Assembly: GCF_009834915.1 (NCBI RefSeq)
Contig: NZ_WVHS01000003.1
Span: 248,001 to 312,000 of the forward strand
DNA from: Hufsiella ginkgonis
GTDB lineage: Bacteria; Bacteroidota; Bacteroidia; Sphingobacteriales; Sphingobacteriaceae
Direction of reading: 5' to 3'
DNA: 64,000 nt
The notes under the pieces were generated by a model that made no database searches, was not told the DNA's origin, and saw only the letters and a program-made list of their open reading frames with translations. Below are positions 1 to 64,000 of the stretch, in pieces. How positions within the stretch are numbered: the first letter of the stretch is position 1; every line of letters starts with the position of its first letter. Position numbers and translations under genes: made by a program.

Positions 1-226
1 AGATCACCGATTTCGCGCCGTCCACCAGCAGGGTAGGGTCGAGGCGTTTATCGAAATGGTTTTCCATGTACTTCATTTCACCGTGCATGCCTTGTTTGAG
101 CCAGTTTTCCAGTCGCGGCGCCTCTTTTTCAAGAAAACCGGCTTTAGATATGCCGCAAAACAGGAACCCGAGCCGGGCGGCTTCGGCCTTGATCATTTCG
201 GTATGGCGGGACTGCAGGAGATTCAT
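1..226 (-). CDS. queG: Epoxyqueuosine reductase QueG, N-terminal part (cut by window edge)
   Basis: Only the first 75 or so residues are present; the gene continues beyond base 1. The translation begins [20 protein letters not shown] and contains [20 protein letters not shown], followed by a [19 protein letters not shown] stretch typical of the N-terminal region of the cobalamin-dependent Fe-S enzyme that reduces epoxyqueuosine to queuosine at tRNA position 34 in the cytoplasm. I start it at 226 because a perfect -7 promoter box (TATATTTG, 234-241) lies just upstream. An in-frame ATG at 268 would add 14 residues but lies upstream of that box. It is divergent from the phosphoesterase gene at 294. 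The family call rests on the N-terminus only; the Fe-S cysteines are outside the window. Confidence 0.85.
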
Positions 227-233
227 GCAGGTA

Positions 234-241
234 CAAATATA
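234..241 (-). promoter_or_regulatory. -7 promoter box of queG (TATATTTG)
   Basis: Perfect match to the Bacteroidota -7 consensus TAnnTTTG, read on the minus strand. Only 7 nt separate it from the queG ATG, so the transcript would start at or next to the start codon. Confidence 0.55.
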
Positions 242-293
242 AGAAACTCTGTCTCCCTGTCGTTTCATGATAAAATCGCACCTTTAGGTTACC

Positions 294-2132
294 ATGAGCT
301 TACGCCTGCTATGTTTCGTTTTTGCGCTCGCCCTGTCCTGGCGGGTTTCTGCGCAGCCCTTCAAATTCGCGTTGGTGAGCGATACCCACATCGGCTCGGA
401 TAACGCCATCGAAGACCTGGAACGTACCGTCGCCGACCTGAATGCGCAGCCCGGCCTGGCGTTCGTGCTCTTTTCGGGCGACATTACTGAAATGGGCACT
501 AACGAGGAGCTTAAAATAGCCCGCGGGCTGATCGGCAAACTGGCCATTCCCTGGTATATCGTTCCAGGGAACCACGATACCGGTTGGTCGGAGTCTGGCG
601 GCGCAGGCTTTATCCGCGAGTTCGGGTATGACAAGTTCGTATTCGAGTACCAGGGATTCAAGTTCATCGGTTGCGCCTCGGGGCCCTATGTGCGGATGTC
701 TGACGGGCATATCCCGCGCGATGCGGTGATCTGGATGGACAGTATCCTGGCCAAAACGCCGCGCAGCCAGCCACTCGTGTTTGTAAATCATTATCCGCTG
801 GATAACGGCCTGGACAACTGGTACGAAATAACCGACCGGTTAAAGCGGTTTAACACACAGTTCGCTTTATGCGGGCATGGACACAGCAACAACGCACTTG
901 ATTTTGAGGGGATCCCAGGTGTCATGGGCCGCTCGAATCTCCGCGCTAAGGCGGCTTTCGGAGGCTATACCCTGGCTGAAGTACGTACAGATTCAGTGCT
1001 TTTTTTTGAACGTACGCCCGGGGTGAAAACCTCCGCGTCCTGGCGTACCGTAAAGGCCGGCGCCGCCGTTTTCGATACCACGAAGATCTATCCCAGGCCA
1101 TCCTTCGCAATCAATACGAAAACGCCGGTCATCGCCCCGTTGTGGACCTGGCACTCAAACGCCAACGTGGTGTCTACACCGGCATACGGTAAGGGCAGGG
1201 TGATCTTCGGCAACGCCGGCGGACTGGTGGAAGCTATTTCGGCCGCGACGGGTAAACGCGTGTGGTCATTTAAAACCGGCGGCGGGATATTTTCTTCGCC
1301 GGCCATGGCGGGTAACAGGACCGTGGCAGGTTCCGCCGACGGCTATGTATATTGTTTTAATTCGTCGACGGGCGGGATGCTGTGGGCACAAAAAACAGGC
1401 TCGTCTGTGCTGGGATCGCCCCTGATCGACAAAAAGATAGTCTACATCGGCGGGAGCGATCATACCTTCCGGGCGCTCGACCTGGTTACCGGCAAGCCGC
1501 TTTGGGAATATAACCAGCTGGAAGGTCCCGTGGTAAGCACGCCGCTGTTATGGAAAAACGCCGTGATATTCGGCGCCTGGGATAAGTACCTGTATGCGCT
1601 CGATAAAAGAACGGGCGCCTTAATGTGGAAATGGTCTAACTGTTCGGCAAACCGGATGTACTCGCCCGCAATGTGTATTCCGCAGGCCGTGGGGAACGTG
1701 GTTTATATCGTGGCGCCCGATCGCTTTATCACTGCCATCGACTTCGTCACCGGCAAAACGCTGTGGCGAACCAAAGAAGGCGGGGTGAGAGAATCCATCG
1801 GCCTTTCGGCTGATAAGAAACTGGTATATGCCAAAACGATGAACGACGAGATCGTGGCTTACCAGGTAAGGGCAGACAGCGCCGTACTTGCCTGGAAACT
1901 GAACTGCGGGTTTGGTTACGAGCATGCACCTTCCATGCTTATCGAACGCAATGGCGCCGTTTATTTTGGCACCCGCAAAGGGGAGGTCTACAGCGCCGAT
2001 CCTAAGAAGAGGAAGGTAAACTGGGTGTACAAGATCGACAATTCGATGGTGAACACCGTTAACGTTACGCCGAAAAATAGACTGCTGGCCGCCACCATGG
2101 ATGGTCAGGTAATTTTCCTTCAAATCCGCTAA
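294..2132 (+). CDS. Secreted calcineurin-like phosphoesterase fused to a PQQ-type beta-propeller
   Basis: 612 residues. A signal peptide (about 1-20, ending VSA-Q) is followed by a metallophosphoesterase domain (about 23-245) with the ordered metal motifs DTHIG (D30, H32), SGDIT, GNHD, NHY and GHGH. From about residue 275 come BamB/PQQ-like propeller blades with repeated TGKxLW and DxxTGKxLWR patterns (for example AATGKRVWSF and LVTGKPLWEY). The first half should bind two metals and cleave a phosphoester; the propeller probably gives a binding surface. It should be periplasmic or surface-exposed. The substrate cannot be told. The response-regulator gene follows 31 bp downstream and may be co-transcribed. 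Domain calls are solid; physiological role unknown. Confidence 0.85.
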   Translation: MSLRLLCFVFALALSWRVSAQPFKFALVSDTHIGSDNAIEDLERTVADLNAQPGLAFVLFSGDITEMGTNEELKIARGLIGKLAIPWYIVPGNHDTGWSESGGAGFIREFGYDKFVFEYQGFKFIGCASGPYVRMSDGHIPRDAVIWMDSILAKTPRSQPLVFVNHYPLDNGLDNWYEITDRLKRFNTQFALCGHGHSNNALDFEGIPGVMGRSNLRAKAAFGGYTLAEVRTDSVLFFERTPGVKTSASWRTVKAGAAVFDTTKIYPRPSFAINTKTPVIAPLWTWHSNANVVSTPAYGKGRVIFGNAGGLVEAISAATGKRVWSFKTGGGIFSSPAMAGNRTVAGSADGYVYCFNSSTGGMLWAQKTGSSVLGSPLIDKKIVYIGGSDHTFRALDLVTGKPLWEYNQLEGPVVSTPLLWKNAVIFGAWDKYLYALDKRTGALMWKWSNCSANRMYSPAMCIPQAVGNVVYIVAPDRFITAIDFVTGKTLWRTKEGGVRESIGLSADKKLVYAKTMNDEIVAYQVRADSAVLAWKLNCGFGYEHAPSMLIERNGAVYFGTRKGEVYSADPKKRKVNWVYKIDNSMVNTVNVTPKNRLLAATMDGQVIFLQIR

Positions 2133-2163
2133 ACAATCTGCTGCGGATGGAGTTAACCAAATA

Positions 2164-2550
2164 ATGAAACGTGTATTGGTTTGTGATGATGATATCACCA
2201 TTTCTGAGGTAGTTGCGCTGGTACTTGCGGATTCGGACTGGGAAGTATATACTTTGCACGATTGTAACAACATGATCGATAAGATCAGGGACACCAAGCC
2301 TTCCGTGATCTTTATGGACAACAAGATCCCCAATGATGGAGGCATCGTAGCTACACAAAGTATTAAGCGGCACCCCTCGTACCAGCAAATCCCGGTGATA
2401 TATTTTACTTCGGATAATGACATCGATGAGCTGGCCAAAAAGGCCGGTGCAGACTATGTGCTTCAAAAGCCGTTTATGATCACCCAGCTGGAAGCAGTGG
2501 TGAACCTCGCCTTCAAGTCCTGGAAAGAAAACCGCCTTCCCGGGCAATAA
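2164..2550 (+). CDS. Single-domain response regulator (CheY-like receiver)
   Basis: 128 residues forming one receiver domain and nothing else. The acidic pocket is CDDD (residues 7-10), the phospho-acceptor is D52 in IFMDNKIP, the switch Thr is T82 in YFTSD, and the conserved Lys is K102 in LQKPF. There is no output domain, so it likely acts by protein-protein contact or as a phosphate sink. It lies 31 bp after the secreted phosphoesterase and no histidine kinase is nearby, so its partner kinase must be encoded elsewhere. Confidence 0.88.
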   Translation: MKRVLVCDDDITISEVVALVLADSDWEVYTLHDCNNMIDKIRDTKPSVIFMDNKIPNDGGIVATQSIKRHPSYQQIPVIYFTSDNDIDELAKKAGADYVLQKPFMITQLEAVVNLAFKSWKENRLPGQ

Positions 2551-2722
2551 TGTTCACCCGAAAGTGTATGCAATTTGCTGCATAAGTTGTGTGAAATAAC
2601 ATCAATTTAAGTTTTCCTTTATTTGATTAACTGAGAAGAGCCGTATGTCACGGCTGCAATTCAAGCTGTTAACGTATTGCCGCACATATTGGCAGGATTT
2701 TTACATAGTTGCTGGCAGTTCT

Positions 2723-2746
2723 GGTATTCCGCCGCACGGCGATACC
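2723..2746 (+). promoter_or_regulatory. Hairpin in the 5' leader of the OmpA-family gene
   Basis: The arms GGTAT-TC-CGCCG and CGGCGATACC pair around a 2-nt loop with a 2-nt bulge, ending 23 nt before the ompA-like ATG. An additional AGCCGT/ACGGCT stem lies at 2639-2655. Long leaders with 5' hairpins are known to stabilise some porin mRNAs; that role here is inference. The 219-bp gap upstream of the gene shows no clear -7 box. Confidence 0.35.
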
Positions 2747-2769
2747 GGAGTTTATGAAAAAAGAACTAT

Positions 2770-4119
2770 ATGAAAACAAATTTTCTAAAGAAGACAGCAA
2801 TGATCGGCGGATTGTTGCTATCCGTAAATCAATTATCAGCACAGGAAACATCATCCTCTTCTGACGGGCTTAAACCTTTTTCTCCTGTAAGCAGTTACCG
2901 GACATGGTCATTCGGGATCCATGGCGGCGCATTAAATCCCGAGCTCGTACTGGGCGGCTCGGATTTCCGGGGAATAAATACCAATATAGGCTACGGAGCG
3001 TATATTAAGAAGCAGGTACTTCACGGGTTCGGGTTCCGTGCCGACTTCCTGCGCGGCGCTTTCGAAGGCACCAACAGCAACAACGGTGCGTATTCAGGTT
3101 TCAAGACCGACCTCAACTGGTCGGGATCACTCAACGTAGACCTGACGCTCGCCAACGTGAACTTCCTGCATGGCAAAAGCGCCATCATGCCTTACGTAAG
3201 CGCGGGTGCAGGTTACATGTCGTACGATCCTACATTAACCACCAAAACCGGTACCACCATTAAATACGGCAACGTAAACAACTTTTTCATTCCCCTGGGC
3301 GCAGGCCTGAAATTTGGACTGGGTAAAGGCGTAAACCTCGACCTGGGTTACCAGGCTAATTTTATGGATGGCGACGACCTGGACGGCTTTAAGTCAGACG
3401 ATATCGACAAATTCGGGTATGCCCACGCTGGTTTAGAGTTTGCTTTAGGTGCTAGTTCCAAACCCCAGCTTGCCAGGAGCAACCCGGTAAAGGTAATGTA
3501 CGACGATTACGTAGCACAGAATCAATTGCTTAAAAACGACCTCGCCGCACAGAGAAGCGCTACGGAAGCTGCCCTTGCCGCTCAGAAAACAGCTATGCAG
3601 CAGCAGTTGGCCGAATTACAGGCACAGTTGAAAGCCGCTTTGGCCGATTCCGATGGCGACGGAGTGATCGACAAACTTGACAAATGTCCAAATACGCCTG
3701 CAGGTGTAAAAGTAGATGGTTCCGGATGCCCGCTGCCTGAAGCTAAAAACGTAACCACGATCATCACCGAAGAAGATCGCCGCGTAGTAAAAGAAGCCAT
3801 CACCAACCTCGAGTTTGATTTCGGAAAAGCCACTATCCGCGCAAAATCATTCCCGAGCCTCGATCGTGTAGCTGCGCTGCTGGTTCAAAAGAACTTTAGC
3901 CTGAAGCTTGCAGGTCATACTGATAACGTAGGTAGCGATGCCGCCAACCTCAAACTGTCTAAAGACCGCGCAGAATCAGTAAAAGCATACCTGGTAAGCA
4001 AAGGCGCCAATTCATCACGCGTAGAAGCGGTAGGTTACGGCGAAAGTCAACCCATTGCTACCAACGCTACTGAAACCGGAAGACAGCAGAACAGGAGAGT
4101 AGAATTTACGCTGTATTAA
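2770..4119 (+). CDS. OmpA-family outer-membrane beta-barrel protein with TSP3 repeat
   Basis: 449 residues. Signal peptide (about 1-24, ending LSAQ), an N-terminal eight-strand-type barrel (about 40-230), a charged Ala/Gln-rich coiled-coil linker (about 245-292), a thrombospondin type-3 calcium-binding motif (DSDGDGVIDKLDKCPNTPAG) and a C-terminal OmpA peptidoglycan-binding domain (about 335-449) with LAGHTDNVGSDAANLKLS and GYGESQP and a QQNRRVEF end. It anchors the outer membrane to peptidoglycan and is probably an abundant structural porin. It stands alone, followed by a strong terminator. Confidence 0.93.
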   Translation: MKTNFLKKTAMIGGLLLSVNQLSAQETSSSSDGLKPFSPVSSYRTWSFGIHGGALNPELVLGGSDFRGINTNIGYGAYIKKQVLHGFGFRADFLRGAFEGTNSNNGAYSGFKTDLNWSGSLNVDLTLANVNFLHGKSAIMPYVSAGAGYMSYDPTLTTKTGTTIKYGNVNNFFIPLGAGLKFGLGKGVNLDLGYQANFMDGDDLDGFKSDDIDKFGYAHAGLEFALGASSKPQLARSNPVKVMYDDYVAQNQLLKNDLAAQRSATEAALAAQKTAMQQQLAELQAQLKAALADSDGDGVIDKLDKCPNTPAGVKVDGSGCPLPEAKNVTTIITEEDRRVVKEAITNLEFDFGKATIRAKSFPSLDRVAALLVQKNFSLKLAGHTDNVGSDAANLKLSKDRAESVKAYLVSKGANSSRVEAVGYGESQPIATNATETGRQQNRRVEFTLY

Positions 4120-4140
4120 AAGCTAAGCAAAAAAACAAAA

Positions 4141-4175
4141 AGGGAGAATCGTTGATAAAACGGTTCTCCCTTTTT
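4141..4175. terminator. Rho-independent terminator after the ompA-like gene
   Basis: AGGGAGAATCG pairs with CGGTTCTCCCT (11 bp, one G-T pair) around a short loop. An A-rich flank on one side and TTTTTG on the other let it serve both this gene and convergent ruvB. Confidence 0.8.
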
Positions 4176-4230
4176 GTTTCCTCCCCCCGCCATGCGGCCT
4201 CAGGCCGGAGGAGGACGAGACAGAATTCAG

Positions 4231-5250
4231 CTAAAACAGCGTTCCTCCCCCCGTCTTCAGCCTACCCAGATGCCTGTACGCGATCTCCGTACATTCCCTG
4301 CCTCTCGATGTCCGCATCAGGTAGCCCTCCTGGATCAGGAACGGTTCATACACTTCCTCGATAGTACCTTCATCTTCGCCTACCGCGGTAGCAATGGTTT
4401 TTAACCCCACCGGGCCGCCTTTAAATTTATCGATGATGGTGACCAGGATCTTATTGTCCATCTCGTCGAGGCCATGTTCATCGACATTCAGCGCATTGAG
4501 CGCGAATTTAGCAATACCGGTGTCGATGGTGCCGGTACCTTTAATCTGGGCGAAATCGCGGGTACGCCGTAACAGCGCATTGGCGATACGCGGAGTGCCA
4601 CGGCTTCTGCGCGCTATTTCATAGGCGGCCTCATCGCTGATAGGCGTGCGAAGGATGGCCGATGAGCGGAGCACGATGGTGGTTAACAATTTGGCGTCAT
4701 AGTACTCCAGGCGGGAATTGATCCCGAAACGTGCGCGTAGAGGAGCGGTTAGCAAGCCTGAACGTGTGGTGGCGCCGATCAGCGTAAAAGGGTTCAGCGA
4801 TAATTGCACGGAACGGGCATTGGGACCTGTTTCGAGCATGATGTCGATCTTGAAATCTTCCATCGCCGAGTAAAGATATTCCTCCACCAGCGGGCTTAGC
4901 CGATGGATCTCGTCGATAAACAGTACGTCGCCCGCCTCCAGGTTAGTTAATAAGCCTGCAAGATCACCGGGTTTATCCAGCACAGGGCCGGAAGTGATCT
5001 TAATATTTACCCCCATTTCATTGGCGATGATATTAGACAGGGTCGTTTTCCCCAATCCCGGGGGGCCGTGAAGCAGTACATGGTCCAGCGCTTCTCCTCT
5101 AAGCTTTGCCGCCTGCACAAATATGCGAAGGTTCTCCAGGATCTTGAATTGCCCGGTAAAATCCTCGAAAACCTGGGGGCGCAGTACCTTTTCAATCTCA
5201 CGCTCAGCGTTCGAAAGCCGCTCAGGCTGCGGATCGAGATGTTCGTTCAT
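4231..5250 (-). CDS. ruvB: Holliday junction branch-migration ATPase RuvB
   Basis: 339 residues from the ATG at 5250 ([14 protein letters not shown]), the normal family length. It is the AAA+ motor of the RuvABC complex that drives Holliday junction migration. Visible motifs: Walker [10 protein letters not shown] (62-70), Walker B FIDEIH (111-116), sensor region GATTRSGLL, and [15 protein letters not shown], followed by the C-terminal winged-helix part. The frame is open 25 codons further upstream to an ATG at 5325 inside the preceding glycosyltransferase gene, but the family start and a -7-like box at 5258-5265 favour 5250. Confidence 0.97.
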
Positions 5251-5257
5251 AGGGGGG

Positions 5258-5265
5258 CTAATATA
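5258..5265 (-). promoter_or_regulatory. Probable -7 box of ruvB (TATATTAG)
   Basis: One mismatch to TAnnTTTG, 7 nt before the ruvB ATG and inside the end of the upstream glycosyltransferase gene. It implies an internal promoter with a nearly leaderless ruvB mRNA. Confidence 0.4.
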
Positions 5266-5291
5266 CGAAATGAGATGAAGGTTCTCCAGCT

Positions 5292-6080
5292 TCAAACCTG
5301 CTCGTACCTCCTGAACCAGCTCCATACTTTCATCTGGATCACGCCCAGGAAGGCTTCCCGGAAGATCCTTGTGCTCATCTTGGAGGTACCTTCGGTACGG
5401 TCGGTGAAGATGATGGGGACTTCTACTACCTTGAAGCCGTGCTTAATGGCGGTAAATTTCATTTCGATCTGGAAAGCGTAGCCTACAAATTTGATCTTGT
5501 CGAGGTTGATGGTTTCGAGCACGCGCCTGCGGTAGCATTTGAAGCCCGCCGTGGCATCGCGGATATCGATCCGCGTAACGATCCGCACATACATCGACGC
5601 GAAGTACGACATCAGCACCCGGTTCATCGGCCAGTTCACCACGTTCACACCTTTAATATAACGGGACCCGATCGCCACGTCAGCACCGTCTTTACAAGCA
5701 TGGTACAACTTTAAAAGATCTTCCGGGTTATGCGAAAAATCGGCATCCATTTCGAAGACGTATTCATAAGGTCTCGCCAACGCCCACCGGAATCCGTGGA
5801 TGTAAGCGGTCCCTAAGCCAGATTTTCCTTTGCGTTCTTCAATGTGCAGCCGGTCCGGGAACCCGGATTGAAGGCTTTTTACGATGAGGCCTGTGCCGTC
5901 CGGCGATCCGTCGTCTATCACCAATATATGAAAAGGATGGGGCAGGGAGAATACCTTACGAATGATGCGTTCGATATTTTCCTTTTCATTATAGGTCGGG
6001 ATCAGAACAATACTGTCTGCTAGCACTTCAATGTTTTTTAAGAGAGCGAAGATAGGCTTTAATGGATTCCGTTCATCCAT
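5292..6080 (-). CDS. GT2 polyprenyl-phosphate sugar synthase (DPM1-like)
   Basis: 262 residues, GT-A fold family 2. Motifs: [11 protein letters not shown] at the N-terminus, [10 protein letters not shown] (nucleotide-binding Asp), and [10 protein letters not shown] (DxD-type metal site), with the family-typical [10 protein letters not shown] later on. It lacks C-terminal membrane helices, so it looks like a soluble or membrane-associated dolichol/polyprenol monophosphate mannose synthase, making a lipid-linked sugar for glycan or glycoprotein assembly at the cytoplasmic face. The sugar specificity is not provable. The start overlaps the end of the upstream POT transporter gene by 22 bp, so the two are probably co-transcribed. 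The true start could be a little further in. Confidence 0.88.
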
Positions 6081-7603
6081 TTATTTAACTTCGGAACGAA
6101 CAGCAACAGGATCAGCGCCGCAGCCCAAACCACGCCTACACCCCAAACCAGGTAGGTTGAAACCGATTGTGTGAGCATCTGCTGCGTAGTTAACGAAGCC
6201 GTACCGCCTTCCGAAGTAAGCGCCCCGATCACGCCCGCCATCTTATTGCCAAGGGCGATAGAAAGATACCAGGCGCCCATTACAAACGCTACGATCTTGC
6301 CGGGTGAAAGCTTGGTGATCATCGACAGCCCTACCGGGGACAAAGAAAGCTCCCCGGTGGTGTTAAACAGGTATAACAGCGCGACGAACGCGATGGGTAT
6401 AAGCCCGCCCGGACTTGCGAAGAATTTCCCCCCGATCACGATCATTAAGAAACCCAGGCCAACCTGGAAAAGGCCGAGCACGAACTTCATGGGTGTGGAG
6501 GGTTCAGATTTTGCCTTGTTGAGTTTTAGCCAGATCCATGAAAATACCGGCGCGAACACCATAATATAGAACGGGTTGAAGCTTTGGAACAGCGAGGCCG
6601 GGATCTCGCTTCCGTTCACCACACGATCTACATTTCGTTCTGTAAATAGCGTAAGCGAGCCGCCCACTTGCTCGAAAAGCATCCAGAATACGGCGTGAAA
6701 GAAGAACAACACCACGATAACCGCAAGCCGCTGGCCTTGCACCTTATCTTCGGAAGTAAATGCCTCGTAAAGAAGATAACCGATGATAAGCGCGGCGGTT
6801 GCGACGAGCACGGTCGACATAACACTGCTCATGCTTAGCAGGAACATACTGAAGGGGATCATCAGCAACGTGGCGCCCGCGATAAAAAAGTTTGGATTTA
6901 TGCCAAGGATCTTTTTTTCGGGCGCAGGCGGATTGCCCGTATCGCCAAAAACCTTAAAGCTTAAAATAAAAATAAGCACACCGATCGCCATACCTATGCC
7001 GGCCAGGCCGAAACCGTAATGCCAGTCGATCCGCTGTCCCACATAGCCGCAGGTGAGAGTGGAAAGAAACGCGCCGATATTTACCCCCATATAATAAATG
7101 GTGAATGCGCCGTCCTTTCGGGGATCGTTCTTTTCGTAAAAGGTGCCCAGGTAGCTGGCGAGATTAGGCTTAAAGTAGCCATTGCCTGCGATAATGAGCG
7201 AGAGCGACAAAAAGAAAAGGGACTCGCTTCCTTTTATGGCCAGGCAGAAATGTCCGAGCATCATAAGCACTCCACCAATGACTACCGATTTCTTATACCC
7301 AAAAAATTTATCAGCGATCATTCCGCCAAGCACCGGGAAAAGATAAGCCATAGCGGTATACGAACCATAGATGCCGAGCGCCCGTGTATCCGCCATCTTG
7401 TCGCCCAGGAAGAGGACGTTCACCATGTACAGCGTGAGCAGCGCACGCATTCCATAATAGCTGAACCGTTCCCACATCTCCGTAAAAAAAAGCAGGAACA
7501 ACGCTTTCGGGTGCGTTTTACGGTTGGTGATAATTACAACAGGGATCCAGAGCGCCACGAAGGCCCAGCCCAGGATAAGGGTCCATTTTGCGACATCCAT
7601 CAA
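6059..7603 (-). CDS. POT/PTR-family proton-coupled oligopeptide transporter (second of tandem pair)
   Basis: 514 residues, polytopic. It carries the POT signature FFTEMWERFSYYGMRALLTL near residue 40 (normally the first helix), plus NIGAFLSTLTCG and FNTTGELSLSPVGLSM, which match the PTR2 signature region. An extra N-terminal helix (about 8-26) precedes the signature, unlike its neighbour. It should import di- or tripeptides using the proton gradient across the inner membrane. It lies 9 bp after a paralogous gene, giving a two-transporter operon that continues into the GT2 gene. Confidence 0.93.
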   Translation of the reverse strand: MMDVAKWTLILGWAFVALWIPVVIITNRKTHPKALFLLFFTEMWERFSYYGMRALLTLYMVNVLFLGDKMADTRALGIYGSYTAMAYLFPVLGGMIADKFFGYKKSVVIGGVLMMLGHFCLAIKGSESLFFLSLSLIIAGNGYFKPNLASYLGTFYEKNDPRKDGAFTIYYMGVNIGAFLSTLTCGYVGQRIDWHYGFGLAGIGMAIGVLIFILSFKVFGDTGNPPAPEKKILGINPNFFIAGATLLMIPFSMFLLSMSSVMSTVLVATAALIIGYLLYEAFTSEDKVQGQRLAVIVVLFFFHAVFWMLFEQVGGSLTLFTERNVDRVVNGSEIPASLFQSFNPFYIMVFAPVFSWIWLKLNKAKSEPSTPMKFVLGLFQVGLGFLMIVIGGKFFASPGGLIPIAFVALLYLFNTTGELSLSPVGLSMITKLSPGKIVAFVMGAWYLSIALGNKMAGVIGALTSEGGTASLTTQQMLTQSVSTYLVWGVGVVWAAALILLLFVPKLNKWMNGIH

Positions 7604-7612
7604 ACAGGGAGG

Positions 7613-8986
7613 CTAAACGGGTTTTATTTCGATCTGGTCAGTATTGGCCATGGGCGGCTGTTCTTTCAAGAGATCTTCGGCGCCATGAGAAAGTTTCTTT
7701 AATTGCTTCAGGAACAAGATCACCAGCCCGGCGAAAATGGTACAGAAGATAGTGATCCCGAAGAAGATCTCCTTTTCACCCTGCTTTTCGGACCAGATCC
7801 CCACCCAGCTGGCTAAGTAATTGCCTAAGCCGGTAGCGGCAAAATAGAGACCCATCATAATGGAAGCATATTTTGGCGGAGCCAGCTTGGTTACATATGA
7901 AAGTGCAACCGGGGAAGCGCAAAGCTCGCCGGTAGTGTGAAATAAGTAAGCCAACACCAGCCAATACATGGCAGAGGAGCCGTTCGCTGCATATTGCATA
8001 GAAGCTTGTCCCATGAAAATAAACCCGGCACCCATAATAAAGATCCCGAGCGCCATTTTTAAAATGGCCGACGATTCCCTGCCCTTCATTTTCCAGTTGT
8101 ACCAGAAGGCGGCGATCGGAACTCCCAGCATCATAATGAAGAACGAGTTAACCGATTGAAACCAGGAAGCGGGTACCGTCCAGCCCAGCAACGAACGGTC
8201 TGTTTTTTCGGAAGCATACAGGTTCATCAGGCCGCCAGCCTGTTCAAACGCGCCCCAGAATACAATGATCATTAAAAATGCCAGCAGCATTACCATGATG
8301 CGGTCGCGGTCAATGGCAGTCAGCGGTTTATCCTGTTCCGCTTTTTCAGCGGCAGACAACGATTTGATAGATTCGCCGAATCCCGCCAGATATTGTTTGC
8401 TGAACCAGAAGGTGATCAGGCCGAGTACCATGCCGATGCCAGCCAATCCGAAGCCGTAATGCCAGCCATAGGTCTCGCCAAAATATCCCACTAACAAAGG
8501 CCCGAGGAACCCGCCTACGTTGATACCGATATAAAAAATACTGAATCCTTTATCGCGCCGTTCATCCCCCTTGGGATACAGGCTGCCTACCATCGAAGAG
8601 ATGTTGGGTTTCAGGCAGCCTACACCGGCAATAATGAAAGCGATGCCCGTATAAAAAGCGGCCGGGGCTTGTATCGCCAACACCGAATGGCCGATCACTA
8701 ACAGCACGCCTCCCAGAAAGACCGCTTTTTTCTGCCCTAACAATTTATCCGCAAGAATTCCCCCGGGAATGGATGATAAGTATACCAGGAATGTGTAGAG
8801 GCCATAGATCTGTTTGGCATCGCTATGCGATAAACCGAATCCCGGGTTCACTTCATCCGCTTTAGCCACCAGGAACAGGATCAGGATCGCCCTCATCCCA
8901 TAATAGCTGAACCGTTCCCACATCTCTGTGAAGAAAAGCACATATAATGCAACGGGATGTCCGAATAACTCTTTTTGTTTGTTCAT
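7613..8986 (-). CDS. POT/PTR-family proton-coupled oligopeptide transporter (first of tandem pair)
   Basis: 457 residues. The signature FFTEMWERFSYYGMRAILIL is near residue 18, the ExxER motif is intact, and INVGGFLGPLLVGY and FHTTGELCASPVALSYVTK are the other family blocks. It lacks the extra first helix of its downstream paralogue, and its C-terminal tail is hydrophilic (EDLLKEQPPMANTD). It is the lead gene of the minus-strand run 8986-4231. The 115 bp upstream are AT-rich, and I saw no confident promoter box there. Confidence 0.93.
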   Translation of the reverse strand: MNKQKELFGHPVALYVLFFTEMWERFSYYGMRAILILFLVAKADEVNPGFGLSHSDAKQIYGLYTFLVYLSSIPGGILADKLLGQKKAVFLGGVLLVIGHSVLAIQAPAAFYTGIAFIIAGVGCLKPNISSMVGSLYPKGDERRDKGFSIFYIGINVGGFLGPLLVGYFGETYGWHYGFGLAGIGMVLGLITFWFSKQYLAGFGESIKSLSAAEKAEQDKPLTAIDRDRIMVMLLAFLMIIVFWGAFEQAGGLMNLYASEKTDRSLLGWTVPASWFQSVNSFFIMMLGVPIAAFWYNWKMKGRESSAILKMALGIFIMGAGFIFMGQASMQYAANGSSAMYWLVLAYLFHTTGELCASPVALSYVTKLAPPKYASIMMGLYFAATGLGNYLASWVGIWSEKQGEKEIFFGITIFCTIFAGLVILFLKQLKKLSHGAEDLLKEQPPMANTDQIEIKPV

Positions 8987-9101
8987 GTATTCTTAAGAAA
9001 ATTTAATGCGATTATCAGCACAAAATAAGCGGAATAATTGAAAAACGGTTATCCCGGTAAATTTAATATGCTCTGGCGCGGTAAATGTAAGGGAGAATTT
9101 G

Positions 9102-9527
9102 TTAATCGGCGGTAAATACCGAATAATCGCCCGTTGAGGCATCTTGTACAAAAAGTCCGTTTTCCCTGATTTGAATATCGTTTCCGGGTACAGGTCCCGC
9201 TAAAAGCCGCATTTGTAAAATTTCTGTGGAGGGCACAAAAACATGTATGCCGAACTCCAGGAATAGCTGCTTCCCTTCCGCCAGCGGCGTCAGCTCATCG
9301 CGCCTTAGCGCATATACTTCCGTGATGCCGAGGTCCAGGCAAAGGTCCAGGAGATCGTGAATGAACGTATTGCTTTTCCCGCCGGGGATCCGGATGAATT
9401 TCCCGGCAGGAAAAGCCGGCAGGGGAAACCCCTCGTGGTCTCCGAAAATAACTTTTTCACGGGTTTGCAGCAACCGTTCAACCCTAAACGCTGCTGCACC
9501 AGTCCCCGAAGTCACCAGTATCGCCAT
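9102..9527 (-). CDS. Unknown 141-residue protein, downstream of lolD
   Basis: I do not recognise the family. The N-terminus ILVTSGTGAAAFRVERLL resembles the beta-strand/Gly-rich loop/helix start of Rossmann-like or pre-ATP-grasp domains, followed by HDLLDLCLDLGITEVYALRR, a typical alternating alpha/beta pattern. No catalytic motif, signal peptide or membrane segment is visible, so it is probably cytoplasmic. It starts 17 bp after lolD and is likely in its operon. It may be a stand-alone nucleotide-binding subdomain. Confidence 0.7.
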   Translation of the reverse strand: MAILVTSGTGAAAFRVERLLQTREKVIFGDHEGFPLPAFPAGKFIRIPGGKSNTFIHDLLDLCLDLGITEVYALRRDELTPLAEGKQLFLEFGIHVFVPSTEILQMRLLAGPVPGNDIQIRENGLFVQDASTGDYSVFTAD

Positions 9528-9544
9528 TTATTCCTGATTACCCG

Positions 9545-10231
9545 TTATGCATTCTTTATTCCCCCCGTTGTTCCTCCCATCCCCGAAATAAGCCCGTCCT
9601 TCATCACGATCTTCCTGTCGGCCAGGTCTGCCAGGTCCTCGTTGTGTGTTACGATAATAAAGGTCTGGTTAAACTCGTTCCGCAGGTCTACAAATAAATT
9701 ATGCAGGGATTGTGCGTTGTTTGAGTCGAGGTTCCCTGAAGGCTCATCGGCAAGCACCACCAGCGGATTGTTCACCAGGGCGCGCGCCACGGCGATGCGT
9801 TGTTGTTCCCCGCCGGATAATTCTGCCGGCTTATGATGGGCGCGGTGGTCCATGCCCAGCATTTTAAGCAGTTCCGTGGCCCGGATGGCGGCTTCTTTCT
9901 GACTTTTCCTGGCGATATACGCCGGGATGCAGACGTTTTCCAGGGCGGTAAACTCAGGCAGCAGGTGGTGAAACTGGAAAATAAACCCGATATGCTGGTT
10001 ACGGAAAGCGCTTAATTGCCGCGCAGAGAGCTTCCCGGTATTTATCCCGTTAATGCTCACTGCGCCGGAGCCGGGCCGGTCAAGTGTGCCGATAATATGC
10101 AGCAGGGTGCTTTTACCGGCCCCGGAGGCACCCACGATGGTTACGATCTCGCCCTTCGCCACTTCGAGATCAACGCCTTTGAGGATTTCGAGCTTGCCGT
10201 AGGATTTGTGGATACCGGTTGCGGATAACAT
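9545..10231 (-). CDS. lolD: LolD-like ABC transporter ATP-binding protein
   Basis: 228 residues, one complete nucleotide-binding domain: Walker [10 protein letters not shown] (34-42), Q-loop [18 protein letters not shown], signature [15 protein letters not shown], Walker [13 protein letters not shown] and switch His in IVTHNEDLA. The [12 protein letters not shown] block and MacB/LolD/FtsE-type layout point to the lipoprotein-release or MacB group. The partner permease is not adjacent, so assignment to LolCDE rather than another MacB-type exporter is inference. A -7-like box lies 4 nt before the ATG. Confidence 0.88.
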
Positions 10232-10235
10232 GGGG

Positions 10236-10243
10236 CGAAGATA
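10236..10243 (-). promoter_or_regulatory. Probable -7 box of lolD (TATCTTCG)
   Basis: One mismatch to TAnnTTTG; only 4 nt from the ATG at 10231, so transcription would begin at about the start codon. Confidence 0.4.
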
Positions 10244-10267
10244 TTAACTTTTAACATAGTTAGCGGG

Positions 10268-10331
10268 GGAAGGTTTGAGGGTAGAGGTGCGGGATTGAAA
10301 GCATAACCAGTGCGCCAAACCTCAAACTTCC
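10268..10331. repeat. Intergenic inverted repeat between lolD and sucC
   Basis: GGAAGGTTTGAGG is mirrored by CCTCAAACTTCC with one bulge, and further AACCT words follow. It belongs to the class of purine-word hairpins seen elsewhere in the window. Confidence 0.45.
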
Positions 10332-10365
10332 AACCTGCAACCTTTCGTATTTCAATCCAAAGTGG

Positions 10366-10373
10366 TAGTTTTA
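10366..10373 (+). promoter_or_regulatory. Possible -7 box of sucC (TAGTTTTA)
   Basis: One mismatch to TAnnTTTG, 18 nt before the sucC ATG. Confidence 0.35.
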
Positions 10374-10391
10374 CACACAAAATTCTAAGCG

Positions 10392-11582
10392 ATGAACATT
10401 CACGAATACCAGGGTAAAGCTATTTTAAAGAGTTTCGGGGTCCGGATCCAGGAAGGGATCGTTGCGGATACACCGGAGCAGGCGGTTGAAGCGGCAAAAA
10501 AATTAAAGGAAGATTACGACTCGTCATGGGTGGTGATCAAGGCGCAGATCCATGCAGGCGGACGCGGAAAAGGCGGAGGCGTAAAACTGGCAAAGAACCT
10601 GGATGAAGTGAAGGAACGCGCTGAGCAGATCATCGGGATGCAGCTGATCACGCCGCAAACCGGTGCCGAAGGTAAAAAAGTAAATAAAGTGCTCGTGGCA
10701 CAGGATGTTTACTACCCCGGTGAAAGCGAAACCAAAGAATTTTATATGAGCGTGCTGATGGACCGCGCGGCGGGGCGCAACATCGTGATGTATTCTACCG
10801 AAGGCGGTATGGACATTGAGGAAGTGGCTGAACATACACCACATCTCATCTTTAAAGAAGAAATTGATCCTAAAGTAGGGTTACAGGGATTCCAGGCACG
10901 CAAGATCGCGTTTAACCTCGGCCTTTCCGGCGATGCGTTCAAAGATATGACCAGGTTCGTAGCTGCGCTGTACAAAGCCTACGAAGCCACCGATTCTTCG
11001 ATGTTCGAGATCAACCCGGTTCTTAAAACCTCCGATAACAAGATCCTGGCGGTAGACGCCAAGGTAAACCTGGACGATAACGGTTTGTTCCGTCACCCGG
11101 ATTATGCCGCCTTACGCGATACTTCCGAGGAAGATCCGACCGAAGTAGAAGCCAGCTTGTCAAACCTGAACTACGTGAAGCTCGACGGTAACGTAGGCTG
11201 TATGGTGAACGGCGCCGGCCTGGCGATGGCTACCATGGACATCATCAAGATCGCCGGTGGCGAGCCTGCCAACTTCCTCGACGTAGGTGGTACAGCAAAC
11301 GCGCAAACCGTTAAAGCGGCATTCAACATCATCCTCAAAGATCCGAACGTGAAAGCGATCCTGATCAATATATTCGGCGGTATCGTTCGTTGCGACCGTG
11401 TTGCCCAGGGGGTGATCGACGCTTACAATGAAATCGGAAATATTCCCGTTCCCATCATCGTTCGCCTGCAGGGCACCAATGCCGAAGAAGCGAAGAAACT
11501 GATCGACGAATCCGGCTTACAGGTGTATTCTGCAATCTTGCTGAAAGATGCGGCCGAACTGGTTAAGAAGGTATTGGCGTAA
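10392..11582 (+). CDS. sucC: Succinyl-CoA ligase (ADP-forming) beta subunit
   Basis: 396 residues, the full family length. It starts [17 protein letters not shown], as this family does. The N-terminal ATP-grasp domain carries [20 protein letters not shown] and FEINPVL, and the C-terminal CoA-ligase domain has [17 protein letters not shown] and [11 protein letters not shown], which holds the helix facing the phospho-histidine of the alpha subunit. It converts succinyl-CoA to succinate with ATP formation in the TCA cycle. The alpha subunit gene (sucD) is not adjacent, a separated arrangement. A strong terminator follows. Confidence 0.97.
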
Positions 11583-11620
11583 TACGTTTTACGTCCGGCG
11601 TTCCTGCAAGGCGCCCTGAT

Positions 11621-11656
11621 AAAAAAAGCGATTTGATCACCCGAATCGCTTTTTTT
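11621..11656. terminator. Bidirectional terminator between sucC and smc
   Basis: AAAAAAAGCGATT pairs with AATCGCTTTTTTT (13 bp) around a 10-nt loop, with A- and T-tracts for both convergent genes. Confidence 0.85.
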
Positions 11657-11692
11657 ATGCAGTTACATTAGCAAGTTTCGCAGGAACGTAAC

Positions 11693-14600
11693 TTATGCTA
11701 CCTCCCTCATATCCACCGCCACTACCCTCGAAATTCCCTGTTCTACCATCGTTACCCCATAAATGATGTCCGTGCTCGCAATCGTGCGCTTATTATGTGA
11801 TACGATAATAAATTGGGAACGGTCGGAGAACTTGCGGATAATGTTGTTGAACTTGTCGATGTTGGTATCGTCGAGCGGGGCATCCACCTCGTCAAAGATA
11901 CAGAAGGGGGCAGGTTTGAGCAGGTAAAGCGAGAAGAGGAGTGCCGTAGCCGTTAACGTTTTTTCACCGCCCGAAAGCTGGTTGATAGATAAAGGGCGTT
12001 TGCCTTTTGGACGGGCCAAGATCTCGATGTCAGATTCCAGCGGGTTCCCGGCGTCGGAGAGCACGAGGTCGCAGCTGTCTTCTTCGTTAAACAGTGAACG
12101 GAATACGATGATGAAGTTATCGCGCACCTCGGTAAATGCCTGCATAAACTTTCCGCGGGCGGTATCGTCTATTTCTTTGATGGTTTGCAGCAGCGACGCC
12201 CTGGCATCGAGCAGGTCATTTTTCTGGGCGGTGATAAACGTGTACCGGTCGTTCATTTCGCGGTAAGCTTCCATGGCCATCGGGTTTACGGCGCCGAACT
12301 CGTTCAGCTGCCGCTTCATACGGTCTGTTTTCCCGACCAGGTCGTCCTCGTTCTCGTTTTCCGGAACGGGGCTGTCGATCAGGTCGTTTATGTCGATCCC
12401 GAACTCTACCGAAAGGCGTTCGCGAAGCGCATGTAATTCCAGCTTTAGCTGTAATTTCTTGTCCTTCAGCTCCGTGGCCAGCACGTCGGCCTGTTCTTTT
12501 TTGCGGCGTAACGCCGTAACCTTTTCCTCCGTTTCCGTGATGATGGCTCGTGAGGCATAATACGTTCGCTCTGCTTCGGTCACACCGTTTTCCAGTTCTT
12601 CCTTTTGCACGTACATGGCCAGTAAGTCTTCGTCAGAATCATCGGCGTCTTTCAAGATATCGATTATGCTTACCTGTGTTTTTTCGAGCTCCGCGGTATT
12701 CGTGGCTATGCGCGCGCCGTAAGTTTGCTGCTGTACTTCACGGTATTCCAGGTCCTTGCCGATCCCTGATACTTTATTCTGCTGCTGGTGGAACCGGATA
12801 TTGTCCTGGTTGTAGTCGGTCGCTTTGGCCGATACCAGGTCGGCCAACTCCGCATAGTTCTCCTGCAGCACCTGTACGCCGGCAGCTTTTTCGCGGATCT
12901 TTTCCTTCAGTTCCGTTAGCTTCGGTTCAGAAACCGTGATCTCTTCCGTTACCGATGTGATCTTTCTTTCAATATCCTGCTGCCGGTTCTGGCTGTTCTG
13001 TATAAACGCGGCGTATTGTTCCTGCTTGGTTTGGACGGTAAGCAGCTCGTTGTTCAGCCGGTTCAGGTCTTGTTGTTCCTGCTGGATCTGCTGTTTCCTG
13101 GTGGAGCCCCGGAGCATTAGCACCCGTTCGGCGGCAATTTCGAGCGAGTTTTTCAGGTCGGTCACCGTGCGTTCATGCGTCCGGATCTCTTTAGCCAGGT
13201 TCTCCAGGTTTTTGGCACGGCCGATCCGCTTTCCTTCAAACAGCCCTACCGATCCGCCCGACATGGTTTGCCTGCTTTTGGAGAATTTCCCGGATTTACC
13301 GAGGACCGCCACCTGGTCCTGCGGGAGGGCGGTGAACAGGTCCTCCTCCCGGTCGTTTTCAAGCAGGAAGACGTGTTTTAGCAGCAGCTCGCAGAGCGGA
13401 CGGTATTTCTGTTCTACATCGATCACCGACATCGCCGGGACAGTCCCTTGCGGCTCCGGGAACCCGTTTTGCGTGGGATTTACCTTTACAGCCTCAAGTA
13501 TAAAGAAATTAGCACGGCCTCGTGCCGAGTCGCTTAACAGCCGGATAGCTTGAACGGCTTCCGTTTGTGTCTCTACCACGTAGTGGTTCATCACGGGCTC
13601 GAGAAAGTTCTCGATCGCAATGCGGTATTCTTCCCGGCAAAAAAGTACGTCCGAAAACAACGGCGCCTGTTTTGCCCAGCCGGTATGTTTTTTCAGGAAG
13701 CGGATCGATTCGGGGAACCCCTCCAGGTTATCCACCATCGACTTCGTGAGGTTATATTCGTTCTGCCTGGCGTCAAGCTTGCGGCTTTCTTTGCTGTGTT
13801 CTTCCTTCTGTTCGGCGATGAGGTCCTGGGTTTCGGTGATCTGCCGCTGCAGCTCTTCTTCGGCCTGTTTGCCGGCTTCCAGTTTTTCCACGCGGTCGCC
13901 GATGATCTCCTGCAGGCCGCTGATCGCTTTATTAAAATCGTTCAGCTCTGTTTCTTTCGATTCGGTATCCACCGTCGTTCTCCTGCTTTCCTGGTAGAGC
14001 GCGTCCTTCTGGATGTTCAGGACCGCGAGTTCTTTCTCAAGCTTATAGATGGCGTTTTGCAGCTCGTTATGCTCCCGCGTGCCCTGGTCGGTTTTGGCGC
14101 GTGCGGATTGTTGCTGCACGCGAAGCTCATCCAGCTCTGTTTTCGCCACCGCGAGTTTCGTTCCCATAGATTCGAGCAGCGCGCCCTCGCTGGCCGATTC
14201 TTCATTCAGCCGCTTTACCGAGTACAGCACGTGGTTCAGCTGGTTGCGGTCGGTAGTAAGCTCTTCTGTGAGGCGGTTCTCTTTTTCGCGCAGGAAGCGC
14301 AGCTGCTCGTTCTTGATCTTTTTCTCGCTTTCATAAGCCCTGATCTTCGAAACGAACTCGTTGGTGGCTTTCTGCTGTGCCGACAGGTTTTTTTCCAGCG
14401 TTAGGCTCTCCAGTTTCTGTTTTTGAAGAAGCGCATCCAGTTGATCGGTTGCTGTAAGCAGGGCGGTTTTATCGTCAGACTGCTGCTGTTCCTGCAGCTC
14501 CAGTGTTTCCAGCAGCGTGCGGAAACCCGTAATGCGGAAAGAGGCGAGCATGACGCTCAATTCCTTATATTGTTCCTTCACCCTGAGATAGCGTTCTGCG

Positions 14601-15232
14601 CGTTTAGCCTGGGCTTCCAGTGTCTTCAGGTTCTTCCCGATCTCGAATAGCAGGTCGTCTACGCGGCTCAGGTCAGCCTCGGTATCTTTCAGCTTGGTAA
14701 AGGTCTGTTTCTTCCGGAGCTTGTATTTCGAGATCCCGGAAGCTTCCTCGAACAGCATGCGCCGGGAATTTTCCTTGTTGGCGATGATCTCGTCGATCAT
14801 CTTCAGCTCGATGATCGAGTAAGAGTCTGACCCGATCCCGGTATCCAGGAAAAGGTCGGTAATGTCTTTTAACCGGCATTGTACATCGTTGAGGCGGTAC
14901 TCGCTTTCGCCGCTGCGGTAAAGCTTGCGGGTGATGGTTACCTGCGAAAACTCGGTAGGGAGTACATTTTTCGTGTTGTCGAACGAGAGCGAAACTTCGG
15001 CAAGGTTGGCCGGCTTACGATTTTTGGTGCCGTTGAAAATGATGTTCTCCATTTTCTCGGAACGCAGCATCCGGGTGCTCTGTTCCCCCAAAACCCAGCG
15101 GATGGAGTCGACCACGTTGGACTTGCCGCATCCATTTGGCCCGACAATGGCCGTTACGCCTTCGTTGAAGTTAATGGTGATCTTGTCCCCAAAGCTTTTA
15201 AAGCCCTTAATTTCCAGTTTTGTTAACTGCAT
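11693..15232 (-). CDS. smc: Chromosome segregation ATPase SMC
   Basis: 1179 residues with the full SMC plan: N-terminal Walker A GPNGCGKSN (31-39) after LEIKGFKSFGDK; long coiled coil (about 170-500); hinge (about 510-650); return coiled coil (about 660-1010); and a C-terminal head with signature LSGGEKTLTATALLFSLYL, Walker B CIFDEVDAPLDD and D-loop. It compacts and organises the chromosome, normally with ScpA/ScpB, which are not in the window. Its frame is intact. The long open frames on the opposite strand here are coiled-coil codon shadows. Confidence 0.97.
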   Translation of the reverse strand: MQLTKLEIKGFKSFGDKITINFNEGVTAIVGPNGCGKSNVVDSIRWVLGEQSTRMLRSEKMENIIFNGTKNRKPANLAEVSLSFDNTKNVLPTEFSQVTITRKLYRSGESEYRLNDVQCRLKDITDLFLDTGIGSDSYSIIELKMIDEIIANKENSRRMLFEEASGISKYKLRKKQTFTKLKDTEADLSRVDDLLFEIGKNLKTLEAQAKRAERYLRVKEQYKELSVMLASFRITGFRTLLETLELQEQQQSDDKTALLTATDQLDALLQKQKLESLTLEKNLSAQQKATNEFVSKIRAYESEKKIKNEQLRFLREKENRLTEELTTDRNQLNHVLYSVKRLNEESASEGALLESMGTKLAVAKTELDELRVQQQSARAKTDQGTREHNELQNAIYKLEKELAVLNIQKDALYQESRRTTVDTESKETELNDFNKAISGLQEIIGDRVEKLEAGKQAEEELQRQITETQDLIAEQKEEHSKESRKLDARQNEYNLTKSMVDNLEGFPESIRFLKKHTGWAKQAPLFSDVLFCREEYRIAIENFLEPVMNHYVVETQTEAVQAIRLLSDSARGRANFFILEAVKVNPTQNGFPEPQGTVPAMSVIDVEQKYRPLCELLLKHVFLLENDREEDLFTALPQDQVAVLGKSGKFSKSRQTMSGGSVGLFEGKRIGRAKNLENLAKEIRTHERTVTDLKNSLEIAAERVLMLRGSTRKQQIQQEQQDLNRLNNELLTVQTKQEQYAAFIQNSQNRQQDIERKITSVTEEITVSEPKLTELKEKIREKAAGVQVLQENYAELADLVSAKATDYNQDNIRFHQQQNKVSGIGKDLEYREVQQQTYGARIATNTAELEKTQVSIIDILKDADDSDEDLLAMYVQKEELENGVTEAERTYYASRAIITETEEKVTALRRKKEQADVLATELKDKKLQLKLELHALRERLSVEFGIDINDLIDSPVPENENEDDLVGKTDRMKRQLNEFGAVNPMAMEAYREMNDRYTFITAQKNDLLDARASLLQTIKEIDDTARGKFMQAFTEVRDNFIIVFRSLFNEEDSCDLVLSDAGNPLESDIEILARPKGKRPLSINQLSGGEKTLTATALLFSLYLLKPAPFCIFDEVDAPLDDTNIDKFNNIIRKFSDRSQFIIVSHNKRTIASTDIIYGVTMVEQGISRVVAVDMREVA

Positions 15233-15356
15233 ACCCGCGTGTTGGTCCGATAGGTGTTTAGAGGGTTCAATGTCCGATTTTAAAGGTAAATCTGCAAACT
15301 AAATATCAATGGGCCCGTTAATTGTACGCGGAATATGGTTCGCCGGGAGAAACCTT

Positions 15357-15364
15357 TAATTTTG
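15357..15364 (+). promoter_or_regulatory. -7 box of the CoA-transferase operon (TAATTTTG)
   Basis: Perfect TAnnTTTG match, 20 nt before the ATG at 15385. It lies downstream of the earlier in-frame TTG at 15322, which supports the ATG start. Confidence 0.55.
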
Positions 15365-15384
15365 TCCCACCAATTATTTTAACT

Positions 15385-16086
15385 ATGATTAACAAAGTAG
15401 TGGCCGGAGCCGAAGCAGCCATCCACGACATTCCCCACGGAGCCACGCTGATGTTGGGCGGCTTCGGTTTATGCGGGATCCCCGAGAACTGCATCACCGC
15501 CCTGGTAAATAAAGGCGTTAGCCAGCTGACCTGTATTTCTAATAACGCGGGTGTCGACGATTTCGGCATCGGCCTGATGCTTCATAAACACCAGGTAAAA
15601 AAAATGATCTCCTCGTATGTGGGCGAAAACGCCGAATTCGAGCGTCAGCTGCTAAGCGGCGAGCTGGAGGTGGAACTGGTCCCCCAGGGCACCCTGGCTA
15701 CCCGCTGTATGGCCGCCGGATATGGCATGCCCGCCATCTTTACCCCGGCCGGTGTAGGTACCGAAGTAGCTGAAGGAAAGGAGATACGCGTGTTTAATGG
15801 AAAAGAATACCTGGTGGAGCACGCTTTCGAGGCCGATTTTGCATTAGTAAAAGCCTGGAAAGGCGATACCGCAGGCAACCTCGTTTATCGCCTCACCGCG
15901 CGTAACTTTAACCCCGTAATGGCTATGGCCGGCAAGATCACCATCGCCGAAGTGGAAGAGCTGGTGCCAGAAGGGGCGCTGGACCCCGATCATATACACA
16001 CACCGGGCATCTACGTGCACCGGATCTTCCAGGGAGAAGGATATGAGAAGAGAATAGAGCAGAGAACGGTTAGGAATAGCTGGTAG
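15385..16086 (+). CDS. scoA: 3-oxoacid (succinyl-CoA) CoA-transferase subunit A
   Basis: 233 residues starting [20 protein letters not shown]. It shows the family-I CoA-transferase alpha block [15 protein letters not shown] and [15 protein letters not shown], and [20 protein letters not shown], typical of subunit A. With subunit B it moves CoA from succinyl-CoA to acetoacetate or another 3-oxoacid, for ketone or branched-chain breakdown. The ATG at 15385 is preferred over a TTG 21 codons upstream because the -7 box lies between them. Subunit B follows after a 94-bp gap. Confidence 0.93.
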
Positions 16087-16180
16087 CTGACAGCTTGTTC
16101 TGAATAGTCATGACCGCCCGCCTTAACCAGCCATAGCTCATCAATTATCGGCCAACCTCACAAGTTAAACATTACTCCAC

Positions 16181-16834
16181 ATGTTAGATAAACACGGTAT
16201 CGCCCAACGCATCGCGAAAGAAATAAAGAACGGTTACTATGTGAATCTCGGTATCGGCATCCCCACGCTAGTGGCTAATTACATCCCCGAAGGGTTGGAT
16301 GTGGTGCTGCAATCGGAGAATGGCCTGCTGGGCATGGGGCCCTTCCCCCTGGCGGGGGAGGAGGACGCAGACCTCATCAATGCCGGTAAACAAACGATCA
16401 CCACGCTTCCCGGCTCGGCGGTATTCGATTCGGCGATGAGCTTTGGGATGATCCGCTCCCAAAAAGTAGACCTCACCATCCTTGGCGCCATGGAGGTTTC
16501 AGAGAACGGCGATATCGCGAACTGGAAGATCCCCGGTAAAATGGTAAAGGGCATGGGCGGAGCGATGGACCTGGTGGCCTCAGCCAAGAATATTATCGTG
16601 GCCATGCAGCACGTAAATAAGGCGGGAGAAAGTAAGCTGCTCACTTCGTGCTCGTTGCCGCTTACCGGCGTTAACTGTGTCCGCAAGATCGTTACGGAGC
16701 TGGCCGTGCTGGATGTACTTCCCCAAGGCGGGTTCCTCCTACTGGAACGGGCTCCCGGGGTAACAGTCGACGAAATAAAACGGGCTACCGCCGGAAAACT
16801 GGTGATAGCGGGCGATGTGCCTGAAATGCGTTAA
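16181..16834 (+). CDS. scoB: 3-oxoacid (succinyl-CoA) CoA-transferase subunit B
   Basis: 217 residues starting MLDKHGIAQRIAKEI. The motif VNLGIGIPTLVANYIPEG is followed by LQSENGLLGMGPFP, whose Glu in SENG is the catalytic residue that forms the glutamyl-CoA thioester. It forms the alpha2-beta2 enzyme with the preceding gene. Downstream, AAAACGGG (16849) and CCCGTTTT could make a weak terminator. The remaining 183 bp to the next gene carry nothing else I can support. Confidence 0.93.
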   Translation: MLDKHGIAQRIAKEIKNGYYVNLGIGIPTLVANYIPEGLDVVLQSENGLLGMGPFPLAGEEDADLINAGKQTITTLPGSAVFDSAMSFGMIRSQKVDLTILGAMEVSENGDIANWKIPGKMVKGMGGAMDLVASAKNIIVAMQHVNKAGESKLLTSCSLPLTGVNCVRKIVTELAVLDVLPQGGFLLLERAPGVTVDEIKRATAGKLVIAGDVPEMR

Positions 16835-17005
16835 CGCCACAAAACGGGCAATCTGTTGCCTGAAATTCCCTTTTCATCCCCCGTTTTCGCGAAAGATCTT
16901 TCCCCGGAACGGTAAATCTGAAGGAGGCATGGTTTTTGTCCCGGTTGGGGCAAAATGCTATATAGCTGATTAAGATTTATACTTATAATTGCGAATTAAC
17001 CCTCT

Positions 17006-17013
17006 CACTTTTG
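17006..17013 (+). promoter_or_regulatory. Possible -7 box of the FkbM methyltransferase gene (CACTTTTG)
   Basis: One mismatch (first base) to TAnnTTTG, 4 nt before the ATG at 17018, giving another leaderless-type arrangement. Confidence 0.3.
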
Positions 17014-17017
17014 TTTT

Positions 17018-17812
17018 ATGCTACGATCCTGGAAGCTCCAATGGCTCATTAACGAGTTTATTACCTTTCCCAATTACAAGAAACACTTTATCGAGTTAAA
17101 CTCCTCCTGGAGGTATTGGTGGCTCCTGCTAACAAAGTTGGTGAATAAGGTAAACCCTGCGCCGGCGCTGCTCAGTTTAAAAAAAGGTGGTAAGTTTTAT
17201 GTACACGATTTCATGACGCTGTACATTTACACAGAGATATTTGTAGACAAGTGTTACGAACTGGGCATGAAGCTCGAAGAGGACGGTACGATCATAGACG
17301 TCGGCGGCAATATCGGCCTCTTCACCCTGTGGATGAAACAGCAGTATCCCGATATGACCGTTTATTCGTTCGAACCGTTTAAACAGAACTATGATCAGCT
17401 GGTAAGCAACCTGCTGCTGAGTAAGGTGAAACATGTAAACCCGATCATGCGTGGTGTGGGCGGACATACCCGCATCGAGAAATTATACCTTAACCCCAAG
17501 AACCTCGGCGGACACAGCATCTACAAGCAGGATGATAACAATGAGTCGGTGGATATCGACATCGTTTCGCTCGACGAAGTACTCGCGGCGCTCGGCCCAA
17601 AAACCTGCTCGTTGCTCAAACTGGATTGCGAAGGCGCTGAATACGAGATAATTAAAAGCATGACAGCCGAAACGGCCAAAAAAATAAAACGCATCATCTT
17701 CGAGCCAAGCGAAAAACTGTATAACCCCGCCGAGCTGATCAGTCACCTCGTAAAAATTGGCTATACCATGAAAAGAAGTACGGATAACTATATCGCTGCG
17801 TACGAAGATTAA
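17018..17812 (+). CDS. FkbM-family SAM-dependent methyltransferase
   Basis: 264 residues. The SAM-binding motif I is IIDVGGNIGLFTLW (near 94-107), with acidic motif II in VYSFEPFKQNYDQL, and the FkbM hallmarks VDIDIVSLDEVL and LLKLDCEGAEYEII. These enzymes usually O-methylate sugars or polyketides. It stands alone, and no glycan cluster is adjacent, so the substrate is unknown. The N-terminal 60 residues are basic and aromatic-rich and may be a membrane or partner contact. A GCAGGAGC/GCTCCTG hairpin follows. Confidence 0.88.
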   Translation: MLRSWKLQWLINEFITFPNYKKHFIELNSSWRYWWLLLTKLVNKVNPAPALLSLKKGGKFYVHDFMTLYIYTEIFVDKCYELGMKLEEDGTIIDVGGNIGLFTLWMKQQYPDMTVYSFEPFKQNYDQLVSNLLLSKVKHVNPIMRGVGGHTRIEKLYLNPKNLGGHSIYKQDDNNESVDIDIVSLDEVLAALGPKTCSLLKLDCEGAEYEIIKSMTAETAKKIKRIIFEPSEKLYNPAELISHLVKIGYTMKRSTDNYIAAYED

Positions 17813-17839
17813 GAGAATACTTTCCTTATTTTGATTTTG

Positions 17840-17870
17840 CAGGAGCTTTGCGTTATACGTACGGCTCCTG
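17840..17870. terminator. Terminator between convergent methyltransferase and cytochrome c genes
   Basis: CAGGAGC pairs with GCTCCTG (7 bp), with T-rich sequence on both sides. Confidence 0.5.
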
Positions 17871-17893
17871 TTCTGTTTACCGGCAGTTGATCA

Positions 17894-18343
17894 CTATTTC
17901 GCCGCGCGGATCGTCTTTACTTCCAGCGGTGATACCGCCGGCGCCTTGTTCCCGAAATTGTTGCGTACATAGGTAAGTACATCCGCTATTTCGGTATCGC
18001 TAAGGTGTGCTACAGCGGGCATAGGGTTCGAGTACTGCTGTTCCTCGATCTCGATGCGCTCATTAAACCCTTTCAGCAGGATATTTACGAGCCGTGTTTT
18101 ATCCCCCAGCACATATTCTGTTTTTATAAGCGGCGGGTTGAGGTTCATCACCCCTCCGCCGTCGGCCATGTGGCAGGGCAGGCAAACGCTGGTATAAACC
18201 ACTTTCCCGCGAACGATCGACGCGGCCATTCCCCCGGTTTTTGCCGGAAGCGGCTTCTTCCGGGCAACAGGCTTTTTTACCTGCGCCTGTAAGCTAAATG
18301 AGAAGGCTGCAATGACGGCAGAAAGGGCAAGGATTTTCTTCAT
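17894..18343 (-). CDS. Small secreted c-type cytochrome
   Basis: 149 residues from MKKILALSAV; an upstream in-frame start at 18385 would add 14 residues ahead of the signal peptide and lies upstream of the -7 box. Signal peptide 1-20 (SLQA-Q), a Lys/Pro-rich linker (about 22-37), then one heme-binding domain with CLPCH (C54, C57, H58) and a likely axial Met in NPMPAV (M108). It should carry one electron in the periplasm. Pairing with the PQQ dehydrogenases further along is possible but not shown. Confidence 0.9.
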   Translation of the reverse strand: MKKILALSAVIAAFSFSLQAQVKKPVARKKPLPAKTGGMAASIVRGKVVYTSVCLPCHMADGGGVMNLNPPLIKTEYVLGDKTRLVNILLKGFNERIEIEEQQYSNPMPAVAHLSDTEIADVLTYVRNNFGNKAPAVSPLEVKTIRAAK

Positions 18344-18362
18344 GAACGGTTTTTGGATACCG

Positions 18363-18370
18363 CAAAGGTA
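18363..18370 (-). promoter_or_regulatory. -7 box of the cytochrome c gene (TACCTTTG)
   Basis: Perfect TAnnTTTG match on the minus strand, 19 nt before the ATG at 18343. Confidence 0.55.
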
Positions 18371-18488
18371 GGTAAAACTTAACAATCATTTTATTTCATG
18401 GTAATACGATGCGGGTACTTTCGGCGTTGCCGGAACCCCTCGCTGTGTTGCGGTATGCCTTTACCAAAAACCTCAGTAACACTATTAC

Positions 18489-21400
18489 ATGAAGAAAACA
18501 CTACTCTTTTTATGCTTGCAATGCTTATTGGCCTTCGCAGCCGGTGCACAAACGTTGCTGCACTACTGGAACTTTAACAATTCGGCCACCGAAGCTTCAT
18601 TGTTAACGCCCAACGTATCGTTGGTTAGCGGCGGCAGTATTACCCATTTGGCTGGCACCAATGCCGGTTTTACCAGCGCCATTATGATCACCAGCAACAC
18701 CACCGGGCAGGGGTTCGAAACTACCAATCCCAATGCCCGCAACGGTGATGCCGCAGGCGCCCACATCCGCTTCAATAACCCGATAGGCGGCAAACTGGTG
18801 TTTGCCGTGCCAACTACCGGTTACCGCGACGTCATCGTAAAATACGCCACCCGTCGTTCCGGTTCAGGACCTTACAACCAGGTGGTAGATTACTCGCTGG
18901 ACGGTACCACCTATACCAATCTGACCACCATTATGCCTGTGGACGGTAACCCGACACTTCAAACGCTGGATTTCACCGCCATCGCGGGAGCGAATAACAA
19001 TCCCAACTTTAAGATCAGGATCGGTTTTACGCAAGGCGGCGGCGGCTTGGAAGGAAACAACCGCTTCGATAACTTTTCGCTGGAAGGCTCACCCGTTCCG
19101 GTAAATACCCTGCTGCACTACTGGAACTTTAACAATTCGGCCACCGAAGCCTCATTGCTAACGCCCAACGTATCGTTGGTTAGCGGCGGTAGTATTACCC
19201 ATTTGGCTGGCACCAACGCCGGTTTTACCAGCGCCATTATGATCACCAGCAACACCACCGGGCAGGGGTTCGAAACTACCAATCCCAATGCCCGCAACGG
19301 TGATGCCGCAGGCGCCCACATCCGCTTCAATAACCCAATAGGCGGCAAACTGGTGTTTGCCGTGCCAACTACCGGCTACCGCGACGTCATCGTAAAATAC
19401 GCCACCCGTCGTTCCGGTTCAGGACCTTACAACCAGGTGGTAGATTACTCGCTGGACGGTACCACCTATACCAATCTGACCACCATTATGCCTGTGGACG
19501 GTAACCCGACACTTCAAACGCTGGATTTCACCGCCATCGCGGGAGCGAATAACAATCCCAACTTTAAGATCAGGATCGGTTTTACGCAAGGCGGCGGCGG
19601 CTTGGAAGGAAACAACCGCTTCGATAACTTTAGCGTAGAAGGTTCTGGAGCCGGCAGCGCCGACCTGGTGCCGCCTGCGATTACGTTCTCCCCGGAGAAT
19701 AACGCGGTGAACGTGGCCACGAACGTTCAGCCGACCCTTACGTTTAACGAAGATGTCCGGGCGATTGATAACAGCGCCTTCACCAACACCTCCGTTGACC
19801 AGGCGATCGATTTCCGACTAAACGATGCGGCCGGCACGCCGGTACCTTTTGATGCCACCATTTCGGGCAAAGTGATTACCGTAGTGCCCGCGGCTGCCCT
19901 TGCCGGAAACCAAAAATATTACCTGGCACTGAAAGCCAACATGGTAGAGGACAACGCAAACAACGCGATCGCCGCTGTTCAGCCGACCGTTTTTACCACG
20001 CTCGCCGTACAAACCATATTCCAGCCCGGTGACATCGTGCCGGTAGCTTACCGCATGAATGCATCCGACATGGGCGATGAGATAGCCTTGCTCACGCTCG
20101 TGAATATCCTCCCGGGAACGCTCATCAACGTAACGGATGCCAAGTACACCGACCTCGTGCCGGCACAAGGCCCCGGCGGCCTGGTGTGGACGGCACCCGC
20201 AGCAGGTGTGGCGGCGGGTACCGTGATCAGGATCCAGAACGACGCCTCGACCACCAATATAGGTACGCTTAGCGGCGCTCCTTTCGGGTTAAGCTCGAGC
20301 GGCGACCAGGCGATCGTTTATACAGGTGCCGCAACCGCTCCTGCTTATGTTACGGCCTTAAGCTCCAACGCCTGGGTGACCGCCAACACAAGCTATAGCG
20401 GCAGCAACTCGAAATTGCCCGCTGCACTGGTCGACGGACAATCGTCGGTAAACCTGAGCGCTGCACTAGGTAATACCGGCGGTAATACGGTAAACGCATA
20501 TTATAATGGTACACAAACCGGTACTATCGCACAGTTAAAAGCTGCTATCTTGAACCCGGCGAATTGGACGGGTACGGCGTCCGGCACCCCCGGACAAACC
20601 TGGCCTGCGTTCAACTTCCCGGGCCCGCCTGCAGTGGTGAGTGCCAAAGTGCTCTCCCAAATCACCATTCAGCTGGCATTTAATAAAGACCTCGATCCCA
20701 TAAGCGCCGCCAACCTGGCTAACTTCACCGGTGTCGCCGGCCTGGCCAGCGTAGCCCGTACCAGCAATGGCGCCGTTGCCGATACGCTGATACTGACCTA
20801 TACCACGCCGTTTACAGCTGGTACTAACTATTCGCTCGCGGTGAACGGGATAAAAGACACCGAAAACCGGGCGATGTTCAGCGCATTTAATTTCCCGTTC
20901 AGCTATATCACCCGGGTAGGTTTCCAGGATAAATTCTTATCAGTAAAAGAAGATGCCGGCAGCGTGCAGGTGAAATTATTGCTCGAAAACCCGGCAGCCG
21001 CTTCGGTTAAACTGGTGCTTAAACCGGCGCCTTTTAGCAATACCAGCGCAGGGGATGTCACATTTACCACGCAAACCCTCACTTTTACGGGCAGCAGCAC
21101 AGGTGTTCAAACCATCAATATCCCGGTGGTGAACGATGCCCTGGCAGAAACCGATGAATACTTTGTGCTAAGTCTCGAAGATCTTTCGGGCTTGTCGCTC
21201 AGCGGGAAACAGTACCTCACCGTGTACATCCGCGATGACGACCGCCAGGCGCCCCAGGCTACCGGCGAGATCAAGCTTAATTATGTAAGCAGTTTTAAAC
21301 CCAATACCACTGCCGGCAGCACCACCGAGATCGTGGTGCACGATGCGGCCAGCCAGCGTCTCTTTATGACCAGCGCTATCCAGGACCGCCTCGATATCGC

Positions 21401-24026
21401 AGATTTCTCAAACCCGGCCGCCATCACCCTGGTAAGATCTATCGATATGGCGCCTTATGGCGGAATTACCAGCGTGGCCGTAAAAAACGGCGTGGTGGCC
21501 GTGGCCAGTCCGGCACCCAACGAACAGGACAATGGCTCGGTCGTGTTCTTTAACATCAATGGTGATTTTCAGAAAAAAGTAACGGTGGGGGCGCTTCCTG
21601 ACATGATCACTTTCTCCCCGGATGGCAAGAAGATCATGACCGCCAATGAAGGCCAGCCGAACGACGCTTATACGGTAGATCCCGAAGGCTCGATAAGCGT
21701 GATCGACATCTCCGGCGGATTGGGCTCCGTTGACCAGTCGAAAGTAACGACGCTTTCCTTTGCCCCGTTTAATGCGCAGGAAGCCGCATTGCGGGCCGCC
21801 GGCGTTCGCAAAACCAAATCGACCAGCACCCTGGCCCAGGACTTTGAGCCTGAATACATCACCATATCGCCCGACTCTAAAAAAGCTTGGGTCACCATAC
21901 AGGAAAACAACGCTATTGGCGAGATCAACCTGGAAACAAATACCATCACCGCGGTATGGCCGCTTGGCCGGAAGGATTTTAATACCGGCACCTTCGGCTT
22001 CGATGCCTCGGATAACAGCGGTGTGATCCATATTTCCTCGTACCCGGTTAAATCGTTCTTTATGCCCGACGGGATCGCCAACTTCTCTGTGAATGGAAAA
22101 ACCTACCTGGTGTCGGCTAACGAAGGCGACGAAAAAGAATATGGCGGTTTGAATGAGCGGACCACCGTAGGCGCTGCCGCACTGGATCCTACCGTTTTCC
22201 CCAACGCCGCGGTGCTGAAAGAAGAGCACAACCTCGGCCGCCTGCGCATCACTAACCTGAACGGTGACACGGACGGCGACGGCGACTTCGATGAACTGGT
22301 AATGAACGGCGCCCGTTCTTTCTCTATATGGGACGCCGATACCAAAACGTTGGTGTACGACAGTAAGGATGAGTTCGAACTGTTTATCTCCAGACATCCC
22401 GAGCTGGCTATTTTTAACGCGGATAATGAAGGGAACGCAATCAAATCGCGCAGCCGCGCAAAAGGCCCCGAAGCAGAAGGCGTAACCGTTGCCGCCATCA
22501 ACGGCGCTACGTATGCCTTTGTAACGCTGGAAAGGGTAGGAGGCGTGATGGTGTATAATATTACCGATCCGGCCAATGCCAAACTGGTAGATTATAAGAA
22601 CAACCGCTCGCTTACCACACTGGCCGGCGATTTAGGCCCTGAAGGCGTCATTTATATCCGCAAGGAAGACAGCCCGGATGGAAAAGCTTATATCGCCATT
22701 GCCAACGAGATCAGCGGTAACGTATCTGTATTCAGCATTATTGAACAGGACCAGGCGGTTACGTTTGCTGCGCTGCCTGCTAAAACGTTTGGCGATGCGG
22801 TATTCACACCGGTTGCCACATCTGCCGCCGGGACGATACCAACCTATACATCAGCCAATCCCGCGGTAGCGGTGATAGAGAACGGCGCCATCCGCATCAC
22901 CGGTGCCGGAACTGCAGAGATCACGGCATCGTTTCCCGCCGGCGGGGGATACCGGGCTACTACGGCCACCCAGGCGCTTACCGTAGCAAAAAAACAATTA
23001 ACCATAACTGCCGAAGACAAATCGCGCGTGTTTGGCGAAGCCAACCCGGCATTCACCGTAACATTTACCGGTTTTGTAAACGGCAACACCAGCGCGGTGT
23101 TAACCACTCAGCCTGCGGCTACTACAACCGCTGCGGCAGGTTCGGCAGTAGGAACCTATGCCATTACCCCTGCGGGCGCGGCCGCCGCTAACTACACGTT
23201 CACTTATACCAATGGCACGTTAACGGTAACTCCTGCTGTGCGTACGCTTACCTTCGGGGCGATTGCCGCCAAAACATTCGGCGATGCCGATTTTGCACCG
23301 GGTGCGGTGGCCAGCACGGCCGATGGAGTGAGCTATTCGAGCTCAAACACCAACGTAGCCACGATCGTAAACGGGCAGATCCATATTACAGGTGCTGGAA
23401 CGTCGACCATTACCGCCGGCGTTACCGTTAATGCCAATTACACCACCGCGCCAACGGCCACGCAAGTGCTTACCGTAAATAAAGCCGCACAGACCATTTC
23501 GTTCAGCGCGGTGCCGGTACTTACACGGGGAGCGGCGGCCGCCACGCTTCAGGTAACCGCAAGCTCCGGCCTGGCAGTGGAACTGGCAACCAGCAATGCG
23601 CTTACGGGCGCCCTTACCGCTAAATTATTTACGCCGCTTCGCATCGGTACCACCGTGATCACCGCCACCCAGCCGGGTAACGCCAATTACCTTCCTGCCA
23701 CTGCGGTTACACAAACCGTTACCGTGATTGGCGCGGGTGGCGAGCTGGTGCGTATCCACGGCGCTTTATCGCCCGATGGCGACAATATTAACGATTTCCT
23801 CATGATCGAGGGCGCCCAGAACTTCCCCGATAACCGGGTAATCATCCTCAACAAAGCGGGGATAAAGGTGTTCGATATCGCCAATTATGATAATACCTTG
23901 AAAGTGTTCACCGGGAGGGGCAATAATAATGACCTGCTTCCTGCCGGCACCTACTATTGCCTGTTGGTATACAAGGACAACGGGGAGCAAAAACGGGTAA
24001 CCAATTATTTCGTGATCAGGTATTAA
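18489..24026 (+). CDS. Giant choice-of-anchor I surface protein with type IX (type B) sorting domain
   Basis: 1845 residues. Signal peptide (1-20, AGAQ); two almost identical 185-residue domains (22-206 and 207-391, each starting TLLHYWNFNNSATEASLL); an SbsA-type Ig-like domain (about 395-500); a lamin-tail-like region (about 510-715); another Ig-like domain; a Calx-beta domain (about 810-920); a choice-of-anchor I propeller (about 925-1418, with GSISVIDISGG and EPEYITISPDSKKAW); MBG/Ig-like repeats with KTFGDA and RVFGEANPAF (about 1420-1745); and a C-terminal gliding-motility CHU_C domain (from 1751, ALSPDGDNINDFL). The last marks a type B cargo of the type IX secretion system, destined for the cell surface. 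A PorP/SprF gene follows 13 bp on. Function unknown. Confidence 0.92.
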   Translation: MKKTLLFLCLQCLLAFAAGAQTLLHYWNFNNSATEASLLTPNVSLVSGGSITHLAGTNAGFTSAIMITSNTTGQGFETTNPNARNGDAAGAHIRFNNPIGGKLVFAVPTTGYRDVIVKYATRRSGSGPYNQVVDYSLDGTTYTNLTTIMPVDGNPTLQTLDFTAIAGANNNPNFKIRIGFTQGGGGLEGNNRFDNFSLEGSPVPVNTLLHYWNFNNSATEASLLTPNVSLVSGGSITHLAGTNAGFTSAIMITSNTTGQGFETTNPNARNGDAAGAHIRFNNPIGGKLVFAVPTTGYRDVIVKYATRRSGSGPYNQVVDYSLDGTTYTNLTTIMPVDGNPTLQTLDFTAIAGANNNPNFKIRIGFTQGGGGLEGNNRFDNFSVEGSGAGSADLVPPAITFSPENNAVNVATNVQPTLTFNEDVRAIDNSAFTNTSVDQAIDFRLNDAAGTPVPFDATISGKVITVVPAAALAGNQKYYLALKANMVEDNANNAIAAVQPTVFTTLAVQTIFQPGDIVPVAYRMNASDMGDEIALLTLVNILPGTLINVTDAKYTDLVPAQGPGGLVWTAPAAGVAAGTVIRIQNDASTTNIGTLSGAPFGLSSSGDQAIVYTGAATAPAYVTALSSNAWVTANTSYSGSNSKLPAALVDGQSSVNLSAALGNTGGNTVNAYYNGTQTGTIAQLKAAILNPANWTGTASGTPGQTWPAFNFPGPPAVVSAKVLSQITIQLAFNKDLDPISAANLANFTGVAGLASVARTSNGAVADTLILTYTTPFTAGTNYSLAVNGIKDTENRAMFSAFNFPFSYITRVGFQDKFLSVKEDAGSVQVKLLLENPAAASVKLVLKPAPFSNTSAGDVTFTTQTLTFTGSSTGVQTINIPVVNDALAETDEYFVLSLEDLSGLSLSGKQYLTVYIRDDDRQAPQATGEIKLNYVSSFKPNTTAGSTTEIVVHDAASQRLFMTSAIQDRLDIADFSNPAAITLVRSIDMAPYGGITSVAVKNGVVAVASPAPNEQDNGSVVFFNINGDFQKKVTVGALPDMITFSPDGKKIMTANEGQPNDAYTVDPEGSISVIDISGGLGSVDQSKVTTLSFAPFNAQEAALRAAGVRKTKSTSTLAQDFEPEYITISPDSKKAWVTIQENNAIGEINLETNTITAVWPLGRKDFNTGTFGFDASDNSGVIHISSYPVKSFFMPDGIANFSVNGKTYLVSANEGDEKEYGGLNERTTVGAAALDPTVFPNAAVLKEEHNLGRLRITNLNGDTDGDGDFDELVMNGARSFSIWDADTKTLVYDSKDEFELFISRHPELAIFNADNEGNAIKSRSRAKGPEAEGVTVAAINGATYAFVTLERVGGVMVYNITDPANAKLVDYKNNRSLTTLAGDLGPEGVIYIRKEDSPDGKAYIAIANEISGNVSVFSIIEQDQAVTFAALPAKTFGDAVFTPVATSAAGTIPTYTSANPAVAVIENGAIRITGAGTAEITASFPAGGGYRATTATQALTVAKKQLTITAEDKSRVFGEANPAFTVTFTGFVNGNTSAVLTTQPAATTTAAAGSAVGTYAITPAGAAAANYTFTYTNGTLTVTPAVRTLTFGAIAAKTFGDADFAPGAVASTADGVSYSSSNTNVATIVNGQIHITGAGTSTITAGVTVNANYTTAPTATQVLTVNKAAQTISFSAVPVLTRGAAAATLQVTASSGLAVELATSNALTGALTAKLFTPLRIGTTVITATQPGNANYLPATAVTQTVTVIGAGGELVRIHGALSPDGDNINDFLMIEGAQNFPDNRVIILNKAGIKVFDIANYDNTLKVFTGRGNNNDLLPAGTYYCLLVYKDNGEQKRVTNYFVIRY
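18557..19632 (+). repeat. Near-perfect tandem duplication, period 555 bp, inside the surface protein
   Basis: Unit 1 (about 18557-19077) and unit 2 (about 19112-19632) are offset by exactly 555 bp (185 codons). By eye I count about six single-base differences across some 520 bp, all in third positions or otherwise silent, and then both copies diverge at the domain end (FDNFSLEG versus FDNFSVEG). This implies recent duplication or ongoing gene conversion. Confidence 0.95.
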
Positions 24027-24039
24027 CAGTTTAATTAAA

Positions 24040-24942
24040 ATGTCCATGAAACTTAACATAAGATCTGCCTATTTCCTGGTTGTAAGCCTGTTTGCGGCTG
24101 CGCCCGTCCTCGCACAGCAGGGATACAACTATAACCAATACATGAACAACCTGACGCCGCTAAACCCCGCATATGCGGCCATTGGCGAGTCCGGTACCGC
24201 CAGCGCTCTCGCCCGTAAGCAATGGGTGGGCATCGAGGGGTCGCCGTCGACCGTGTTTTTTACCGGCAGCTTATGGCTGCCGTCGATTAAAAGCAGTGCC
24301 GGGCTGATCGTAGCAAACGAAGAAGCCGGGATCGAAAAACAGTTCGAGGCGCAGGCGTTCTTTGCTAAATCGGTAAGTCTCGCGGAAAATACCAGTCTGT
24401 CGGTTTCCGTAAACGCGGGACTGCGCAGGTTTAACGCCAATTACAATGAACTGGATTCCGGCGACCCCAAGTTCAGGGAAAATACCACCGAAACTTCCGG
24501 GTTAACCGGGATCGGCCTGCTGCTTCACGGGAGCAGGTTTTACGCGGGCCTGTCAGTACCCCGCATCAGCCTGAAAAAAGGAAACGACCTTCAGCTGCTT
24601 AAGCCCGGCTATTACGCAATGGGCGGATACCTGCTGGATGCCGGAACGACCCTGAAGCTAAAACCGGCCATATTGTTCTCGTATGTGGCTAACCTGCCGC
24701 TTCGCACGGATGTGTCTGTAACCGCCTATTTAAAGGAGCAGCTCGGCTTCGGGGTGAACTACGGCAGCAACCGCGAGATGGCAGGGATCCTGTCTTATAT
24801 CTTCAGGAACAACATCGGGATAGGCTATAGCTACCAATTTAGCGCAGGGGCCGAAAACCTCGGGCAAGGTACCAATTCCACCCAGGAGGTATCGTTAAAC
24901 TATCGTTTCGGCGGAACTAAGAAAGGTTTTTCTTTACTTTGA
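24040..24942 (+). CDS. PorP/SprF-family type IX secretion membrane protein
   Basis: 300 residues with a signal peptide ending VLAQ, then GYNYNQYMNNLTPLNPAYAA, the characteristic N-terminal block of PorP/SprF proteins, and alternating beta strands to an SLNYRFGGTKK C-terminus. Family members sit in the outer membrane and are required for secretion or surface attachment of a cognate CHU_C (type B) cargo, normally the neighbouring gene, as here. The core secretion genes are not in the window. The next gene begins 2 bp after its stop. Confidence 0.93.
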   Translation: MSMKLNIRSAYFLVVSLFAAAPVLAQQGYNYNQYMNNLTPLNPAYAAIGESGTASALARKQWVGIEGSPSTVFFTGSLWLPSIKSSAGLIVANEEAGIEKQFEAQAFFAKSVSLAENTSLSVSVNAGLRRFNANYNELDSGDPKFRENTTETSGLTGIGLLLHGSRFYAGLSVPRISLKKGNDLQLLKPGYYAMGGYLLDAGTTLKLKPAILFSYVANLPLRTDVSVTAYLKEQLGFGVNYGSNREMAGILSYIFRNNIGIGYSYQFSAGAENLGQGTNSTQEVSLNYRFGGTKKGFSLL

Positions 24943-24944
24943 GT

Positions 24945-25796
24945 ATGAATAGTCGTCGCAGGTTTCTTAAAACAGGACTTACCGGGCTGGCGGGAGTTAC
25001 CCTCCTGCCACCCGTGGATTCGTTTGCCGGTCCCGCAGGGTCAGTGGCCCCATCGGCCGCAGGGAAGTTTAAGCTTCGCTTTGCGCTGGCGTCCGACGGG
25101 CATTACGGGCAACCGGGGATCGATTCGGACGGTTTTTACAATGACCTGGTCAAGTGGCTCACCAGGGAGCACCGCGACAATCACCTCGACCTGGTGATCA
25201 TTAACGGCGACCTGGTGCATGATCGTCCAGACCTGCTGCCTAAAGTAAAGAGCACGTTCCTCGACAAGCTCCCGGTGCCTTACCACACCCTCCCAGGTAA
25301 CCATGATTTTGCCGATGCGGCGCTCTGGAAGCGGGTGTTTGGATACGAGGATAACTATATGTTCGAGTTTGGCGACATAGGTTTCGTACTGGCCAATACC
25401 GCCAACACCAGGGGCGAATATGTTTGCCCCAACCCGGTATTCCTGAAGGAAGCTTTTGAGAAAATGAAAAGTAAGAAGATCGTGTTCACGGTGCTGCACA
25501 TTGCGCCGCACCGCTGGACGCCGGAAGAGGAATCGATCTTCTTAGAATGCCCAGAAGTGCTGGAGATCTTGCATGCCTACCCGAACATCAAGGCCGTGTT
25601 TCACGGGCACGATCATTCCCTCGACGGTGTGCGCTATACCAATAAGCTGCCGCACCTGTTCGACTCGCACTTCGGCGGGAACTGGGGCACCGACTACAAA
25701 GGCTATCGCATTGTAGAAGTCACCGCAGAAAACCAGGTGGTTACCTACCAGGTAAATGCCAGTATGAACCCCAGGCTCAACAGCACCAGGCTGTAA
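24945..25796 (+). CDS. Tat-exported calcineurin-like metallophosphoesterase
   Basis: 283 residues from the ATG at 24945 (a TTG at 24939 would overlap the PorP stop). It starts with a twin-arginine signal, RRRFLKTGLTGLAGVTLL. Metal motifs in order: ASDGHYG, INGDLVHD, PGNHD, LHIAPHRW and FHGHDHSLDG. It should be a folded, metal-loaded periplasmic phosphoesterase. It ends a three-gene operon with the type IX cargo and PorP/SprF gene, so it may act on the same surface process. It is related in fold, not in layout, to the phosphoesterase at 294. Confidence 0.9.
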   Translation: MNSRRRFLKTGLTGLAGVTLLPPVDSFAGPAGSVAPSAAGKFKLRFALASDGHYGQPGIDSDGFYNDLVKWLTREHRDNHLDLVIINGDLVHDRPDLLPKVKSTFLDKLPVPYHTLPGNHDFADAALWKRVFGYEDNYMFEFGDIGFVLANTANTRGEYVCPNPVFLKEAFEKMKSKKIVFTVLHIAPHRWTPEEESIFLECPEVLEILHAYPNIKAVFHGHDHSLDGVRYTNKLPHLFDSHFGGNWGTDYKGYRIVEVTAENQVVTYQVNASMNPRLNSTRL

Positions 25797-25824
25797 ACCC
25801 GCCGTCACGCCGGGCTTACGGTAT

Positions 25825-25850
25825 CTTTCGTCAGGCTGAGCTTGCCGAAG
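25825..25850. repeat. Short intergenic repeat-like element
   Basis: The text TCAGGCTGAGCTTGCCGAAG matches, by recollection, a widespread intergenic word family (CTTCGnCAAGCTCAGCCTGA) seen in many environmental bacteria. With flanking CTTTCG it could form a weak stem. Only one copy is in this window. Confidence 0.3.
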
Positions 25851-25855
25851 CCCCC

Positions 25856-26011
25856 TTACAAATTCGGCCCGTCTTCATGCTTTTCCGGCTTCAGCTCCGA
25901 CCGGGTAAGGCCGGTGGTAAATTCCTTTTCGTCTTTTTTATTCCTGCGAATGAGGAACGCGATGAGGACGATTATCGCTGCGAGTACGAGTCCGATGATG
26001 GTGTAGTTCAT
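25856..26011 (-). CDS. Small single-pass membrane protein (51 aa)
   Basis: ATG at 26011, stop at 25856. The sequence starts MNYTIIGLVLAAIIVLIAFL, one transmembrane helix, then RRNKKDEKEF and a hydrophilic tail ending KHEDGPNL. Small proteins of this hydrophobic-then-charged type are common in Bacteroidota; no function is known to me. It lies 22 bp from the downstream end of the glycan operon and reads in the same direction. Confidence 0.7.
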   Translation of the reverse strand: MNYTIIGLVLAAIIVLIAFLIRRNKKDEKEFTTGLTRSELKPEKHEDGPNL

Positions 26012-26033
26012 AATTTACTGGTTGCCGGGTGAT

Positions 26034-27182
26034 TTATATGCGGGAAAAAGCTTCGAGATATTCCTTCGTCATTTTCTCCCAGCTGAATTGCCGGCGTGTA
26101 AAGGCGATACGTGACGCGGCGCCGGGCAGGGTATCAGAAGGGTTATTCAGCGCCCTGATCCACGAATCCGCATCCCCGGGAGGCAGTAGCAGGCCATTTT
26201 CACCATCGCTGATAGCGTCTGGAATGCCTCCGCTTGCCGAAGCAAGTACGCGGGCGCCGCAGATACTGGCTTCGAGGCAAACCAGGCCGAAACCTTCCAT
26301 ATCGCCGCTTACCTCGATATTGGGCATTACAAACGCATCAGCCACGCTTAAGAGGTTACCAATTACTTCCCTGGATAGTTTACCGGTGCGGAACACGCGG
26401 TGGCGGTAGGGGCGTTTGGCCAGCAATTGCTGCAGGGGTCGCTCGTCGCTGGGGAGTGCCAGCATAAGCTCGAAAGGTTTCCTGGCAAACGCGGGCAGCC
26501 GCCGGAAAATACGGCCTCCAATATGCTCCTGGTTGGGAATGGGACCGATAAGCAGCAGCATGAAGGCGGGATCCAGCTGTGGTAAAACGTTTTTGATGAA
26601 CCAGGAGAAGCCTTTTCGCTTCACGGGTCGTCCCATAGCAACCAGGAGACGACGTCCGCCGGTATCAATGCCAAACCGGTTTTGCAAGAGGCGGTCTGCC
26701 TGTTCCCGGGTGATGCTCCGGGGCGCCTGTTCATCCACGCCATTGTTGATCACAAGCAGGTTCCCGGGCGGAATGCCAAGCCTGGTGCAGGCCCGGGCAG
26801 TGGCCTGGCTTACAGGGATCACGAGATCCAATCGTTTTAGCCCATGGAAAACGAACCGGCGGTACAGCAGGTTTGGGTACACCACGTCCAGGCCATGTAC
26901 GGTGGCGGTACGCTTAAGATGAGCGTAGCCGGTGTGAAAAAGGCTGACGGAGGCCACCAGGGCATCGTTAAAATGGATCACCGTAATGCCCGGGTTCGCT
27001 TTGCAGAGCTGACGGATTCGCCGGTTGAGGGACAGAAAAAATTGTAAGCGGTTTTCGCCGGCGCCGAGCAGCAGCGTATGTACGCGCGCAAGCTTTTTCA
27101 TGCCGTTGATCAGCTCGAAACTCTGGTTTTCCATTCCGCCGATGGCGGGAGGATATTTATGACTAACGAATAATATTTCCAC
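26034..27182 (-). CDS. GT4 glycosyltransferase (third gene of minus-strand glycan operon)
   Basis: 382 residues, GT-B fold, retaining. N-terminal SHKYPPAIGGMENQSFELI (acceptor-side Gly loop), central VINNGVD and LVAMGRPVKRKG (donor-domain start), and the C-terminal EGFGLVCLEA E-x7-E motif that contacts the nucleotide sugar. It overlaps the upstream flippase-like gene by one base, so the two are translationally coupled. It likely adds a sugar to a lipid-linked or exopolysaccharide intermediate; the sugar is unknown. Confidence 0.88.
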   Translation of the reverse strand: MEILFVSHKYPPAIGGMENQSFELINGMKKLARVHTLLLGAGENRLQFFLSLNRRIRQLCKANPGITVIHFNDALVASVSLFHTGYAHLKRTATVHGLDVVYPNLLYRRFVFHGLKRLDLVIPVSQATARACTRLGIPPGNLLVINNGVDEQAPRSITREQADRLLQNRFGIDTGGRRLLVAMGRPVKRKGFSWFIKNVLPQLDPAFMLLLIGPIPNQEHIGGRIFRRLPAFARKPFELMLALPSDERPLQQLLAKRPYRHRVFRTGKLSREVIGNLLSVADAFVMPNIEVSGDMEGFGLVCLEASICGARVLASASGGIPDAISDGENGLLLPPGDADSWIRALNNPSDTLPGAASRIAFTRRQFSWEKMTKEYLEAFSRI

Positions 27183-28099
27183 TATACTTCCTGCTGCGGT
27201 ATTTTGCGCCCGTTATACAATACAAAATAGAGTACGACCCCGAAAACGATCCATGTCAGCTGCCGGGCCCTGCGTAAAATGGATGCAGTGACCCATAGCC
27301 CGGCGCCGGGCAGGCCGATGGCGGAGAGCATCACCTTGTTGCCATACTCCTCGATACCGAGCTGCCCGGGTATAAACGTACCGGCTACCTTAAAAAATAC
27401 GACGCCCATATCCGCGGCAAGCGCATCGGTCATGGTGACGGGGTGGCCGAGGAACCGGAGAATGAAGTAAAATTCTAATCCGCCCACCACCCAGTGCAGC
27501 GCAGCAAAAAAGCAGGCATACAATAGCTTTTTGCGGCTGTTTTTAAAGAGCTGCATAAACTCGGGGCTCTTGCCGGCGAGATAGCGAAGCCCGAACCAGC
27601 CAGCGGCCAGCACCAGCGGCACTACGGGACTGTAAAGCAGCAGCTTACCCGGCGGGATGGTGATGCCCGGTTCCTTCGCCAGGAAGAACGCGAGCGCAAT
27701 TCCCGCTACGAGCAATTGGGTGATCACCATGATCACCCTTGCCATTACGATGGAGGCCGTGGCTGATTTTGCGGCGATGCCATGATCCTTAAGCAGCAAC
27801 ACCTTCACCGCTTCACCGCCCACCATACCGGCAGGATTGAGCAGCGCGGCGGTTTCGCCGATATGGCGTACAAAAAACAGGCGGGTAGCAGATATTTCGC
27901 CAGACTTGTCGCCAAGGCAATATTTCCAGCTGATGGTGCCCAGGAAATAGGCGGCAAACGTGGTAAGCAGCAGCGCGCTAAAACGATAACCTACGAGTGA
28001 TAACGAGGCGCCAACGCTCTGAAAATCGGTATGGCGGAGAAAAACGGCGAGAAGCACGAGCATGCCTGCAAGAACGACCGGTTTAACGTATTTTGCCAT
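27182..28099 (-). CDS. Flippase-like / LPG-synthase-type integral membrane protein
   Basis: 305 residues with about eight transmembrane helices and the PF03706-type pattern: RLFFVRHIGETAALLNPAGM, VGGEAVKVLLLK, ASIVMARVIM and a late GTFIPGQLGIEEYGNKV. Proteins of this fold either transfer lysyl groups to phosphatidylglycerol or act in lipid-linked sugar handling. No soluble synthase domain is present and both neighbours are glycosyltransferases, so a role in moving or presenting a lipid-linked glycan is more likely (inference). 4 bp separate it from the upstream GT4 gene. Confidence 0.8.
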   Translation of the reverse strand: MAKYVKPVVLAGMLVLLAVFLRHTDFQSVGASLSLVGYRFSALLLTTFAAYFLGTISWKYCLGDKSGEISATRLFFVRHIGETAALLNPAGMVGGEAVKVLLLKDHGIAAKSATASIVMARVIMVITQLLVAGIALAFFLAKEPGITIPPGKLLLYSPVVPLVLAAGWFGLRYLAGKSPEFMQLFKNSRKKLLYACFFAALHWVVGGLEFYFILRFLGHPVTMTDALAADMGVVFFKVAGTFIPGQLGIEEYGNKVMLSAIGLPGAGLWVTASILRRARQLTWIVFGVVLYFVLYNGRKIPQQEV

Positions 28100-28103
28100 G
28101 CAG

Positions 28104-29270
28104 TTAAACTACCGCCAGCCTGGTGCTTCGTACCAGCCCGGCCAGGTCGTCAAAATAGGTTTCAGCAAGTTTATCCCAGTCCAGCAACCGGCTGTCTGCC
28201 AGCCCCTCCCGCGAGAACTGGTCGTGCAGCAGCTGGTTTTCCAGTAACAGGCGGATCTTTTCCACGTAGTCATATTCGTCATACGGCCTGCACTTAAAGC
28301 CGTTGACGCCCTGGCGGATAAAGTCGGAAGAGCCACCGCCGTCCGCGATCACGCAGGGAAGACCGGAGGCCATTGCCTCGGCTATTACGTTCCCGTAGGT
28401 TTCGGACACGGAGGGGAAGAGAAACACCGATGCGCTGGCATAGAGTACCGAAAGTGTTTCGTGACCTGCCATGCCGACAAAAAAGGCTTTTTTCATGCGG
28501 AACTGGCATGCTTTGCGCGCGATGCCGTCGCCGGCGATCAGGATATTTACATCGGGCAGCACGGCCTGCAACAGGTCGTAGATGCGGAACAACGTTTCGA
28601 GATTTTTCTCCCACACCAGCCTGCTGGCGAAAAACACCACCGGGCGGTCGTTGCCCGTGATCCGTTCGATCACCCGCGGGTCTCTTTTAAGGGGGGAGAA
28701 CAGGCCCGTATCGATGCCGCGTTGCCAGCGCTTCATCCGCCATGCGTCGATCCCCATTTCTTCCAGCTCTGTTTGAATGCTTCCCGACGGAACGTAAACC
28801 GTATCGCATTGATTATAGAACCACCGCTGGGTACCTGCGATCATCTTTCTCGCCTTGTGCACCAGGAAAGGGGTGTGGCTCAGGTAATAATCCATGTACG
28901 AAATAAAGTGGGTATGGTAGATGGTGAGCACCGGGAGCTGGTAGAGTTTCGCAAACTTAACAGCAAAACCGCCGAGCAGGGAAGGGGTGGCGATGTGTAT
29001 AACGTCCGGGCGGAATTCGAGCAAGCGGTCTGTCATACTTTTTTTGGCCAGGGCGGGCAAAGCCATCGAATACGTAGTAGCGGGCAGCCTCACCACCGGC
29101 AGCCTGCAGCAGGTGAAACCTGCTAACTGGTCGGGGCCTTTGCCGCAAAAGAACAGGAATTCGAACCTGGCGGGATCTATCCGTCCGATCAACTGGAACA
29201 TGGTGCGGGCTGCCCCATCAAGATCTTGGATTAGGATTTCGGCAAAAAACGCAACCCGTATTTTTTTCAT
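28104..29270 (-). CDS. GT4 glycosyltransferase (first gene of minus-strand glycan operon)
   Basis: 388 residues starting MKKIRVAFFAEILIQDLDGA; an upstream in-frame start at 29312 gives a Cys/His-rich leader that does not look natural. Motifs: THFISYMDYYLSHTP, the donor-domain start VVFFASRLVWEKN, and SETYGNVIAEAMASGLPCV with the E-x7-E pair. It shares the operon with the flippase-like and second GT4 genes, and with them forms a compact glycolipid or exopolysaccharide module. Confidence 0.88.
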   Translation of the reverse strand: MKKIRVAFFAEILIQDLDGAARTMFQLIGRIDPARFEFLFFCGKGPDQLAGFTCCRLPVVRLPATTYSMALPALAKKSMTDRLLEFRPDVIHIATPSLLGGFAVKFAKLYQLPVLTIYHTHFISYMDYYLSHTPFLVHKARKMIAGTQRWFYNQCDTVYVPSGSIQTELEEMGIDAWRMKRWQRGIDTGLFSPLKRDPRVIERITGNDRPVVFFASRLVWEKNLETLFRIYDLLQAVLPDVNILIAGDGIARKACQFRMKKAFFVGMAGHETLSVLYASASVFLFPSVSETYGNVIAEAMASGLPCVIADGGGSSDFIRQGVNGFKCRPYDEYDYVEKIRLLLENQLLHDQFSREGLADSRLLDWDKLAETYFDDLAGLVRSTRLAVV

Positions 29271-29667
29271 CTGCTGCAAGTGTGGGCAGGGGACAATACC
29301 CCGATGGTGCAATATACAGGTCGTGTATTTCCGGAGTATTAGCGGGAAGTAAAGGAATTATGAGGGTATACGATTATGCTAAAACGGTAAAGCCTATAGA
29401 TTGTATATACATATCGAAAAGTGATTTGTAACATAAATGATACAAGTGGGTTTCACCATTTTCACCATGTAAGAGCGCATTCTTTTTATTTATTTTAGGC
29501 CGCGAAAGCAACGGAATGATAAATTCTGCTTATTTTGCTAAAACGAATTAACCAACACACAATAAACAATTACACTTGCAGCTGCCTGGTATCGCCGGGC
29601 CCATGAATTCGGGTTTTATTTGCTAAAACTATATACAGAACAATTAACCACCTAACAAACTGTGCGT
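29271..29667. promoter_or_regulatory. 397-bp divergent intergenic region before SusCD pair 1
   Basis: It contains a palindrome TTGTA-N10-TACAA (29426-29445) whose right half TGATACAAGTGG resembles the operator words before the other SusC-type promoters. A box TATTTTAG (29491-29498, one mismatch to TAnnTTTG) lies 53 bp after it. The remaining 170 bp would be a long AT-rich leader. I found no leader ORF like those of pairs 2 and 3. Confidence 0.4.
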
Positions 29668-32600
29668 ATGAAAATTAATTTATTTAAGATTTCAGGATTA
29701 GCAGTACTCTGTGCGATCCAGTCCCAGGCCTATGCTACGGGCCTTGGGGTGCTGGGGAGTGAATCCGGAACGAACCATTTTAAAATGGCGTTGAAAAGAA
29801 AGCCAATTACCGGTACTGTCCGGGATGAAGCGGGGGCTGCGTTACCCGGGGTGAACGTAAAGGTAAAGGGAACGACCAAAGTGGCCGTTACCGATGCTTC
29901 CGGTAAGTTCACCATCGATGCGAACGAGGGCGACGTGCTCGAGTTCAGTTTTATCGGGTATACACTTAAAACAGCGGCAGTACGGGGCGATGCGGCCATC
30001 AGCCTGTCTATGGAGCCTGCTGCCAGCGAGCTTAACGAGATCAAGGTAGTAGCGGTAGGTTACGGTAACCTCGCGCAAAGAGAAGTTACTTCTGCCGTAG
30101 CAGTGGTAGACAGTGCGCAATTCCGGCAAAGCGGCTCGAGAAACCCGCTTGACCTTTTGATCGGTAAGGTTGCCGGTCTGCAGATCTCCCGTACGGGCGG
30201 TACCAACCCGAACTCGGGCGTCAGCGTTCAGCTGCGTGGCGTAACCTCGCTGTCTGGTACGACTACCCCGCTGTTTATCGTTGACGGTATCCCCGGCGGT
30301 AACCTGGACCTTCTTCAGCAGGACGATATCGAATCGTTCTCCGTGCTGAAAGATGGTTCTGGCGCGGCGATCTACGGAACGCGTGCGAATGCGGGCGTGA
30401 TCATCATCACCACCAAAAAAGGTAAAAGTGGTGACCCCCGTTTCGATTATAACTCGTATGTGAGGACCGAGAAGCTCTATCAGCGGCCGGATTTCATGAC
30501 TGCCGAAGAATTCGTAGATAAGATCAAAAACTTCGGGTATGCAACTCCCGGAGCTGATTTTGGCGGTCGTTTTGACCACTACAAAGATTTCATCGGCGGC
30601 GGCAACGTAAGCCATAACCACAACTTCGCGGTTTCCGGCGGGGCTAGTAAAACCAGCTTCAGGGCGTCGTTAAACTACCGCGATCTCCAGGGTTACCTGC
30701 GCGAAAACGATCGTAAAGAATATGGCCTGCGCTTAAGCCTTACTACCCGCGGCTTCCAGGACCGTCTTTCCGGGCAGTTCAATATCGGTTCCAACTACAA
30801 CAGGGCTAACCTGCTCGGCGGTTCGGGCGGTATCGAGAACGTACTGACTAAGAACCCGACGGAATCGCATTACAATCCCGACGGATCTTTCTTCGTGCCG
30901 GTGATCTCCAGCCCGACCAACGAGCTTGCCCGCCTGAAACAGGAAACCAACAATCGTAACCAGCTGACCAACTCTGCGGATGCGAAGTTCGACCTGAAGC
31001 TCATCGAGGGCATGACGCTGTCGGCATTTGGTGCAGTAGTTCGTAACGCTTACGTGAACAGCGAATACCGCTTGCGTGCCAGCCAGAACTCCGTACAGAA
31101 CACAACCGTTCCAAACGGCGGTTATGCTGCGCGTGGCACAGTGCTCGATCAGAACTTTAACTTCGAGCCTACGCTGAACTATACGAAAGCCGTAGGTGCT
31201 AATCACAGGTTGACCGGTCTGGCTGGTTATTCGTTCCGCTACGAGGTTTCGGAAAACTTTAGCGCCAACAACCGTGGTTATATTAATGACCTGTTCCGCG
31301 ACAACAACATGGGCAGTGTTCCGATCACTACCAACAACACAGGTATCTCCAGCGGTAAATCGGATAATACGCTGGTTGCTTACTTTGGCCGTGTGAATTA
31401 CGCGTGGAACGATAAAGTGTTCCTAACCGCTTCAGTTCGTCGCGAGGGATCTTCACGTTTCGGTGCCAATAATAAATACGCCACCTTCCCTGCGGCATCG
31501 GCTGCCTGGAATATTTCCGACGAAAGCTTTATGAGCAACGTTAAATTCGTCAACAACCTGAAACTTCGCGTAGGTTATGGTGAAACGGGTAACTCGGGCT
31601 TTGAGAACTATGCTTCACTGGTATTGCTAGGAACAGGTAATATTTACCGGTACCCCGACGGATCGTTCAACCAGACTTATGGTCCGACCCGTAACCCGAA
31701 CCCGAACCTGAAATGGGAGCGTAAACAGGAAACCAACATTGGTGCCGACTTTTCTCTCTTTAACAGCAGGCTGAGCGGCTCCCTGGATGTATACAAACGC
31801 TTAACGAAGGATCTGCTCGATACTTATACGTCTCCGCAGCCGCCGTTCATCGTGTCTTCTATTTATACCAACGTAGGAACGATCTCCGCAAAAGGTGTCG
31901 AGCTTGCGCTGAACTTTAAAGCGGTGAATAAAGGCAGTTTCAGGTATGATATCGATTTCACCGGGAACACCACGAAAAACGTCCTTGACTCGTATTCGAA
32001 CGACGAGTACAAACGTGATATGAGGACCTTCGGCGGTATCGGTGGTTTCGGTGCTCTTGGCGATGCGATCCGTACCTACGAAGGCCGGAGAATAGGTGAA
32101 TTCTGGGGCAAGAAATTTGCAGGATTCGACGCCGCAGGCAAATGGCTGTTCTACAACCGTGCCGGGGAAAAGGTTCCGAATGCCTCAATAAACAACTCGG
32201 TATTTCGTGATCAAACCGATCTCCAGGTTATCGGGAACGCCATTCCGAAGTACTACCTGTCAATGGGGCATAACTTCACTTATAAAGGATTCGACCTGCG
32301 TGCATTCTTCCGCAGCCAGCTGGATTACCAGATCCTTAATACCCTTGCCATCTCGTACGGCAACAGGAATGGTGTTTCATCAAATCTCCTCAGAAGTGCA
32401 TTCACCAAGTATCTCGAAATTAAGGATACGTACATGTACTCCGATTATTACGTGGAAGAAGGCAGCTTCCTGAAACTGGACGAAGCAACCCTGGGATATA
32501 CCTTTAAGCTGAAAACTAAGTATGTGCGTAACCTGCGTACTTATGTTACAGGTCAGAACTTATTCCTGATCACCGGGTATACCGGTAACGATCCTGACAT

Positions 32601-32694
32601 CATTTCTACTACTGGCTTAGGCCCTGGTATCGATACACGCAGTCCTTACCCGATCACCCGCCAGTTCCTGTTTGGTGTAAATTTTGGATTCTAA
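29668..32694 (+). CDS. SusC/RagA-family TonB-dependent outer-membrane transporter 1
   Basis: 1008 residues from the ATG at 29668 (a GTG two codons earlier is less likely). Signal peptide about 1-25, a carboxypeptidase-D-like domain (about 46-125, ITGTVRDEAGAALPGVNVKV), then the SusC plug signature VAVGYGN, RNPLDLLIGKVAGLQI, VDGIPGG, SFSVLKDGSGAAIYGTRANA and VIIITTKKG, and a long 22-strand-type barrel ending ITRQFLFGVNFGF. It imports glycan fragments through the outer membrane, powered by TonB, with the SusD lipoprotein encoded 18 bp downstream acting as lid. It lacks the FecR-signalling N-terminal STN domain, so control through an anti-sigma factor is not expected. Confidence 0.95.
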   Translation: MKINLFKISGLAVLCAIQSQAYATGLGVLGSESGTNHFKMALKRKPITGTVRDEAGAALPGVNVKVKGTTKVAVTDASGKFTIDANEGDVLEFSFIGYTLKTAAVRGDAAISLSMEPAASELNEIKVVAVGYGNLAQREVTSAVAVVDSAQFRQSGSRNPLDLLIGKVAGLQISRTGGTNPNSGVSVQLRGVTSLSGTTTPLFIVDGIPGGNLDLLQQDDIESFSVLKDGSGAAIYGTRANAGVIIITTKKGKSGDPRFDYNSYVRTEKLYQRPDFMTAEEFVDKIKNFGYATPGADFGGRFDHYKDFIGGGNVSHNHNFAVSGGASKTSFRASLNYRDLQGYLRENDRKEYGLRLSLTTRGFQDRLSGQFNIGSNYNRANLLGGSGGIENVLTKNPTESHYNPDGSFFVPVISSPTNELARLKQETNNRNQLTNSADAKFDLKLIEGMTLSAFGAVVRNAYVNSEYRLRASQNSVQNTTVPNGGYAARGTVLDQNFNFEPTLNYTKAVGANHRLTGLAGYSFRYEVSENFSANNRGYINDLFRDNNMGSVPITTNNTGISSGKSDNTLVAYFGRVNYAWNDKVFLTASVRREGSSRFGANNKYATFPAASAAWNISDESFMSNVKFVNNLKLRVGYGETGNSGFENYASLVLLGTGNIYRYPDGSFNQTYGPTRNPNPNLKWERKQETNIGADFSLFNSRLSGSLDVYKRLTKDLLDTYTSPQPPFIVSSIYTNVGTISAKGVELALNFKAVNKGSFRYDIDFTGNTTKNVLDSYSNDEYKRDMRTFGGIGGFGALGDAIRTYEGRRIGEFWGKKFAGFDAAGKWLFYNRAGEKVPNASINNSVFRDQTDLQVIGNAIPKYYLSMGHNFTYKGFDLRAFFRSQLDYQILNTLAISYGNRNGVSSNLLRSAFTKYLEIKDTYMYSDYYVEEGSFLKLDEATLGYTFKLKTKYVRNLRTYVTGQNLFLITGYTGNDPDIISTTGLGPGIDTRSPYPITRQFLFGVNFGF

Positions 32695-32712
32695 CATTAT
32701 TAGTCAATAGAC

Positions 32713-34374
32713 ATGAAGCATATTAAAAAAATAATCGCCCTTTCCCTGACCGCAGTTTTTACTGCGATCGGCAGCGGCTGTTCAGACCTGAAAGAGAACA
32801 TTTACAGTCAACTGGTCGCTGATAATTTTTATAACAACAAAACGGAAGTACTCTCCGCAGTTTTGAGACCCTATACGCATGCCAACGCCTGGGTAACTTC
32901 CTCCGGGCAGCATGGATGGTGGCGTACGAGTGAGCTGACGACCGACCAATTGGCGTGGCCTACCAAAGGACGTCACGGCGAAGACGGCGGCCAGTGGAAA
33001 CGCCTGCACTACCACACCTGGACAGTAGACGACGGGATGCTTAACACCGCCTGGACGCTGATGTATTGGGGTATGTCGCTTTGTACCGATGCGATCGAGA
33101 ACCTCGAAAAAAGGCCGGTCACTTCCATGGGTATAACCGAAACTGAAAAAGCCGCTTACGTGGCAGAGTTGAAGTTGCTCCGCGCATTCCACTACATCAA
33201 GCTGATGGATATGTTCGGGAACATTCCAATCGTTACCCAGATCGGTATCCCTGCTAAACCGGAAACCCGTCCGCGTGCGGAGGTCTTTGCATTCATCGAG
33301 AAAGAGATCAAGGATAACCTCGCTGCAGCGCCGAAACATTCGCAGCAGATGGTGGGCCGCATGTCGCAGGCTGGCGGTTATGCCATGCTGGTAGAGCTTT
33401 ACCTGAACGCACAGGTATGGACTGGTACTGCCCGTTGGGATGATTGTATCGCTGCCGCGAATGCGCTGATAAACAACACCGCTGGCGGCCAGAATGGCGC
33501 GATGGCGCTCGACCCGGATATTTTTGCCCAGTTCAATACGACTAACAACAATTCCAAAGAAGGAATTTTTTCAATCGCGTACGAATTCCAGCTGGCAAAC
33601 AGCCAGCCATCGTGGACCGGTGACTTCTTCCACTTCCAGCAGGGTATTATCGAAGGGCACGGCCGTAACGGTAACGACGGTATCGTGGTTGTTCCCGGTA
33701 ACTGGACTAAATACGAGGACGCCGACCTTCGCAAACGCGGATGGTTCCATGAAGGACCGATGGTACGTTTCGATAACGGCCAGCCGGCTCTCGCTTCAGG
33801 TGGTAACGAGTACAGCGGTCAGCAGATTGTTTTTGTAGACAATATTCGTAAGAATAAGGTCGGTTCTACCCTTTCAAACATGAGCGAAGGTGAAGAAAAC
33901 AGCGGTGTTCGTTTCTTTAAGTATAAGTTAGGTAACCAGCTTGCGGGTGTGCGCAATGGAAACCCGGTGGCGGCACTGGCTACATACAATAACACGGACT
34001 GGAACGTATACCGCCTTACTTGGGTATATTTTGCAAAGGCAGAAGCGCTGATGCGTAAAAATAACAATGTGGCTACCGCAGAAGCCGTACAGCTGATTAA
34101 TGATTGCAAAAAACGCGCATTCAGCACGGCCGACTTCGCGACCCGTCAGTATACAGTAGCAAGTTTAACTATGGATGAGCTGCTTGAAGAGCGTGGCCGC
34201 GAATTCATCTTCGAAGGTTTTAGAAGAAGCGACCTGATCCGTTTCGGTAAGTTCCACACGGCTTCCTGGTGGGATCATACGCCAACTAATAAGGCAGATC
34301 TTCAGTTATTCCCGGTACCGCAAGTACAGCGTACACTGAACGAGAACCTGAAACAAAATCCTGGATACCTATAG
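32713..34374 (+). CDS. SusD/RagB-family substrate-binding lipoprotein 1
   Basis: 553 residues. The lipobox is IGSGC (Cys near residue 23), followed by SDLKENIYSQ. TPR-like helices carry AELKLLRAFHYIKLMDMFGN, and the C-terminal block LLEERGREFIFEGFRRSDLIR is diagnostic for SusD. It is the surface lid of the SusC pore encoded just upstream and captures the oligosaccharide. A terminator follows at 34402. Confidence 0.95.
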   Translation: MKHIKKIIALSLTAVFTAIGSGCSDLKENIYSQLVADNFYNNKTEVLSAVLRPYTHANAWVTSSGQHGWWRTSELTTDQLAWPTKGRHGEDGGQWKRLHYHTWTVDDGMLNTAWTLMYWGMSLCTDAIENLEKRPVTSMGITETEKAAYVAELKLLRAFHYIKLMDMFGNIPIVTQIGIPAKPETRPRAEVFAFIEKEIKDNLAAAPKHSQQMVGRMSQAGGYAMLVELYLNAQVWTGTARWDDCIAAANALINNTAGGQNGAMALDPDIFAQFNTTNNNSKEGIFSIAYEFQLANSQPSWTGDFFHFQQGIIEGHGRNGNDGIVVVPGNWTKYEDADLRKRGWFHEGPMVRFDNGQPALASGGNEYSGQQIVFVDNIRKNKVGSTLSNMSEGEENSGVRFFKYKLGNQLAGVRNGNPVAALATYNNTDWNVYRLTWVYFAKAEALMRKNNNVATAEAVQLINDCKKRAFSTADFATRQYTVASLTMDELLEERGREFIFEGFRRSDLIRFGKFHTASWWDHTPTNKADLQLFPVPQVQRTLNENLKQNPGYL

Positions 34375-34401
34375 GTTGATAGGTTGTTGATTTGGTAATG
34401 G

Positions 34402-34432
34402 AAAGGCCGTCCCCAAAAGGGCGGTCTTTTTT
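34402..34432 (+). terminator. Terminator after SusD 1
   Basis: AAAGGCCG and CGGTCTTT pair, extended by CCC/GGG with a one-base bulge, loop CAAAA, followed by a T-run. Confidence 0.65.
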
Positions 34433-34547
34433 GTTTGTGACCCTCTCTTGCCGGTGCCCGGGATCAGCCCGAAAACCCTGGCTCACCATGTGAAGCACGA
34501 ACAACCCCCGAGAGCACCTGTTTGAAGTTAAATCGGCCAGAACCGAT

Positions 34548-34604
34548 CTGCCAAAATAAAAAGAGACCGTCCGCGAAAAGGACGGTCTCTTTTTATTTTG
34601 GCAG
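34548..34604. terminator. Perfect 25-bp-arm bidirectional terminator
   Basis: The arms 34548-34572 and 34580-34604 are exact reverse complements (core GAGACCGTCC / GGACGGTCTC with A- and T-tracts) around the 7-nt loop GCGAAAA. It lies 17 bp before the stop codon of the convergent dehydrogenase gene and serves both sides. Confidence 0.85.
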
Positions 34605-34620
34605 GTTTAACAGCTACGGT

Positions 34621-37371
34621 TTATTTTTTCTCATCATTAAACTTTACGCTGATCAGGGAGAACAACGGATCTGACGCTTTTGCCGCAGCATTTTTGAACA
34701 CAAAATAAAGGTCATGTTTACCTGTAGTGTCTTTCACGTCAGCTTTTAGCGGCGGCGCGTTAATGGCGCGCGGCTCGTCTTCTACCGAAGGAACTTCCGC
34801 CTGCCCGATTAATGCACCATCGGGCGAATCGAGCCGGATCTCCACCTTGCCGCCGGGGTTCTTTTCGCGTACGCTGGTGCTGATGCGCAGCTCTACCTGC
34901 TTAATGCCGGTGAGGTCGAGCTTTTTGTAACCGATATAGCCGTTTGTATTCGGGATCACGTTCACGATACCGTCCTGGCCATTTACCTTCACGATGGCCC
35001 CTTTCATGATCTCGGCGGCGCCGCCGCTCACCAGCGGGTTACGCAGCACGATAGTAGATTCGGAAGTTTGTTTCGGGATGGTTTTATTGCCGTGATCAGT
35101 ATATGCGGCGCGGATCACGAAAGTGCCGTTACCCGGGTCGCCTTCAGGCGTTTTGGTTACATAAGTACCTTTCACCGGGAGGGTATTGATCGTTTTATCG
35201 GTAATGCTAAGAATGTATTTTACGATGGTATGTGCATCTGCGTCGGAGATAGACGGATGTGCAGGCATACTGATCAGGTTCTGCCATACTCCCATGCCGC
35301 CTGCGCGTACCTTGCTTACCAGGTGGGCCGGCGCTTTATCGTCGCCTTTATATTTTTTGGCGATATCGGTAAACGAAGGCCCGATATTCTTGGCATCGTC
35401 AAGGTGGCAGTTCTTACAATCCGATTTCGCCATCAGGGCGCGTGCCACGGCAAAACGGGTGTTGGCGTCTACGCTGCGCTGGCCCTGGATGATCTCGGCA
35501 TAGTCAAACCCTTCGGAGGCGTAATCCATGCTGATGGCCACCTGGTCGGCGCTTATCGTGCCGGCCGCCAGGCTTCCGTCTTCCTGGTCGTTAACCAAAA
35601 CGGAGTACCCCAGGGGCTTGTTGTTAAAGAAAAAGGTAGCGTTACCGTTCAGCTCGATGTTTACCGACGGGGCGGCGTTACCGGCAATGATGGCCAGCGA
35701 TTTCGTGTTCGAAGCACCTTTGGGATCGGTAACCGTCAGGCTGGCGGTGTACACCCCGGGTTTGGTAAGCGTAATAGCCGGGTTGGCCGTAGTAAACAGT
35801 AACGGAACACCGCCCGGGGTATTCACTTTCCAGCGATATTTAAGCAGGTCGCCGTCGGCATCTTTTGTGCCTGCAGAAGAGAGGGCAACTTTTAAAGGTA
35901 CGGTACCGCCGCTTTTATCCGCCGAAACGGCGATGGCAGGTTTGCGGTTACCGGCGTTGTATTCGATGCGTACCAGTTTCGCGCTTGCGCTGGCGCCAAA
36001 CCATACGCTGCCGTATTCCAGTACGTAAAGGTCGCCGCTGGGGCCGAACTTCATGTCGATCGGCTCTACGGGGCGGTAGGAAGGGAGGAAGCGCTCCATC
36101 GACAGGTAGTCGCCATTCGGTTTCATGGCAATGGACATGATCCAGCCGCGTGCAAGATCGGTAGCGATCCATTTGCCTTCGTAGTAGGCCGGCCACGGGC
36201 GTTTTGCCAGCGGGAAATCGGCGCGGTGATAGATAGGACCGCCGGTAGCGCTGCGGCTTCCGCTTCCTACCAGCGGAAATTCTTCTGAAGCGGCATACGG
36301 GTAATAAATAAACGGGGGAGCCACCGGGGGAAGCTCCTTTAGCCCGGTGTTGTTTACCGAGGTATTGGTTGGCTTTTTGGGATCTTTTTTATCGAGCAGC
36401 TCGCCGCCTACATAATCGAAGATCGGGAACGCCGCATTGGGCCCCACAAAATAAGGCCAGCCGAAGAAACCCGGTTTACGTGCCTGGTTCAGCTCGTCGT
36501 AGCCACGCGGACCTATCTCGGTATCTTCGTTGGCATCAGAACCGATATCGCCCCAATAGAGAAAACCGGTTTTACTGTCGATAGATGGCCGCCAGGGATT
36601 ACGGTGCCCCATGGTGTAGATCTCCGGGCGGGTGTTCTTTGTACCCGGGGGGAACAGGTTTCCTGCGGGGATCAGGTACGTGCCGTCGGCCTTCGGTTTA
36701 ATCCGGAGGATCTTTCCCAGCAGGCTGTTGGTGTTGGCGGTACCGCGCTGGTCGTCCCAGTTTACACGGTTGGGGCGTTCGTCTGTCGACGAAGACAGGG
36801 ACGTCCCCGTATTGTTGCCTACCGTTAAATAGAGATTGCCTTTGGCGTCCCACGTCATGCCGCCTCCGGTATGGCAGCAGGTTTCGCGCTGCGTAGCAAA
36901 TTGCAGCACGATTTTCTCCGAGCCGGGTACCAGCCGTTCGTCGGCAAACACCCAGCGCGTGAGCTGGAACCTGCTTTCGGTAGGGTGCGAGTAAAAGGTG
37001 TACACCCAATGGTTCACGGCGAAGTTAGGATCTACGGTGAGCCCGAGCAGGCCTTCTTCCGCTTCGCTTACTACGCCTTTGGCGCTGGTGTATTTCATAT
37101 TCACGGGGATCTGCGCAATCGTCGAAGTCATCTTAGTGATTGGGTCATAGAGCTTTACGGCGCCTTTGCGTTCGCTGATGAGTACGCGCCCGTCCTTTAG
37201 TACTTCAAAGGTGTTGGGTTCGTCGAGGTCGCCGGGCTGGGTAAGCGCCACGGCGGTGAAACGGCTTTCGTCCGGTTTCTTCGGGACGTCGGCAACGAAG
37301 GAGTAGAAAATTCCCCCGGTCACCAGTAGGCTAAGGCCAGCAACCCGGGCAATTGATCGATTACTATGCAT
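34621..37371 (-). CDS. Secreted PQQ-type sugar dehydrogenase fused to PKD, cytochrome c and carbohydrate-binding domains
   Basis: 916 residues. An N-terminal signal or membrane anchor (10-30) leads into a soluble-glucose-dehydrogenase-like six-blade propeller (about 38-475) with LDEPNTFEVLKDGRVLISER, EEGLLGLTVDPNF and TMGHRNPWRP (catalytic-site His region). A PKD domain follows (about 485-570, DADGDLLKYRWKV), then one cytochrome c domain with CKNCH (about 650) and GPSFTDIAKKY, and a CBM6-like C-terminus (about 765-916). The sugar would be oxidised at the propeller and electrons passed to the fused heme. It is divergent from the Gfo/Idh/MocA gene at 37549 and convergent with SusCD pair 1. Cofactor identity is inferred from the family. 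Confidence 0.88.
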   Translation of the reverse strand: MHSNRSIARVAGLSLLVTGGIFYSFVADVPKKPDESRFTAVALTQPGDLDEPNTFEVLKDGRVLISERKGAVKLYDPITKMTSTIAQIPVNMKYTSAKGVVSEAEEGLLGLTVDPNFAVNHWVYTFYSHPTESRFQLTRWVFADERLVPGSEKIVLQFATQRETCCHTGGGMTWDAKGNLYLTVGNNTGTSLSSSTDERPNRVNWDDQRGTANTNSLLGKILRIKPKADGTYLIPAGNLFPPGTKNTRPEIYTMGHRNPWRPSIDSKTGFLYWGDIGSDANEDTEIGPRGYDELNQARKPGFFGWPYFVGPNAAFPIFDYVGGELLDKKDPKKPTNTSVNNTGLKELPPVAPPFIYYPYAASEEFPLVGSGSRSATGGPIYHRADFPLAKRPWPAYYEGKWIATDLARGWIMSIAMKPNGDYLSMERFLPSYRPVEPIDMKFGPSGDLYVLEYGSVWFGASASAKLVRIEYNAGNRKPAIAVSADKSGGTVPLKVALSSAGTKDADGDLLKYRWKVNTPGGVPLLFTTANPAITLTKPGVYTASLTVTDPKGASNTKSLAIIAGNAAPSVNIELNGNATFFFNNKPLGYSVLVNDQEDGSLAAGTISADQVAISMDYASEGFDYAEIIQGQRSVDANTRFAVARALMAKSDCKNCHLDDAKNIGPSFTDIAKKYKGDDKAPAHLVSKVRAGGMGVWQNLISMPAHPSISDADAHTIVKYILSITDKTINTLPVKGTYVTKTPEGDPGNGTFVIRAAYTDHGNKTIPKQTSESTIVLRNPLVSGGAAEIMKGAIVKVNGQDGIVNVIPNTNGYIGYKKLDLTGIKQVELRISTSVREKNPGGKVEIRLDSPDGALIGQAEVPSVEDEPRAINAPPLKADVKDTTGKHDLYFVFKNAAAKASDPLFSLISVKFNDEKK

Positions 37372-37448
37372 ATGTTTATCAAATATTTATTACACAAAAA
37401 TTTTACCTAGTCTCTTTTAATTATTGGAAAAAATCCATTTAAACTTTC

Positions 37449-37456
37449 TAATTTAG
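37449..37456 (+). promoter_or_regulatory. Possible -7 box of the Gfo/Idh/MocA gene (TAATTTAG)
   Basis: One mismatch to TAnnTTTG, 92 nt before the ATG. It sits in CTTTCTAATTTAGTC, which resembles the CTTTCTAATGTTGTC block upstream of two other genes here; that may be chance. Confidence 0.25.
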
Positions 37457-37548
37457 TCGTAGCTAAAACGATTGAGGCAAATATATAATAACCAAACGTA
37501 AATCAGCCCGGCACTAGCGGGCACCACACTTGATTAACTAAAATAATA

Positions 37549-39069
37549 ATGAAGGGTAAAGACCAAACAGAAAAACTCGACATCTCCCGGAGAGATTTTG
37601 TAAAGAACGGAGCCGTAGCTGCGGCTGCGTTCACCATTGTGCCCCGCCATGTACTTGGCAAGGGCTTTAGAGCGCCAAGCGACACTTTATACATCGCATC
37701 TGTGGGTGTGGGCGGTAAAGGCGAAAGCGACATCAACGGTTTTATGGGCAGCGGAAAAGCAAAAATGGCTTTCCTTTGCGATGTTGACCAGTCAAGGGGA
37801 AAAAGAACGTTCGAGAAATATCCCGAAGCAAAACGCTATGTGGATTGGAGAGAAATGTTCGACAAGGAGCACAAAAATTTCGATGCGGTATCGGTGTCTA
37901 CACCAGACCATACCCACGCGGTGGTAGGCTCTGCTTCCATCACCCTGGGTAAACATACCTGGATCCAGAAACCCCTGGCACACGACGTATTCGAAGCACG
38001 TTTGCTTGCCAAACTCGCTAAGAAGCACAAAGTTATTACCCAGATGGGTAACCAGGGCTCTTCGAACGACGGCGTGCGCCAGATGAGAGAGTGGTTCGAT
38101 GCAGGCATTATCGGCGATGTACAGGAAGTATATTGCTGGACCAACCGCCCGGTATGGCCGCAAGGCAACAATATGAAATGGCCCTCTAAGCCTGGTACGG
38201 CTCCTGCCGACCTGAACTGGGACCTCTGGCAGGGTACCGCACCTGCAAAACCTTTCCCGGCAATGGCTGCAGAAGGCGGTATCGACCTCGTTCCGTTTAA
38301 CTGGAGAGGCTGGTGGGATTATGGTACAGGCGTATTGGGCGACATGGGTGCGCACATTCTCGAGGCGCCTATGAGCGTACTTAACCTCGGTTATGTGAGC
38401 AGCGTGCAAACCAGCGTAAGCGGTGGCGGATCACTCGAAACCGGTCCTGCATCTAACTACACCATCATGACCTTCCCTAAAACAGATAAGACCAAAGGCC
38501 CGGTTCGTGTACACTGGATGGACGGTGGTATGATCCCTCCTCGTCCGGAGGAACTTGACCCGGCCGAAGCATTCGGCAGCGGCGATGGTGGCATGCTCTT
38601 TATCGGCAGCAAAGGCAAAATGACTGCCGGTTGCTATTCGGCGAGAGCGCGCCTGCTCCCGGTATCTAGAATGGACGAGGTGAACGTACCTGAAAAGTTC
38701 GCGCGTGTTACCAACGGTGCCGACGGCCACTACGCACAGTGGGTACAGGCCTGCCTGGACGGTTATGGAAAAGGTGTGGTGAGCTCTCCGTTCGAGAAAG
38801 CTGCCCTCTTAACCGAAGCTATGCTGATGTGTAACCTCGCCATCCGTGGTGTGAACGTACCAAAAGCAGCTGTTGCGGCACCTCCTGCAACTGCCGGAAC
38901 CGGTGCGGCAACCCCGGGTGCAGGTATGCGCCAGCGCGGCCCGCAATTCCCTGCCCGTTACATTAACCTGAACTGGGATGCGGCGAACATGAAGGTAACC
39001 AACGTTGACGAAGTGAACCAGTTCGTTAAACGCGAGTACCGTGCGCCATGGAAACCAAGCGGCGTTTAA
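37549..39069 (+). CDS. Tat-exported Gfo/Idh/MocA-family oxidoreductase
   Basis: 506 residues. A twin-arginine signal (ISRRDFVKNGAVAAAAFTIV) shows export with bound cofactor. The Rossmann start is IASVGVGGKGESDINGF, followed by the family EKP-equivalent QKPLAHDVFEARLLAK and MGNQGSSNDGVRQM. The active-site region GDMGAHILEAPMSVL is typical of the secreted Bacteroidota/Planctomycetes branch. It likely oxidises or epimerises a sugar with NAD(P) in the periplasm. An odd Ala/Pro/Gly/Thr-rich insert (about 437-465, with VAAPPATAGTGAATPGAG) precedes the C-terminus. A terminator follows at 39097. Confidence 0.9.
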   Translation: MKGKDQTEKLDISRRDFVKNGAVAAAAFTIVPRHVLGKGFRAPSDTLYIASVGVGGKGESDINGFMGSGKAKMAFLCDVDQSRGKRTFEKYPEAKRYVDWREMFDKEHKNFDAVSVSTPDHTHAVVGSASITLGKHTWIQKPLAHDVFEARLLAKLAKKHKVITQMGNQGSSNDGVRQMREWFDAGIIGDVQEVYCWTNRPVWPQGNNMKWPSKPGTAPADLNWDLWQGTAPAKPFPAMAAEGGIDLVPFNWRGWWDYGTGVLGDMGAHILEAPMSVLNLGYVSSVQTSVSGGGSLETGPASNYTIMTFPKTDKTKGPVRVHWMDGGMIPPRPEELDPAEAFGSGDGGMLFIGSKGKMTAGCYSARARLLPVSRMDEVNVPEKFARVTNGADGHYAQWVQACLDGYGKGVVSSPFEKAALLTEAMLMCNLAIRGVNVPKAAVAAPPATAGTGAATPGAGMRQRGPQFPARYINLNWDAANMKVTNVDEVNQFVKREYRAPWKPSGV

Positions 39070-39096
39070 TTCAGACTCAACAATCCCCCAATAACT

Positions 39097-39132
39097 ACAG
39101 GAGGAGGCCCAAAAGCTTGCCTCCTGTTTTTG
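39097..39132 (+). terminator. Terminator of the Gfo/Idh/MocA gene
   Basis: ACAGGAGG pairs with CCTCCTGT around a 15-nt loop, followed by TTTTTG. The GH35 promoter box begins three bases later. Confidence 0.7.
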
Positions 39133-39134
39133 TT

Positions 39135-39142
39135 TAGATTTG
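39135..39142 (+). promoter_or_regulatory. -7 box of the GH35 gene (TAGATTTG)
   Basis: Perfect TAnnTTTG match, 5 nt before the ATG at 39148. It argues against the earlier in-frame TTG at 39130 and implies a leaderless mRNA. Confidence 0.55.
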
Positions 39143-39147
39143 TGCCC

Positions 39148-41772
39148 ATGAAGCTGATCGTACCTGTAAAGAACAGTTTGGTTTTATTGCTGCTGGCGTT
39201 TTTTCTCAGAAGCTATGCGCAGCAAACGATGCCTGTTGCGCGTAACGACCATATTTTCCCCGCTTCCGCGGCAGCGAAACCGTTTATCGACTATGATAGC
39301 CGTGGTTTCCTGGTAAACGGGAAACGTATGTTCGTGGTATCGGCCGGGATGGAGTATGCCCGCGTGCCGCATGAGCTGTGGGAAGACCGGTTGGTGAAAC
39401 TAAAGCGAGCCGGGTTTAACACCGTGGAAATGTATACGTTCTGGAATTTTCATGAACCGAAGGAAGGCTGGTTCGACTTTTCGGGCGACCAGGACCTCGA
39501 TGCCTACCTGCGGCTGATCAAAAAGCTCGGCATGTATGCCATCGTGCGGGTAGGCCCGTACTATTGCGGCGAATGGAACTTTGGCGGGTACCCTGTCTGG
39601 CTTAAGTTTAAGCCCGGGTTGCGTGTGCGCGAAGACAACCCGCAATTCCTGGCCGCGGTCGGTAAGTTCTTTGACAAGCTGATCCCTATCGTCTCGGCTA
39701 ACCAGGTGCACAAGGGCGGTGCGGTGATCATGGTGCAATTGGAAAACGAGCACCCCGAGAGCTGGGGCAACATCGTGCCAAACGGCTATTTCAAATACCT
39801 GGCCGATAAAACCGTATCGCTTGGCCTCGAGGTCCCTTATTTCTTTAGCGGCTTGCATCCGGGTAACGACCCGGCAGGCAACCTTAAAAGCCTCGACGAT
39901 GCCAAACGTCCCAATCCATGGTTCTCCACGGAATACTGGGGGGTGTGGTTTTTTAACTATGGCGCACAGCCGCAGGATTCTACGATCTATGACCGGCGCA
40001 CCTGGAAGATCATCGCCCATGGCGGAAATGGCTACAATGTGTATATGGCGCACGGGGGAAGTAATTTCGGGTACAATAACGACCGCGACATGGCTGCCTC
40101 GTATGACTACGGCGCGGCTATCGGCCAAACGGGCGATCTGCGGCCAATTTATTACGGCTTTAAACGTGCCGCCTGGTTTGCCCGCAGCTTCCAGGAGATC
40201 CTGGCGAATAGTAAAGATGGCGGGAACAGCTACCGGTGGATGGTGCGTGACACCTCGATCAAGATCAATGCGCGGATAAGCCCGGCGGGAAACATCGCTT
40301 TTGCAGATAACCCGAAAGCCCGCGCTGCGCTGGTGCGTATCGTTCCGCCAAAGACGCTGAAACCGGCGCTTCCGGTTACGGTGAGGCTTGCGCCGGGCGA
40401 GATCATGCCGGTGGTCAACCAGTTCCAGGCGGCGCCCGGGATCAGCCTGGAATGGAACGCTTCCCGAATATTTGGTATCGTTACCAGGGATAAAACCACC
40501 ACGATGATTACTTATGGCGATCCGGGTTCAACGGCCTCGTTATACTTTAAAATTACGGGCGCCGCCGGCCCAATTACGGTAACGAAAAATTTTAAGCAGC
40601 TAGGGTCTGGCATCATTGCCTTCTCGGCACCGGTTGCGGCGCCGGCGCCGGCCTCGTATGTGTTGGCGGCCGGGGACCGGCAGCTGCAGGTGCTGGTACT
40701 TAGCAAGGCGCACGCACAACGATGCTGGATCGTGGAGGACGAAACCGGCCGCGGAAACAGCGATATCGTGGTGGGTTCTTCTGTGGTTACTTATGCGGGC
40801 TATCGGCCGGCAAAACGCGCGTATGGCCCCGGTGCCGCCGGTCCTGATCAACAGGTCATTGTTACTGAGGTTCCATTGGGCAAGAAGCTTAAATCGCCAG
40901 CCTGGATCTTTAAACCGGGCGCCTTAAAATTGAATCCTGTTGAAGCGGTAGGGGATACGCCCGTCGGTCTGCCCGTGTTGTCCTCCTGGGAAATGAAAAG
41001 CGCTTCGGTCCCTGCCCTGGTTACTTTTGATGATAAAAACTGGAAACAAAGTAAGCCGCCGTTGCAGATGGGTGCTGATGGCGATATTACCGCGAACGCC
41101 TGGTATCGTACACAGCTCAAGGTAGCCGAAACCGGCGATTATATTCTACGGTTTAAAAATATTCGTGAGCGGGCCTCGGTGTTTCTGAACGGAACGCGGA
41201 TCGACTCCGGCGAGATGGAGAACAAGGCGGTGCAGATGCGCCTGGAGTCGGGCAAAACAAACACGTTGTCGGTTTTCGCGTCGCATAACGGGCGTAATAA
41301 GCTGCTCTTTTACCGGGGCGTGCTGGATACGATAGACGCGAAAGGCATCAGCGGCGAAGTCACGTTGACCAAAGCCGTTAAAGGTGCGTCGTCTGTGGCG
41401 GTTGAAAACTGGAAGATGAAAGGCGGCGCAGGAACGGATACCCTCGGCGGATGGTCGCCGTTTAAGCTGGTTGCAGACCGGGGGCCGGTTTTTTACCGGT
41501 CGGCATTCAATCTTGCAGCGTCTCCGGGTTACGGCACGACCTGGCGGGTGATCACCACCAGCCTTGGCCACGGCTCGGTTTGGGTGAACGGGCATCATTT
41601 GGGGCGATACCCCGAGAAGATCAAGATCAATGGATTGTATATCCCTGAGCCCTGGTTGAGGGAGGGACGAAATGAAATCGTGATATTTGATGAAGATGGA
41701 ACGTCACCGCTAAAGGTTTCTATCCGGGCGGAAACGGCTGCCGGTCGCGAAACAGTTATTTTTACCATGTAA
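39148..41772 (+). CDS. GH35 beta-galactosidase
   Basis: 874 residues from the ATG at 39148; signal peptide about 1-24 (RSYAQ). The GH35 TIM barrel (about 45-370) shows GMEYARVPHELWEDRLVKLK, GFNTVEMYTFWNFHEP, the acid/base Glu E142 in YYCGEWNFGGYPVW and the likely nucleophile E262 in FSTEYWGVWF, with HGGSNFGYNND nearby. C-terminal beta-sandwich domains include the galactose-binding-like VWVNGHHLGRYPEKI. It should release terminal beta-linked galactose in the periplasm from oligosaccharides delivered by the SusCD systems. It lies directly after a terminator with its own promoter. Confidence 0.93.
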   Translation: MKLIVPVKNSLVLLLLAFFLRSYAQQTMPVARNDHIFPASAAAKPFIDYDSRGFLVNGKRMFVVSAGMEYARVPHELWEDRLVKLKRAGFNTVEMYTFWNFHEPKEGWFDFSGDQDLDAYLRLIKKLGMYAIVRVGPYYCGEWNFGGYPVWLKFKPGLRVREDNPQFLAAVGKFFDKLIPIVSANQVHKGGAVIMVQLENEHPESWGNIVPNGYFKYLADKTVSLGLEVPYFFSGLHPGNDPAGNLKSLDDAKRPNPWFSTEYWGVWFFNYGAQPQDSTIYDRRTWKIIAHGGNGYNVYMAHGGSNFGYNNDRDMAASYDYGAAIGQTGDLRPIYYGFKRAAWFARSFQEILANSKDGGNSYRWMVRDTSIKINARISPAGNIAFADNPKARAALVRIVPPKTLKPALPVTVRLAPGEIMPVVNQFQAAPGISLEWNASRIFGIVTRDKTTTMITYGDPGSTASLYFKITGAAGPITVTKNFKQLGSGIIAFSAPVAAPAPASYVLAAGDRQLQVLVLSKAHAQRCWIVEDETGRGNSDIVVGSSVVTYAGYRPAKRAYGPGAAGPDQQVIVTEVPLGKKLKSPAWIFKPGALKLNPVEAVGDTPVGLPVLSSWEMKSASVPALVTFDDKNWKQSKPPLQMGADGDITANAWYRTQLKVAETGDYILRFKNIRERASVFLNGTRIDSGEMENKAVQMRLESGKTNTLSVFASHNGRNKLLFYRGVLDTIDAKGISGEVTLTKAVKGASSVAVENWKMKGGAGTDTLGGWSPFKLVADRGPVFYRSAFNLAASPGYGTTWRVITTSLGHGSVWVNGHHLGRYPEKIKINGLYIPEPWLREGRNEIVIFDEDGTSPLKVSIRAETAAGRETVIFTM

Positions 41773-41780
41773 TACTTTTG
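41773..41780 (+). promoter_or_regulatory. Possible -7 box before the small secreted protein genes (TACTTTTG)
   Basis: Perfect TAnnTTTG match immediately after the GH35 stop; a second, weaker box TAATTTCG is at 41833-41840, 54 nt before the ATG at 41895. Either could serve. Confidence 0.4.
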
Positions 41781-41894
41781 TTTTAAAGGTCGCCTTTTAT
41801 ACGAATCATGAAACATTTCCGTTAAAATTGAATAATTTCGTGATCGAACTGTACACAGAAAAACTAAATAGCTAAGAAAAAACAAATTATTAAA

Positions 41895-42302
41895 ATGAAA
41901 AAAATCGCATTATCATTTGCCCTGGTCCTTTTTACTGCCGTAATGAGCTTTGCCGCCGGTATTGACGGCGCCTGGAAGGGTTTGGTGGAAGGACAGTACA
42001 AAATTACAGCCGATCTTAAAACAGAGGGCGGAAAAGTATCAGGCGTATTGGCCCTGACAGACCCCAACCCGAAGTCAGAGAATCCCGACGATGCGGGCTA
42101 CACACCGTTTGTCGCCGCACAGATGGGCAAAAACACCATTACAGAAGGTAAGGCGGAAGGCGAAAAGGTCACCTTTACTACCTTGTTCAATGAAAAGCCG
42201 ATCGTTTATACTGGTACCCTCACCGGCGATAAACTGGTGTTAACCACCACGTACAACAACTCGCCGATCAAGATCACTCTTACCCGGGTGGTGGCTAAGT
42301 AA
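41895..42302 (+). CDS. Small secreted beta-rich protein (135 aa), paralogue 1
   Basis: Signal peptide about 1-21 (MSFAAG), then IDGAWKGLVEGQYKITADLK, GGKVSGVLAL, and a C-terminal strand series ending KITLTRVVAK. The sequence is all beta in character with no cysteine and no catalytic motif. It resembles the next gene in plan (xGxWxG...GKVSG...K.TLxRV). I do not recognise a named family. It may be a periplasmic lipocalin-like or binding protein of the sugar locus, a guess from size and context. Confidence 0.75.
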   Translation: MKKIALSFALVLFTAVMSFAAGIDGAWKGLVEGQYKITADLKTEGGKVSGVLALTDPNPKSENPDDAGYTPFVAAQMGKNTITEGKAEGEKVTFTTLFNEKPIVYTGTLTGDKLVLTTTYNNSPIKITLTRVVAK

Positions 42303-42320
42303 TTTTTAATAACGAACAGG

Positions 42321-42352
42321 AAAGGGTTAGCAGTAATGCGAGCCCTTTTTTT
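42321..42352 (+). terminator. Terminator between the two small paralogues
   Basis: AAAGGGTT pairs with AGCCCTTT (one G-T pair), followed by a run of T. Confidence 0.65.
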
Positions 42353-42372
42353 AGTAAATAACAAATATTTTT

Positions 42373-42720
42373 ATGATGAAGAAGGTATTGCTGCTGGCTT
42401 GTGTGTGTTTGATCTTTAGTGTGTGTTATGCTGCTTCGACGGTAAACGGCCGCTGGGCGGGAACCGTTGGCGGACAGTTCGACGTATCAGTGAACATTAA
42501 AGAAGTGAAGGGGAAAGTGTCGGGCACGGTAACCTCCCAGATCGGCGACGCGCCGCTTACCGGCGGGGTGATCACCGGGAATAACATTACCTTTAAGGAA
42601 ATGTCGTACAACGGTATTTCGCTCTCTTATGTAAAGGGAAAGATCGTTGGCGATAAGATGGATATCACCGTCGGGTTCCAGGGGCAGGACATGAAAGGGA
42701 CGTTGAAGAGGGTGAAGTAG
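42373..42720 (+). CDS. Small secreted beta-rich protein (115 aa), paralogue 2
   Basis: The start is ATGATG, so it may begin at 42373 or 42376. Signal peptide ends VCYAAS, then VNGRWAGTVGGQFDVSVNIK, KGKVSGTVTS, ITFKEMSYNG and the C-terminus MKGTLKRVK. Spacing and motifs parallel the upstream 135-residue protein, so the two are diverged tandem paralogues; this copy lacks an internal acidic stretch of about 20 residues. Function unknown. A large nested hairpin follows at 42745. Confidence 0.72.
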   Translation: MMKKVLLLACVCLIFSVCYAASTVNGRWAGTVGGQFDVSVNIKEVKGKVSGTVTSQIGDAPLTGGVITGNNITFKEMSYNGISLSYVKGKIVGDKMDITVGFQGQDMKGTLKRVK

Positions 42721-42744
42721 CTATCTCCCGGCCTGCCGGTCAGT

Positions 42745-42836
42745 AACGCAAAAGCGCAAACGTTTTTGTACAAAGGGCGCAAAGAGGTAACAGTCTTTGC
42801 GCCCTTTGTGCGAATTTCCGTTGCGCTCTTTGCGTT
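42745..42836. terminator. Nested GCGCAAAG-word inverted repeat / terminator
   Basis: The inner perfect 16-bp stem ACAAAGGGCGCAAAGA (42770-42785) pairs with 42794-42809 around GGTAACAG. An outer imperfect stem of about 18 bp (AACGCAAAAGCGCAAACG with CGTTGCGCTCTTTGCGTT) encloses it, followed by CTTTTTTT. Confidence 0.7.
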
Positions 42837-42946
42837 TCTTTTTTTATAAACATTACGTTAATATTCGCCGCTGTACATAACCTCTTTATAACATTCCCTT
42901 GTTGTAATCATAGCAACACATTAACATCCGCTTAAAGCCGTCCCGG

Positions 42947-42954
42947 TACTTTTG
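42947..42954 (+). promoter_or_regulatory. -7 box upstream of a 41-codon ORF (TACTTTTG)
   Basis: Perfect TAnnTTTG match, 22 nt before the ATG at 42977. A CCTGC/GCAGG stem lies between them. It could alternatively be the distal promoter of SusCD operon 2. Confidence 0.4.
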
Positions 42955-42976
42955 CCTGCAAATAAACAAGCAGGCT

Positions 42977-43102
42977 ATGGAACTTCGATCAACCAAGATA
43001 CAGGCGCTCTCCCGCCGTTTTCTGCTCCCTCCCGGGTTAACTGCCAATGCCGCAGCCATAGGTGATCTTGATAAAATTCGGAACAAATTAGATACGATTT
43101 GA
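42977..43102 (+). CDS. Possible small protein or leader (41 aa)
   Basis: ORF starting MELRSTKIQALSRRFLLPPG and ending KIRNKLDTI. It is basic with no signal peptide or membrane segment. It has a good -7 box upstream, and its stop codon lies inside the TTTGATACA operator-like word (43098-43106). No homologue comes to mind; it may be non-coding leader sequence. Confidence 0.3.
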   Translation: MELRSTKIQALSRRFLLPPGLTANAAAIGDLDKIRNKLDTI

Positions 43103-43140
43103 TACACTGAATGATTGACGATCAGATTGCCATTAAATTG
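43098..43140 (+). promoter_or_regulatory. Operator-like word and possible promoter of SusCD operon 2
   Basis: TTTGATACA (43098-43106) resembles TTTGACACA of the operon 3 promoter. TAAATTG (43134-43140, followed by TT) sits 29 nt before the leader ORF start, where the third operon has TACTATTG. The left palindrome half is missing here. Confidence 0.3.
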
Positions 43141-43168
43141 TTACAACTAACCAAACCAATCTAACTGG

Positions 43169-43264
43169 ATGAAAGAAAAAACCACCTTTTTCTTTCGTGG
43201 AATTCTACGGCCCAAAAATATCCGGAGGGCCGGTTTTAAACTCTTTAACCTAATAACATCATGA
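43169..43264 (+). CDS. Leader ORF of SusCD operon 2 (31 aa, overlaps susC by ATGA)
   Basis: Starts MKEKTTFFFRGILRPKNIRR and ends NLITS; its TGA shares bases with the susC ATG at 43261. A similar ORF (MKEKSHFFFAGMLLPKRFQG) precedes the third susC at the same place. Shared pattern: MKEKxxFFFxGxLxPK. The first codons also form a hairpin (ATGAAAGAAAAA with TTTTTCTTTCGT, loop ACCACC) that would hide its own start codon. It may be a translation-coupling leader or an RNA element. Confidence 0.5.
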   Translation: MKEKTTFFFRGILRPKNIRRAGFKLFNLITS

Positions 43265-46200
43265 GAAAAAATCTACTGAAATGGCAAGACCATGGTTCGT
43301 ATCACCCGGACATGGCAGCTCGCAAACTGTCCCAAAGAATGGCGCGCGTAATAGCATGCGTACTGTTTCTCGTATTCATTTCTGCGAGCGTATTTGCACA
43401 AACCAACGTAAGCGGGATAGTGACCGATGAGAAAAACCAGCCTCTTCCCGGCGTTACGGTTACATTAAAAAGCACGCCGCCCCGCAGCACCAGTACGGAT
43501 GCGTCAGGTAAATATACCATGACCGCGGTGGGCGACAAAGACGTCCTGGTATTTTCCTTCGTGGGATATACGCCGCGGGAGATATCGCCAGGTAAACAAG
43601 CCACACTTAATGTTGCCCTCGAGCCTGATGCAAAGGCGTTAAGCGAAGTGGTGGTAGTAGGTTACGGCGTACAGAAGAAAGCCAACCTGACAGGTGCGGT
43701 TGACCAGGTAACGGCTGCATCGCTGCAAAACCGGCCCATTCCCAACCTTAGCCAGGGACTGCAGGGTGTAATGCCCAACCTGAACATCAAAATGATGGAC
43801 GGCAGGCCCACCCAGGCGCCCGCTTACAATATCAGGGGAACTACTTCGATCGGCCAGGGCGGAAGCGCATTGGTGCTGATCGATGGCTTTGAAGGCGATC
43901 CCAGTCTGCTGAACCCTAATGACATCGAAAGCGTTTCCATGCTGAAGGACGCCGCGTCGGCTGCGATCTACGGGGCAAGGGGGGCGTTTGGCGTGGTACT
44001 TATCAGCACCAAGAAAGCAAAAAAAGGCGCAACCAGCATCGACTACTCTACCAACCTATCGCTGAAACAACCCATGCAGGTGCCTGATTTCGTAACCGAT
44101 GGTTATCTCTGGTCGAAGATGTTCGCTGAAGCTTTCGTGAATGGCGACGGCGCGTTTCCGCAGAATGTGAATAAAACACAGAAATTCTCCCAGGCGTATC
44201 TCGACGAGTTCAGGAAAAGAGCAGAGTCGGGGCAGCCGTACAACGAGATCGACGTAAACCCGGCCACCGGCGAATACACTTATTACGGAAGCACCGACTG
44301 GTACGGTCATCTCTACAAAAAGAGCAATGGCGCGGCAGAGAACAACCTCTCTGTCAGCGGAAGCAATGAAAAAACGTCGTTCCTGGTATCCGGTCGCTTT
44401 CTTACCCAGGACGGGCTGTTCCGGTATAATTCTGACGATTACGATATGCAGAATATCCGTGCAAGAGGCTCCATCAATGTGTTTAAGTGGCTAAGCATCG
44501 AAAACAACGCGGATTATTCGGTGATGAACTACCATACCCCTCTCAACGTGGGTGAAGGCGGCGGGATCTGGAGAAACATCGCCGATGAAGGCCACCCTAC
44601 CGTACCGCTGCTGAACCCGGACGGGTCGCTCACCTTTAGCTCGGTATATACTGTAGGCGATTATTACTACGGCAAGAACGGCATCGATAGCAAAAAGAAG
44701 GTGTTCAGGAACATCACCGGGCTGAGGTCTAATTTCTTTGGCAACAAGTTCCGGGTAAATGCCGATTTTACGTTCCGTAACACCAACAATGACGCGGAGC
44801 AAAAACGCGTTCAGGTGCCTTACAGCACCAACAAAGGTGTAACTGCTTTCGTGGGTACCACTACCAACGACCTATTATTCGATCAGCGGGAAACACAATA
44901 CCTGGCCACCAATATTTACGGAGAATACGAAAATACCTTCGCTTCTGACCATTACGTAAAATTAATGGCCGGTTATAACTACGAAGAGTCTACTTATAAC
45001 CGCATTGCCACCCAGCGGAACGGGATCATCTTTGAAGATGCTACCGACCTGAACCTGGTGCTCGGACAGGCCATCACCACCGGCGGAGGCTATGAGAAAT
45101 GGGCTATTTTGGGCGGCTTCTCCCGGCTGAACTATTCTTTTAAAGACCGCTACCTGCTGGAGGTGAACGCACGCTACGACGGCTCTTCTAAATTCCCGGC
45201 AGACCAGCGTTACGGTTTCTTCCCGTCGGTTTCTGCCGGTTGGAGGATTAACCAGGAGCCTTTCTGGAAAGTGTCGCCGGAATTGGTTTCCGACCTGAAA
45301 CTAAGGGCCTCTTACGGATCACTGGGTAACGGGAACATCAACTCGTACGTTTACCAGGAGATCTTTAACATCAGCCAGTCTGGCGTGATCCTGGGTGGTG
45401 TTCGTCCGCAAACCACCGGTCAGCCCGCGGTACTTCCTAACGGGATCACCTGGGAAACTTCTACCACTACCAACTTTGGCCTCGACCTGTCGATGCTGAA
45501 CAGCCGCCTCACCTTTACGGGAGATGCGTACGTGCGCAATACCACCGACATGTTTACCGTGGGCTTATCTGCCCCTGCCGTGTTCGGCGCTTCGGTGCCA
45601 AAAGGAAACTATGCCGACTTGCGCACTAGGGGCTGGGAGCTTTCACTTTCGTGGAGAGACAGGATCGGCAAATCGGGCAAACCATTCAACTACAACGTTA
45701 GGGCGACCCTGGCCGACAACAAATCGAAGATCACCCGTTACAACAACCCGGATAAGCTGCTGAGCGACTATTATGTCGGGCAAACGATCGGTGAGATATG
45801 GGGTTATGAAACGGAAGGTTTCTTTATCGACCAGAAAGATATCGATAGCCATGCCAAACAAAGCCCGCAGATGAGGGCATCGCCGACCAACATCTGGTTC
45901 CCTGGCGATATCAAGCTGAAGGACCTGAACAACGACGGGTTTATCAACACAGGTACCAACACGGTAAGCAACCCCGGCGACCGCCGCATCATCGGCAGCT
46001 CCGCTCCGCGGTACATGTACGGCGTTAACCTGGGCGCCGACTGGAACAGCTTCTTTTTCTCGACCTTCTTTCAGGGGGTGGCCAAACAACAGTGGTACCC
46101 AAGTACCGAAACGGAAATGTTCTGGGGACAGTATAACAGACCTTATAACAATATCCCAACCTTCCACGTCGGGAATATGTGGACGCCTGACAATACCGAT

Positions 46201-46554
46201 GCCTACTTTCCAAGGACCATGTCGCGTGCCGCTTCCAGCAATACCAACAGGGAGCTGGGCGTGGCACAAACCAAGTACCTGCAAAACGTGGCCTATTTGC
46301 GCCTGAAGAACGTCCAGGTAGGTTATACGCTGCCTAACCGCCTGATCTCGAAGATCAGAGCACGTTCTGCGAAAGTTTTCTTTTCAGGAGAGAACCTGTA
46401 CACTTACTCACCGTTGTATAAGATCGTAAAAACCATCGACGTGGAGAATGCGGTACCAGCCGACCAGGTATTTAACGCGAACAGCACCAACGGCGACGGT
46501 TACAACTACCCGCTGCTTAAAAGCTTCTCGCTGGGTATAAACATCGGGTTCTAA
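43261..46554 (+). CDS. SusC/RagA-family TonB-dependent outer-membrane transporter 2
   Basis: 1097 residues. An unusually long N-region (MRKNLLKWQDHGSYHPDMAA, then RKLSQRMARV) precedes the hydrophobic core and cleavage at SVFAQ (about 46). A carboxypeptidase-D-like domain (about 48-130, GIVTDEKNQPLPGV) leads to the plug with VVVGYGVQKKANLTGAV, LQGVMPNLNI, LIDGFEGD, SMLKDAASAAIYGARGAFG and VLISTKKAKKG, and a barrel ending LLKSFSLGINIGF. It is the pore of SusCD system 2. Its first 13 residues closely match those of SusC 3. Start is coupled to a leader ORF. No STN domain. Confidence 0.95.
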   Translation: MRKNLLKWQDHGSYHPDMAARKLSQRMARVIACVLFLVFISASVFAQTNVSGIVTDEKNQPLPGVTVTLKSTPPRSTSTDASGKYTMTAVGDKDVLVFSFVGYTPREISPGKQATLNVALEPDAKALSEVVVVGYGVQKKANLTGAVDQVTAASLQNRPIPNLSQGLQGVMPNLNIKMMDGRPTQAPAYNIRGTTSIGQGGSALVLIDGFEGDPSLLNPNDIESVSMLKDAASAAIYGARGAFGVVLISTKKAKKGATSIDYSTNLSLKQPMQVPDFVTDGYLWSKMFAEAFVNGDGAFPQNVNKTQKFSQAYLDEFRKRAESGQPYNEIDVNPATGEYTYYGSTDWYGHLYKKSNGAAENNLSVSGSNEKTSFLVSGRFLTQDGLFRYNSDDYDMQNIRARGSINVFKWLSIENNADYSVMNYHTPLNVGEGGGIWRNIADEGHPTVPLLNPDGSLTFSSVYTVGDYYYGKNGIDSKKKVFRNITGLRSNFFGNKFRVNADFTFRNTNNDAEQKRVQVPYSTNKGVTAFVGTTTNDLLFDQRETQYLATNIYGEYENTFASDHYVKLMAGYNYEESTYNRIATQRNGIIFEDATDLNLVLGQAITTGGGYEKWAILGGFSRLNYSFKDRYLLEVNARYDGSSKFPADQRYGFFPSVSAGWRINQEPFWKVSPELVSDLKLRASYGSLGNGNINSYVYQEIFNISQSGVILGGVRPQTTGQPAVLPNGITWETSTTTNFGLDLSMLNSRLTFTGDAYVRNTTDMFTVGLSAPAVFGASVPKGNYADLRTRGWELSLSWRDRIGKSGKPFNYNVRATLADNKSKITRYNNPDKLLSDYYVGQTIGEIWGYETEGFFIDQKDIDSHAKQSPQMRASPTNIWFPGDIKLKDLNNDGFINTGTNTVSNPGDRRIIGSSAPRYMYGVNLGADWNSFFFSTFFQGVAKQQWYPSTETEMFWGQYNRPYNNIPTFHVGNMWTPDNTDAYFPRTMSRAASSNTNRELGVAQTKYLQNVAYLRLKNVQVGYTLPNRLISKIRARSAKVFFSGENLYTYSPLYKIVKTIDVENAVPADQVFNANSTNGDGYNYPLLKSFSLGINIGF

Positions 46555-46764
46555 CCAATCCCGGAAGAAAGCGGGGAGGCTTTGTTACGGGATCCTCCTC
46601 CGCCTTGGGCACCTCCGCAAAAGGAGAACAAGCCAGGTTTACAATTTGAAAAGGAACAATTTTAAGGTTGCACAAACTTATCTCCCTTTGGAGGGAGTCC
46701 CGAAGGGGAGGGATGATAAAGGCATCCGGTACAGGATAGATTCATCAACACAAAAAAAATTCAC
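46555..46764 (+). repeat. 210-bp susC-susD gap with a CTCCCT/AGGGAG repeat element
   Basis: The other two susC-susD gaps are 18 and 20 bp. This one holds CTCCCT-TTGG-AGGGAG (hairpin, from 46682) followed by TCCCGAAGGGGAGGGA. The element resembles a common Bacteroidota intergenic repeat word (from memory). It might tune susD relative to susC expression. Confidence 0.45.
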
Positions 46765-48540
46765 ATGAAAACATATTATTGGTTCATCGCCCTTTGCTGC
46801 ATGGCCTTTACGGCCTGCGAAACGCTCGACCAGGAACCGCAGTCATCTGCCTCCAAATCGGCTGTGTTTGGCAGCGAAACGGGCCTCAAGCTATACACAA
46901 ATACATTTTATAACATGGGTTTCCTGCCCAGGAACTCGACCGCGCAGGATGCGATGTCGGACTACCTCGCGGTTAAATCTGTAGAGACCTTCCTTCAGCC
47001 CAATGCATACGCCGCCAACTTAAGCTCGGGGTGGTCATGGGGAGACCTGCGCAACATCAACTATTTTATCGAAAACTGTAACGATCCGAAGGTGGCCGCT
47101 TCCGTGCGGAACAATTACCTGGGTATTGCACGGTATTTCAGGGCCTATTTTTACATGGATAAGATCAAGCGTTTCGGTGACGTGCCATGGATCGGTAAAC
47201 CGCTCGATATCAATGATCCTGCCCTGTATGCCGGCCGCGATAAACGCGAGCTGGTGATGGACTCGGTGCTGGCCGATATCAATTTTGCCTGCGCGAACAT
47301 TACTGCGACCAATGATGCCACACGCAGCACCGTCACCAGGTACGTGGCTTATGCCTACAAAGCACGCCTTTGCCTGTTCGAAGGTACGTTCCGGAAATAT
47401 CATACCGAGCTGAACCTGGTTTCGACCGCCCCTAAATGGCTTAATGAAGCTGCTGATGCCGCCAGGTTCGTGATGGACAACGGCGGGTATTCTATCAACA
47501 CCGCCGGCGGTGCCGGAAGCTCCTATCGCCAGGTGTTTACAAGCACTGCCCCCGTTGCCAGTGAAGTGCTGCAGGCAGCCATCAGCGACCTGACCTTAAA
47601 CGTATTGAACGAAGCAAACTGGTGGTGGACCAGCGGTACGTATGGCGCTAAAGCGAGCTTTACCCGCACGTTCATTAACACGTACCTGAAACTGGACGGC
47701 ACGCCGTTCACCAACGATCCTAATTATAAGACCATCTTATTTAAAGACGAAGTAAAGAACCGCGACCTCCGTTTAAAGCAAACCATTCGTTTGGGAGATT
47801 ACAAGCGCATCAGCAGCGGTACGCCGGTCGCCGCGCCGCCGGTTTTCTCGTATACGTTTACCGGTTACCAGCCGATCAAATGGACGCTCGACGATATGTA
47901 CTACGATGCCGGGGCGCTGAACATCAACTCCATTGCGCTGTTTCGCTATGCGGAAGTGCTCCTGAACTTTGCGGAAGCGAAAGCTGAATTGGGCACCCTC
48001 ACCGATGCAGATTGGGCAAAAACCATTGGCGTGCTTCGTGCAAGAGGAGGCATTACCGGGGGATTGTCGGCGAAACCAACCGTGGCCGATCCATACCTGG
48101 TAACCAATTACTTCCCGGGTATTACCGATCCCACTATTCTCGAGGTCCGTCGCGAGCGCGGTATCGAACTGAGCCTCGAAGGCCTTCGTTATGCCGACCT
48201 GATGAGGTGGAAACGCGGCCCGCTGATGGAACAGGAATGGAACGGATTTTACGTGCCCGCGCTGGTTACCCCGATGGACCTGAACGAAGACGGCGTACTG
48301 GACGTAGCTTTTTACCAGGGTACGCGCCCAACGCCGGCTGTTGCCGGTGTTACCTATGTGGATGTTTCTGCGACCGTCGGCGGAAAAACAAACTCGCAGC
48401 TGCTTAAAAACGGCACTTCGGGCGAGCTTACCTGGATGAACGAGATCCCGCGTAAATGGGACGATAAAATGTATTATTACCCGATCCCGCAGCTTGACCT
48501 GCAAAGAAATCCTAAACTTGGACAAAATCCGGGATGGTAG
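46765..48540 (+). CDS. SusD/RagB-family substrate-binding lipoprotein 2
   Basis: 591 residues. Lipobox FTAC (Cys about 19) followed by ETLDQEPQSS. The SusD helices include NNYLGIARYFRAYFYMDKI and KRFGDVPWIGKPL, and the C-terminus VRRERGIELSLEGLRYADLMRW followed by YPIPQLDLQRNPKLGQNPGW is the family ending. It is the lid partner of SusC 2. An acidic segment (MDLNEDGVLDVAFYQ) near 505 looks like a calcium-type loop. Confidence 0.94.
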   Translation: MKTYYWFIALCCMAFTACETLDQEPQSSASKSAVFGSETGLKLYTNTFYNMGFLPRNSTAQDAMSDYLAVKSVETFLQPNAYAANLSSGWSWGDLRNINYFIENCNDPKVAASVRNNYLGIARYFRAYFYMDKIKRFGDVPWIGKPLDINDPALYAGRDKRELVMDSVLADINFACANITATNDATRSTVTRYVAYAYKARLCLFEGTFRKYHTELNLVSTAPKWLNEAADAARFVMDNGGYSINTAGGAGSSYRQVFTSTAPVASEVLQAAISDLTLNVLNEANWWWTSGTYGAKASFTRTFINTYLKLDGTPFTNDPNYKTILFKDEVKNRDLRLKQTIRLGDYKRISSGTPVAAPPVFSYTFTGYQPIKWTLDDMYYDAGALNINSIALFRYAEVLLNFAEAKAELGTLTDADWAKTIGVLRARGGITGGLSAKPTVADPYLVTNYFPGITDPTILEVRRERGIELSLEGLRYADLMRWKRGPLMEQEWNGFYVPALVTPMDLNEDGVLDVAFYQGTRPTPAVAGVTYVDVSATVGGKTNSQLLKNGTSGELTWMNEIPRKWDDKMYYYPIPQLDLQRNPKLGQNPGW

Positions 48541-48562
48541 TTAACGCTTAAGGTTGAAGCAG

Positions 48563-48636
48563 AAGGTTAAAGCTGGTTGCTTTTTTCAAATTATGCCGAA
48601 AATTCATAACGGGCTTTTATCTTCGGCTTTAACCTT
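48563..48636. repeat. Inverted repeat between SusD 2 and the EEP gene
   Basis: AAGGTTAAAGC (48563-48573) pairs with GCTTTAACCTT (48626-48636). A -7-like box TATCTTCG (48618-48625) lies inside the right arm, 28 nt before the next ATG. Confidence 0.5.
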
Positions 48637-48653
48637 TACCAAACGATCATATA

Positions 48654-49493
48654 ATGAAAAGAAATCCGATAATACTCGCAATCCTGCTTTTAATAGCAGC
48701 AACGATAACCACCAAAGCGCAAACCTTTAACGTGGCGACCTTTAATATTCGTTACGACAACAAAAGCGACAGCGGCAACCTGTGGGTACAGCGTGCCCCG
48801 GTAGTGGCTAACCTCATCCGTTTTCACGATTTTGATGTATTCGGGATCCAGGAAGGGCTGAAGAACCAGATCGACGATATCAGCAAAGCCCTGCCGGAAT
48901 ACACACGCTACGGCAAGGGCCGCGACGACGGTAAAGATGCCGGCGAGCATTCGTCCGTTTATTTTAAAACCGGCAAATACAAAATGCTGAAAAGCGGCGA
49001 TTTCTGGTTGTCGCAAACCCCGGATGTACCGGGCCTGGGTTGGGACGCCAGATGCTGTAACCGCATCTGCTCCTGGGTACAGCTGCAGGACGTGAAAAGC
49101 AAAAAGAAGTTCTACTTTTTCAATGTGCACTTTGATCACCAGGGCGTAGTAGCCCGTAAAGAAAGCGGCAAGCTGATGGTGCAGAAGATCAAAGAGATCG
49201 CAGGCAGCGAACCGGCGCTTTTTACCGGCGACCTGAATGGCGGACGGGATAGCGAGTGGTACTTAACCATCGCCCGCTCGGGCATATTAAAAGATACCCA
49301 TGAGGGTGTAAACCATCCTTATGAGAACAACTCTTCGATGAACGGTTTCCGTACACCACGCGGAACGGGCGTGATAGATCATATATTTATGACGAAACAG
49401 TTCACGGTAAACAGGTGGGGGATCCTTACCGATAGTTATTTCGGAAAATTCCCGTCAGATCATTTCCCGGTGATGGCGGAAGTTACGTTGTAG
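48654..49493 (+). CDS. Secreted endonuclease/exonuclease/phosphatase-family hydrolase
   Basis: 279 residues. Signal peptide about 1-22 (TKAQ). The EEP fold is shown by VATFNIRYDN, DFDVFGIQEGL (metal-binding Glu), NVHFDHQG (His/Asp), ALFTGDLNGG, a VIDHIFM block and the C-terminal SDHFPVMAEV (catalytic His). Bacteroidota secreted members are often linked with sugar-degradation loci, acting on phosphodiesters or phosphorylated sugars rather than DNA. The exact substrate is unknown. Confidence 0.9.
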   Translation: MKRNPIILAILLLIAATITTKAQTFNVATFNIRYDNKSDSGNLWVQRAPVVANLIRFHDFDVFGIQEGLKNQIDDISKALPEYTRYGKGRDDGKDAGEHSSVYFKTGKYKMLKSGDFWLSQTPDVPGLGWDARCCNRICSWVQLQDVKSKKKFYFFNVHFDHQGVVARKESGKLMVQKIKEIAGSEPALFTGDLNGGRDSEWYLTIARSGILKDTHEGVNHPYENNSSMNGFRTPRGTGVIDHIFMTKQFTVNRWGILTDSYFGKFPSDHFPVMAEVTL

Positions 49494-49499
49494 GGGGAT

Positions 49500-49584
49500 A
49501 GCCGAAAGCTTAAAGCGGAAAGTCATGTTTTTCGCCGCCAATTATGATGGGTGGCGATAGTCTTTCTGCTTTAAGCTTTCGGCT
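49500..49584. repeat. Long inverted repeat between EEP and GH29 genes
   Basis: 23-nt arms (49500-49522 starting AGCCGAAAGCTTAAAGC; 49562-49584) pair with one mismatch around a 39-nt loop. It is followed by TTTAACCC and, at 49602-49609, a -7-like box TATCTTTA for the next gene. Confidence 0.6.
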
Positions 49585-49627
49585 TTTAACCCTTTAACAA
49601 TTATCTTTAGCTAAAAATCACCCCGCT

Positions 49628-51025
49628 ATGCTGAAATATACCCGGTCCCTATTGTTATTCGCATGGGCTTTAAGCCCGGTGCTCCTGTTTGCGCAAGCCA
49701 CTCCCGCCCGGAAACTCAAAAAGCTCCAGCAGCAATTTGTAGACGACCGTTTCGGCATGTTCATCCATTTTAACATTCCAACCTATATGGACGCCGATTG
49801 GGCCGACCCGGAAGCGCAGGCGAGCCTGTTTAACCCGGGTAAACTGGATTGCGACCAATGGGCGAAAGCGGCGAAATCAGCGAATATGACCTATGGATGT
49901 ATCACCACCAAGCACCATAGCGGGTATTGTATCTGGAATACCAAAAGCACCCCGTACAACGTGATGAACAGCCCGTTAAAGAAAGACGTGGTGAAGGAAT
50001 TCGCCGACGCCTTCAGGGCCAACGGGCTAAAAGTATGGCTCTATTATTCGATACTGGATACGCACCATAAGCTGCGCCCCAACCAGATCACGCCGAAGCA
50101 TATCGATATGGTAAAGACCCAGATCACCGAGCTGCTAACCAGATACGGGAAAGTAGAGGCATTGGTGATCGATGGGTGGGACGCTCCCTGGTCGCGGATA
50201 TCCTACGATGAGATCCCCTTTGATGAGATCTACCGCCTCGTGAAGTCGTTACAGCCGGATTGCCTCATCATGGACCTTAACGGCGCCAAGTACCCCGCGG
50301 AGGCGCTCTATTATACCGACATTAAGACCTACGAGATGGGTGCCGGGCAGCGGATGGGTAAAGAACGCAACCTGATGCCTTCGCTGGCATGCCTGCCGCT
50401 GCAAAGCTCCTGGTTCTGGAAAACGGATTTCCCGGCTGCCGCGGTTAAAGAGCCTGCCCGGCTGGTGAATGAAACGCTGATCCCGCTGAACAACGCCAAA
50501 TGCAACTTTATCCTGAACGTAGCGCCTAACCGCGATGGTTTGTTCGACGACAATGCCCTGGCTGCCCTCAGGGAGATTGGCCGGATCTGGAAAAACGAAG
50601 GCCCGGTTGAAGCGCTGGGCGATATGGACGCACCCATTATCTCTTCCAACCTCGCCAAAGGCAAACCGGCAAACTCGAGCTGGAGCGACGATATGAATAT
50701 TATGGACTTTGCCAACGATGATAACTTTCGCACGGCATGGCGTTCAAACCCTACCGTTAAAGAGCCGTGGCTGGAGATCGATTTTAAGTCTGCCAAAACA
50801 TTTAACGCCGTCGTGATCGCCGAGCCAAAAGCAAATATCACCAAATACCTGCTCGAAGTGTTTTCTAACGGCGCCTGGAAACCCATCGAAGCCGGTACCA
50901 ACCCGGGCCGCGTAAAAGTGCACCGGTTTAAACCGGTTACAGGCACAAAAGTGCGCGTAAAGATCGAAGCATATGCCAGCCAGCCTGCAATTGCGGAGTT
51001 CGAGGTGTATGATGAGGGGAAATAG
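49628..51025 (+). CDS. GH29 alpha-L-fucosidase with C-terminal discoidin-like domain
   Basis: 465 residues. Signal peptide about 1-23 (LLFAQ). The GH29 barrel has DDRFGMFIHFNIPTYMDADW, TTKHHSGYCIWNTKSTPYNV, LKVWLYYSILDTHHKL and the nucleophile region EALVIDGWDAPWS (candidate Asp 182 or 185), with KCNFILNVAPNRDGL later. The C-terminal 130 residues (from about 335) look like an F5/8-type carbohydrate-binding domain. It should remove terminal alpha-L-fucose. With the GH35 enzyme this suggests a fucosylated, galactose-containing glycan. Confidence 0.92.
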   Translation: MLKYTRSLLLFAWALSPVLLFAQATPARKLKKLQQQFVDDRFGMFIHFNIPTYMDADWADPEAQASLFNPGKLDCDQWAKAAKSANMTYGCITTKHHSGYCIWNTKSTPYNVMNSPLKKDVVKEFADAFRANGLKVWLYYSILDTHHKLRPNQITPKHIDMVKTQITELLTRYGKVEALVIDGWDAPWSRISYDEIPFDEIYRLVKSLQPDCLIMDLNGAKYPAEALYYTDIKTYEMGAGQRMGKERNLMPSLACLPLQSSWFWKTDFPAAAVKEPARLVNETLIPLNNAKCNFILNVAPNRDGLFDDNALAALREIGRIWKNEGPVEALGDMDAPIISSNLAKGKPANSSWSDDMNIMDFANDDNFRTAWRSNPTVKEPWLEIDFKSAKTFNAVVIAEPKANITKYLLEVFSNGAWKPIEAGTNPGRVKVHRFKPVTGTKVRVKIEAYASQPAIAEFEVYDEGK

Positions 51026-51126
51026 GGATGCTTTTGATATCCCCCCATTTCCCCACATGACGGTACAGGACGGGACATAACGTTTTATTCGTGAATTTTA
51101 CCCTTAAACTAACCCGTCCTTCTCTC

Positions 51127-52467
51127 ATGAATCACCGCCTTGCCACCGCTATTTCAGCCATCACGTTGTTGTGCGGCCTCACCGCCGGCGCACAGATCGG
51201 TCGTCGCTTTCCCTCAGAGCGCAAAGTGGTAAAAGACCCGGTAACGGGGACCATGCTTACCTTCCTTACGAGCACACCAAACGGTGATTCGAAGATCTAC
51301 CAGACCCACAACCAGTGGACTTCCGACGGGCAGTGGCTCATTTTTCGTTCCGGCCGTGTAAACGGCGAGGCCATGGCCGTGCACGAACAAACCGGCGAGC
51401 TGGTACAGGTTACCGAAGGGGGCTATACGGGAATGCTCAACATCGCCCGCAAAACCATGAAGCTCTATTTTATGCGCAATGCCGCCAGCTTGCCCAAAGG
51501 TTCGCTGCAGATCGTGGAGGTAGACCTCGCGAAACTTTTTGCAGACAGTAAGTCGGGCAATCTTAAACCGGCACCGGTTTATCAGCGTGTTTGCGGTGTA
51601 ACGCCACCCGGGCTTGGCGCGGGAGGCGACATGGCGCTGGATGGCGACGAAACCCGCGCCTATTTCCGCATAGGAAAAGAAGAGGCTGCGCGTCACCTGG
51701 CTGCCGGGACCAGGATCGAAGCCGCTTTCGGGCCGCGTAAAATGGGCGCCGGTCCTTCGGGCATCGGCGTGATGGACATCCGCACCGGCGAGATCAAACA
51801 CGTGGTTGCCGTACCGTTCCAGGTAGGTCATATCCAAACCAACCCCTGGATGGCCGGCGAGATCGTTTTTTGCTGGGAAACAGGAGGCAAATCGCCCCAG
51901 CGCACCTGGATCGTAAATGCCGATGGCAGCGGTTTACGACCTTTATACCCGGAGGCTGACTATGAATGGGTGACCCACGAGGCCGTGATCACCAGGGACG
52001 AAGTGGCCTTCGCCATTATGGGGCACCGCAAGATCCCCGGAACGGCGGGAGCCGCCCCCGACGGAACAGCGGTTAGCGGGGCAAATCCCGGCCAGGAAGC
52101 CGCCTGGGGGTCATCCGGTACCCGCGAGAAACCAACCGGCCTGGCCATTGTGAACATCCGCACCCGCGAGATGAAGATTGCCGGGCAAACACCTTCCGGC
52201 AGCGGACTATGGCACGTAAGCGGCTCGCCGGACGGCCGGTTCGCCACAGGCGATGATTTCGCCCGTAACCTGTACTTGATCGATCGCCGTTCCGGCGAGA
52301 TGATGCTCCTCACTACCGGCCATAAACCTACCGCGGCCGATCATATCCATCCCACCTTTAGTCCTGATGGCACGAAAATCCAGATCCAATCGGCCATGCT
52401 TTCCGCGGACAACCGTTCCATGAACATTTGTGTGGTTCCGGTGCCCGCAGCGTGGCTCAAACGCTAG
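51127..52467 (+). CDS. Secreted PL22-like (oligogalacturonate lyase family) beta-propeller
   Basis: 446 residues from the ATG at 51127, with signal peptide MNHRLATAISAITLLCGLTA; a GTG at 51091 is upstream of the natural signal start. The core begins FPSERKVVKDPVTGTMLTFL, followed by THNQWTSDGQWLIFRSGRVN, the layout of oligogalacturonate lyase propellers. Candidate metal-site residues are VGHIQTNPWM, EWVTHEAV, and the late HIHPTFSPDG. PL22 enzymes cleave unsaturated digalacturonate in pectin use. A catalytically divergent TolB-like propeller is the alternative. It points towards a pectic substrate for this locus. Confidence 0.65.
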   Translation: MNHRLATAISAITLLCGLTAGAQIGRRFPSERKVVKDPVTGTMLTFLTSTPNGDSKIYQTHNQWTSDGQWLIFRSGRVNGEAMAVHEQTGELVQVTEGGYTGMLNIARKTMKLYFMRNAASLPKGSLQIVEVDLAKLFADSKSGNLKPAPVYQRVCGVTPPGLGAGGDMALDGDETRAYFRIGKEEAARHLAAGTRIEAAFGPRKMGAGPSGIGVMDIRTGEIKHVVAVPFQVGHIQTNPWMAGEIVFCWETGGKSPQRTWIVNADGSGLRPLYPEADYEWVTHEAVITRDEVAFAIMGHRKIPGTAGAAPDGTAVSGANPGQEAAWGSSGTREKPTGLAIVNIRTREMKIAGQTPSGSGLWHVSGSPDGRFATGDDFARNLYLIDRRSGEMMLLTTGHKPTAADHIHPTFSPDGTKIQIQSAMLSADNRSMNICVVPVPAAWLKR

Positions 52468-52542
52468 CTTCCGGTAAATTGTTTTAGCCGGCTTTCTTCA
52501 CTTCAAAAAAAATCTGAAGATTTTACCGTAATATTTTCGTTG

Positions 52543-52650
52543 CTTTCTAATGTTGTCAATATTTCTGAAAATATGGGCAGATTGTGATACATTTTGACAC
52601 AAATTGGATAAGATAAAGGATATTTTGCGCTGGAAATACCGCTACTATTG
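52543..52650 (+). promoter_or_regulatory. Promoter module of SusCD operon 3 (shared with the ThuA gene)
   Basis: CTTTCTAATGTTGTCA (52543-52558), then palindrome TTGTG-N11-CACAA (52582-52602), then box TACTATTG (52643-52650, one mismatch to TAnnTTTG). The same three elements, with identical spacing, occur at 61859-61966. Confidence 0.65.
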
Positions 52651-52679
52651 TTCTGCTAATCCAAATTAAACTAAGTCAA

Positions 52680-52763
52680 ATGAAAGAAAAAAGCCACTTT
52701 TTCTTCGCGGGAATGCTATTGCCCAAACGTTTCCAGGGACAATTTCAAAACATTTTAAACTAA
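52680..52763 (+). CDS. Leader ORF of SusCD operon 3 (27 aa)
   Basis: Starts MKEKSHFFFAGMLLPKRFQG and ends FQNILN; the stop is 7 nt before susC. It aligns with the leader before susC 2 (MKEKxxFFFxGxLxPK). The hairpin formed by its first codons (GAAAGAAAAA against TTTTTCTTC) is shorter than in the other copy, with about 8 bp. The start is about 30 nt after the predicted promoter box. Confidence 0.5.
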   Translation: MKEKSHFFFAGMLLPKRFQGQFQNILN

Positions 52764-52770
52764 CCAAATT

Positions 52771-55700
52771 ATGAGAAAAAATTTACTGCAATGGCAGGGC
52801 CATGGTTCGCGCCATTCGAACCACATGTCTAACACACTGCTTCAAAAACAACCGTTTACGATGCTGTGTATCATGTTTCTCGTGTTACTTACTACCGCTG
52901 TATTTGCCCAAACAAATGTGAAAGGGGTAGTAACGGACGAGAAAGGGGAAGCATTAATTGGGGTGAGTGTAAAGATTAAGGGTGCTACCGGCGGCGTGAG
53001 CACCAACGTGAATGGCGAATTCGCCATCAGCGTACCGGAGAACGGTGTGCTGACTTTTTCGTACGTGGGCTTTACCACGCAGGAAGTTACCATATCCGGC
53101 AGGACAACGGTCAACGTGAAGTTAGCGGCGGTTACCTCCAACCTGGAAGAGGTGGTGGTAACCGGGTATGGTTCGCGTAAAAAAGAAACGATTACCGGTG
53201 CGGTAGCGAGCGTTACCGCCAAGGATATCGACCGTGCGCATGGCGGCGGTACCGCCAGTACCATGCTCGCGGGCAAGCTGCCCGGAGTCACTTTTCGCCA
53301 ATCTGAAGGTCGTCCCGGATCAAGCGCCAGTATCCAGATCCGCAATATGGGCACACCACTTTTTATCATCGACGGTGTGCAGTCTGACCAGGGCCAGTTT
53401 AATAACATTTCACCTTCAGATATCGACCAGATCTCCGTACTGAAAGACGGCGCGGCGGCTATCTACGGCGTGCGTGCAGCCAACGGGGTGGTGTTGGTTA
53501 CCACCAAAAAAGGCTCGGGCGCAACCCGTATCAATATCGATGGCTACCAGGGTTACCAGAACTTCTTCAGGTTCCCGGGTGCGTTAAGGAACGCTTATGA
53601 CTGGCAACGCTATAAAGCGGAGGCAGAAGTGAACCTGAACGGCACCACCCCTATGACCCAGGCCGAACTGGACAAATGGAAGGCGGGCACTGACCCGAAT
53701 TACCGCAGTTTCGACTGGCAGGAATTTATAGTAGATGATCATAAAAATGCGCCGCAGAACCAGGTCAACCTGAGTTTCACCGGGGGAGAAGACAAAGTAA
53801 ACTACTATGTAGCTGCGAGTAATTTTCACCAGGGATTTAACCTCGGGAACGAATTCCGCTTTGACCGTGCTAACCTGCAGTCGAACATTAATGCCAAAGT
53901 GAGTAACCGTTTCTCCATCGGTATCGCATTGAACGGCCGTGTGGAAAAAAGAGGTAACCCGGGCGTACCGGGTGGTGACGACTATGACCTGCCACGCCGT
54001 GCAGTTCTGCGTAACACGCCGCTCGAACGCCCTTATGCGAATGACAACCCGGCCTACCTGAACAAGATCGGGAACACCCAGACCAACTACGCCTTCCTGA
54101 ATGAAAAGATCTCGGGCGTGTATCGTGATCAATGGCGCGTGCTACAGACCACCCTGAACGCCGAGTATCAAATTCCCGGCCTTAAAGGGTTATCTGTCAA
54201 AGGATTGTATTCGTATTATGTTGCGGATAACCTTTATAATAACTTCGAATACACCTATAAGGCCTATACTTACAACGCGGTAACCAATAATTACGACGTT
54301 ACGGGCGGCAGCTCCAATCCGTTCCGCGAGCGCACACAGCAAAAAGTATACAATACCACCCTGCAAGGCCAGCTAAACTACAACAACACCTTTGGCAAAC
54401 ATACGATAGGTGCTACATTCGTAACCGAACGCCTTACTGTACAGAACCTTCGTAACCGTATTCACTCGATCCCGGTATCAAACAACCTGCCGCTGATCTA
54501 CTTTTCAAATTCCGATTTATACGAAGACAGCGATGTTGAACAGGCCCGTTTAGGTTATGTAGGGCGTGTAAACTATAGCTTCGGAAATAAGTATTACTTT
54601 GAAGCAGCCGGGCGCCGCGACGCATCTTACCTGTTCGAGCCAGGCAGCCGCGTGGGTTATTTCCCTACCTTCTCCGCAGGCTGGAGGATCACCCAGGAAA
54701 ATTTCATGAAAAAACTGACTGAAAACTCAACCATCCTGAGCGATTTAAAAATACGCGGTTCTTACGGGATACTAGGCGACGACAGCGGCGTATCGGCTTA
54801 CCTCTACCTTCCGGGATATAACTATGGGCCCGGACAGGGGATTTCGATCCTCGAGGGGCAGACGATCACTACCGCCCGGGATAAAGGAAAAACTGATAAC
54901 CGGATCACCTGGTCGAAAAGTAAGATCACCGACGTAGGTTTCGACCTCAGTCTCTTTAACAGCAGTCTCGCCATTTCCGGGGATTATTTTTACCGGAAAC
55001 GTACCGGCCTCCTGGCGGCCAAAAACGAGGTGATCCTGCCGGCCGAGGTAGGTTATTCGCTGCCTAACGCGAACATCAACCAGGATGCGCAATACGGTAC
55101 GGAAGGCTCTATCAACTTTAATAGTAAGGCCGGTAAAGTTACTTACAACATCGGGCTCAACGCTTCCTATACGCGCTCTAAGTTCATCCAGTCATACAAC
55201 CCGTTGTTTTTCAACTCATGGGACCGCTATCGTAACTCGAGCGAGGGACGTTACTCCCGCATCGACTGGGGTTACGAGGTACTGGGGCAATTCCAGTCGC
55301 AGGAACAGATCAACAACTACCCGGTAAATATAGACGGGCGTTCGAACAGGAGCCTTCTCCCGGGCGACCTGATCTACAAAGACCAGAACAGCGATGGAAA
55401 GATCGATGGATATGATCAGCGCCCGATCGGCTACGGTAACAGCCAGCCAAATATTAACATGGGCTTTACGCTCGGAGCGGCCTACAAAAATTTCGATTTC
55501 AACGCCGACTTTTCCGGTGGCGCAGGATACACCTGGTTCCAGAACGCGCAGGTACGCTGGGCGTTTGCCGATGGCGGCAACCTGAACACGATCTTCGAAG
55601 ACCGCTGGCACCGCGAAAACCTGTTCGATGTGAACAGTCCCTGGGTTGCCGGCAAATATCCCCCGCTCCGGTTTAACCAAAGCACGCTGAGCAGCTACAA

Positions 55701-55953
55701 CAGCAACTCGACCATGTGGGTTCATAACGCGAAGTTCTTTCGCGCGAGGTCTATAGAGCTGGGCTATTCGATGTCGCCTAGCCTGCTTTCGAAAGTGAAA
55801 GTGCGGAAAGCGCGCATTTTCGCAAACGTGTATAACCTGTTCTCGATCGATAACCTGGCGGAATATAGCGTAGACCCGGAAACATCGAATGATAACGGGT
55901 TGCAGGCGCCGCAAACGCGTGTATTGAACTTCGGCCTCAACCTATCGTTTTAA
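52771..55953 (+). CDS. SusC/RagA-family TonB-dependent outer-membrane transporter 3
   Basis: 1060 residues. It has the same long N-region as SusC 2 (MRKNLLQWQGHGSRHSNHM), with signal cleavage at AVFAQ (about 47). Carboxypeptidase-D-like domain (VTDEKGEALIGVSVKIKG), plug motifs VVVTGYGSRKKETITGAVAS, MLAGKLPGVTF, IIDGVQSDQ, SVLKDGAAAIYGVRAANGV and VLVTTKKGSG, and a barrel ending RVLNFGLNLSF. Pore of SusCD system 3, encoded with SusD and a DUF3823 lipoprotein. It lacks an STN domain, so regulation is expected at the shared promoter rather than by an anti-sigma relay. Confidence 0.95.
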   Translation: MRKNLLQWQGHGSRHSNHMSNTLLQKQPFTMLCIMFLVLLTTAVFAQTNVKGVVTDEKGEALIGVSVKIKGATGGVSTNVNGEFAISVPENGVLTFSYVGFTTQEVTISGRTTVNVKLAAVTSNLEEVVVTGYGSRKKETITGAVASVTAKDIDRAHGGGTASTMLAGKLPGVTFRQSEGRPGSSASIQIRNMGTPLFIIDGVQSDQGQFNNISPSDIDQISVLKDGAAAIYGVRAANGVVLVTTKKGSGATRINIDGYQGYQNFFRFPGALRNAYDWQRYKAEAEVNLNGTTPMTQAELDKWKAGTDPNYRSFDWQEFIVDDHKNAPQNQVNLSFTGGEDKVNYYVAASNFHQGFNLGNEFRFDRANLQSNINAKVSNRFSIGIALNGRVEKRGNPGVPGGDDYDLPRRAVLRNTPLERPYANDNPAYLNKIGNTQTNYAFLNEKISGVYRDQWRVLQTTLNAEYQIPGLKGLSVKGLYSYYVADNLYNNFEYTYKAYTYNAVTNNYDVTGGSSNPFRERTQQKVYNTTLQGQLNYNNTFGKHTIGATFVTERLTVQNLRNRIHSIPVSNNLPLIYFSNSDLYEDSDVEQARLGYVGRVNYSFGNKYYFEAAGRRDASYLFEPGSRVGYFPTFSAGWRITQENFMKKLTENSTILSDLKIRGSYGILGDDSGVSAYLYLPGYNYGPGQGISILEGQTITTARDKGKTDNRITWSKSKITDVGFDLSLFNSSLAISGDYFYRKRTGLLAAKNEVILPAEVGYSLPNANINQDAQYGTEGSINFNSKAGKVTYNIGLNASYTRSKFIQSYNPLFFNSWDRYRNSSEGRYSRIDWGYEVLGQFQSQEQINNYPVNIDGRSNRSLLPGDLIYKDQNSDGKIDGYDQRPIGYGNSQPNINMGFTLGAAYKNFDFNADFSGGAGYTWFQNAQVRWAFADGGNLNTIFEDRWHRENLFDVNSPWVAGKYPPLRFNQSTLSSYNSNSTMWVHNAKFFRARSIELGYSMSPSLLSKVKVRKARIFANVYNLFSIDNLAEYSVDPETSNDNGLQAPQTRVLNFGLNLSF

Positions 55954-55973
55954 CTGGCAATTTTAGAAAGAAC

Positions 55974-57878
55974 ATGAAGAAGATATATATATTAACACTG
56001 GCCGCGTTACTCTTTAGCGGTTCGTGTAAGAATGACGATAAATTCCTGACGATCGAGCCAACCACGATCCTTTCGAATGATGTCGTGTTCTCAGACCCCA
56101 TTCTCGTTACCGCAGTATTGGGTAACTTATATAACAGGATCGTCGATTTTACCGGGCTGGACAACGACTGGCGGAGCTTTGTCGATTTCAGCGAAGCATT
56201 CCCCTCCGAAAACGCCCAATATGGCATCGTTCAGCGTACCGGCTGGGCATTTAGCGAGTGGCAAACCTGGGATTATACCTATATCCGCGAGTTGAACCTT
56301 TTTATCGAGCGTGTAAATGCGGCTGCTGCCCTTACCGCGGCCGATAAAAAACAGTTTGTTGCGGAAGCCCGTTTCCTTCGCGCCCATTATTACTTCGAGC
56401 TGGTAAAACGTATGGGAGGGGTTCCTATCGTGACTACTACACTGGAGTATGATTTTTCCGGGAGCGTTGCTAACCTGCAAAAACCACGTAACAAAGAATC
56501 GGAAGTGTATGATTTCGTGATCGCCGAATGCGAGGCGATCAAAGGTTCCCTGGCCGCAACTTCTAACCAAAAAACCCGGGCCTCCGCAGGCGCGGCGCTT
56601 GCCATGGAGTGCCGCGCCGCCCTCTATGCCGCATCGATCGCTAAATATGGAGTAAATACGCCTACCGTAACGCTCGCCGGCAACGAAGTGGGAATTCCTT
56701 CCAGTATGGCGAATGCCTACTACACCACATCTTTGAAAGCCGCCAGGGAGATCATCAGCGGAAGCGCAGGTACCTATAAACTATACCAGGCATTGCCGAA
56801 CCTTTCAGACAACTTTGCGCAACTCTTTCTAGACAAGAGCAACGGCAACCAGGAAGTGATCTTTGTAGAAGATTTCAAGGTAGGATCGGGGAGAACGCAC
56901 AACTTTACCGTGAACGATCAGCCGTTTTCGCAATCGGAAGAAGGACAGGACGCAGGGCGTTTAAATCCATCCCTGAACCTGGTACAGGCTTACGAAAAGC
57001 TCGATAACACATTTGCCCCGATAGCGACAAAGGACGGCAGCGGTGCCTTTGTTTATTATACCGATCCGCTGGATGCATTTGCCGGGCGCGACGCCCGTTT
57101 GGCAGGTACCGTGCTGCTTCCAAATACCTTCTTTAAAAGTAAAAAGCTGGATATCTGGGCAGGTTATCAGCTCGCTAACGGAACCGTGCTCACTTCAGGA
57201 AATGCCTCCGATCAGAAACCGCTGCCAGGTACCACCACCCCGGTGCAGGTCGTAGGCGACGACGGCCCTGTTAACGGGCTTGAGTTTCGTACACAAACCG
57301 GGTTCTATATCCGTAAGTACCTCGACCCGACAGAAGGTTCAGGTCGCCGCGGACGGCAAAGTGATGTATGGTTCGTCCGTTACCGTTTTGGGGAAGTATT
57401 GCTAAACGCTGCCGAAGCCTCCATGGAACTGGGCGATTACGTCGCTGCCTCTGCTTACATCAACCAGGTACGCTCACGTGCGGGTCTTACTACGCCGATC
57501 ACCCTTACGGCTGCAAACGGGTTCGACCGCATCGTTCACGAACGACGCGTAGAGCTGGTGTTTGAAGGACATACCTTGTTCGATATGAAACGCTGGCGCC
57601 TGGCGCACCAGGTTTGGGACGGAACACGGATCGCTACCGTAGCCGACCTGACCAGCAACCTGGCCGCAGCAAACAAACGCAACACCAATCCGTGGGGACT
57701 ATGGCCATACAAGTATTATGATCCGGGCAATCCGAATAACGGAAAGTGGATTTTTAAAGAAACGATCCCGTCGAACGCGACCGGGGCGAGCCGGTTCCAG
57801 TTGGGTAACTATTATTCCCAGATCACCGATGCCGTGCTCGGCGCTAATCCGAAGATCATCAGACAACCAAACCAGTAA
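55974..57878 (+). CDS. SusD/RagB-family substrate-binding lipoprotein 3
   Basis: 634 residues. Lipobox FSGSC (Cys about 19), then KNDDKFLTIEPTTIL. SusD helices FVAEARFLRAHYYFELVKRM and GGVPIVTTTLEY are clear, as is the late FGEVLLNAAEASMELGDY and VHERRVELVFEGHTLFDMKR. It is the lid of SusC 3, encoded 20 bp downstream. This member is longer than the usual 500-550 residues because of extended loops between about 330 and 440. Confidence 0.95.
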   Translation: MKKIYILTLAALLFSGSCKNDDKFLTIEPTTILSNDVVFSDPILVTAVLGNLYNRIVDFTGLDNDWRSFVDFSEAFPSENAQYGIVQRTGWAFSEWQTWDYTYIRELNLFIERVNAAAALTAADKKQFVAEARFLRAHYYFELVKRMGGVPIVTTTLEYDFSGSVANLQKPRNKESEVYDFVIAECEAIKGSLAATSNQKTRASAGAALAMECRAALYAASIAKYGVNTPTVTLAGNEVGIPSSMANAYYTTSLKAAREIISGSAGTYKLYQALPNLSDNFAQLFLDKSNGNQEVIFVEDFKVGSGRTHNFTVNDQPFSQSEEGQDAGRLNPSLNLVQAYEKLDNTFAPIATKDGSGAFVYYTDPLDAFAGRDARLAGTVLLPNTFFKSKKLDIWAGYQLANGTVLTSGNASDQKPLPGTTTPVQVVGDDGPVNGLEFRTQTGFYIRKYLDPTEGSGRRGRQSDVWFVRYRFGEVLLNAAEASMELGDYVAASAYINQVRSRAGLTTPITLTAANGFDRIVHERRVELVFEGHTLFDMKRWRLAHQVWDGTRIATVADLTSNLAAANKRNTNPWGLWPYKYYDPGNPNNGKWIFKETIPSNATGASRFQLGNYYSQITDAVLGANPKIIRQPNQ

Positions 57879-57899
57879 GTAACCAGCTATTTTTTAGTC

Positions 57900-58616
57900 A
57901 TGAAGATAAAATTCTTTCATATCGCACCGGCAGTCTTGCTAATACTGGCGGCTGCATGCAAAAAAGATAATTACGATGCGCCAACGTCGACACTTCGCGG
58001 AGCGCTGCTTTACAAAGGCGACTCTATTGGCGTCGAGTACAACCAGGTGCCGTTTAACGTGTTTCAGCCTGGTTACGGGAAATCGGGTGGGGCTATTACC
58101 GGAACCTTCGCACCCGACGGTACCTATTCTATCCTGGTGTTCGACGGGAATTACCAGTTTACGATGCCTAAAAACCAGGGCCCGTTCCTATGGAAAGAAC
58201 TGACCGCAAGCGCCAGGGATACCCTGAAAGTCGGCTTGCAAGGCAGCCAGACGGTTAATATCGAAGTAACTCCTTATTACATGGTGCGTAACCAGCAATT
58301 GACGGTAAGCGGTGGCAAAGTGGTGGCCGCTTTCGATATCGAGAAGGTGATCACCGATGCGGCGCTCGCTAAAAATATCCAGACCGTCGTCTTGTACATC
58401 AACAAGACCAAATTCGTTTCGGGCGCCAGCAACGACAATATTGCGTCGGCTTCCGTTGCGGGCACTGCACTGCCTGCCGACCTCAAGAATATCAGCCTGA
58501 ACGTAACTATCCCGGCCATTTCGCCCACCCAAAACTATGTGTTTGCACGCGTGGGCGTAAGGATCACCGGGGTAGAAGACATGATCTTCTCGCCGTTGAA
58601 AAAGCTCACTTTTTAA
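57900..58616 (+). CDS. DUF3823-type surface lipoprotein
   Basis: 238 residues. Lipobox LAAAC (Cys about 20), then KKDNYDAPTSTLRGALLYKG; the first half is a carboxypeptidase-regulatory-like beta-sandwich (YSILVFDGNYQFTMPKNQGP) and the second half another beta domain ending FSPLKKLTF. DUF3823 proteins follow SusCD pairs in many Bacteroidota loci, most likely as extra surface glycan-binding proteins. It lies 21 bp after susD and ends the operon at the terminator at 58636. Confidence 0.88.
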   Translation: MKIKFFHIAPAVLLILAAACKKDNYDAPTSTLRGALLYKGDSIGVEYNQVPFNVFQPGYGKSGGAITGTFAPDGTYSILVFDGNYQFTMPKNQGPFLWKELTASARDTLKVGLQGSQTVNIEVTPYYMVRNQQLTVSGGKVVAAFDIEKVITDAALAKNIQTVVLYINKTKFVSGASNDNIASASVAGTALPADLKNISLNVTIPAISPTQNYVFARVGVRITGVEDMIFSPLKKLTF

Positions 58617-58635
58617 GGATCCTCCCGCTTCCGCT

Positions 58636-58681
58636 CTCCCGCCGGACCGGTCCGCAAGGACGGTTTGGCGGGAGATTTTTT
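58636..58681 (+). terminator. Terminator of SusCD operon 3
   Basis: TCTCCCGCC pairs with GGCGGGAGA, with a second inner stem (CCGGTCC/GGACGG), followed by TTTTTT. The next promoter box begins at its last T. Confidence 0.8.
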
Positions 58682-58688
58682 ACTTTAG
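58681..58688 (+). promoter_or_regulatory. Possible -7 box of the CehA-like gene (TACTTTAG)
   Basis: One mismatch to TAnnTTTG, 5 nt before the ATG, directly abutting the preceding terminator. Confidence 0.4.
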
Positions 58689-58693
58689 ACATT

Positions 58694-60772
58694 ATGAAAA
58701 GACTACTTATCGTTGCCCTGCTTCTTACTGCCGCAAGCATCCGGGCCCAGGTCCCCGTCGACCTCAAAGGTTTTGGGAAGAATGGAGCAACTGTCGCCGT
58801 CAGCAAAAAAACGTTAACCATAAGCTGGCCCGCCGGGAAAAGCCGTTTGGCGAAGATGGTGCTCGACCTCGATAACGCCAATCCTTTGTTTAGCAGCATC
58901 CAGTTGGGAAACGCGGGTGCCTTAAAAGAAATTACCGCCGGGCTCGATCCTGCCTTTATCCTTACCGTGGGCAAAAGAACGCTGAGCCCTTCCAGCGGCG
59001 GCTGGGACGTTTTCTTCGATCGTGTGCCACGCAGCCCGTACCAGTCGTACAACGTGGACTTCGATAAACGTAACGCCAGCGTGGTAACGGAAGGCTCGCG
59101 TACCGTGGTCCGCGTGTCGGAAGTAAGTGCGGCCACCTTTAGCGGTGCGCTCGAGATCACCCTGTATAACGGAAGCCCCCTGTTTAACGTGGCGGCGGTG
59201 ATGTCCACCGAAAGGGATTCGACGGCGATCCTGTATGATGCAGGCCTGGTAAGCAAGAAGAAGGTCTGGGATAATATCGCCTGGTCTGACGTAAATAAGA
59301 ACATGCAGGGTGTAAAACCTTCGCGCACCGACGAAAGCGTAAACCTGGAAGTGAAATACCGTACCGTGATCGGTGAAAATGCCACCGGCAGCCTGGCGCT
59401 GTTCCCGGCTCCCCACCAGTATTTTTACCCGCTGGATGAGGCTTTTAACCTGAAGTTCACCTGGTACGGAAGCAATTATATGAAGATGATCCCAGGTTTC
59501 GGGATCGGGATCCGGCAGGATCCACTGGGCGATAAGCGCTATGTTCCATGGTTTAACGCACCGCCGAAAACACAGCAGCGTCTCAATTTCTTCTGCCTGC
59601 TGGGCCCCGGTAAAGCGGCCCCCGTACTGGAGGAAGTGAAACAGTTTACGCATGGCGATTCGTATGCGCCCCTGCCGGGATACAAAACTATGGCGACGCA
59701 TTTTCATAACGAGTTCACCATGAACGTGGCACTGTCCGGAAAGCCGGTACCGGAAAAACCGGAGTTCGTAGACGTATTAAAAAAAACCGGGCTCAACATT
59801 GTGAAGCTTGCCGAGTTTCACGGGCCTGGCCATCCAAAAGGGCCCGACACATCGCGGTTAAAGGAGCTGAAAGCCTTATTCGACCAGACCAAGCGTCTTT
59901 CTGATAAAGATTTTCTCCTGCTTCCCGGCGAGGAGGCCAACAACTTTTATGGCGGCCACTGGCTGGCATTCTTTCCAAAGCCCGTATATTGGGTAATGTC
60001 GAGGAAGCCGGAGCAACCGTTCGTATCTAACGATCCCATCTACGGAAGGGTGTACCACGTAGGAGACAAAGCCGAAATGCTGAAGCTCCTTGAAACAGAA
60101 AACGGCCTGGCGTGGACGGCTCATGCGCGTACCAAAGCTTCTACCGGCTTCCCGGACACGTATAAAGAGGAAGCGTTCTTTAAATCCGGCACTTTTTTGG
60201 GCGCTGCCTGGAAAGCCATCCCGGCCGACCTTTCGATCCCGACGCTCAGCAAACGTGTGCTGAACCTGATGGACGACATGGCCAACTGGGGATTGAAAAA
60301 ACACGTGATCTGCGAGGCGGATATTTTTACCATTACCAACCAGAACGAGATGTACGCGCATTTAAACGTGAATTATCTCCAGATGGATAAACTGCCAACC
60401 TACGCCGGCGGCTGGCAACCGGTGCTGGACGTGATCAGCAAAGGTAAATTCTTTGTGTCGACCGGGGAGGTGCTCATCCCGGCTTTCTCCGTCGACGGAA
60501 AAGGAGCAGGCGAAACCCTGAAACTCGGCGCCACCGGTAATGTGAACATTAACATGCAGCTCAGCTGGACATTCCCGATGAACTTTATCGAGATCGTATC
60601 CGGCGATGGCGCTAAAGTATACCGCAACCGCGTGAACCTGAATAAAACCCAGGCCTTCGGCAAACAAACCTATAACCTGCCGGTAAATCTCTCCGGTAAA
60701 AAATGGGTGCGGGTGGAAGCGTGGGACGCCGCGGCAAACGGGGCGTTTACGCAGATGGTTTGGGTAGAGTAG
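58694..60772 (+). CDS. Secreted CehA/McbA-like (PHP-fold) metallohydrolase candidate
   Basis: 692 residues. Signal peptide 1-18 (SIRAQ), then an N-terminal beta-sandwich (about 25-310) of unknown kind. From about 330 there is a PHP-like set of metal-ligand motifs: HFH (H336, H338), LLPGEEANN (E413, E414), GGHW (H422), and WTAHAR (H477), the order seen in CehA/McbA metallohydrolases. A C-terminal beta domain follows (about 560-692). I have not seen a firm name for this family. It could hydrolyse an ester, phosphoester or carbamate on the imported glycan. Its position after the SusCD-DUF3823 operon, with a private promoter, links it to that locus. Confidence 0.6.
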   Translation: MKRLLIVALLLTAASIRAQVPVDLKGFGKNGATVAVSKKTLTISWPAGKSRLAKMVLDLDNANPLFSSIQLGNAGALKEITAGLDPAFILTVGKRTLSPSSGGWDVFFDRVPRSPYQSYNVDFDKRNASVVTEGSRTVVRVSEVSAATFSGALEITLYNGSPLFNVAAVMSTERDSTAILYDAGLVSKKKVWDNIAWSDVNKNMQGVKPSRTDESVNLEVKYRTVIGENATGSLALFPAPHQYFYPLDEAFNLKFTWYGSNYMKMIPGFGIGIRQDPLGDKRYVPWFNAPPKTQQRLNFFCLLGPGKAAPVLEEVKQFTHGDSYAPLPGYKTMATHFHNEFTMNVALSGKPVPEKPEFVDVLKKTGLNIVKLAEFHGPGHPKGPDTSRLKELKALFDQTKRLSDKDFLLLPGEEANNFYGGHWLAFFPKPVYWVMSRKPEQPFVSNDPIYGRVYHVGDKAEMLKLLETENGLAWTAHARTKASTGFPDTYKEEAFFKSGTFLGAAWKAIPADLSIPTLSKRVLNLMDDMANWGLKKHVICEADIFTITNQNEMYAHLNVNYLQMDKLPTYAGGWQPVLDVISKGKFFVSTGEVLIPAFSVDGKGAGETLKLGATGNVNINMQLSWTFPMNFIEIVSGDGAKVYRNRVNLNKTQAFGKQTYNLPVNLSGKKWVRVEAWDAAANGAFTQMVWVE

Positions 60773-60798
60773 GTGGGGTTGGGCGTAAACGTCCGACC

Positions 60799-61683
60799 TC
60801 AATACGGTTCCAACTGTGCCTTCATGTATTCGTTCTTGTAATGCAGGGGCTGTTTTCCCATCACTTTTTTAAATTGTTTGTGAAAGTTCGATGGCGACTG
60901 GAAGCCGCATTCGCAGCCGATAAGGTTAATGTTCATCTTATCTTCTTTAAGCAGCTTGCAGGCGTACTCCACGCGGATCTCCTTCAAAAAGTCGGAATAT
61001 GATTTGTTTACCCGCGATTTAAAATACCGGCAAAAAGAAGTACGCGTCATGTTCGCCACCGCGGCCACGTCTTCGAGCACGATCTTTTGCCGGAAATTTT
61101 TCATGATATAGCCGTAAACCTTGTTCATACGGTCGGTTTCGGCCTCTGTGTTAAGCGAATCGGAGTGGTTGTGCGTAACGGCATGGCAATCGTTAGAATT
61201 GGCAAGCACGTCGAGAAGCTTTAGCAACTGCACGATGCTGTCGACCCCGCTCATGGTAAGCAGTTCTTTCATCATCTTGCTAATGATAGCGTGCGTTTCG
61301 CCCGTGATCTCCAGGCCGCGCTCAGATTTATGGAACAGGCGGGTGATGGTTTCCAGCTCTTCCTTCTGGTGGGTAAGCTCGCCGAGAAAGTCGTGGTGAA
61401 AATACATCACGATCACCGTGGTGCTGAGGTTGTTCTTTTTTTCGAAATAAGCGTGATCGTTCCGCCAGACATGCGGCAGGTTAGGCCCCGTAAGCACCAT
61501 ATCGCCCGGGCCGAACGACTTCACACTGTCACCGATAAAACGCGTCCCTTCGCCTTTGGTAACATAGGATAGCTGGTACTCGGGGTGCAGGTGGAAGGTG
61601 GGATCGAAATGCGGTTCGTTCAGCTCCCTTATCACAAACGTCTTGGAGTCGGGGATGACGGATTTCTGGATGATATTTTTCAT
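60799..61683 (-). CDS. AraC-family transcriptional regulator
   Basis: 294 residues. An N-terminal cupin (about 20-130) carries HFDPTFHLHPEYQLSYV and FGPGDMVLTGPNLPHVW. A C-terminal double HTH (about 195-290) shows VLEDVAAVANMTRTSFCRYF and FKKVMGKQPLHY, with IRVEYACKLLKE. It probably senses a sugar and activates genes nearby. It lies divergent from the ThuA lipoprotein gene and convergent with the CehA-like gene, so the shared promoter modules at 52543 and 61859 are the obvious candidate targets (inference). Confidence 0.9.
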   Translation of the reverse strand: MKNIIQKSVIPDSKTFVIRELNEPHFDPTFHLHPEYQLSYVTKGEGTRFIGDSVKSFGPGDMVLTGPNLPHVWRNDHAYFEKKNNLSTTVIVMYFHHDFLGELTHQKEELETITRLFHKSERGLEITGETHAIISKMMKELLTMSGVDSIVQLLKLLDVLANSNDCHAVTHNHSDSLNTEAETDRMNKVYGYIMKNFRQKIVLEDVAAVANMTRTSFCRYFKSRVNKSYSDFLKEIRVEYACKLLKEDKMNINLIGCECGFQSPSNFHKQFKKVMGKQPLHYKNEYMKAQLEPY

Positions 61684-61719
61684 CGTTATGGTTGGTTAGT
61701 AGTAACAGGATTGAGGATT

Positions 61720-61807
61720 GAGAATGGAAAATAGGGAATAGAGAATAGAGAATAGGGAATAGGGGAGCGGCCTATTTTCTATTCCCTATTCTCTATTTTC
61801 CATTCTC
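61720..61807. repeat. GAGAATA-word inverted repeat upstream of the AraC gene
   Basis: The perfect 15-nt outer arms GAGAATGGAAAATAG (61720-61734) and CTATTTTCCATTCTC (61793-61807) flank repeated GAGAATA/GGGAATA words and their complements. It is the same style as other intergenic hairpins here. Confidence 0.6.
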
Positions 61808-61858
61808 TCTTTCTCCCCCCCATATCCCAATATTCGTTTCCACTATAAAAACTCATTA

Positions 61859-61966
61859 CTTTCTAATGTTGTCACAAATTAAGGAAATATTTCATAATTG
61901 TGGTACAATTTGACACAAATTGGATAATATGTAGCATTTTTTAGTGTAGAATAACCGCTACTATTG
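61859..61966 (+). promoter_or_regulatory. Promoter module of the ThuA lipoprotein gene (twin of 52543-52650)
   Basis: CTTTCTAATGTTGTCA (61859-61874), palindrome TTGTG-N11-CACAA (61898-61918) and TACTATTG (61959-61966), in the same order and with the same spacing as in operon 3. It is located in the divergent region next to the AraC gene. Confidence 0.65.
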
Positions 61967-61995
61967 TTGTGCTGACCCAGTATAAACTTAACAAA

Positions 61996-64000
61996 ATGAA
62001 AAGGATTATTTACGTCTTCTTTATAGGAATCTTATTGCTCGACAGCTGCGCCAATAAGACGCGGACGACCAGCAGCAGCCCGGCAAAAGCCGACGCCGCC
62101 AACCTCCCGGCACCCCGGAGGGCCGAGATCCTGTTCCTTGGAAATACTTCGAAACACCACGATTCCGGTAAATATGCTCCCTGGCTGGCCATCGAGCTGT
62201 TTAAATCGGGCATTAACGTAACTTATACCACCGAGCTGAACGACCTGAACCCTGCTAACCTGGCTAAATACGACGGCCTGGTGATTTACGCCAACCACGA
62301 TGTGATCTCGCCCTCGCAGGAAAGCGCTTTAAAAGATTTCGTGGAAGGTGGTAAGGGGCTCATCCCGTTACATTCGGCATCGGGGTGTTTCAAAAACTCG
62401 GAATGGTACATAAAAGCCGTCGGCGGGCAGTTCCTCTCGCACAAAATGGGGCCGTTTACTGCGACCATTACGAATAAAAACCACCCGGTTACCCGTGATC
62501 TTACCGAGTTCCAGACCACCGACGAAACGTACGTTCACCAGAAACTTAACCCTGACATGACCGTGCTGATGGAGCGCATGGAAGACGGCAAACGCGAGCC
62601 CTATACCTGGGTACGCAACCAGGGGAAAGGGCGCGTGTTTTATACCGCTTACGGTCATGACGACGTGACCTGGAAAAAACTCGGCTTCTTAAAACTCGTA
62701 AGCAATGGGGTGCTGTGGGCCATCGGCGACCAGGTGCGCGACCAGGTAGAACGCCTCAAGGTCCCCAACGTAAGCATTTACGCGGATACCATCGCAGACT
62801 TCACTGCCCGTCACCTCGTACCCAAAGTACAGCCGGCGTTAACACCCGAAGAATCGATCAAGCTGATCCAGGTACCACCCGATTTCGAGATCAGGCTTTT
62901 CGCGGCAGAGCCGGACATTACCAACCCGATCGCGATGTCGTGGGATGAGCGCGGCCGTTTATGGATCGTTGAATCGGTGGATTACCCGAACACTTTCCTG
63001 GAAACAGACGGCGCGGCCAACGACCGCATTAAGATCTGCGAAGACACCAACGGGGATGGCAAGGCCGACAAGTTTACCATCTTTGCCGATAAACTGAACA
63101 TTCCTACGAGTATGGTTTTCGCCAATGGTGGCGTGATTGTGTCTATGGCTCCCTACTTCGTTTTCCTGAAGGATACCAATGGTGATGACAAAGCCGATAT
63201 CCGTGAAAATATCCTTACCGGATGGGAAAAAGCCGACACCCATTTTGGTCCCTCGAACCTCCAGTACGGTTTTAACAATAAGATATGGGGAGTAGTGGGC
63301 TCTTCTTTTACCGGCACTGCCAAGGAAGACGGCAAACCGATCAATTTCCGCGGAGGCGTATATAACGTGAACGTGGATGGTACCGGCCTCGATTTCCTGG
63401 GTAACACCTCCAATAATACCTGGGGACTCGGTTTCTCGGAAGATAATAACGTATTTATTTCTACCGCCAATAATACTCATGCCGCTTATTACAGCATGCA
63501 CCGCAAATTTATGCAGCGTGGTTTTTCGGGTACTACGGTGTTACCCGTTCAAAAGATCGACGGGCACTATGACGCACATGCCATGACGCCAAACCTCCGG
63601 CAGGTGGATGTGGTGGGCGGGTTTACGGCCGCCGCCGGAAGCCACCTTTACACGGCACGTAATTTTCCGCGCGAGTATTGGAACCGCATCTCGCTGGTGT
63701 GCGAGCCAACCATGAGGTTGCTTCACCGCGCCGTTATCGAACCTGATGGCGCCGGTTTTACCGAAAAGGACGGCTGGAACCTGCTCGCCAGTAACGACGA
63801 GTGGGTGGGGCCCGTACAGGCTGAAGTAGGTCCTGACGGTGCGGTATGGGTTTCAGACTGGTACAACTTTATCATCCAGCACAACGTATTCGTGGAGCGG
63901 CAGGCGCCTTCGCTGATGGTACTTCCGTTCACGGAGCAGCCAAGGGGACAGGGAAATGCTTTCAGCAGCCCGCTGAGGGACATCGATTACGGCCGTATTT
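61996..64000 (+). CDS. ThuA domain / PVC-type dehydrogenase lipoprotein (cut by window end)
   Basis: The first 668 residues; the frame is open to the window end. Lipobox LLDSC (C18). A ThuA-like domain (about 42-250) carries KYDGLVIYANHDVIS, GLIPLHSASGCF and GRVFYTAYGHDDVTW, followed by a PVC-type membrane-bound dehydrogenase propeller (about 275 onward: LIQVPPDFEIRLFAAEP, NPIAMSWDERGRLWIVESVD, WVSDWYNFIIQHN). Such proteins usually continue into HEAT repeats and a cytochrome c domain, which would be outside the window. It would oxidise or process a sugar in the periplasm. Its promoter matches that of SusCD operon 3. Confidence 0.88.
   Translation, partial: MKRIIYVFFIGILLLDSCANKTRTTSSSPAKADAANLPAPRRAEILFLGNTSKHHDSGKYAPWLAIELFKSGINVTYTTELNDLNPANLAKYDGLVIYANHDVISPSQESALKDFVEGGKGLIPLHSASGCFKNSEWYIKAVGGQFLSHKMGPFTATITNKNHPVTRDLTEFQTTDETYVHQKLNPDMTVLMERMEDGKREPYTWVRNQGKGRVFYTAYGHDDVTWKKLGFLKLVSNGVLWAIGDQVRDQVERLKVPNVSIYADTIADFTARHLVPKVQPALTPEESIKLIQVPPDFEIRLFAAEPDITNPIAMSWDERGRLWIVESVDYPNTFLETDGAANDRIKICEDTNGDGKADKFTIFADKLNIPTSMVFANGGVIVSMAPYFVFLKDTNGDDKADIRENILTGWEKADTHFGPSNLQYGFNNKIWGVVGSSFTGTAKEDGKPINFRGGVYNVNVDGTGLDFLGNTSNNTWGLGFSEDNNVFISTANNTHAAYYSMHRKFMQRGFSGTTVLPVQKIDGHYDAHAMTPNLRQVDVVGGFTAAAGSHLYTARNFPREYWNRISLVCEPTMRLLHRAVIEPDGAGFTEKDGWNLLASNDEWVGPVQAEVGPDGAVWVSDWYNFIIQHNVFVERQAPSLMVLPFTEQPRGQGNAFSSPLRDIDYGRI

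Follow-up and report, generated by a model that had tools for sequence, protein, structure and literature searches.

PULs are commonly thought of as moving in complete units, and PUL regulators of the HTCS and AraC types have direct-repeat operators. Shine-Dalgarno pairing is not used in Bacteroidota. In attenuation of the trp and phe type, the leader peptide is encoded by a short ORF in which codons are repeated, and a hairpin comes after it. In Bacteroides thetaiotaomicron, long 5'UTRs with candidate sORFs have been described, mostly without ribosome-profiling support, and the commonest 5'UTR length is 23 nt (PMC7366714). In the same organism FopS and RbpB control susC translation starts (PMC11697453), while PMC7366714 cites DonS-type antisense RNAs of susC. 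The consensus of the -7 promoter element is TANNTTTG (PMC6847099).

The window considered here is a stretch of 64,000 nt from Hufsiella ginkgonis (NZ_WVHS01000003.1, positions 248,001 to 312,000), in which the genes SusC2 and SusC3 are each preceded by a short leader ORF; the two leader copies lie 9.5 kb apart (Table 1). Both proteins score well over the TIGR04056 cut-off, yet they are 34% identical to each other and their SusD partners 30%. Between the two susCD pairs lie a putative endonuclease/phosphatase-family gene and an alpha-L-fucosidase; a GH35 beta-galactosidase is located upstream, and a DUF3823 gene follows SusD3. SusC3, SusD3 and the DUF3823 gene are kept together in six relatives. 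An AraC-type gene at 60799-61683 was considered as a conserved regulator and rejected, as it does not adjoin the SusC3 orthologs. SusC1, a further SusC gene of the window, is given a GTG start at 29662 in the ORF list, and the start context of the ATG at 29668-29670 is just as good.

Table 1. Positions in the window of the two leaders, their predicted control elements and the genes that they precede
Feature	Copy	Position	Strand	Remarks
Operator-like direct repeats GATAA...GATAC	SusC2	43070..43095	+	21 bp apart
Operator-like direct repeats GATAC...GATAA	SusC3	52586..52611	+	21 bp apart
-7 element TAAATTG (predicted)	SusC2	43134..43140	+	imperfect TAnnTTTG; placed by distance from repeats
-7 element TACTATTG (predicted)	SusC3	52643..52650	+	imperfect form; placed by distance from repeats
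Structured 5'UTR (predicted)	SusC2	43145..43260	+	116 nt; 74% identical to SusC3 copy; alifold against column shuffles, z -4.6
5'UTR (predicted)	SusC3	52655..52770	+	116 nt; compared with SusC2 copy
Leader ORF	SusC2	43169..43264	+	31 codons, MKEKTTFFFRGILRPKNIRRAGFKLFNLITS then stop; TGA overlaps SusC2 ATG (43261)
Leader ORF	SusC3	52680..52763	+	27 codons, MKEKSHFFFAGMLLPKRFQGQFQNILN then stop; stop 7 nt 5' of SusC3 (52771), gap 52764-52770
Hairpin H1	SusC2	43171..43196	+	arms 43171-43180/43187-43196; perfect 10 bp, about -8.9 kcal/mol, from G of leader ATG
Hairpin H1	SusC3	52684..52705	+	arms 52684-52691/52698-52705; 8 bp, about -4.3 kcal/mol
Hairpin H2	SusC2	43208..43232	+	CGGCCC/GGGCCG, about -12 kcal/mol
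Hairpin H2	SusC3	52719..52742	+	UUGCCC/GGGACAA, about -4.7 kcal/mol
SusC2		43261..46554	+	TIGR04056 817.7 bits; codons 1-14 inside shared block
SusC3		52771..55953	+	TIGR04056 764.5 bits

An earlier note on this DNA had described the two ORFs as a conserved leader, controlling SusC translation by coupling or attenuation. Both ORFs, and a hairpin at the leader start of each copy, are present as it claimed. On balance we lean towards the reading that each is part of a structured susC 5'UTR, belonging to a SusC3-type cassette that has passed between neighbouring susC genes, and not a peptide gene. What is retained of the earlier description is a cis-acting susC leader, with a UTR that is 74% identical between the copies, hairpins that are kept and changes that compensate; a conserved peptide or a peptide-sensing attenuator is not. 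The leaders resemble the sORF-containing UTRs of B. thetaiotaomicron in their length of more than 100 nt and in having a short ORF before the main gene, proposed there to encode leader peptides; those UTRs come from transcript maps, whereas the present ones come from the comparison of a pair, are conserved at the RNA and not the peptide level, and stand before susC (PMC7366714). The leader is thus grouped with the structured 5'UTR leaders of susC, as a variant.

The likeness of the two upstream regions stands out among 43 SusC upstream regions of the genome. Their alignment score is 67, compared to 51 for the next SusC pair (a 45-nt match), while the remaining pairs score close to the reversed controls, whose maximum is 30. 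Over the 121 aligned nucleotides 5' of the susC starts, identity is 74% (z 12.1), and it extends into the genes, where codons 1-14 of SusC2 and SusC3 are 83% identical in nucleotide sequence. Farther from the genes, the two operator blocks share 27 of 45 aligned positions (z 5.0), while the promoter spacer, at 50% identity (z -0.1), and DNA lying further upstream (z -0.5) are at the random level. A pattern in which operator and UTR are alike and the spacer between them is random is a mosaic not expected from recent conversion, nor from a relic in decay. That the leaders are such a relic, a duplicated susC 5' end with an accidental ORF and no function, is decidedly unlikely: there are only two copies, 9.5 kb apart, and retention of the ORF is not significant, as would be expected of a relic, but decay should have been uniform, and changes in the stem have been compensated.

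These compensated changes lie in H2, where two pairs are altered on both sides between the copies; with only two copies to align, the covariation amounts to those two pairs in one comparison. The eight pairs of H1 that are common to both copies are all identical, and so show no covariation. For the stretch that begins at the leader ATG and ends shortly before susC, the consensus fold (alifold) has a z of -4.6, and all of 500 column shuffles are less stable; H2 alone has a z of -2.6, a value reached by 2.8% of column shuffles. Folded singly, neither UTR is more stable than its shuffles (z -1.4 and +0.3), so that the support for structure comes from the two-sequence comparison. No Rfam family matched either leader at the curated threshold or at E <= 1. 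The sequence comparison nevertheless leaves an RNA structure better supported than a peptide.

No coding signature is found in the leader peptides. Within the first 19 codons the copies differ at 14 nucleotides, distributed 5/6/3 over codon positions 1/2/3, and eight of the nine differing codons change the amino acid. The earlier note had pointed to silent differences; there is one silent codon, and the note overstated the case. The comparison of peptide-level with RNA-level change that it proposed gives two compensatory stem pairs and no synonymous bias. When 14 changes are placed at random, a similar amino-acid identity results (p 0.34) and the leader frame stays open in about two thirds of the versions, so neither the sequence of the leader nor its openness indicates selection. 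Moreover, a 1-nt indel on the 3' side of the H2 stem places the C-terminal halves of the two peptides in different frames, while the nucleotide likeness continues to the susC start. On these comparisons, the leader is more probably a structured 5'UTR than a conserved peptide gene.

The presence of Phe-Phe-Phe in both peptides, with a hairpin after it, might suggest a pheA-type attenuator that senses a peptide or stalls on codons. The leaders share repeated codons and a hairpin with the trp and phe attenuators, but they have no intrinsic terminator, the sole terminator-like match in 43000-43400 being at 43344-43361, inside susC; the genes serve sugar uptake and not phenylalanine synthesis, so that a fitting pathway is also lacking; and the leader shows no coding conservation and was not found before the orthologous genes of related genomes. 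The phenylalanines are explained by RNA pairing, since their U-rich codons form the 3' arm of H1. We consider an attenuator very improbable.

The distribution of the leader is equally narrow. It precedes only two of the 44 SusC genes of the genome, and the strict DNA pattern finds these two loci and no third. A covariance model built from the two copies found no third copy among the SusC loci of the genome and nothing convincing in nearly 800 others, made up of 400 further genomes of the family and 394 of the class, two samples which overlap slightly, nor in the genus, represented by this species alone; its best matches (E 0.002-0.008) are unlike the leader in appearance. The leader can therefore be called conserved between these two loci, with no further copy anywhere searched. 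The earlier note had expected the peptide pattern before other susC genes, and this expectation failed, which weakens the claim for a peptide: as a DNA pattern, MKEKxxFFFxGxxL has no match in 84,980 GTDB species. The relaxed MKEKxxFFF gives at least 117 scattered chance matches and, among the matches listed, none lies before susC. Allowing two mismatches, scattered matches in 120 relatives are slightly more numerous than in the backwards control, and none precedes susC. One of these, L026, is the N-terminus of a SusC-like protein itself. In related genomes (L018, L022 and L027), ATGAAAGAAAAAATxxCCTTTCTTTTC recurs within a longer conserved, coding-like stretch, which is not a leader and has no Rfam match.

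From the -7 elements, transcription is predicted to start at about 43145 for SusC2 and about 52655 for SusC3. The SusC3 -7 box lies at a distance from the second repeat that is within 1-2 nt of that of the -7-like box of its orthologs, for example L295. Counting from the predicted starts, the leader AUG is 24-25 nt and the susC AUG 116 nt away in both genes. Translation of the leader ORF is possible, because an AUG 24-25 nt from the transcription start would be in the normal place, and the sequence is consistent with a leader ORF that may be translated.

A leader of this kind could be translated from its AUG, open H1 and H2, and lead to re-initiation at the susC AUG, with the sequence of the peptide irrelevant. 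We regard this as possible but doubtful. As is expected of a translationally coupled uORF, the leader stop overlaps or adjoins the downstream start at both loci, lying less than 10 nt from it. The leader ATGs have a SusC-like start context, at the 98.8th (SusC2 copy) and 94.2nd (SusC3 copy) percentile among all ATGs of the window, and their distance from the predicted transcription start is near the 23 nt of B. thetaiotaomicron (PMC7366714). This context and distance count against our preferred reading in so far as they would also suit a translated leader being the real object. However, a coupled uORF is also expected to have a sequestered downstream start, and structure prediction indicates the reverse: the mean unpaired probability is 0.61 and 0.76 at the SusC starts and 0.38 and 0.57 at the leader starts, so that the SusC start is predicted to be accessible without the leader ORF and coupling would be unneeded. 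In addition, some two thirds of versions with as many random changes would keep the frame open, and the orthologs manage without a leader ORF. In this genome it is common for a stop to lie close to the susC start: upstream frames ending at the start ATGA also occur in its SusC genes L033, L064 and L066, and an ATGA stop is unremarkable since many of its SusC genes begin ATGA. Of the coupling proposed in the earlier note there thus remain the position of the stop and the start context; coupling is possible, while a need for it is not supported by the predicted open SusC starts.

A frame of a similar kind is seen at L031 of the same genome (C19:433693-436830, minus strand), where about 33 codons (MNVIMRVTLPACFV...) overlap the annotated SusC start. 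The true start of that gene may be a later ATG (MRKHLSF); the ATGA there would share bases with the stop codon of the frame.

The orthologs of the two genes point to the origin of the shared region. The two half-sites about 21 bp apart 5' of susC are like HTCS/AraC-type operators, although the nearby AraC-type gene does not fit as the regulator. In the genome itself the repeat pair occurs in two of 43 SusC genes, SusC2 and SusC3 only. GATAC-type repeats with the 21-bp spacing are present in 28 of 33 SusC3 orthologs, many of which are close relatives, and in none of 15 SusC2 orthologs. SusC3 orthologs are 55-64% identical to SusC3, several matching from residue 1-2 (MRKxLL...), while SusC2 orthologs are 74-79% identical to SusC2, match only from residue ~25-49, and have unrelated starts and unrelated upstream DNA. 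SusC2's own group was therefore rejected as the source of its N-terminus, its orthologs lacking that start. As the SusC3 orthologs have the repeats, and the SusC2 orthologs have neither the repeats nor this N-terminus, SusC2 appears to be the recipient, which gives a copying direction from SusC3 to SusC2.

The SusC3 orthologs also differ from SusC3 in their leaders. None has the MKEK leader ORF, and their UTR is shorter; their repeats lie mostly ~125 and 104 nt 5' of susC, and the repeat pair of the window's SusC2 and SusC3 sits ~60 nt further upstream. SusC2 thus probably received a SusC3-type promoter, 5'UTR and N-terminus that had already been enlarged by ~60 nt with the ORF. In 15 of the 33 orthologs a significantly stable hairpin (z <= -1.5) directly precedes the ribosome region, over half having none that is significant, and the stem sequences differ strongly from group to group. 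A U-rich CTTTTTCTTT of the SusC3 orthologs was considered as a homolog of the 3' arm of H1 and set aside; since its distance from the repeats is that of the -7 element, the likeness is taken as unproved.

On the preferred reading of a structured 5'UTR, both susC mRNAs would open with a leader of ~116 nt, comprising an unpaired start-like stretch, an AUG with its short ORF, H1 and H2, and then, before the susC start, a ribosome region that is A/C-rich and unpaired. This leader would be part of a SusC3-type cassette that runs from the 21-bp-spaced repeats and the promoter through the 5' hairpin and ribosome region to the first codons. Within this lineage ~60 nt holding the ORF and H1 would have been added to the UTR, after which the cassette would have passed between neighbouring susC genes, placing both under one control. 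The hairpins may tune the stability or translation of the susC mRNA, with the ORF as a passenger or ribosome carrier. Were the ORF translated, ribosomes would pass H1 and H2 and stop at or just before the susC AUG, and could feed re-initiation; with no peptide-level conservation, the movement of the ribosome would matter and the peptide would not. More tentatively, and with the weight of probability against it, a portable cassette reaching from the operator repeats and promoter, over the uORF and its two hairpins, to the ribosome site and the first 14 codons could have been copied from one PUL to a neighbour PUL. The two susC genes would now be controlled alike, both at transcription and after it, and translation of the leader would act via RNA structure and not through the peptide.

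The shared block also spans the susC start region and the 13 codons after it, with long identical runs. This extent would suit a site at which an sRNA or an RNA-binding protein binds in trans to control both susC mRNAs, and control of susC starts of this sort has been described for FopS and RbpB (PMC11697453). The likeness lies in post-transcriptional control at the 5' end of a susC mRNA; that precedent, however, is a trans-acting sRNA in a distant genus, Bacteroides, and no sRNA was identified here and no Rfam match at the curated threshold, so that such a site is unlikely. The DonS-type RNAs, as cited in PMC7366714, likewise act on the 5' end of susC as non-coding regulators, but they are antisense, and the opposite strand offers only a weak promoter-like match in the scan of 43000-43400.

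Less usual is that only the 5' control end seems to have passed between susC genes of different orthologous groups. Movement of a 5' end that leaves in place the transporter body of another orthologous group would be a direct route by which a new nutrient system comes under an old switch. The two genes also offer a clean natural comparison in which the effect of leader structure on susC output in Bacteroidota could be told apart from that of leader translation.

Other upstream arrangements were seen among the SusC genes compared. Upstream of several SusC2 orthologs (L258-L268) there is a hairpin-like CTAAAACGGTTTAG together with a clear TAGCTTTG -7 element, unlike the SusC2 of the window. L039 of the same genome and L224 and L233 of two related genomes, with starts MNKKIT/MKKKIT..., have in common a different leader with a hairpin of the AAAAGC/GCTTTT type, which suggests that SusC groups have 5'UTR hairpins of their own. 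The region upstream of L049 has its own direct repeats, AAAGTGTAATGTTGACAGTT and AAAGTGTTATATTGACAGTT, apparently another type of operator. A second SusC pair of the genome, L054 and L067, is alike over the last 45 nt before the start, ending TTAGCGT-ATG, and the upstream regions of L071 and L072 likewise end TTAGCGT.
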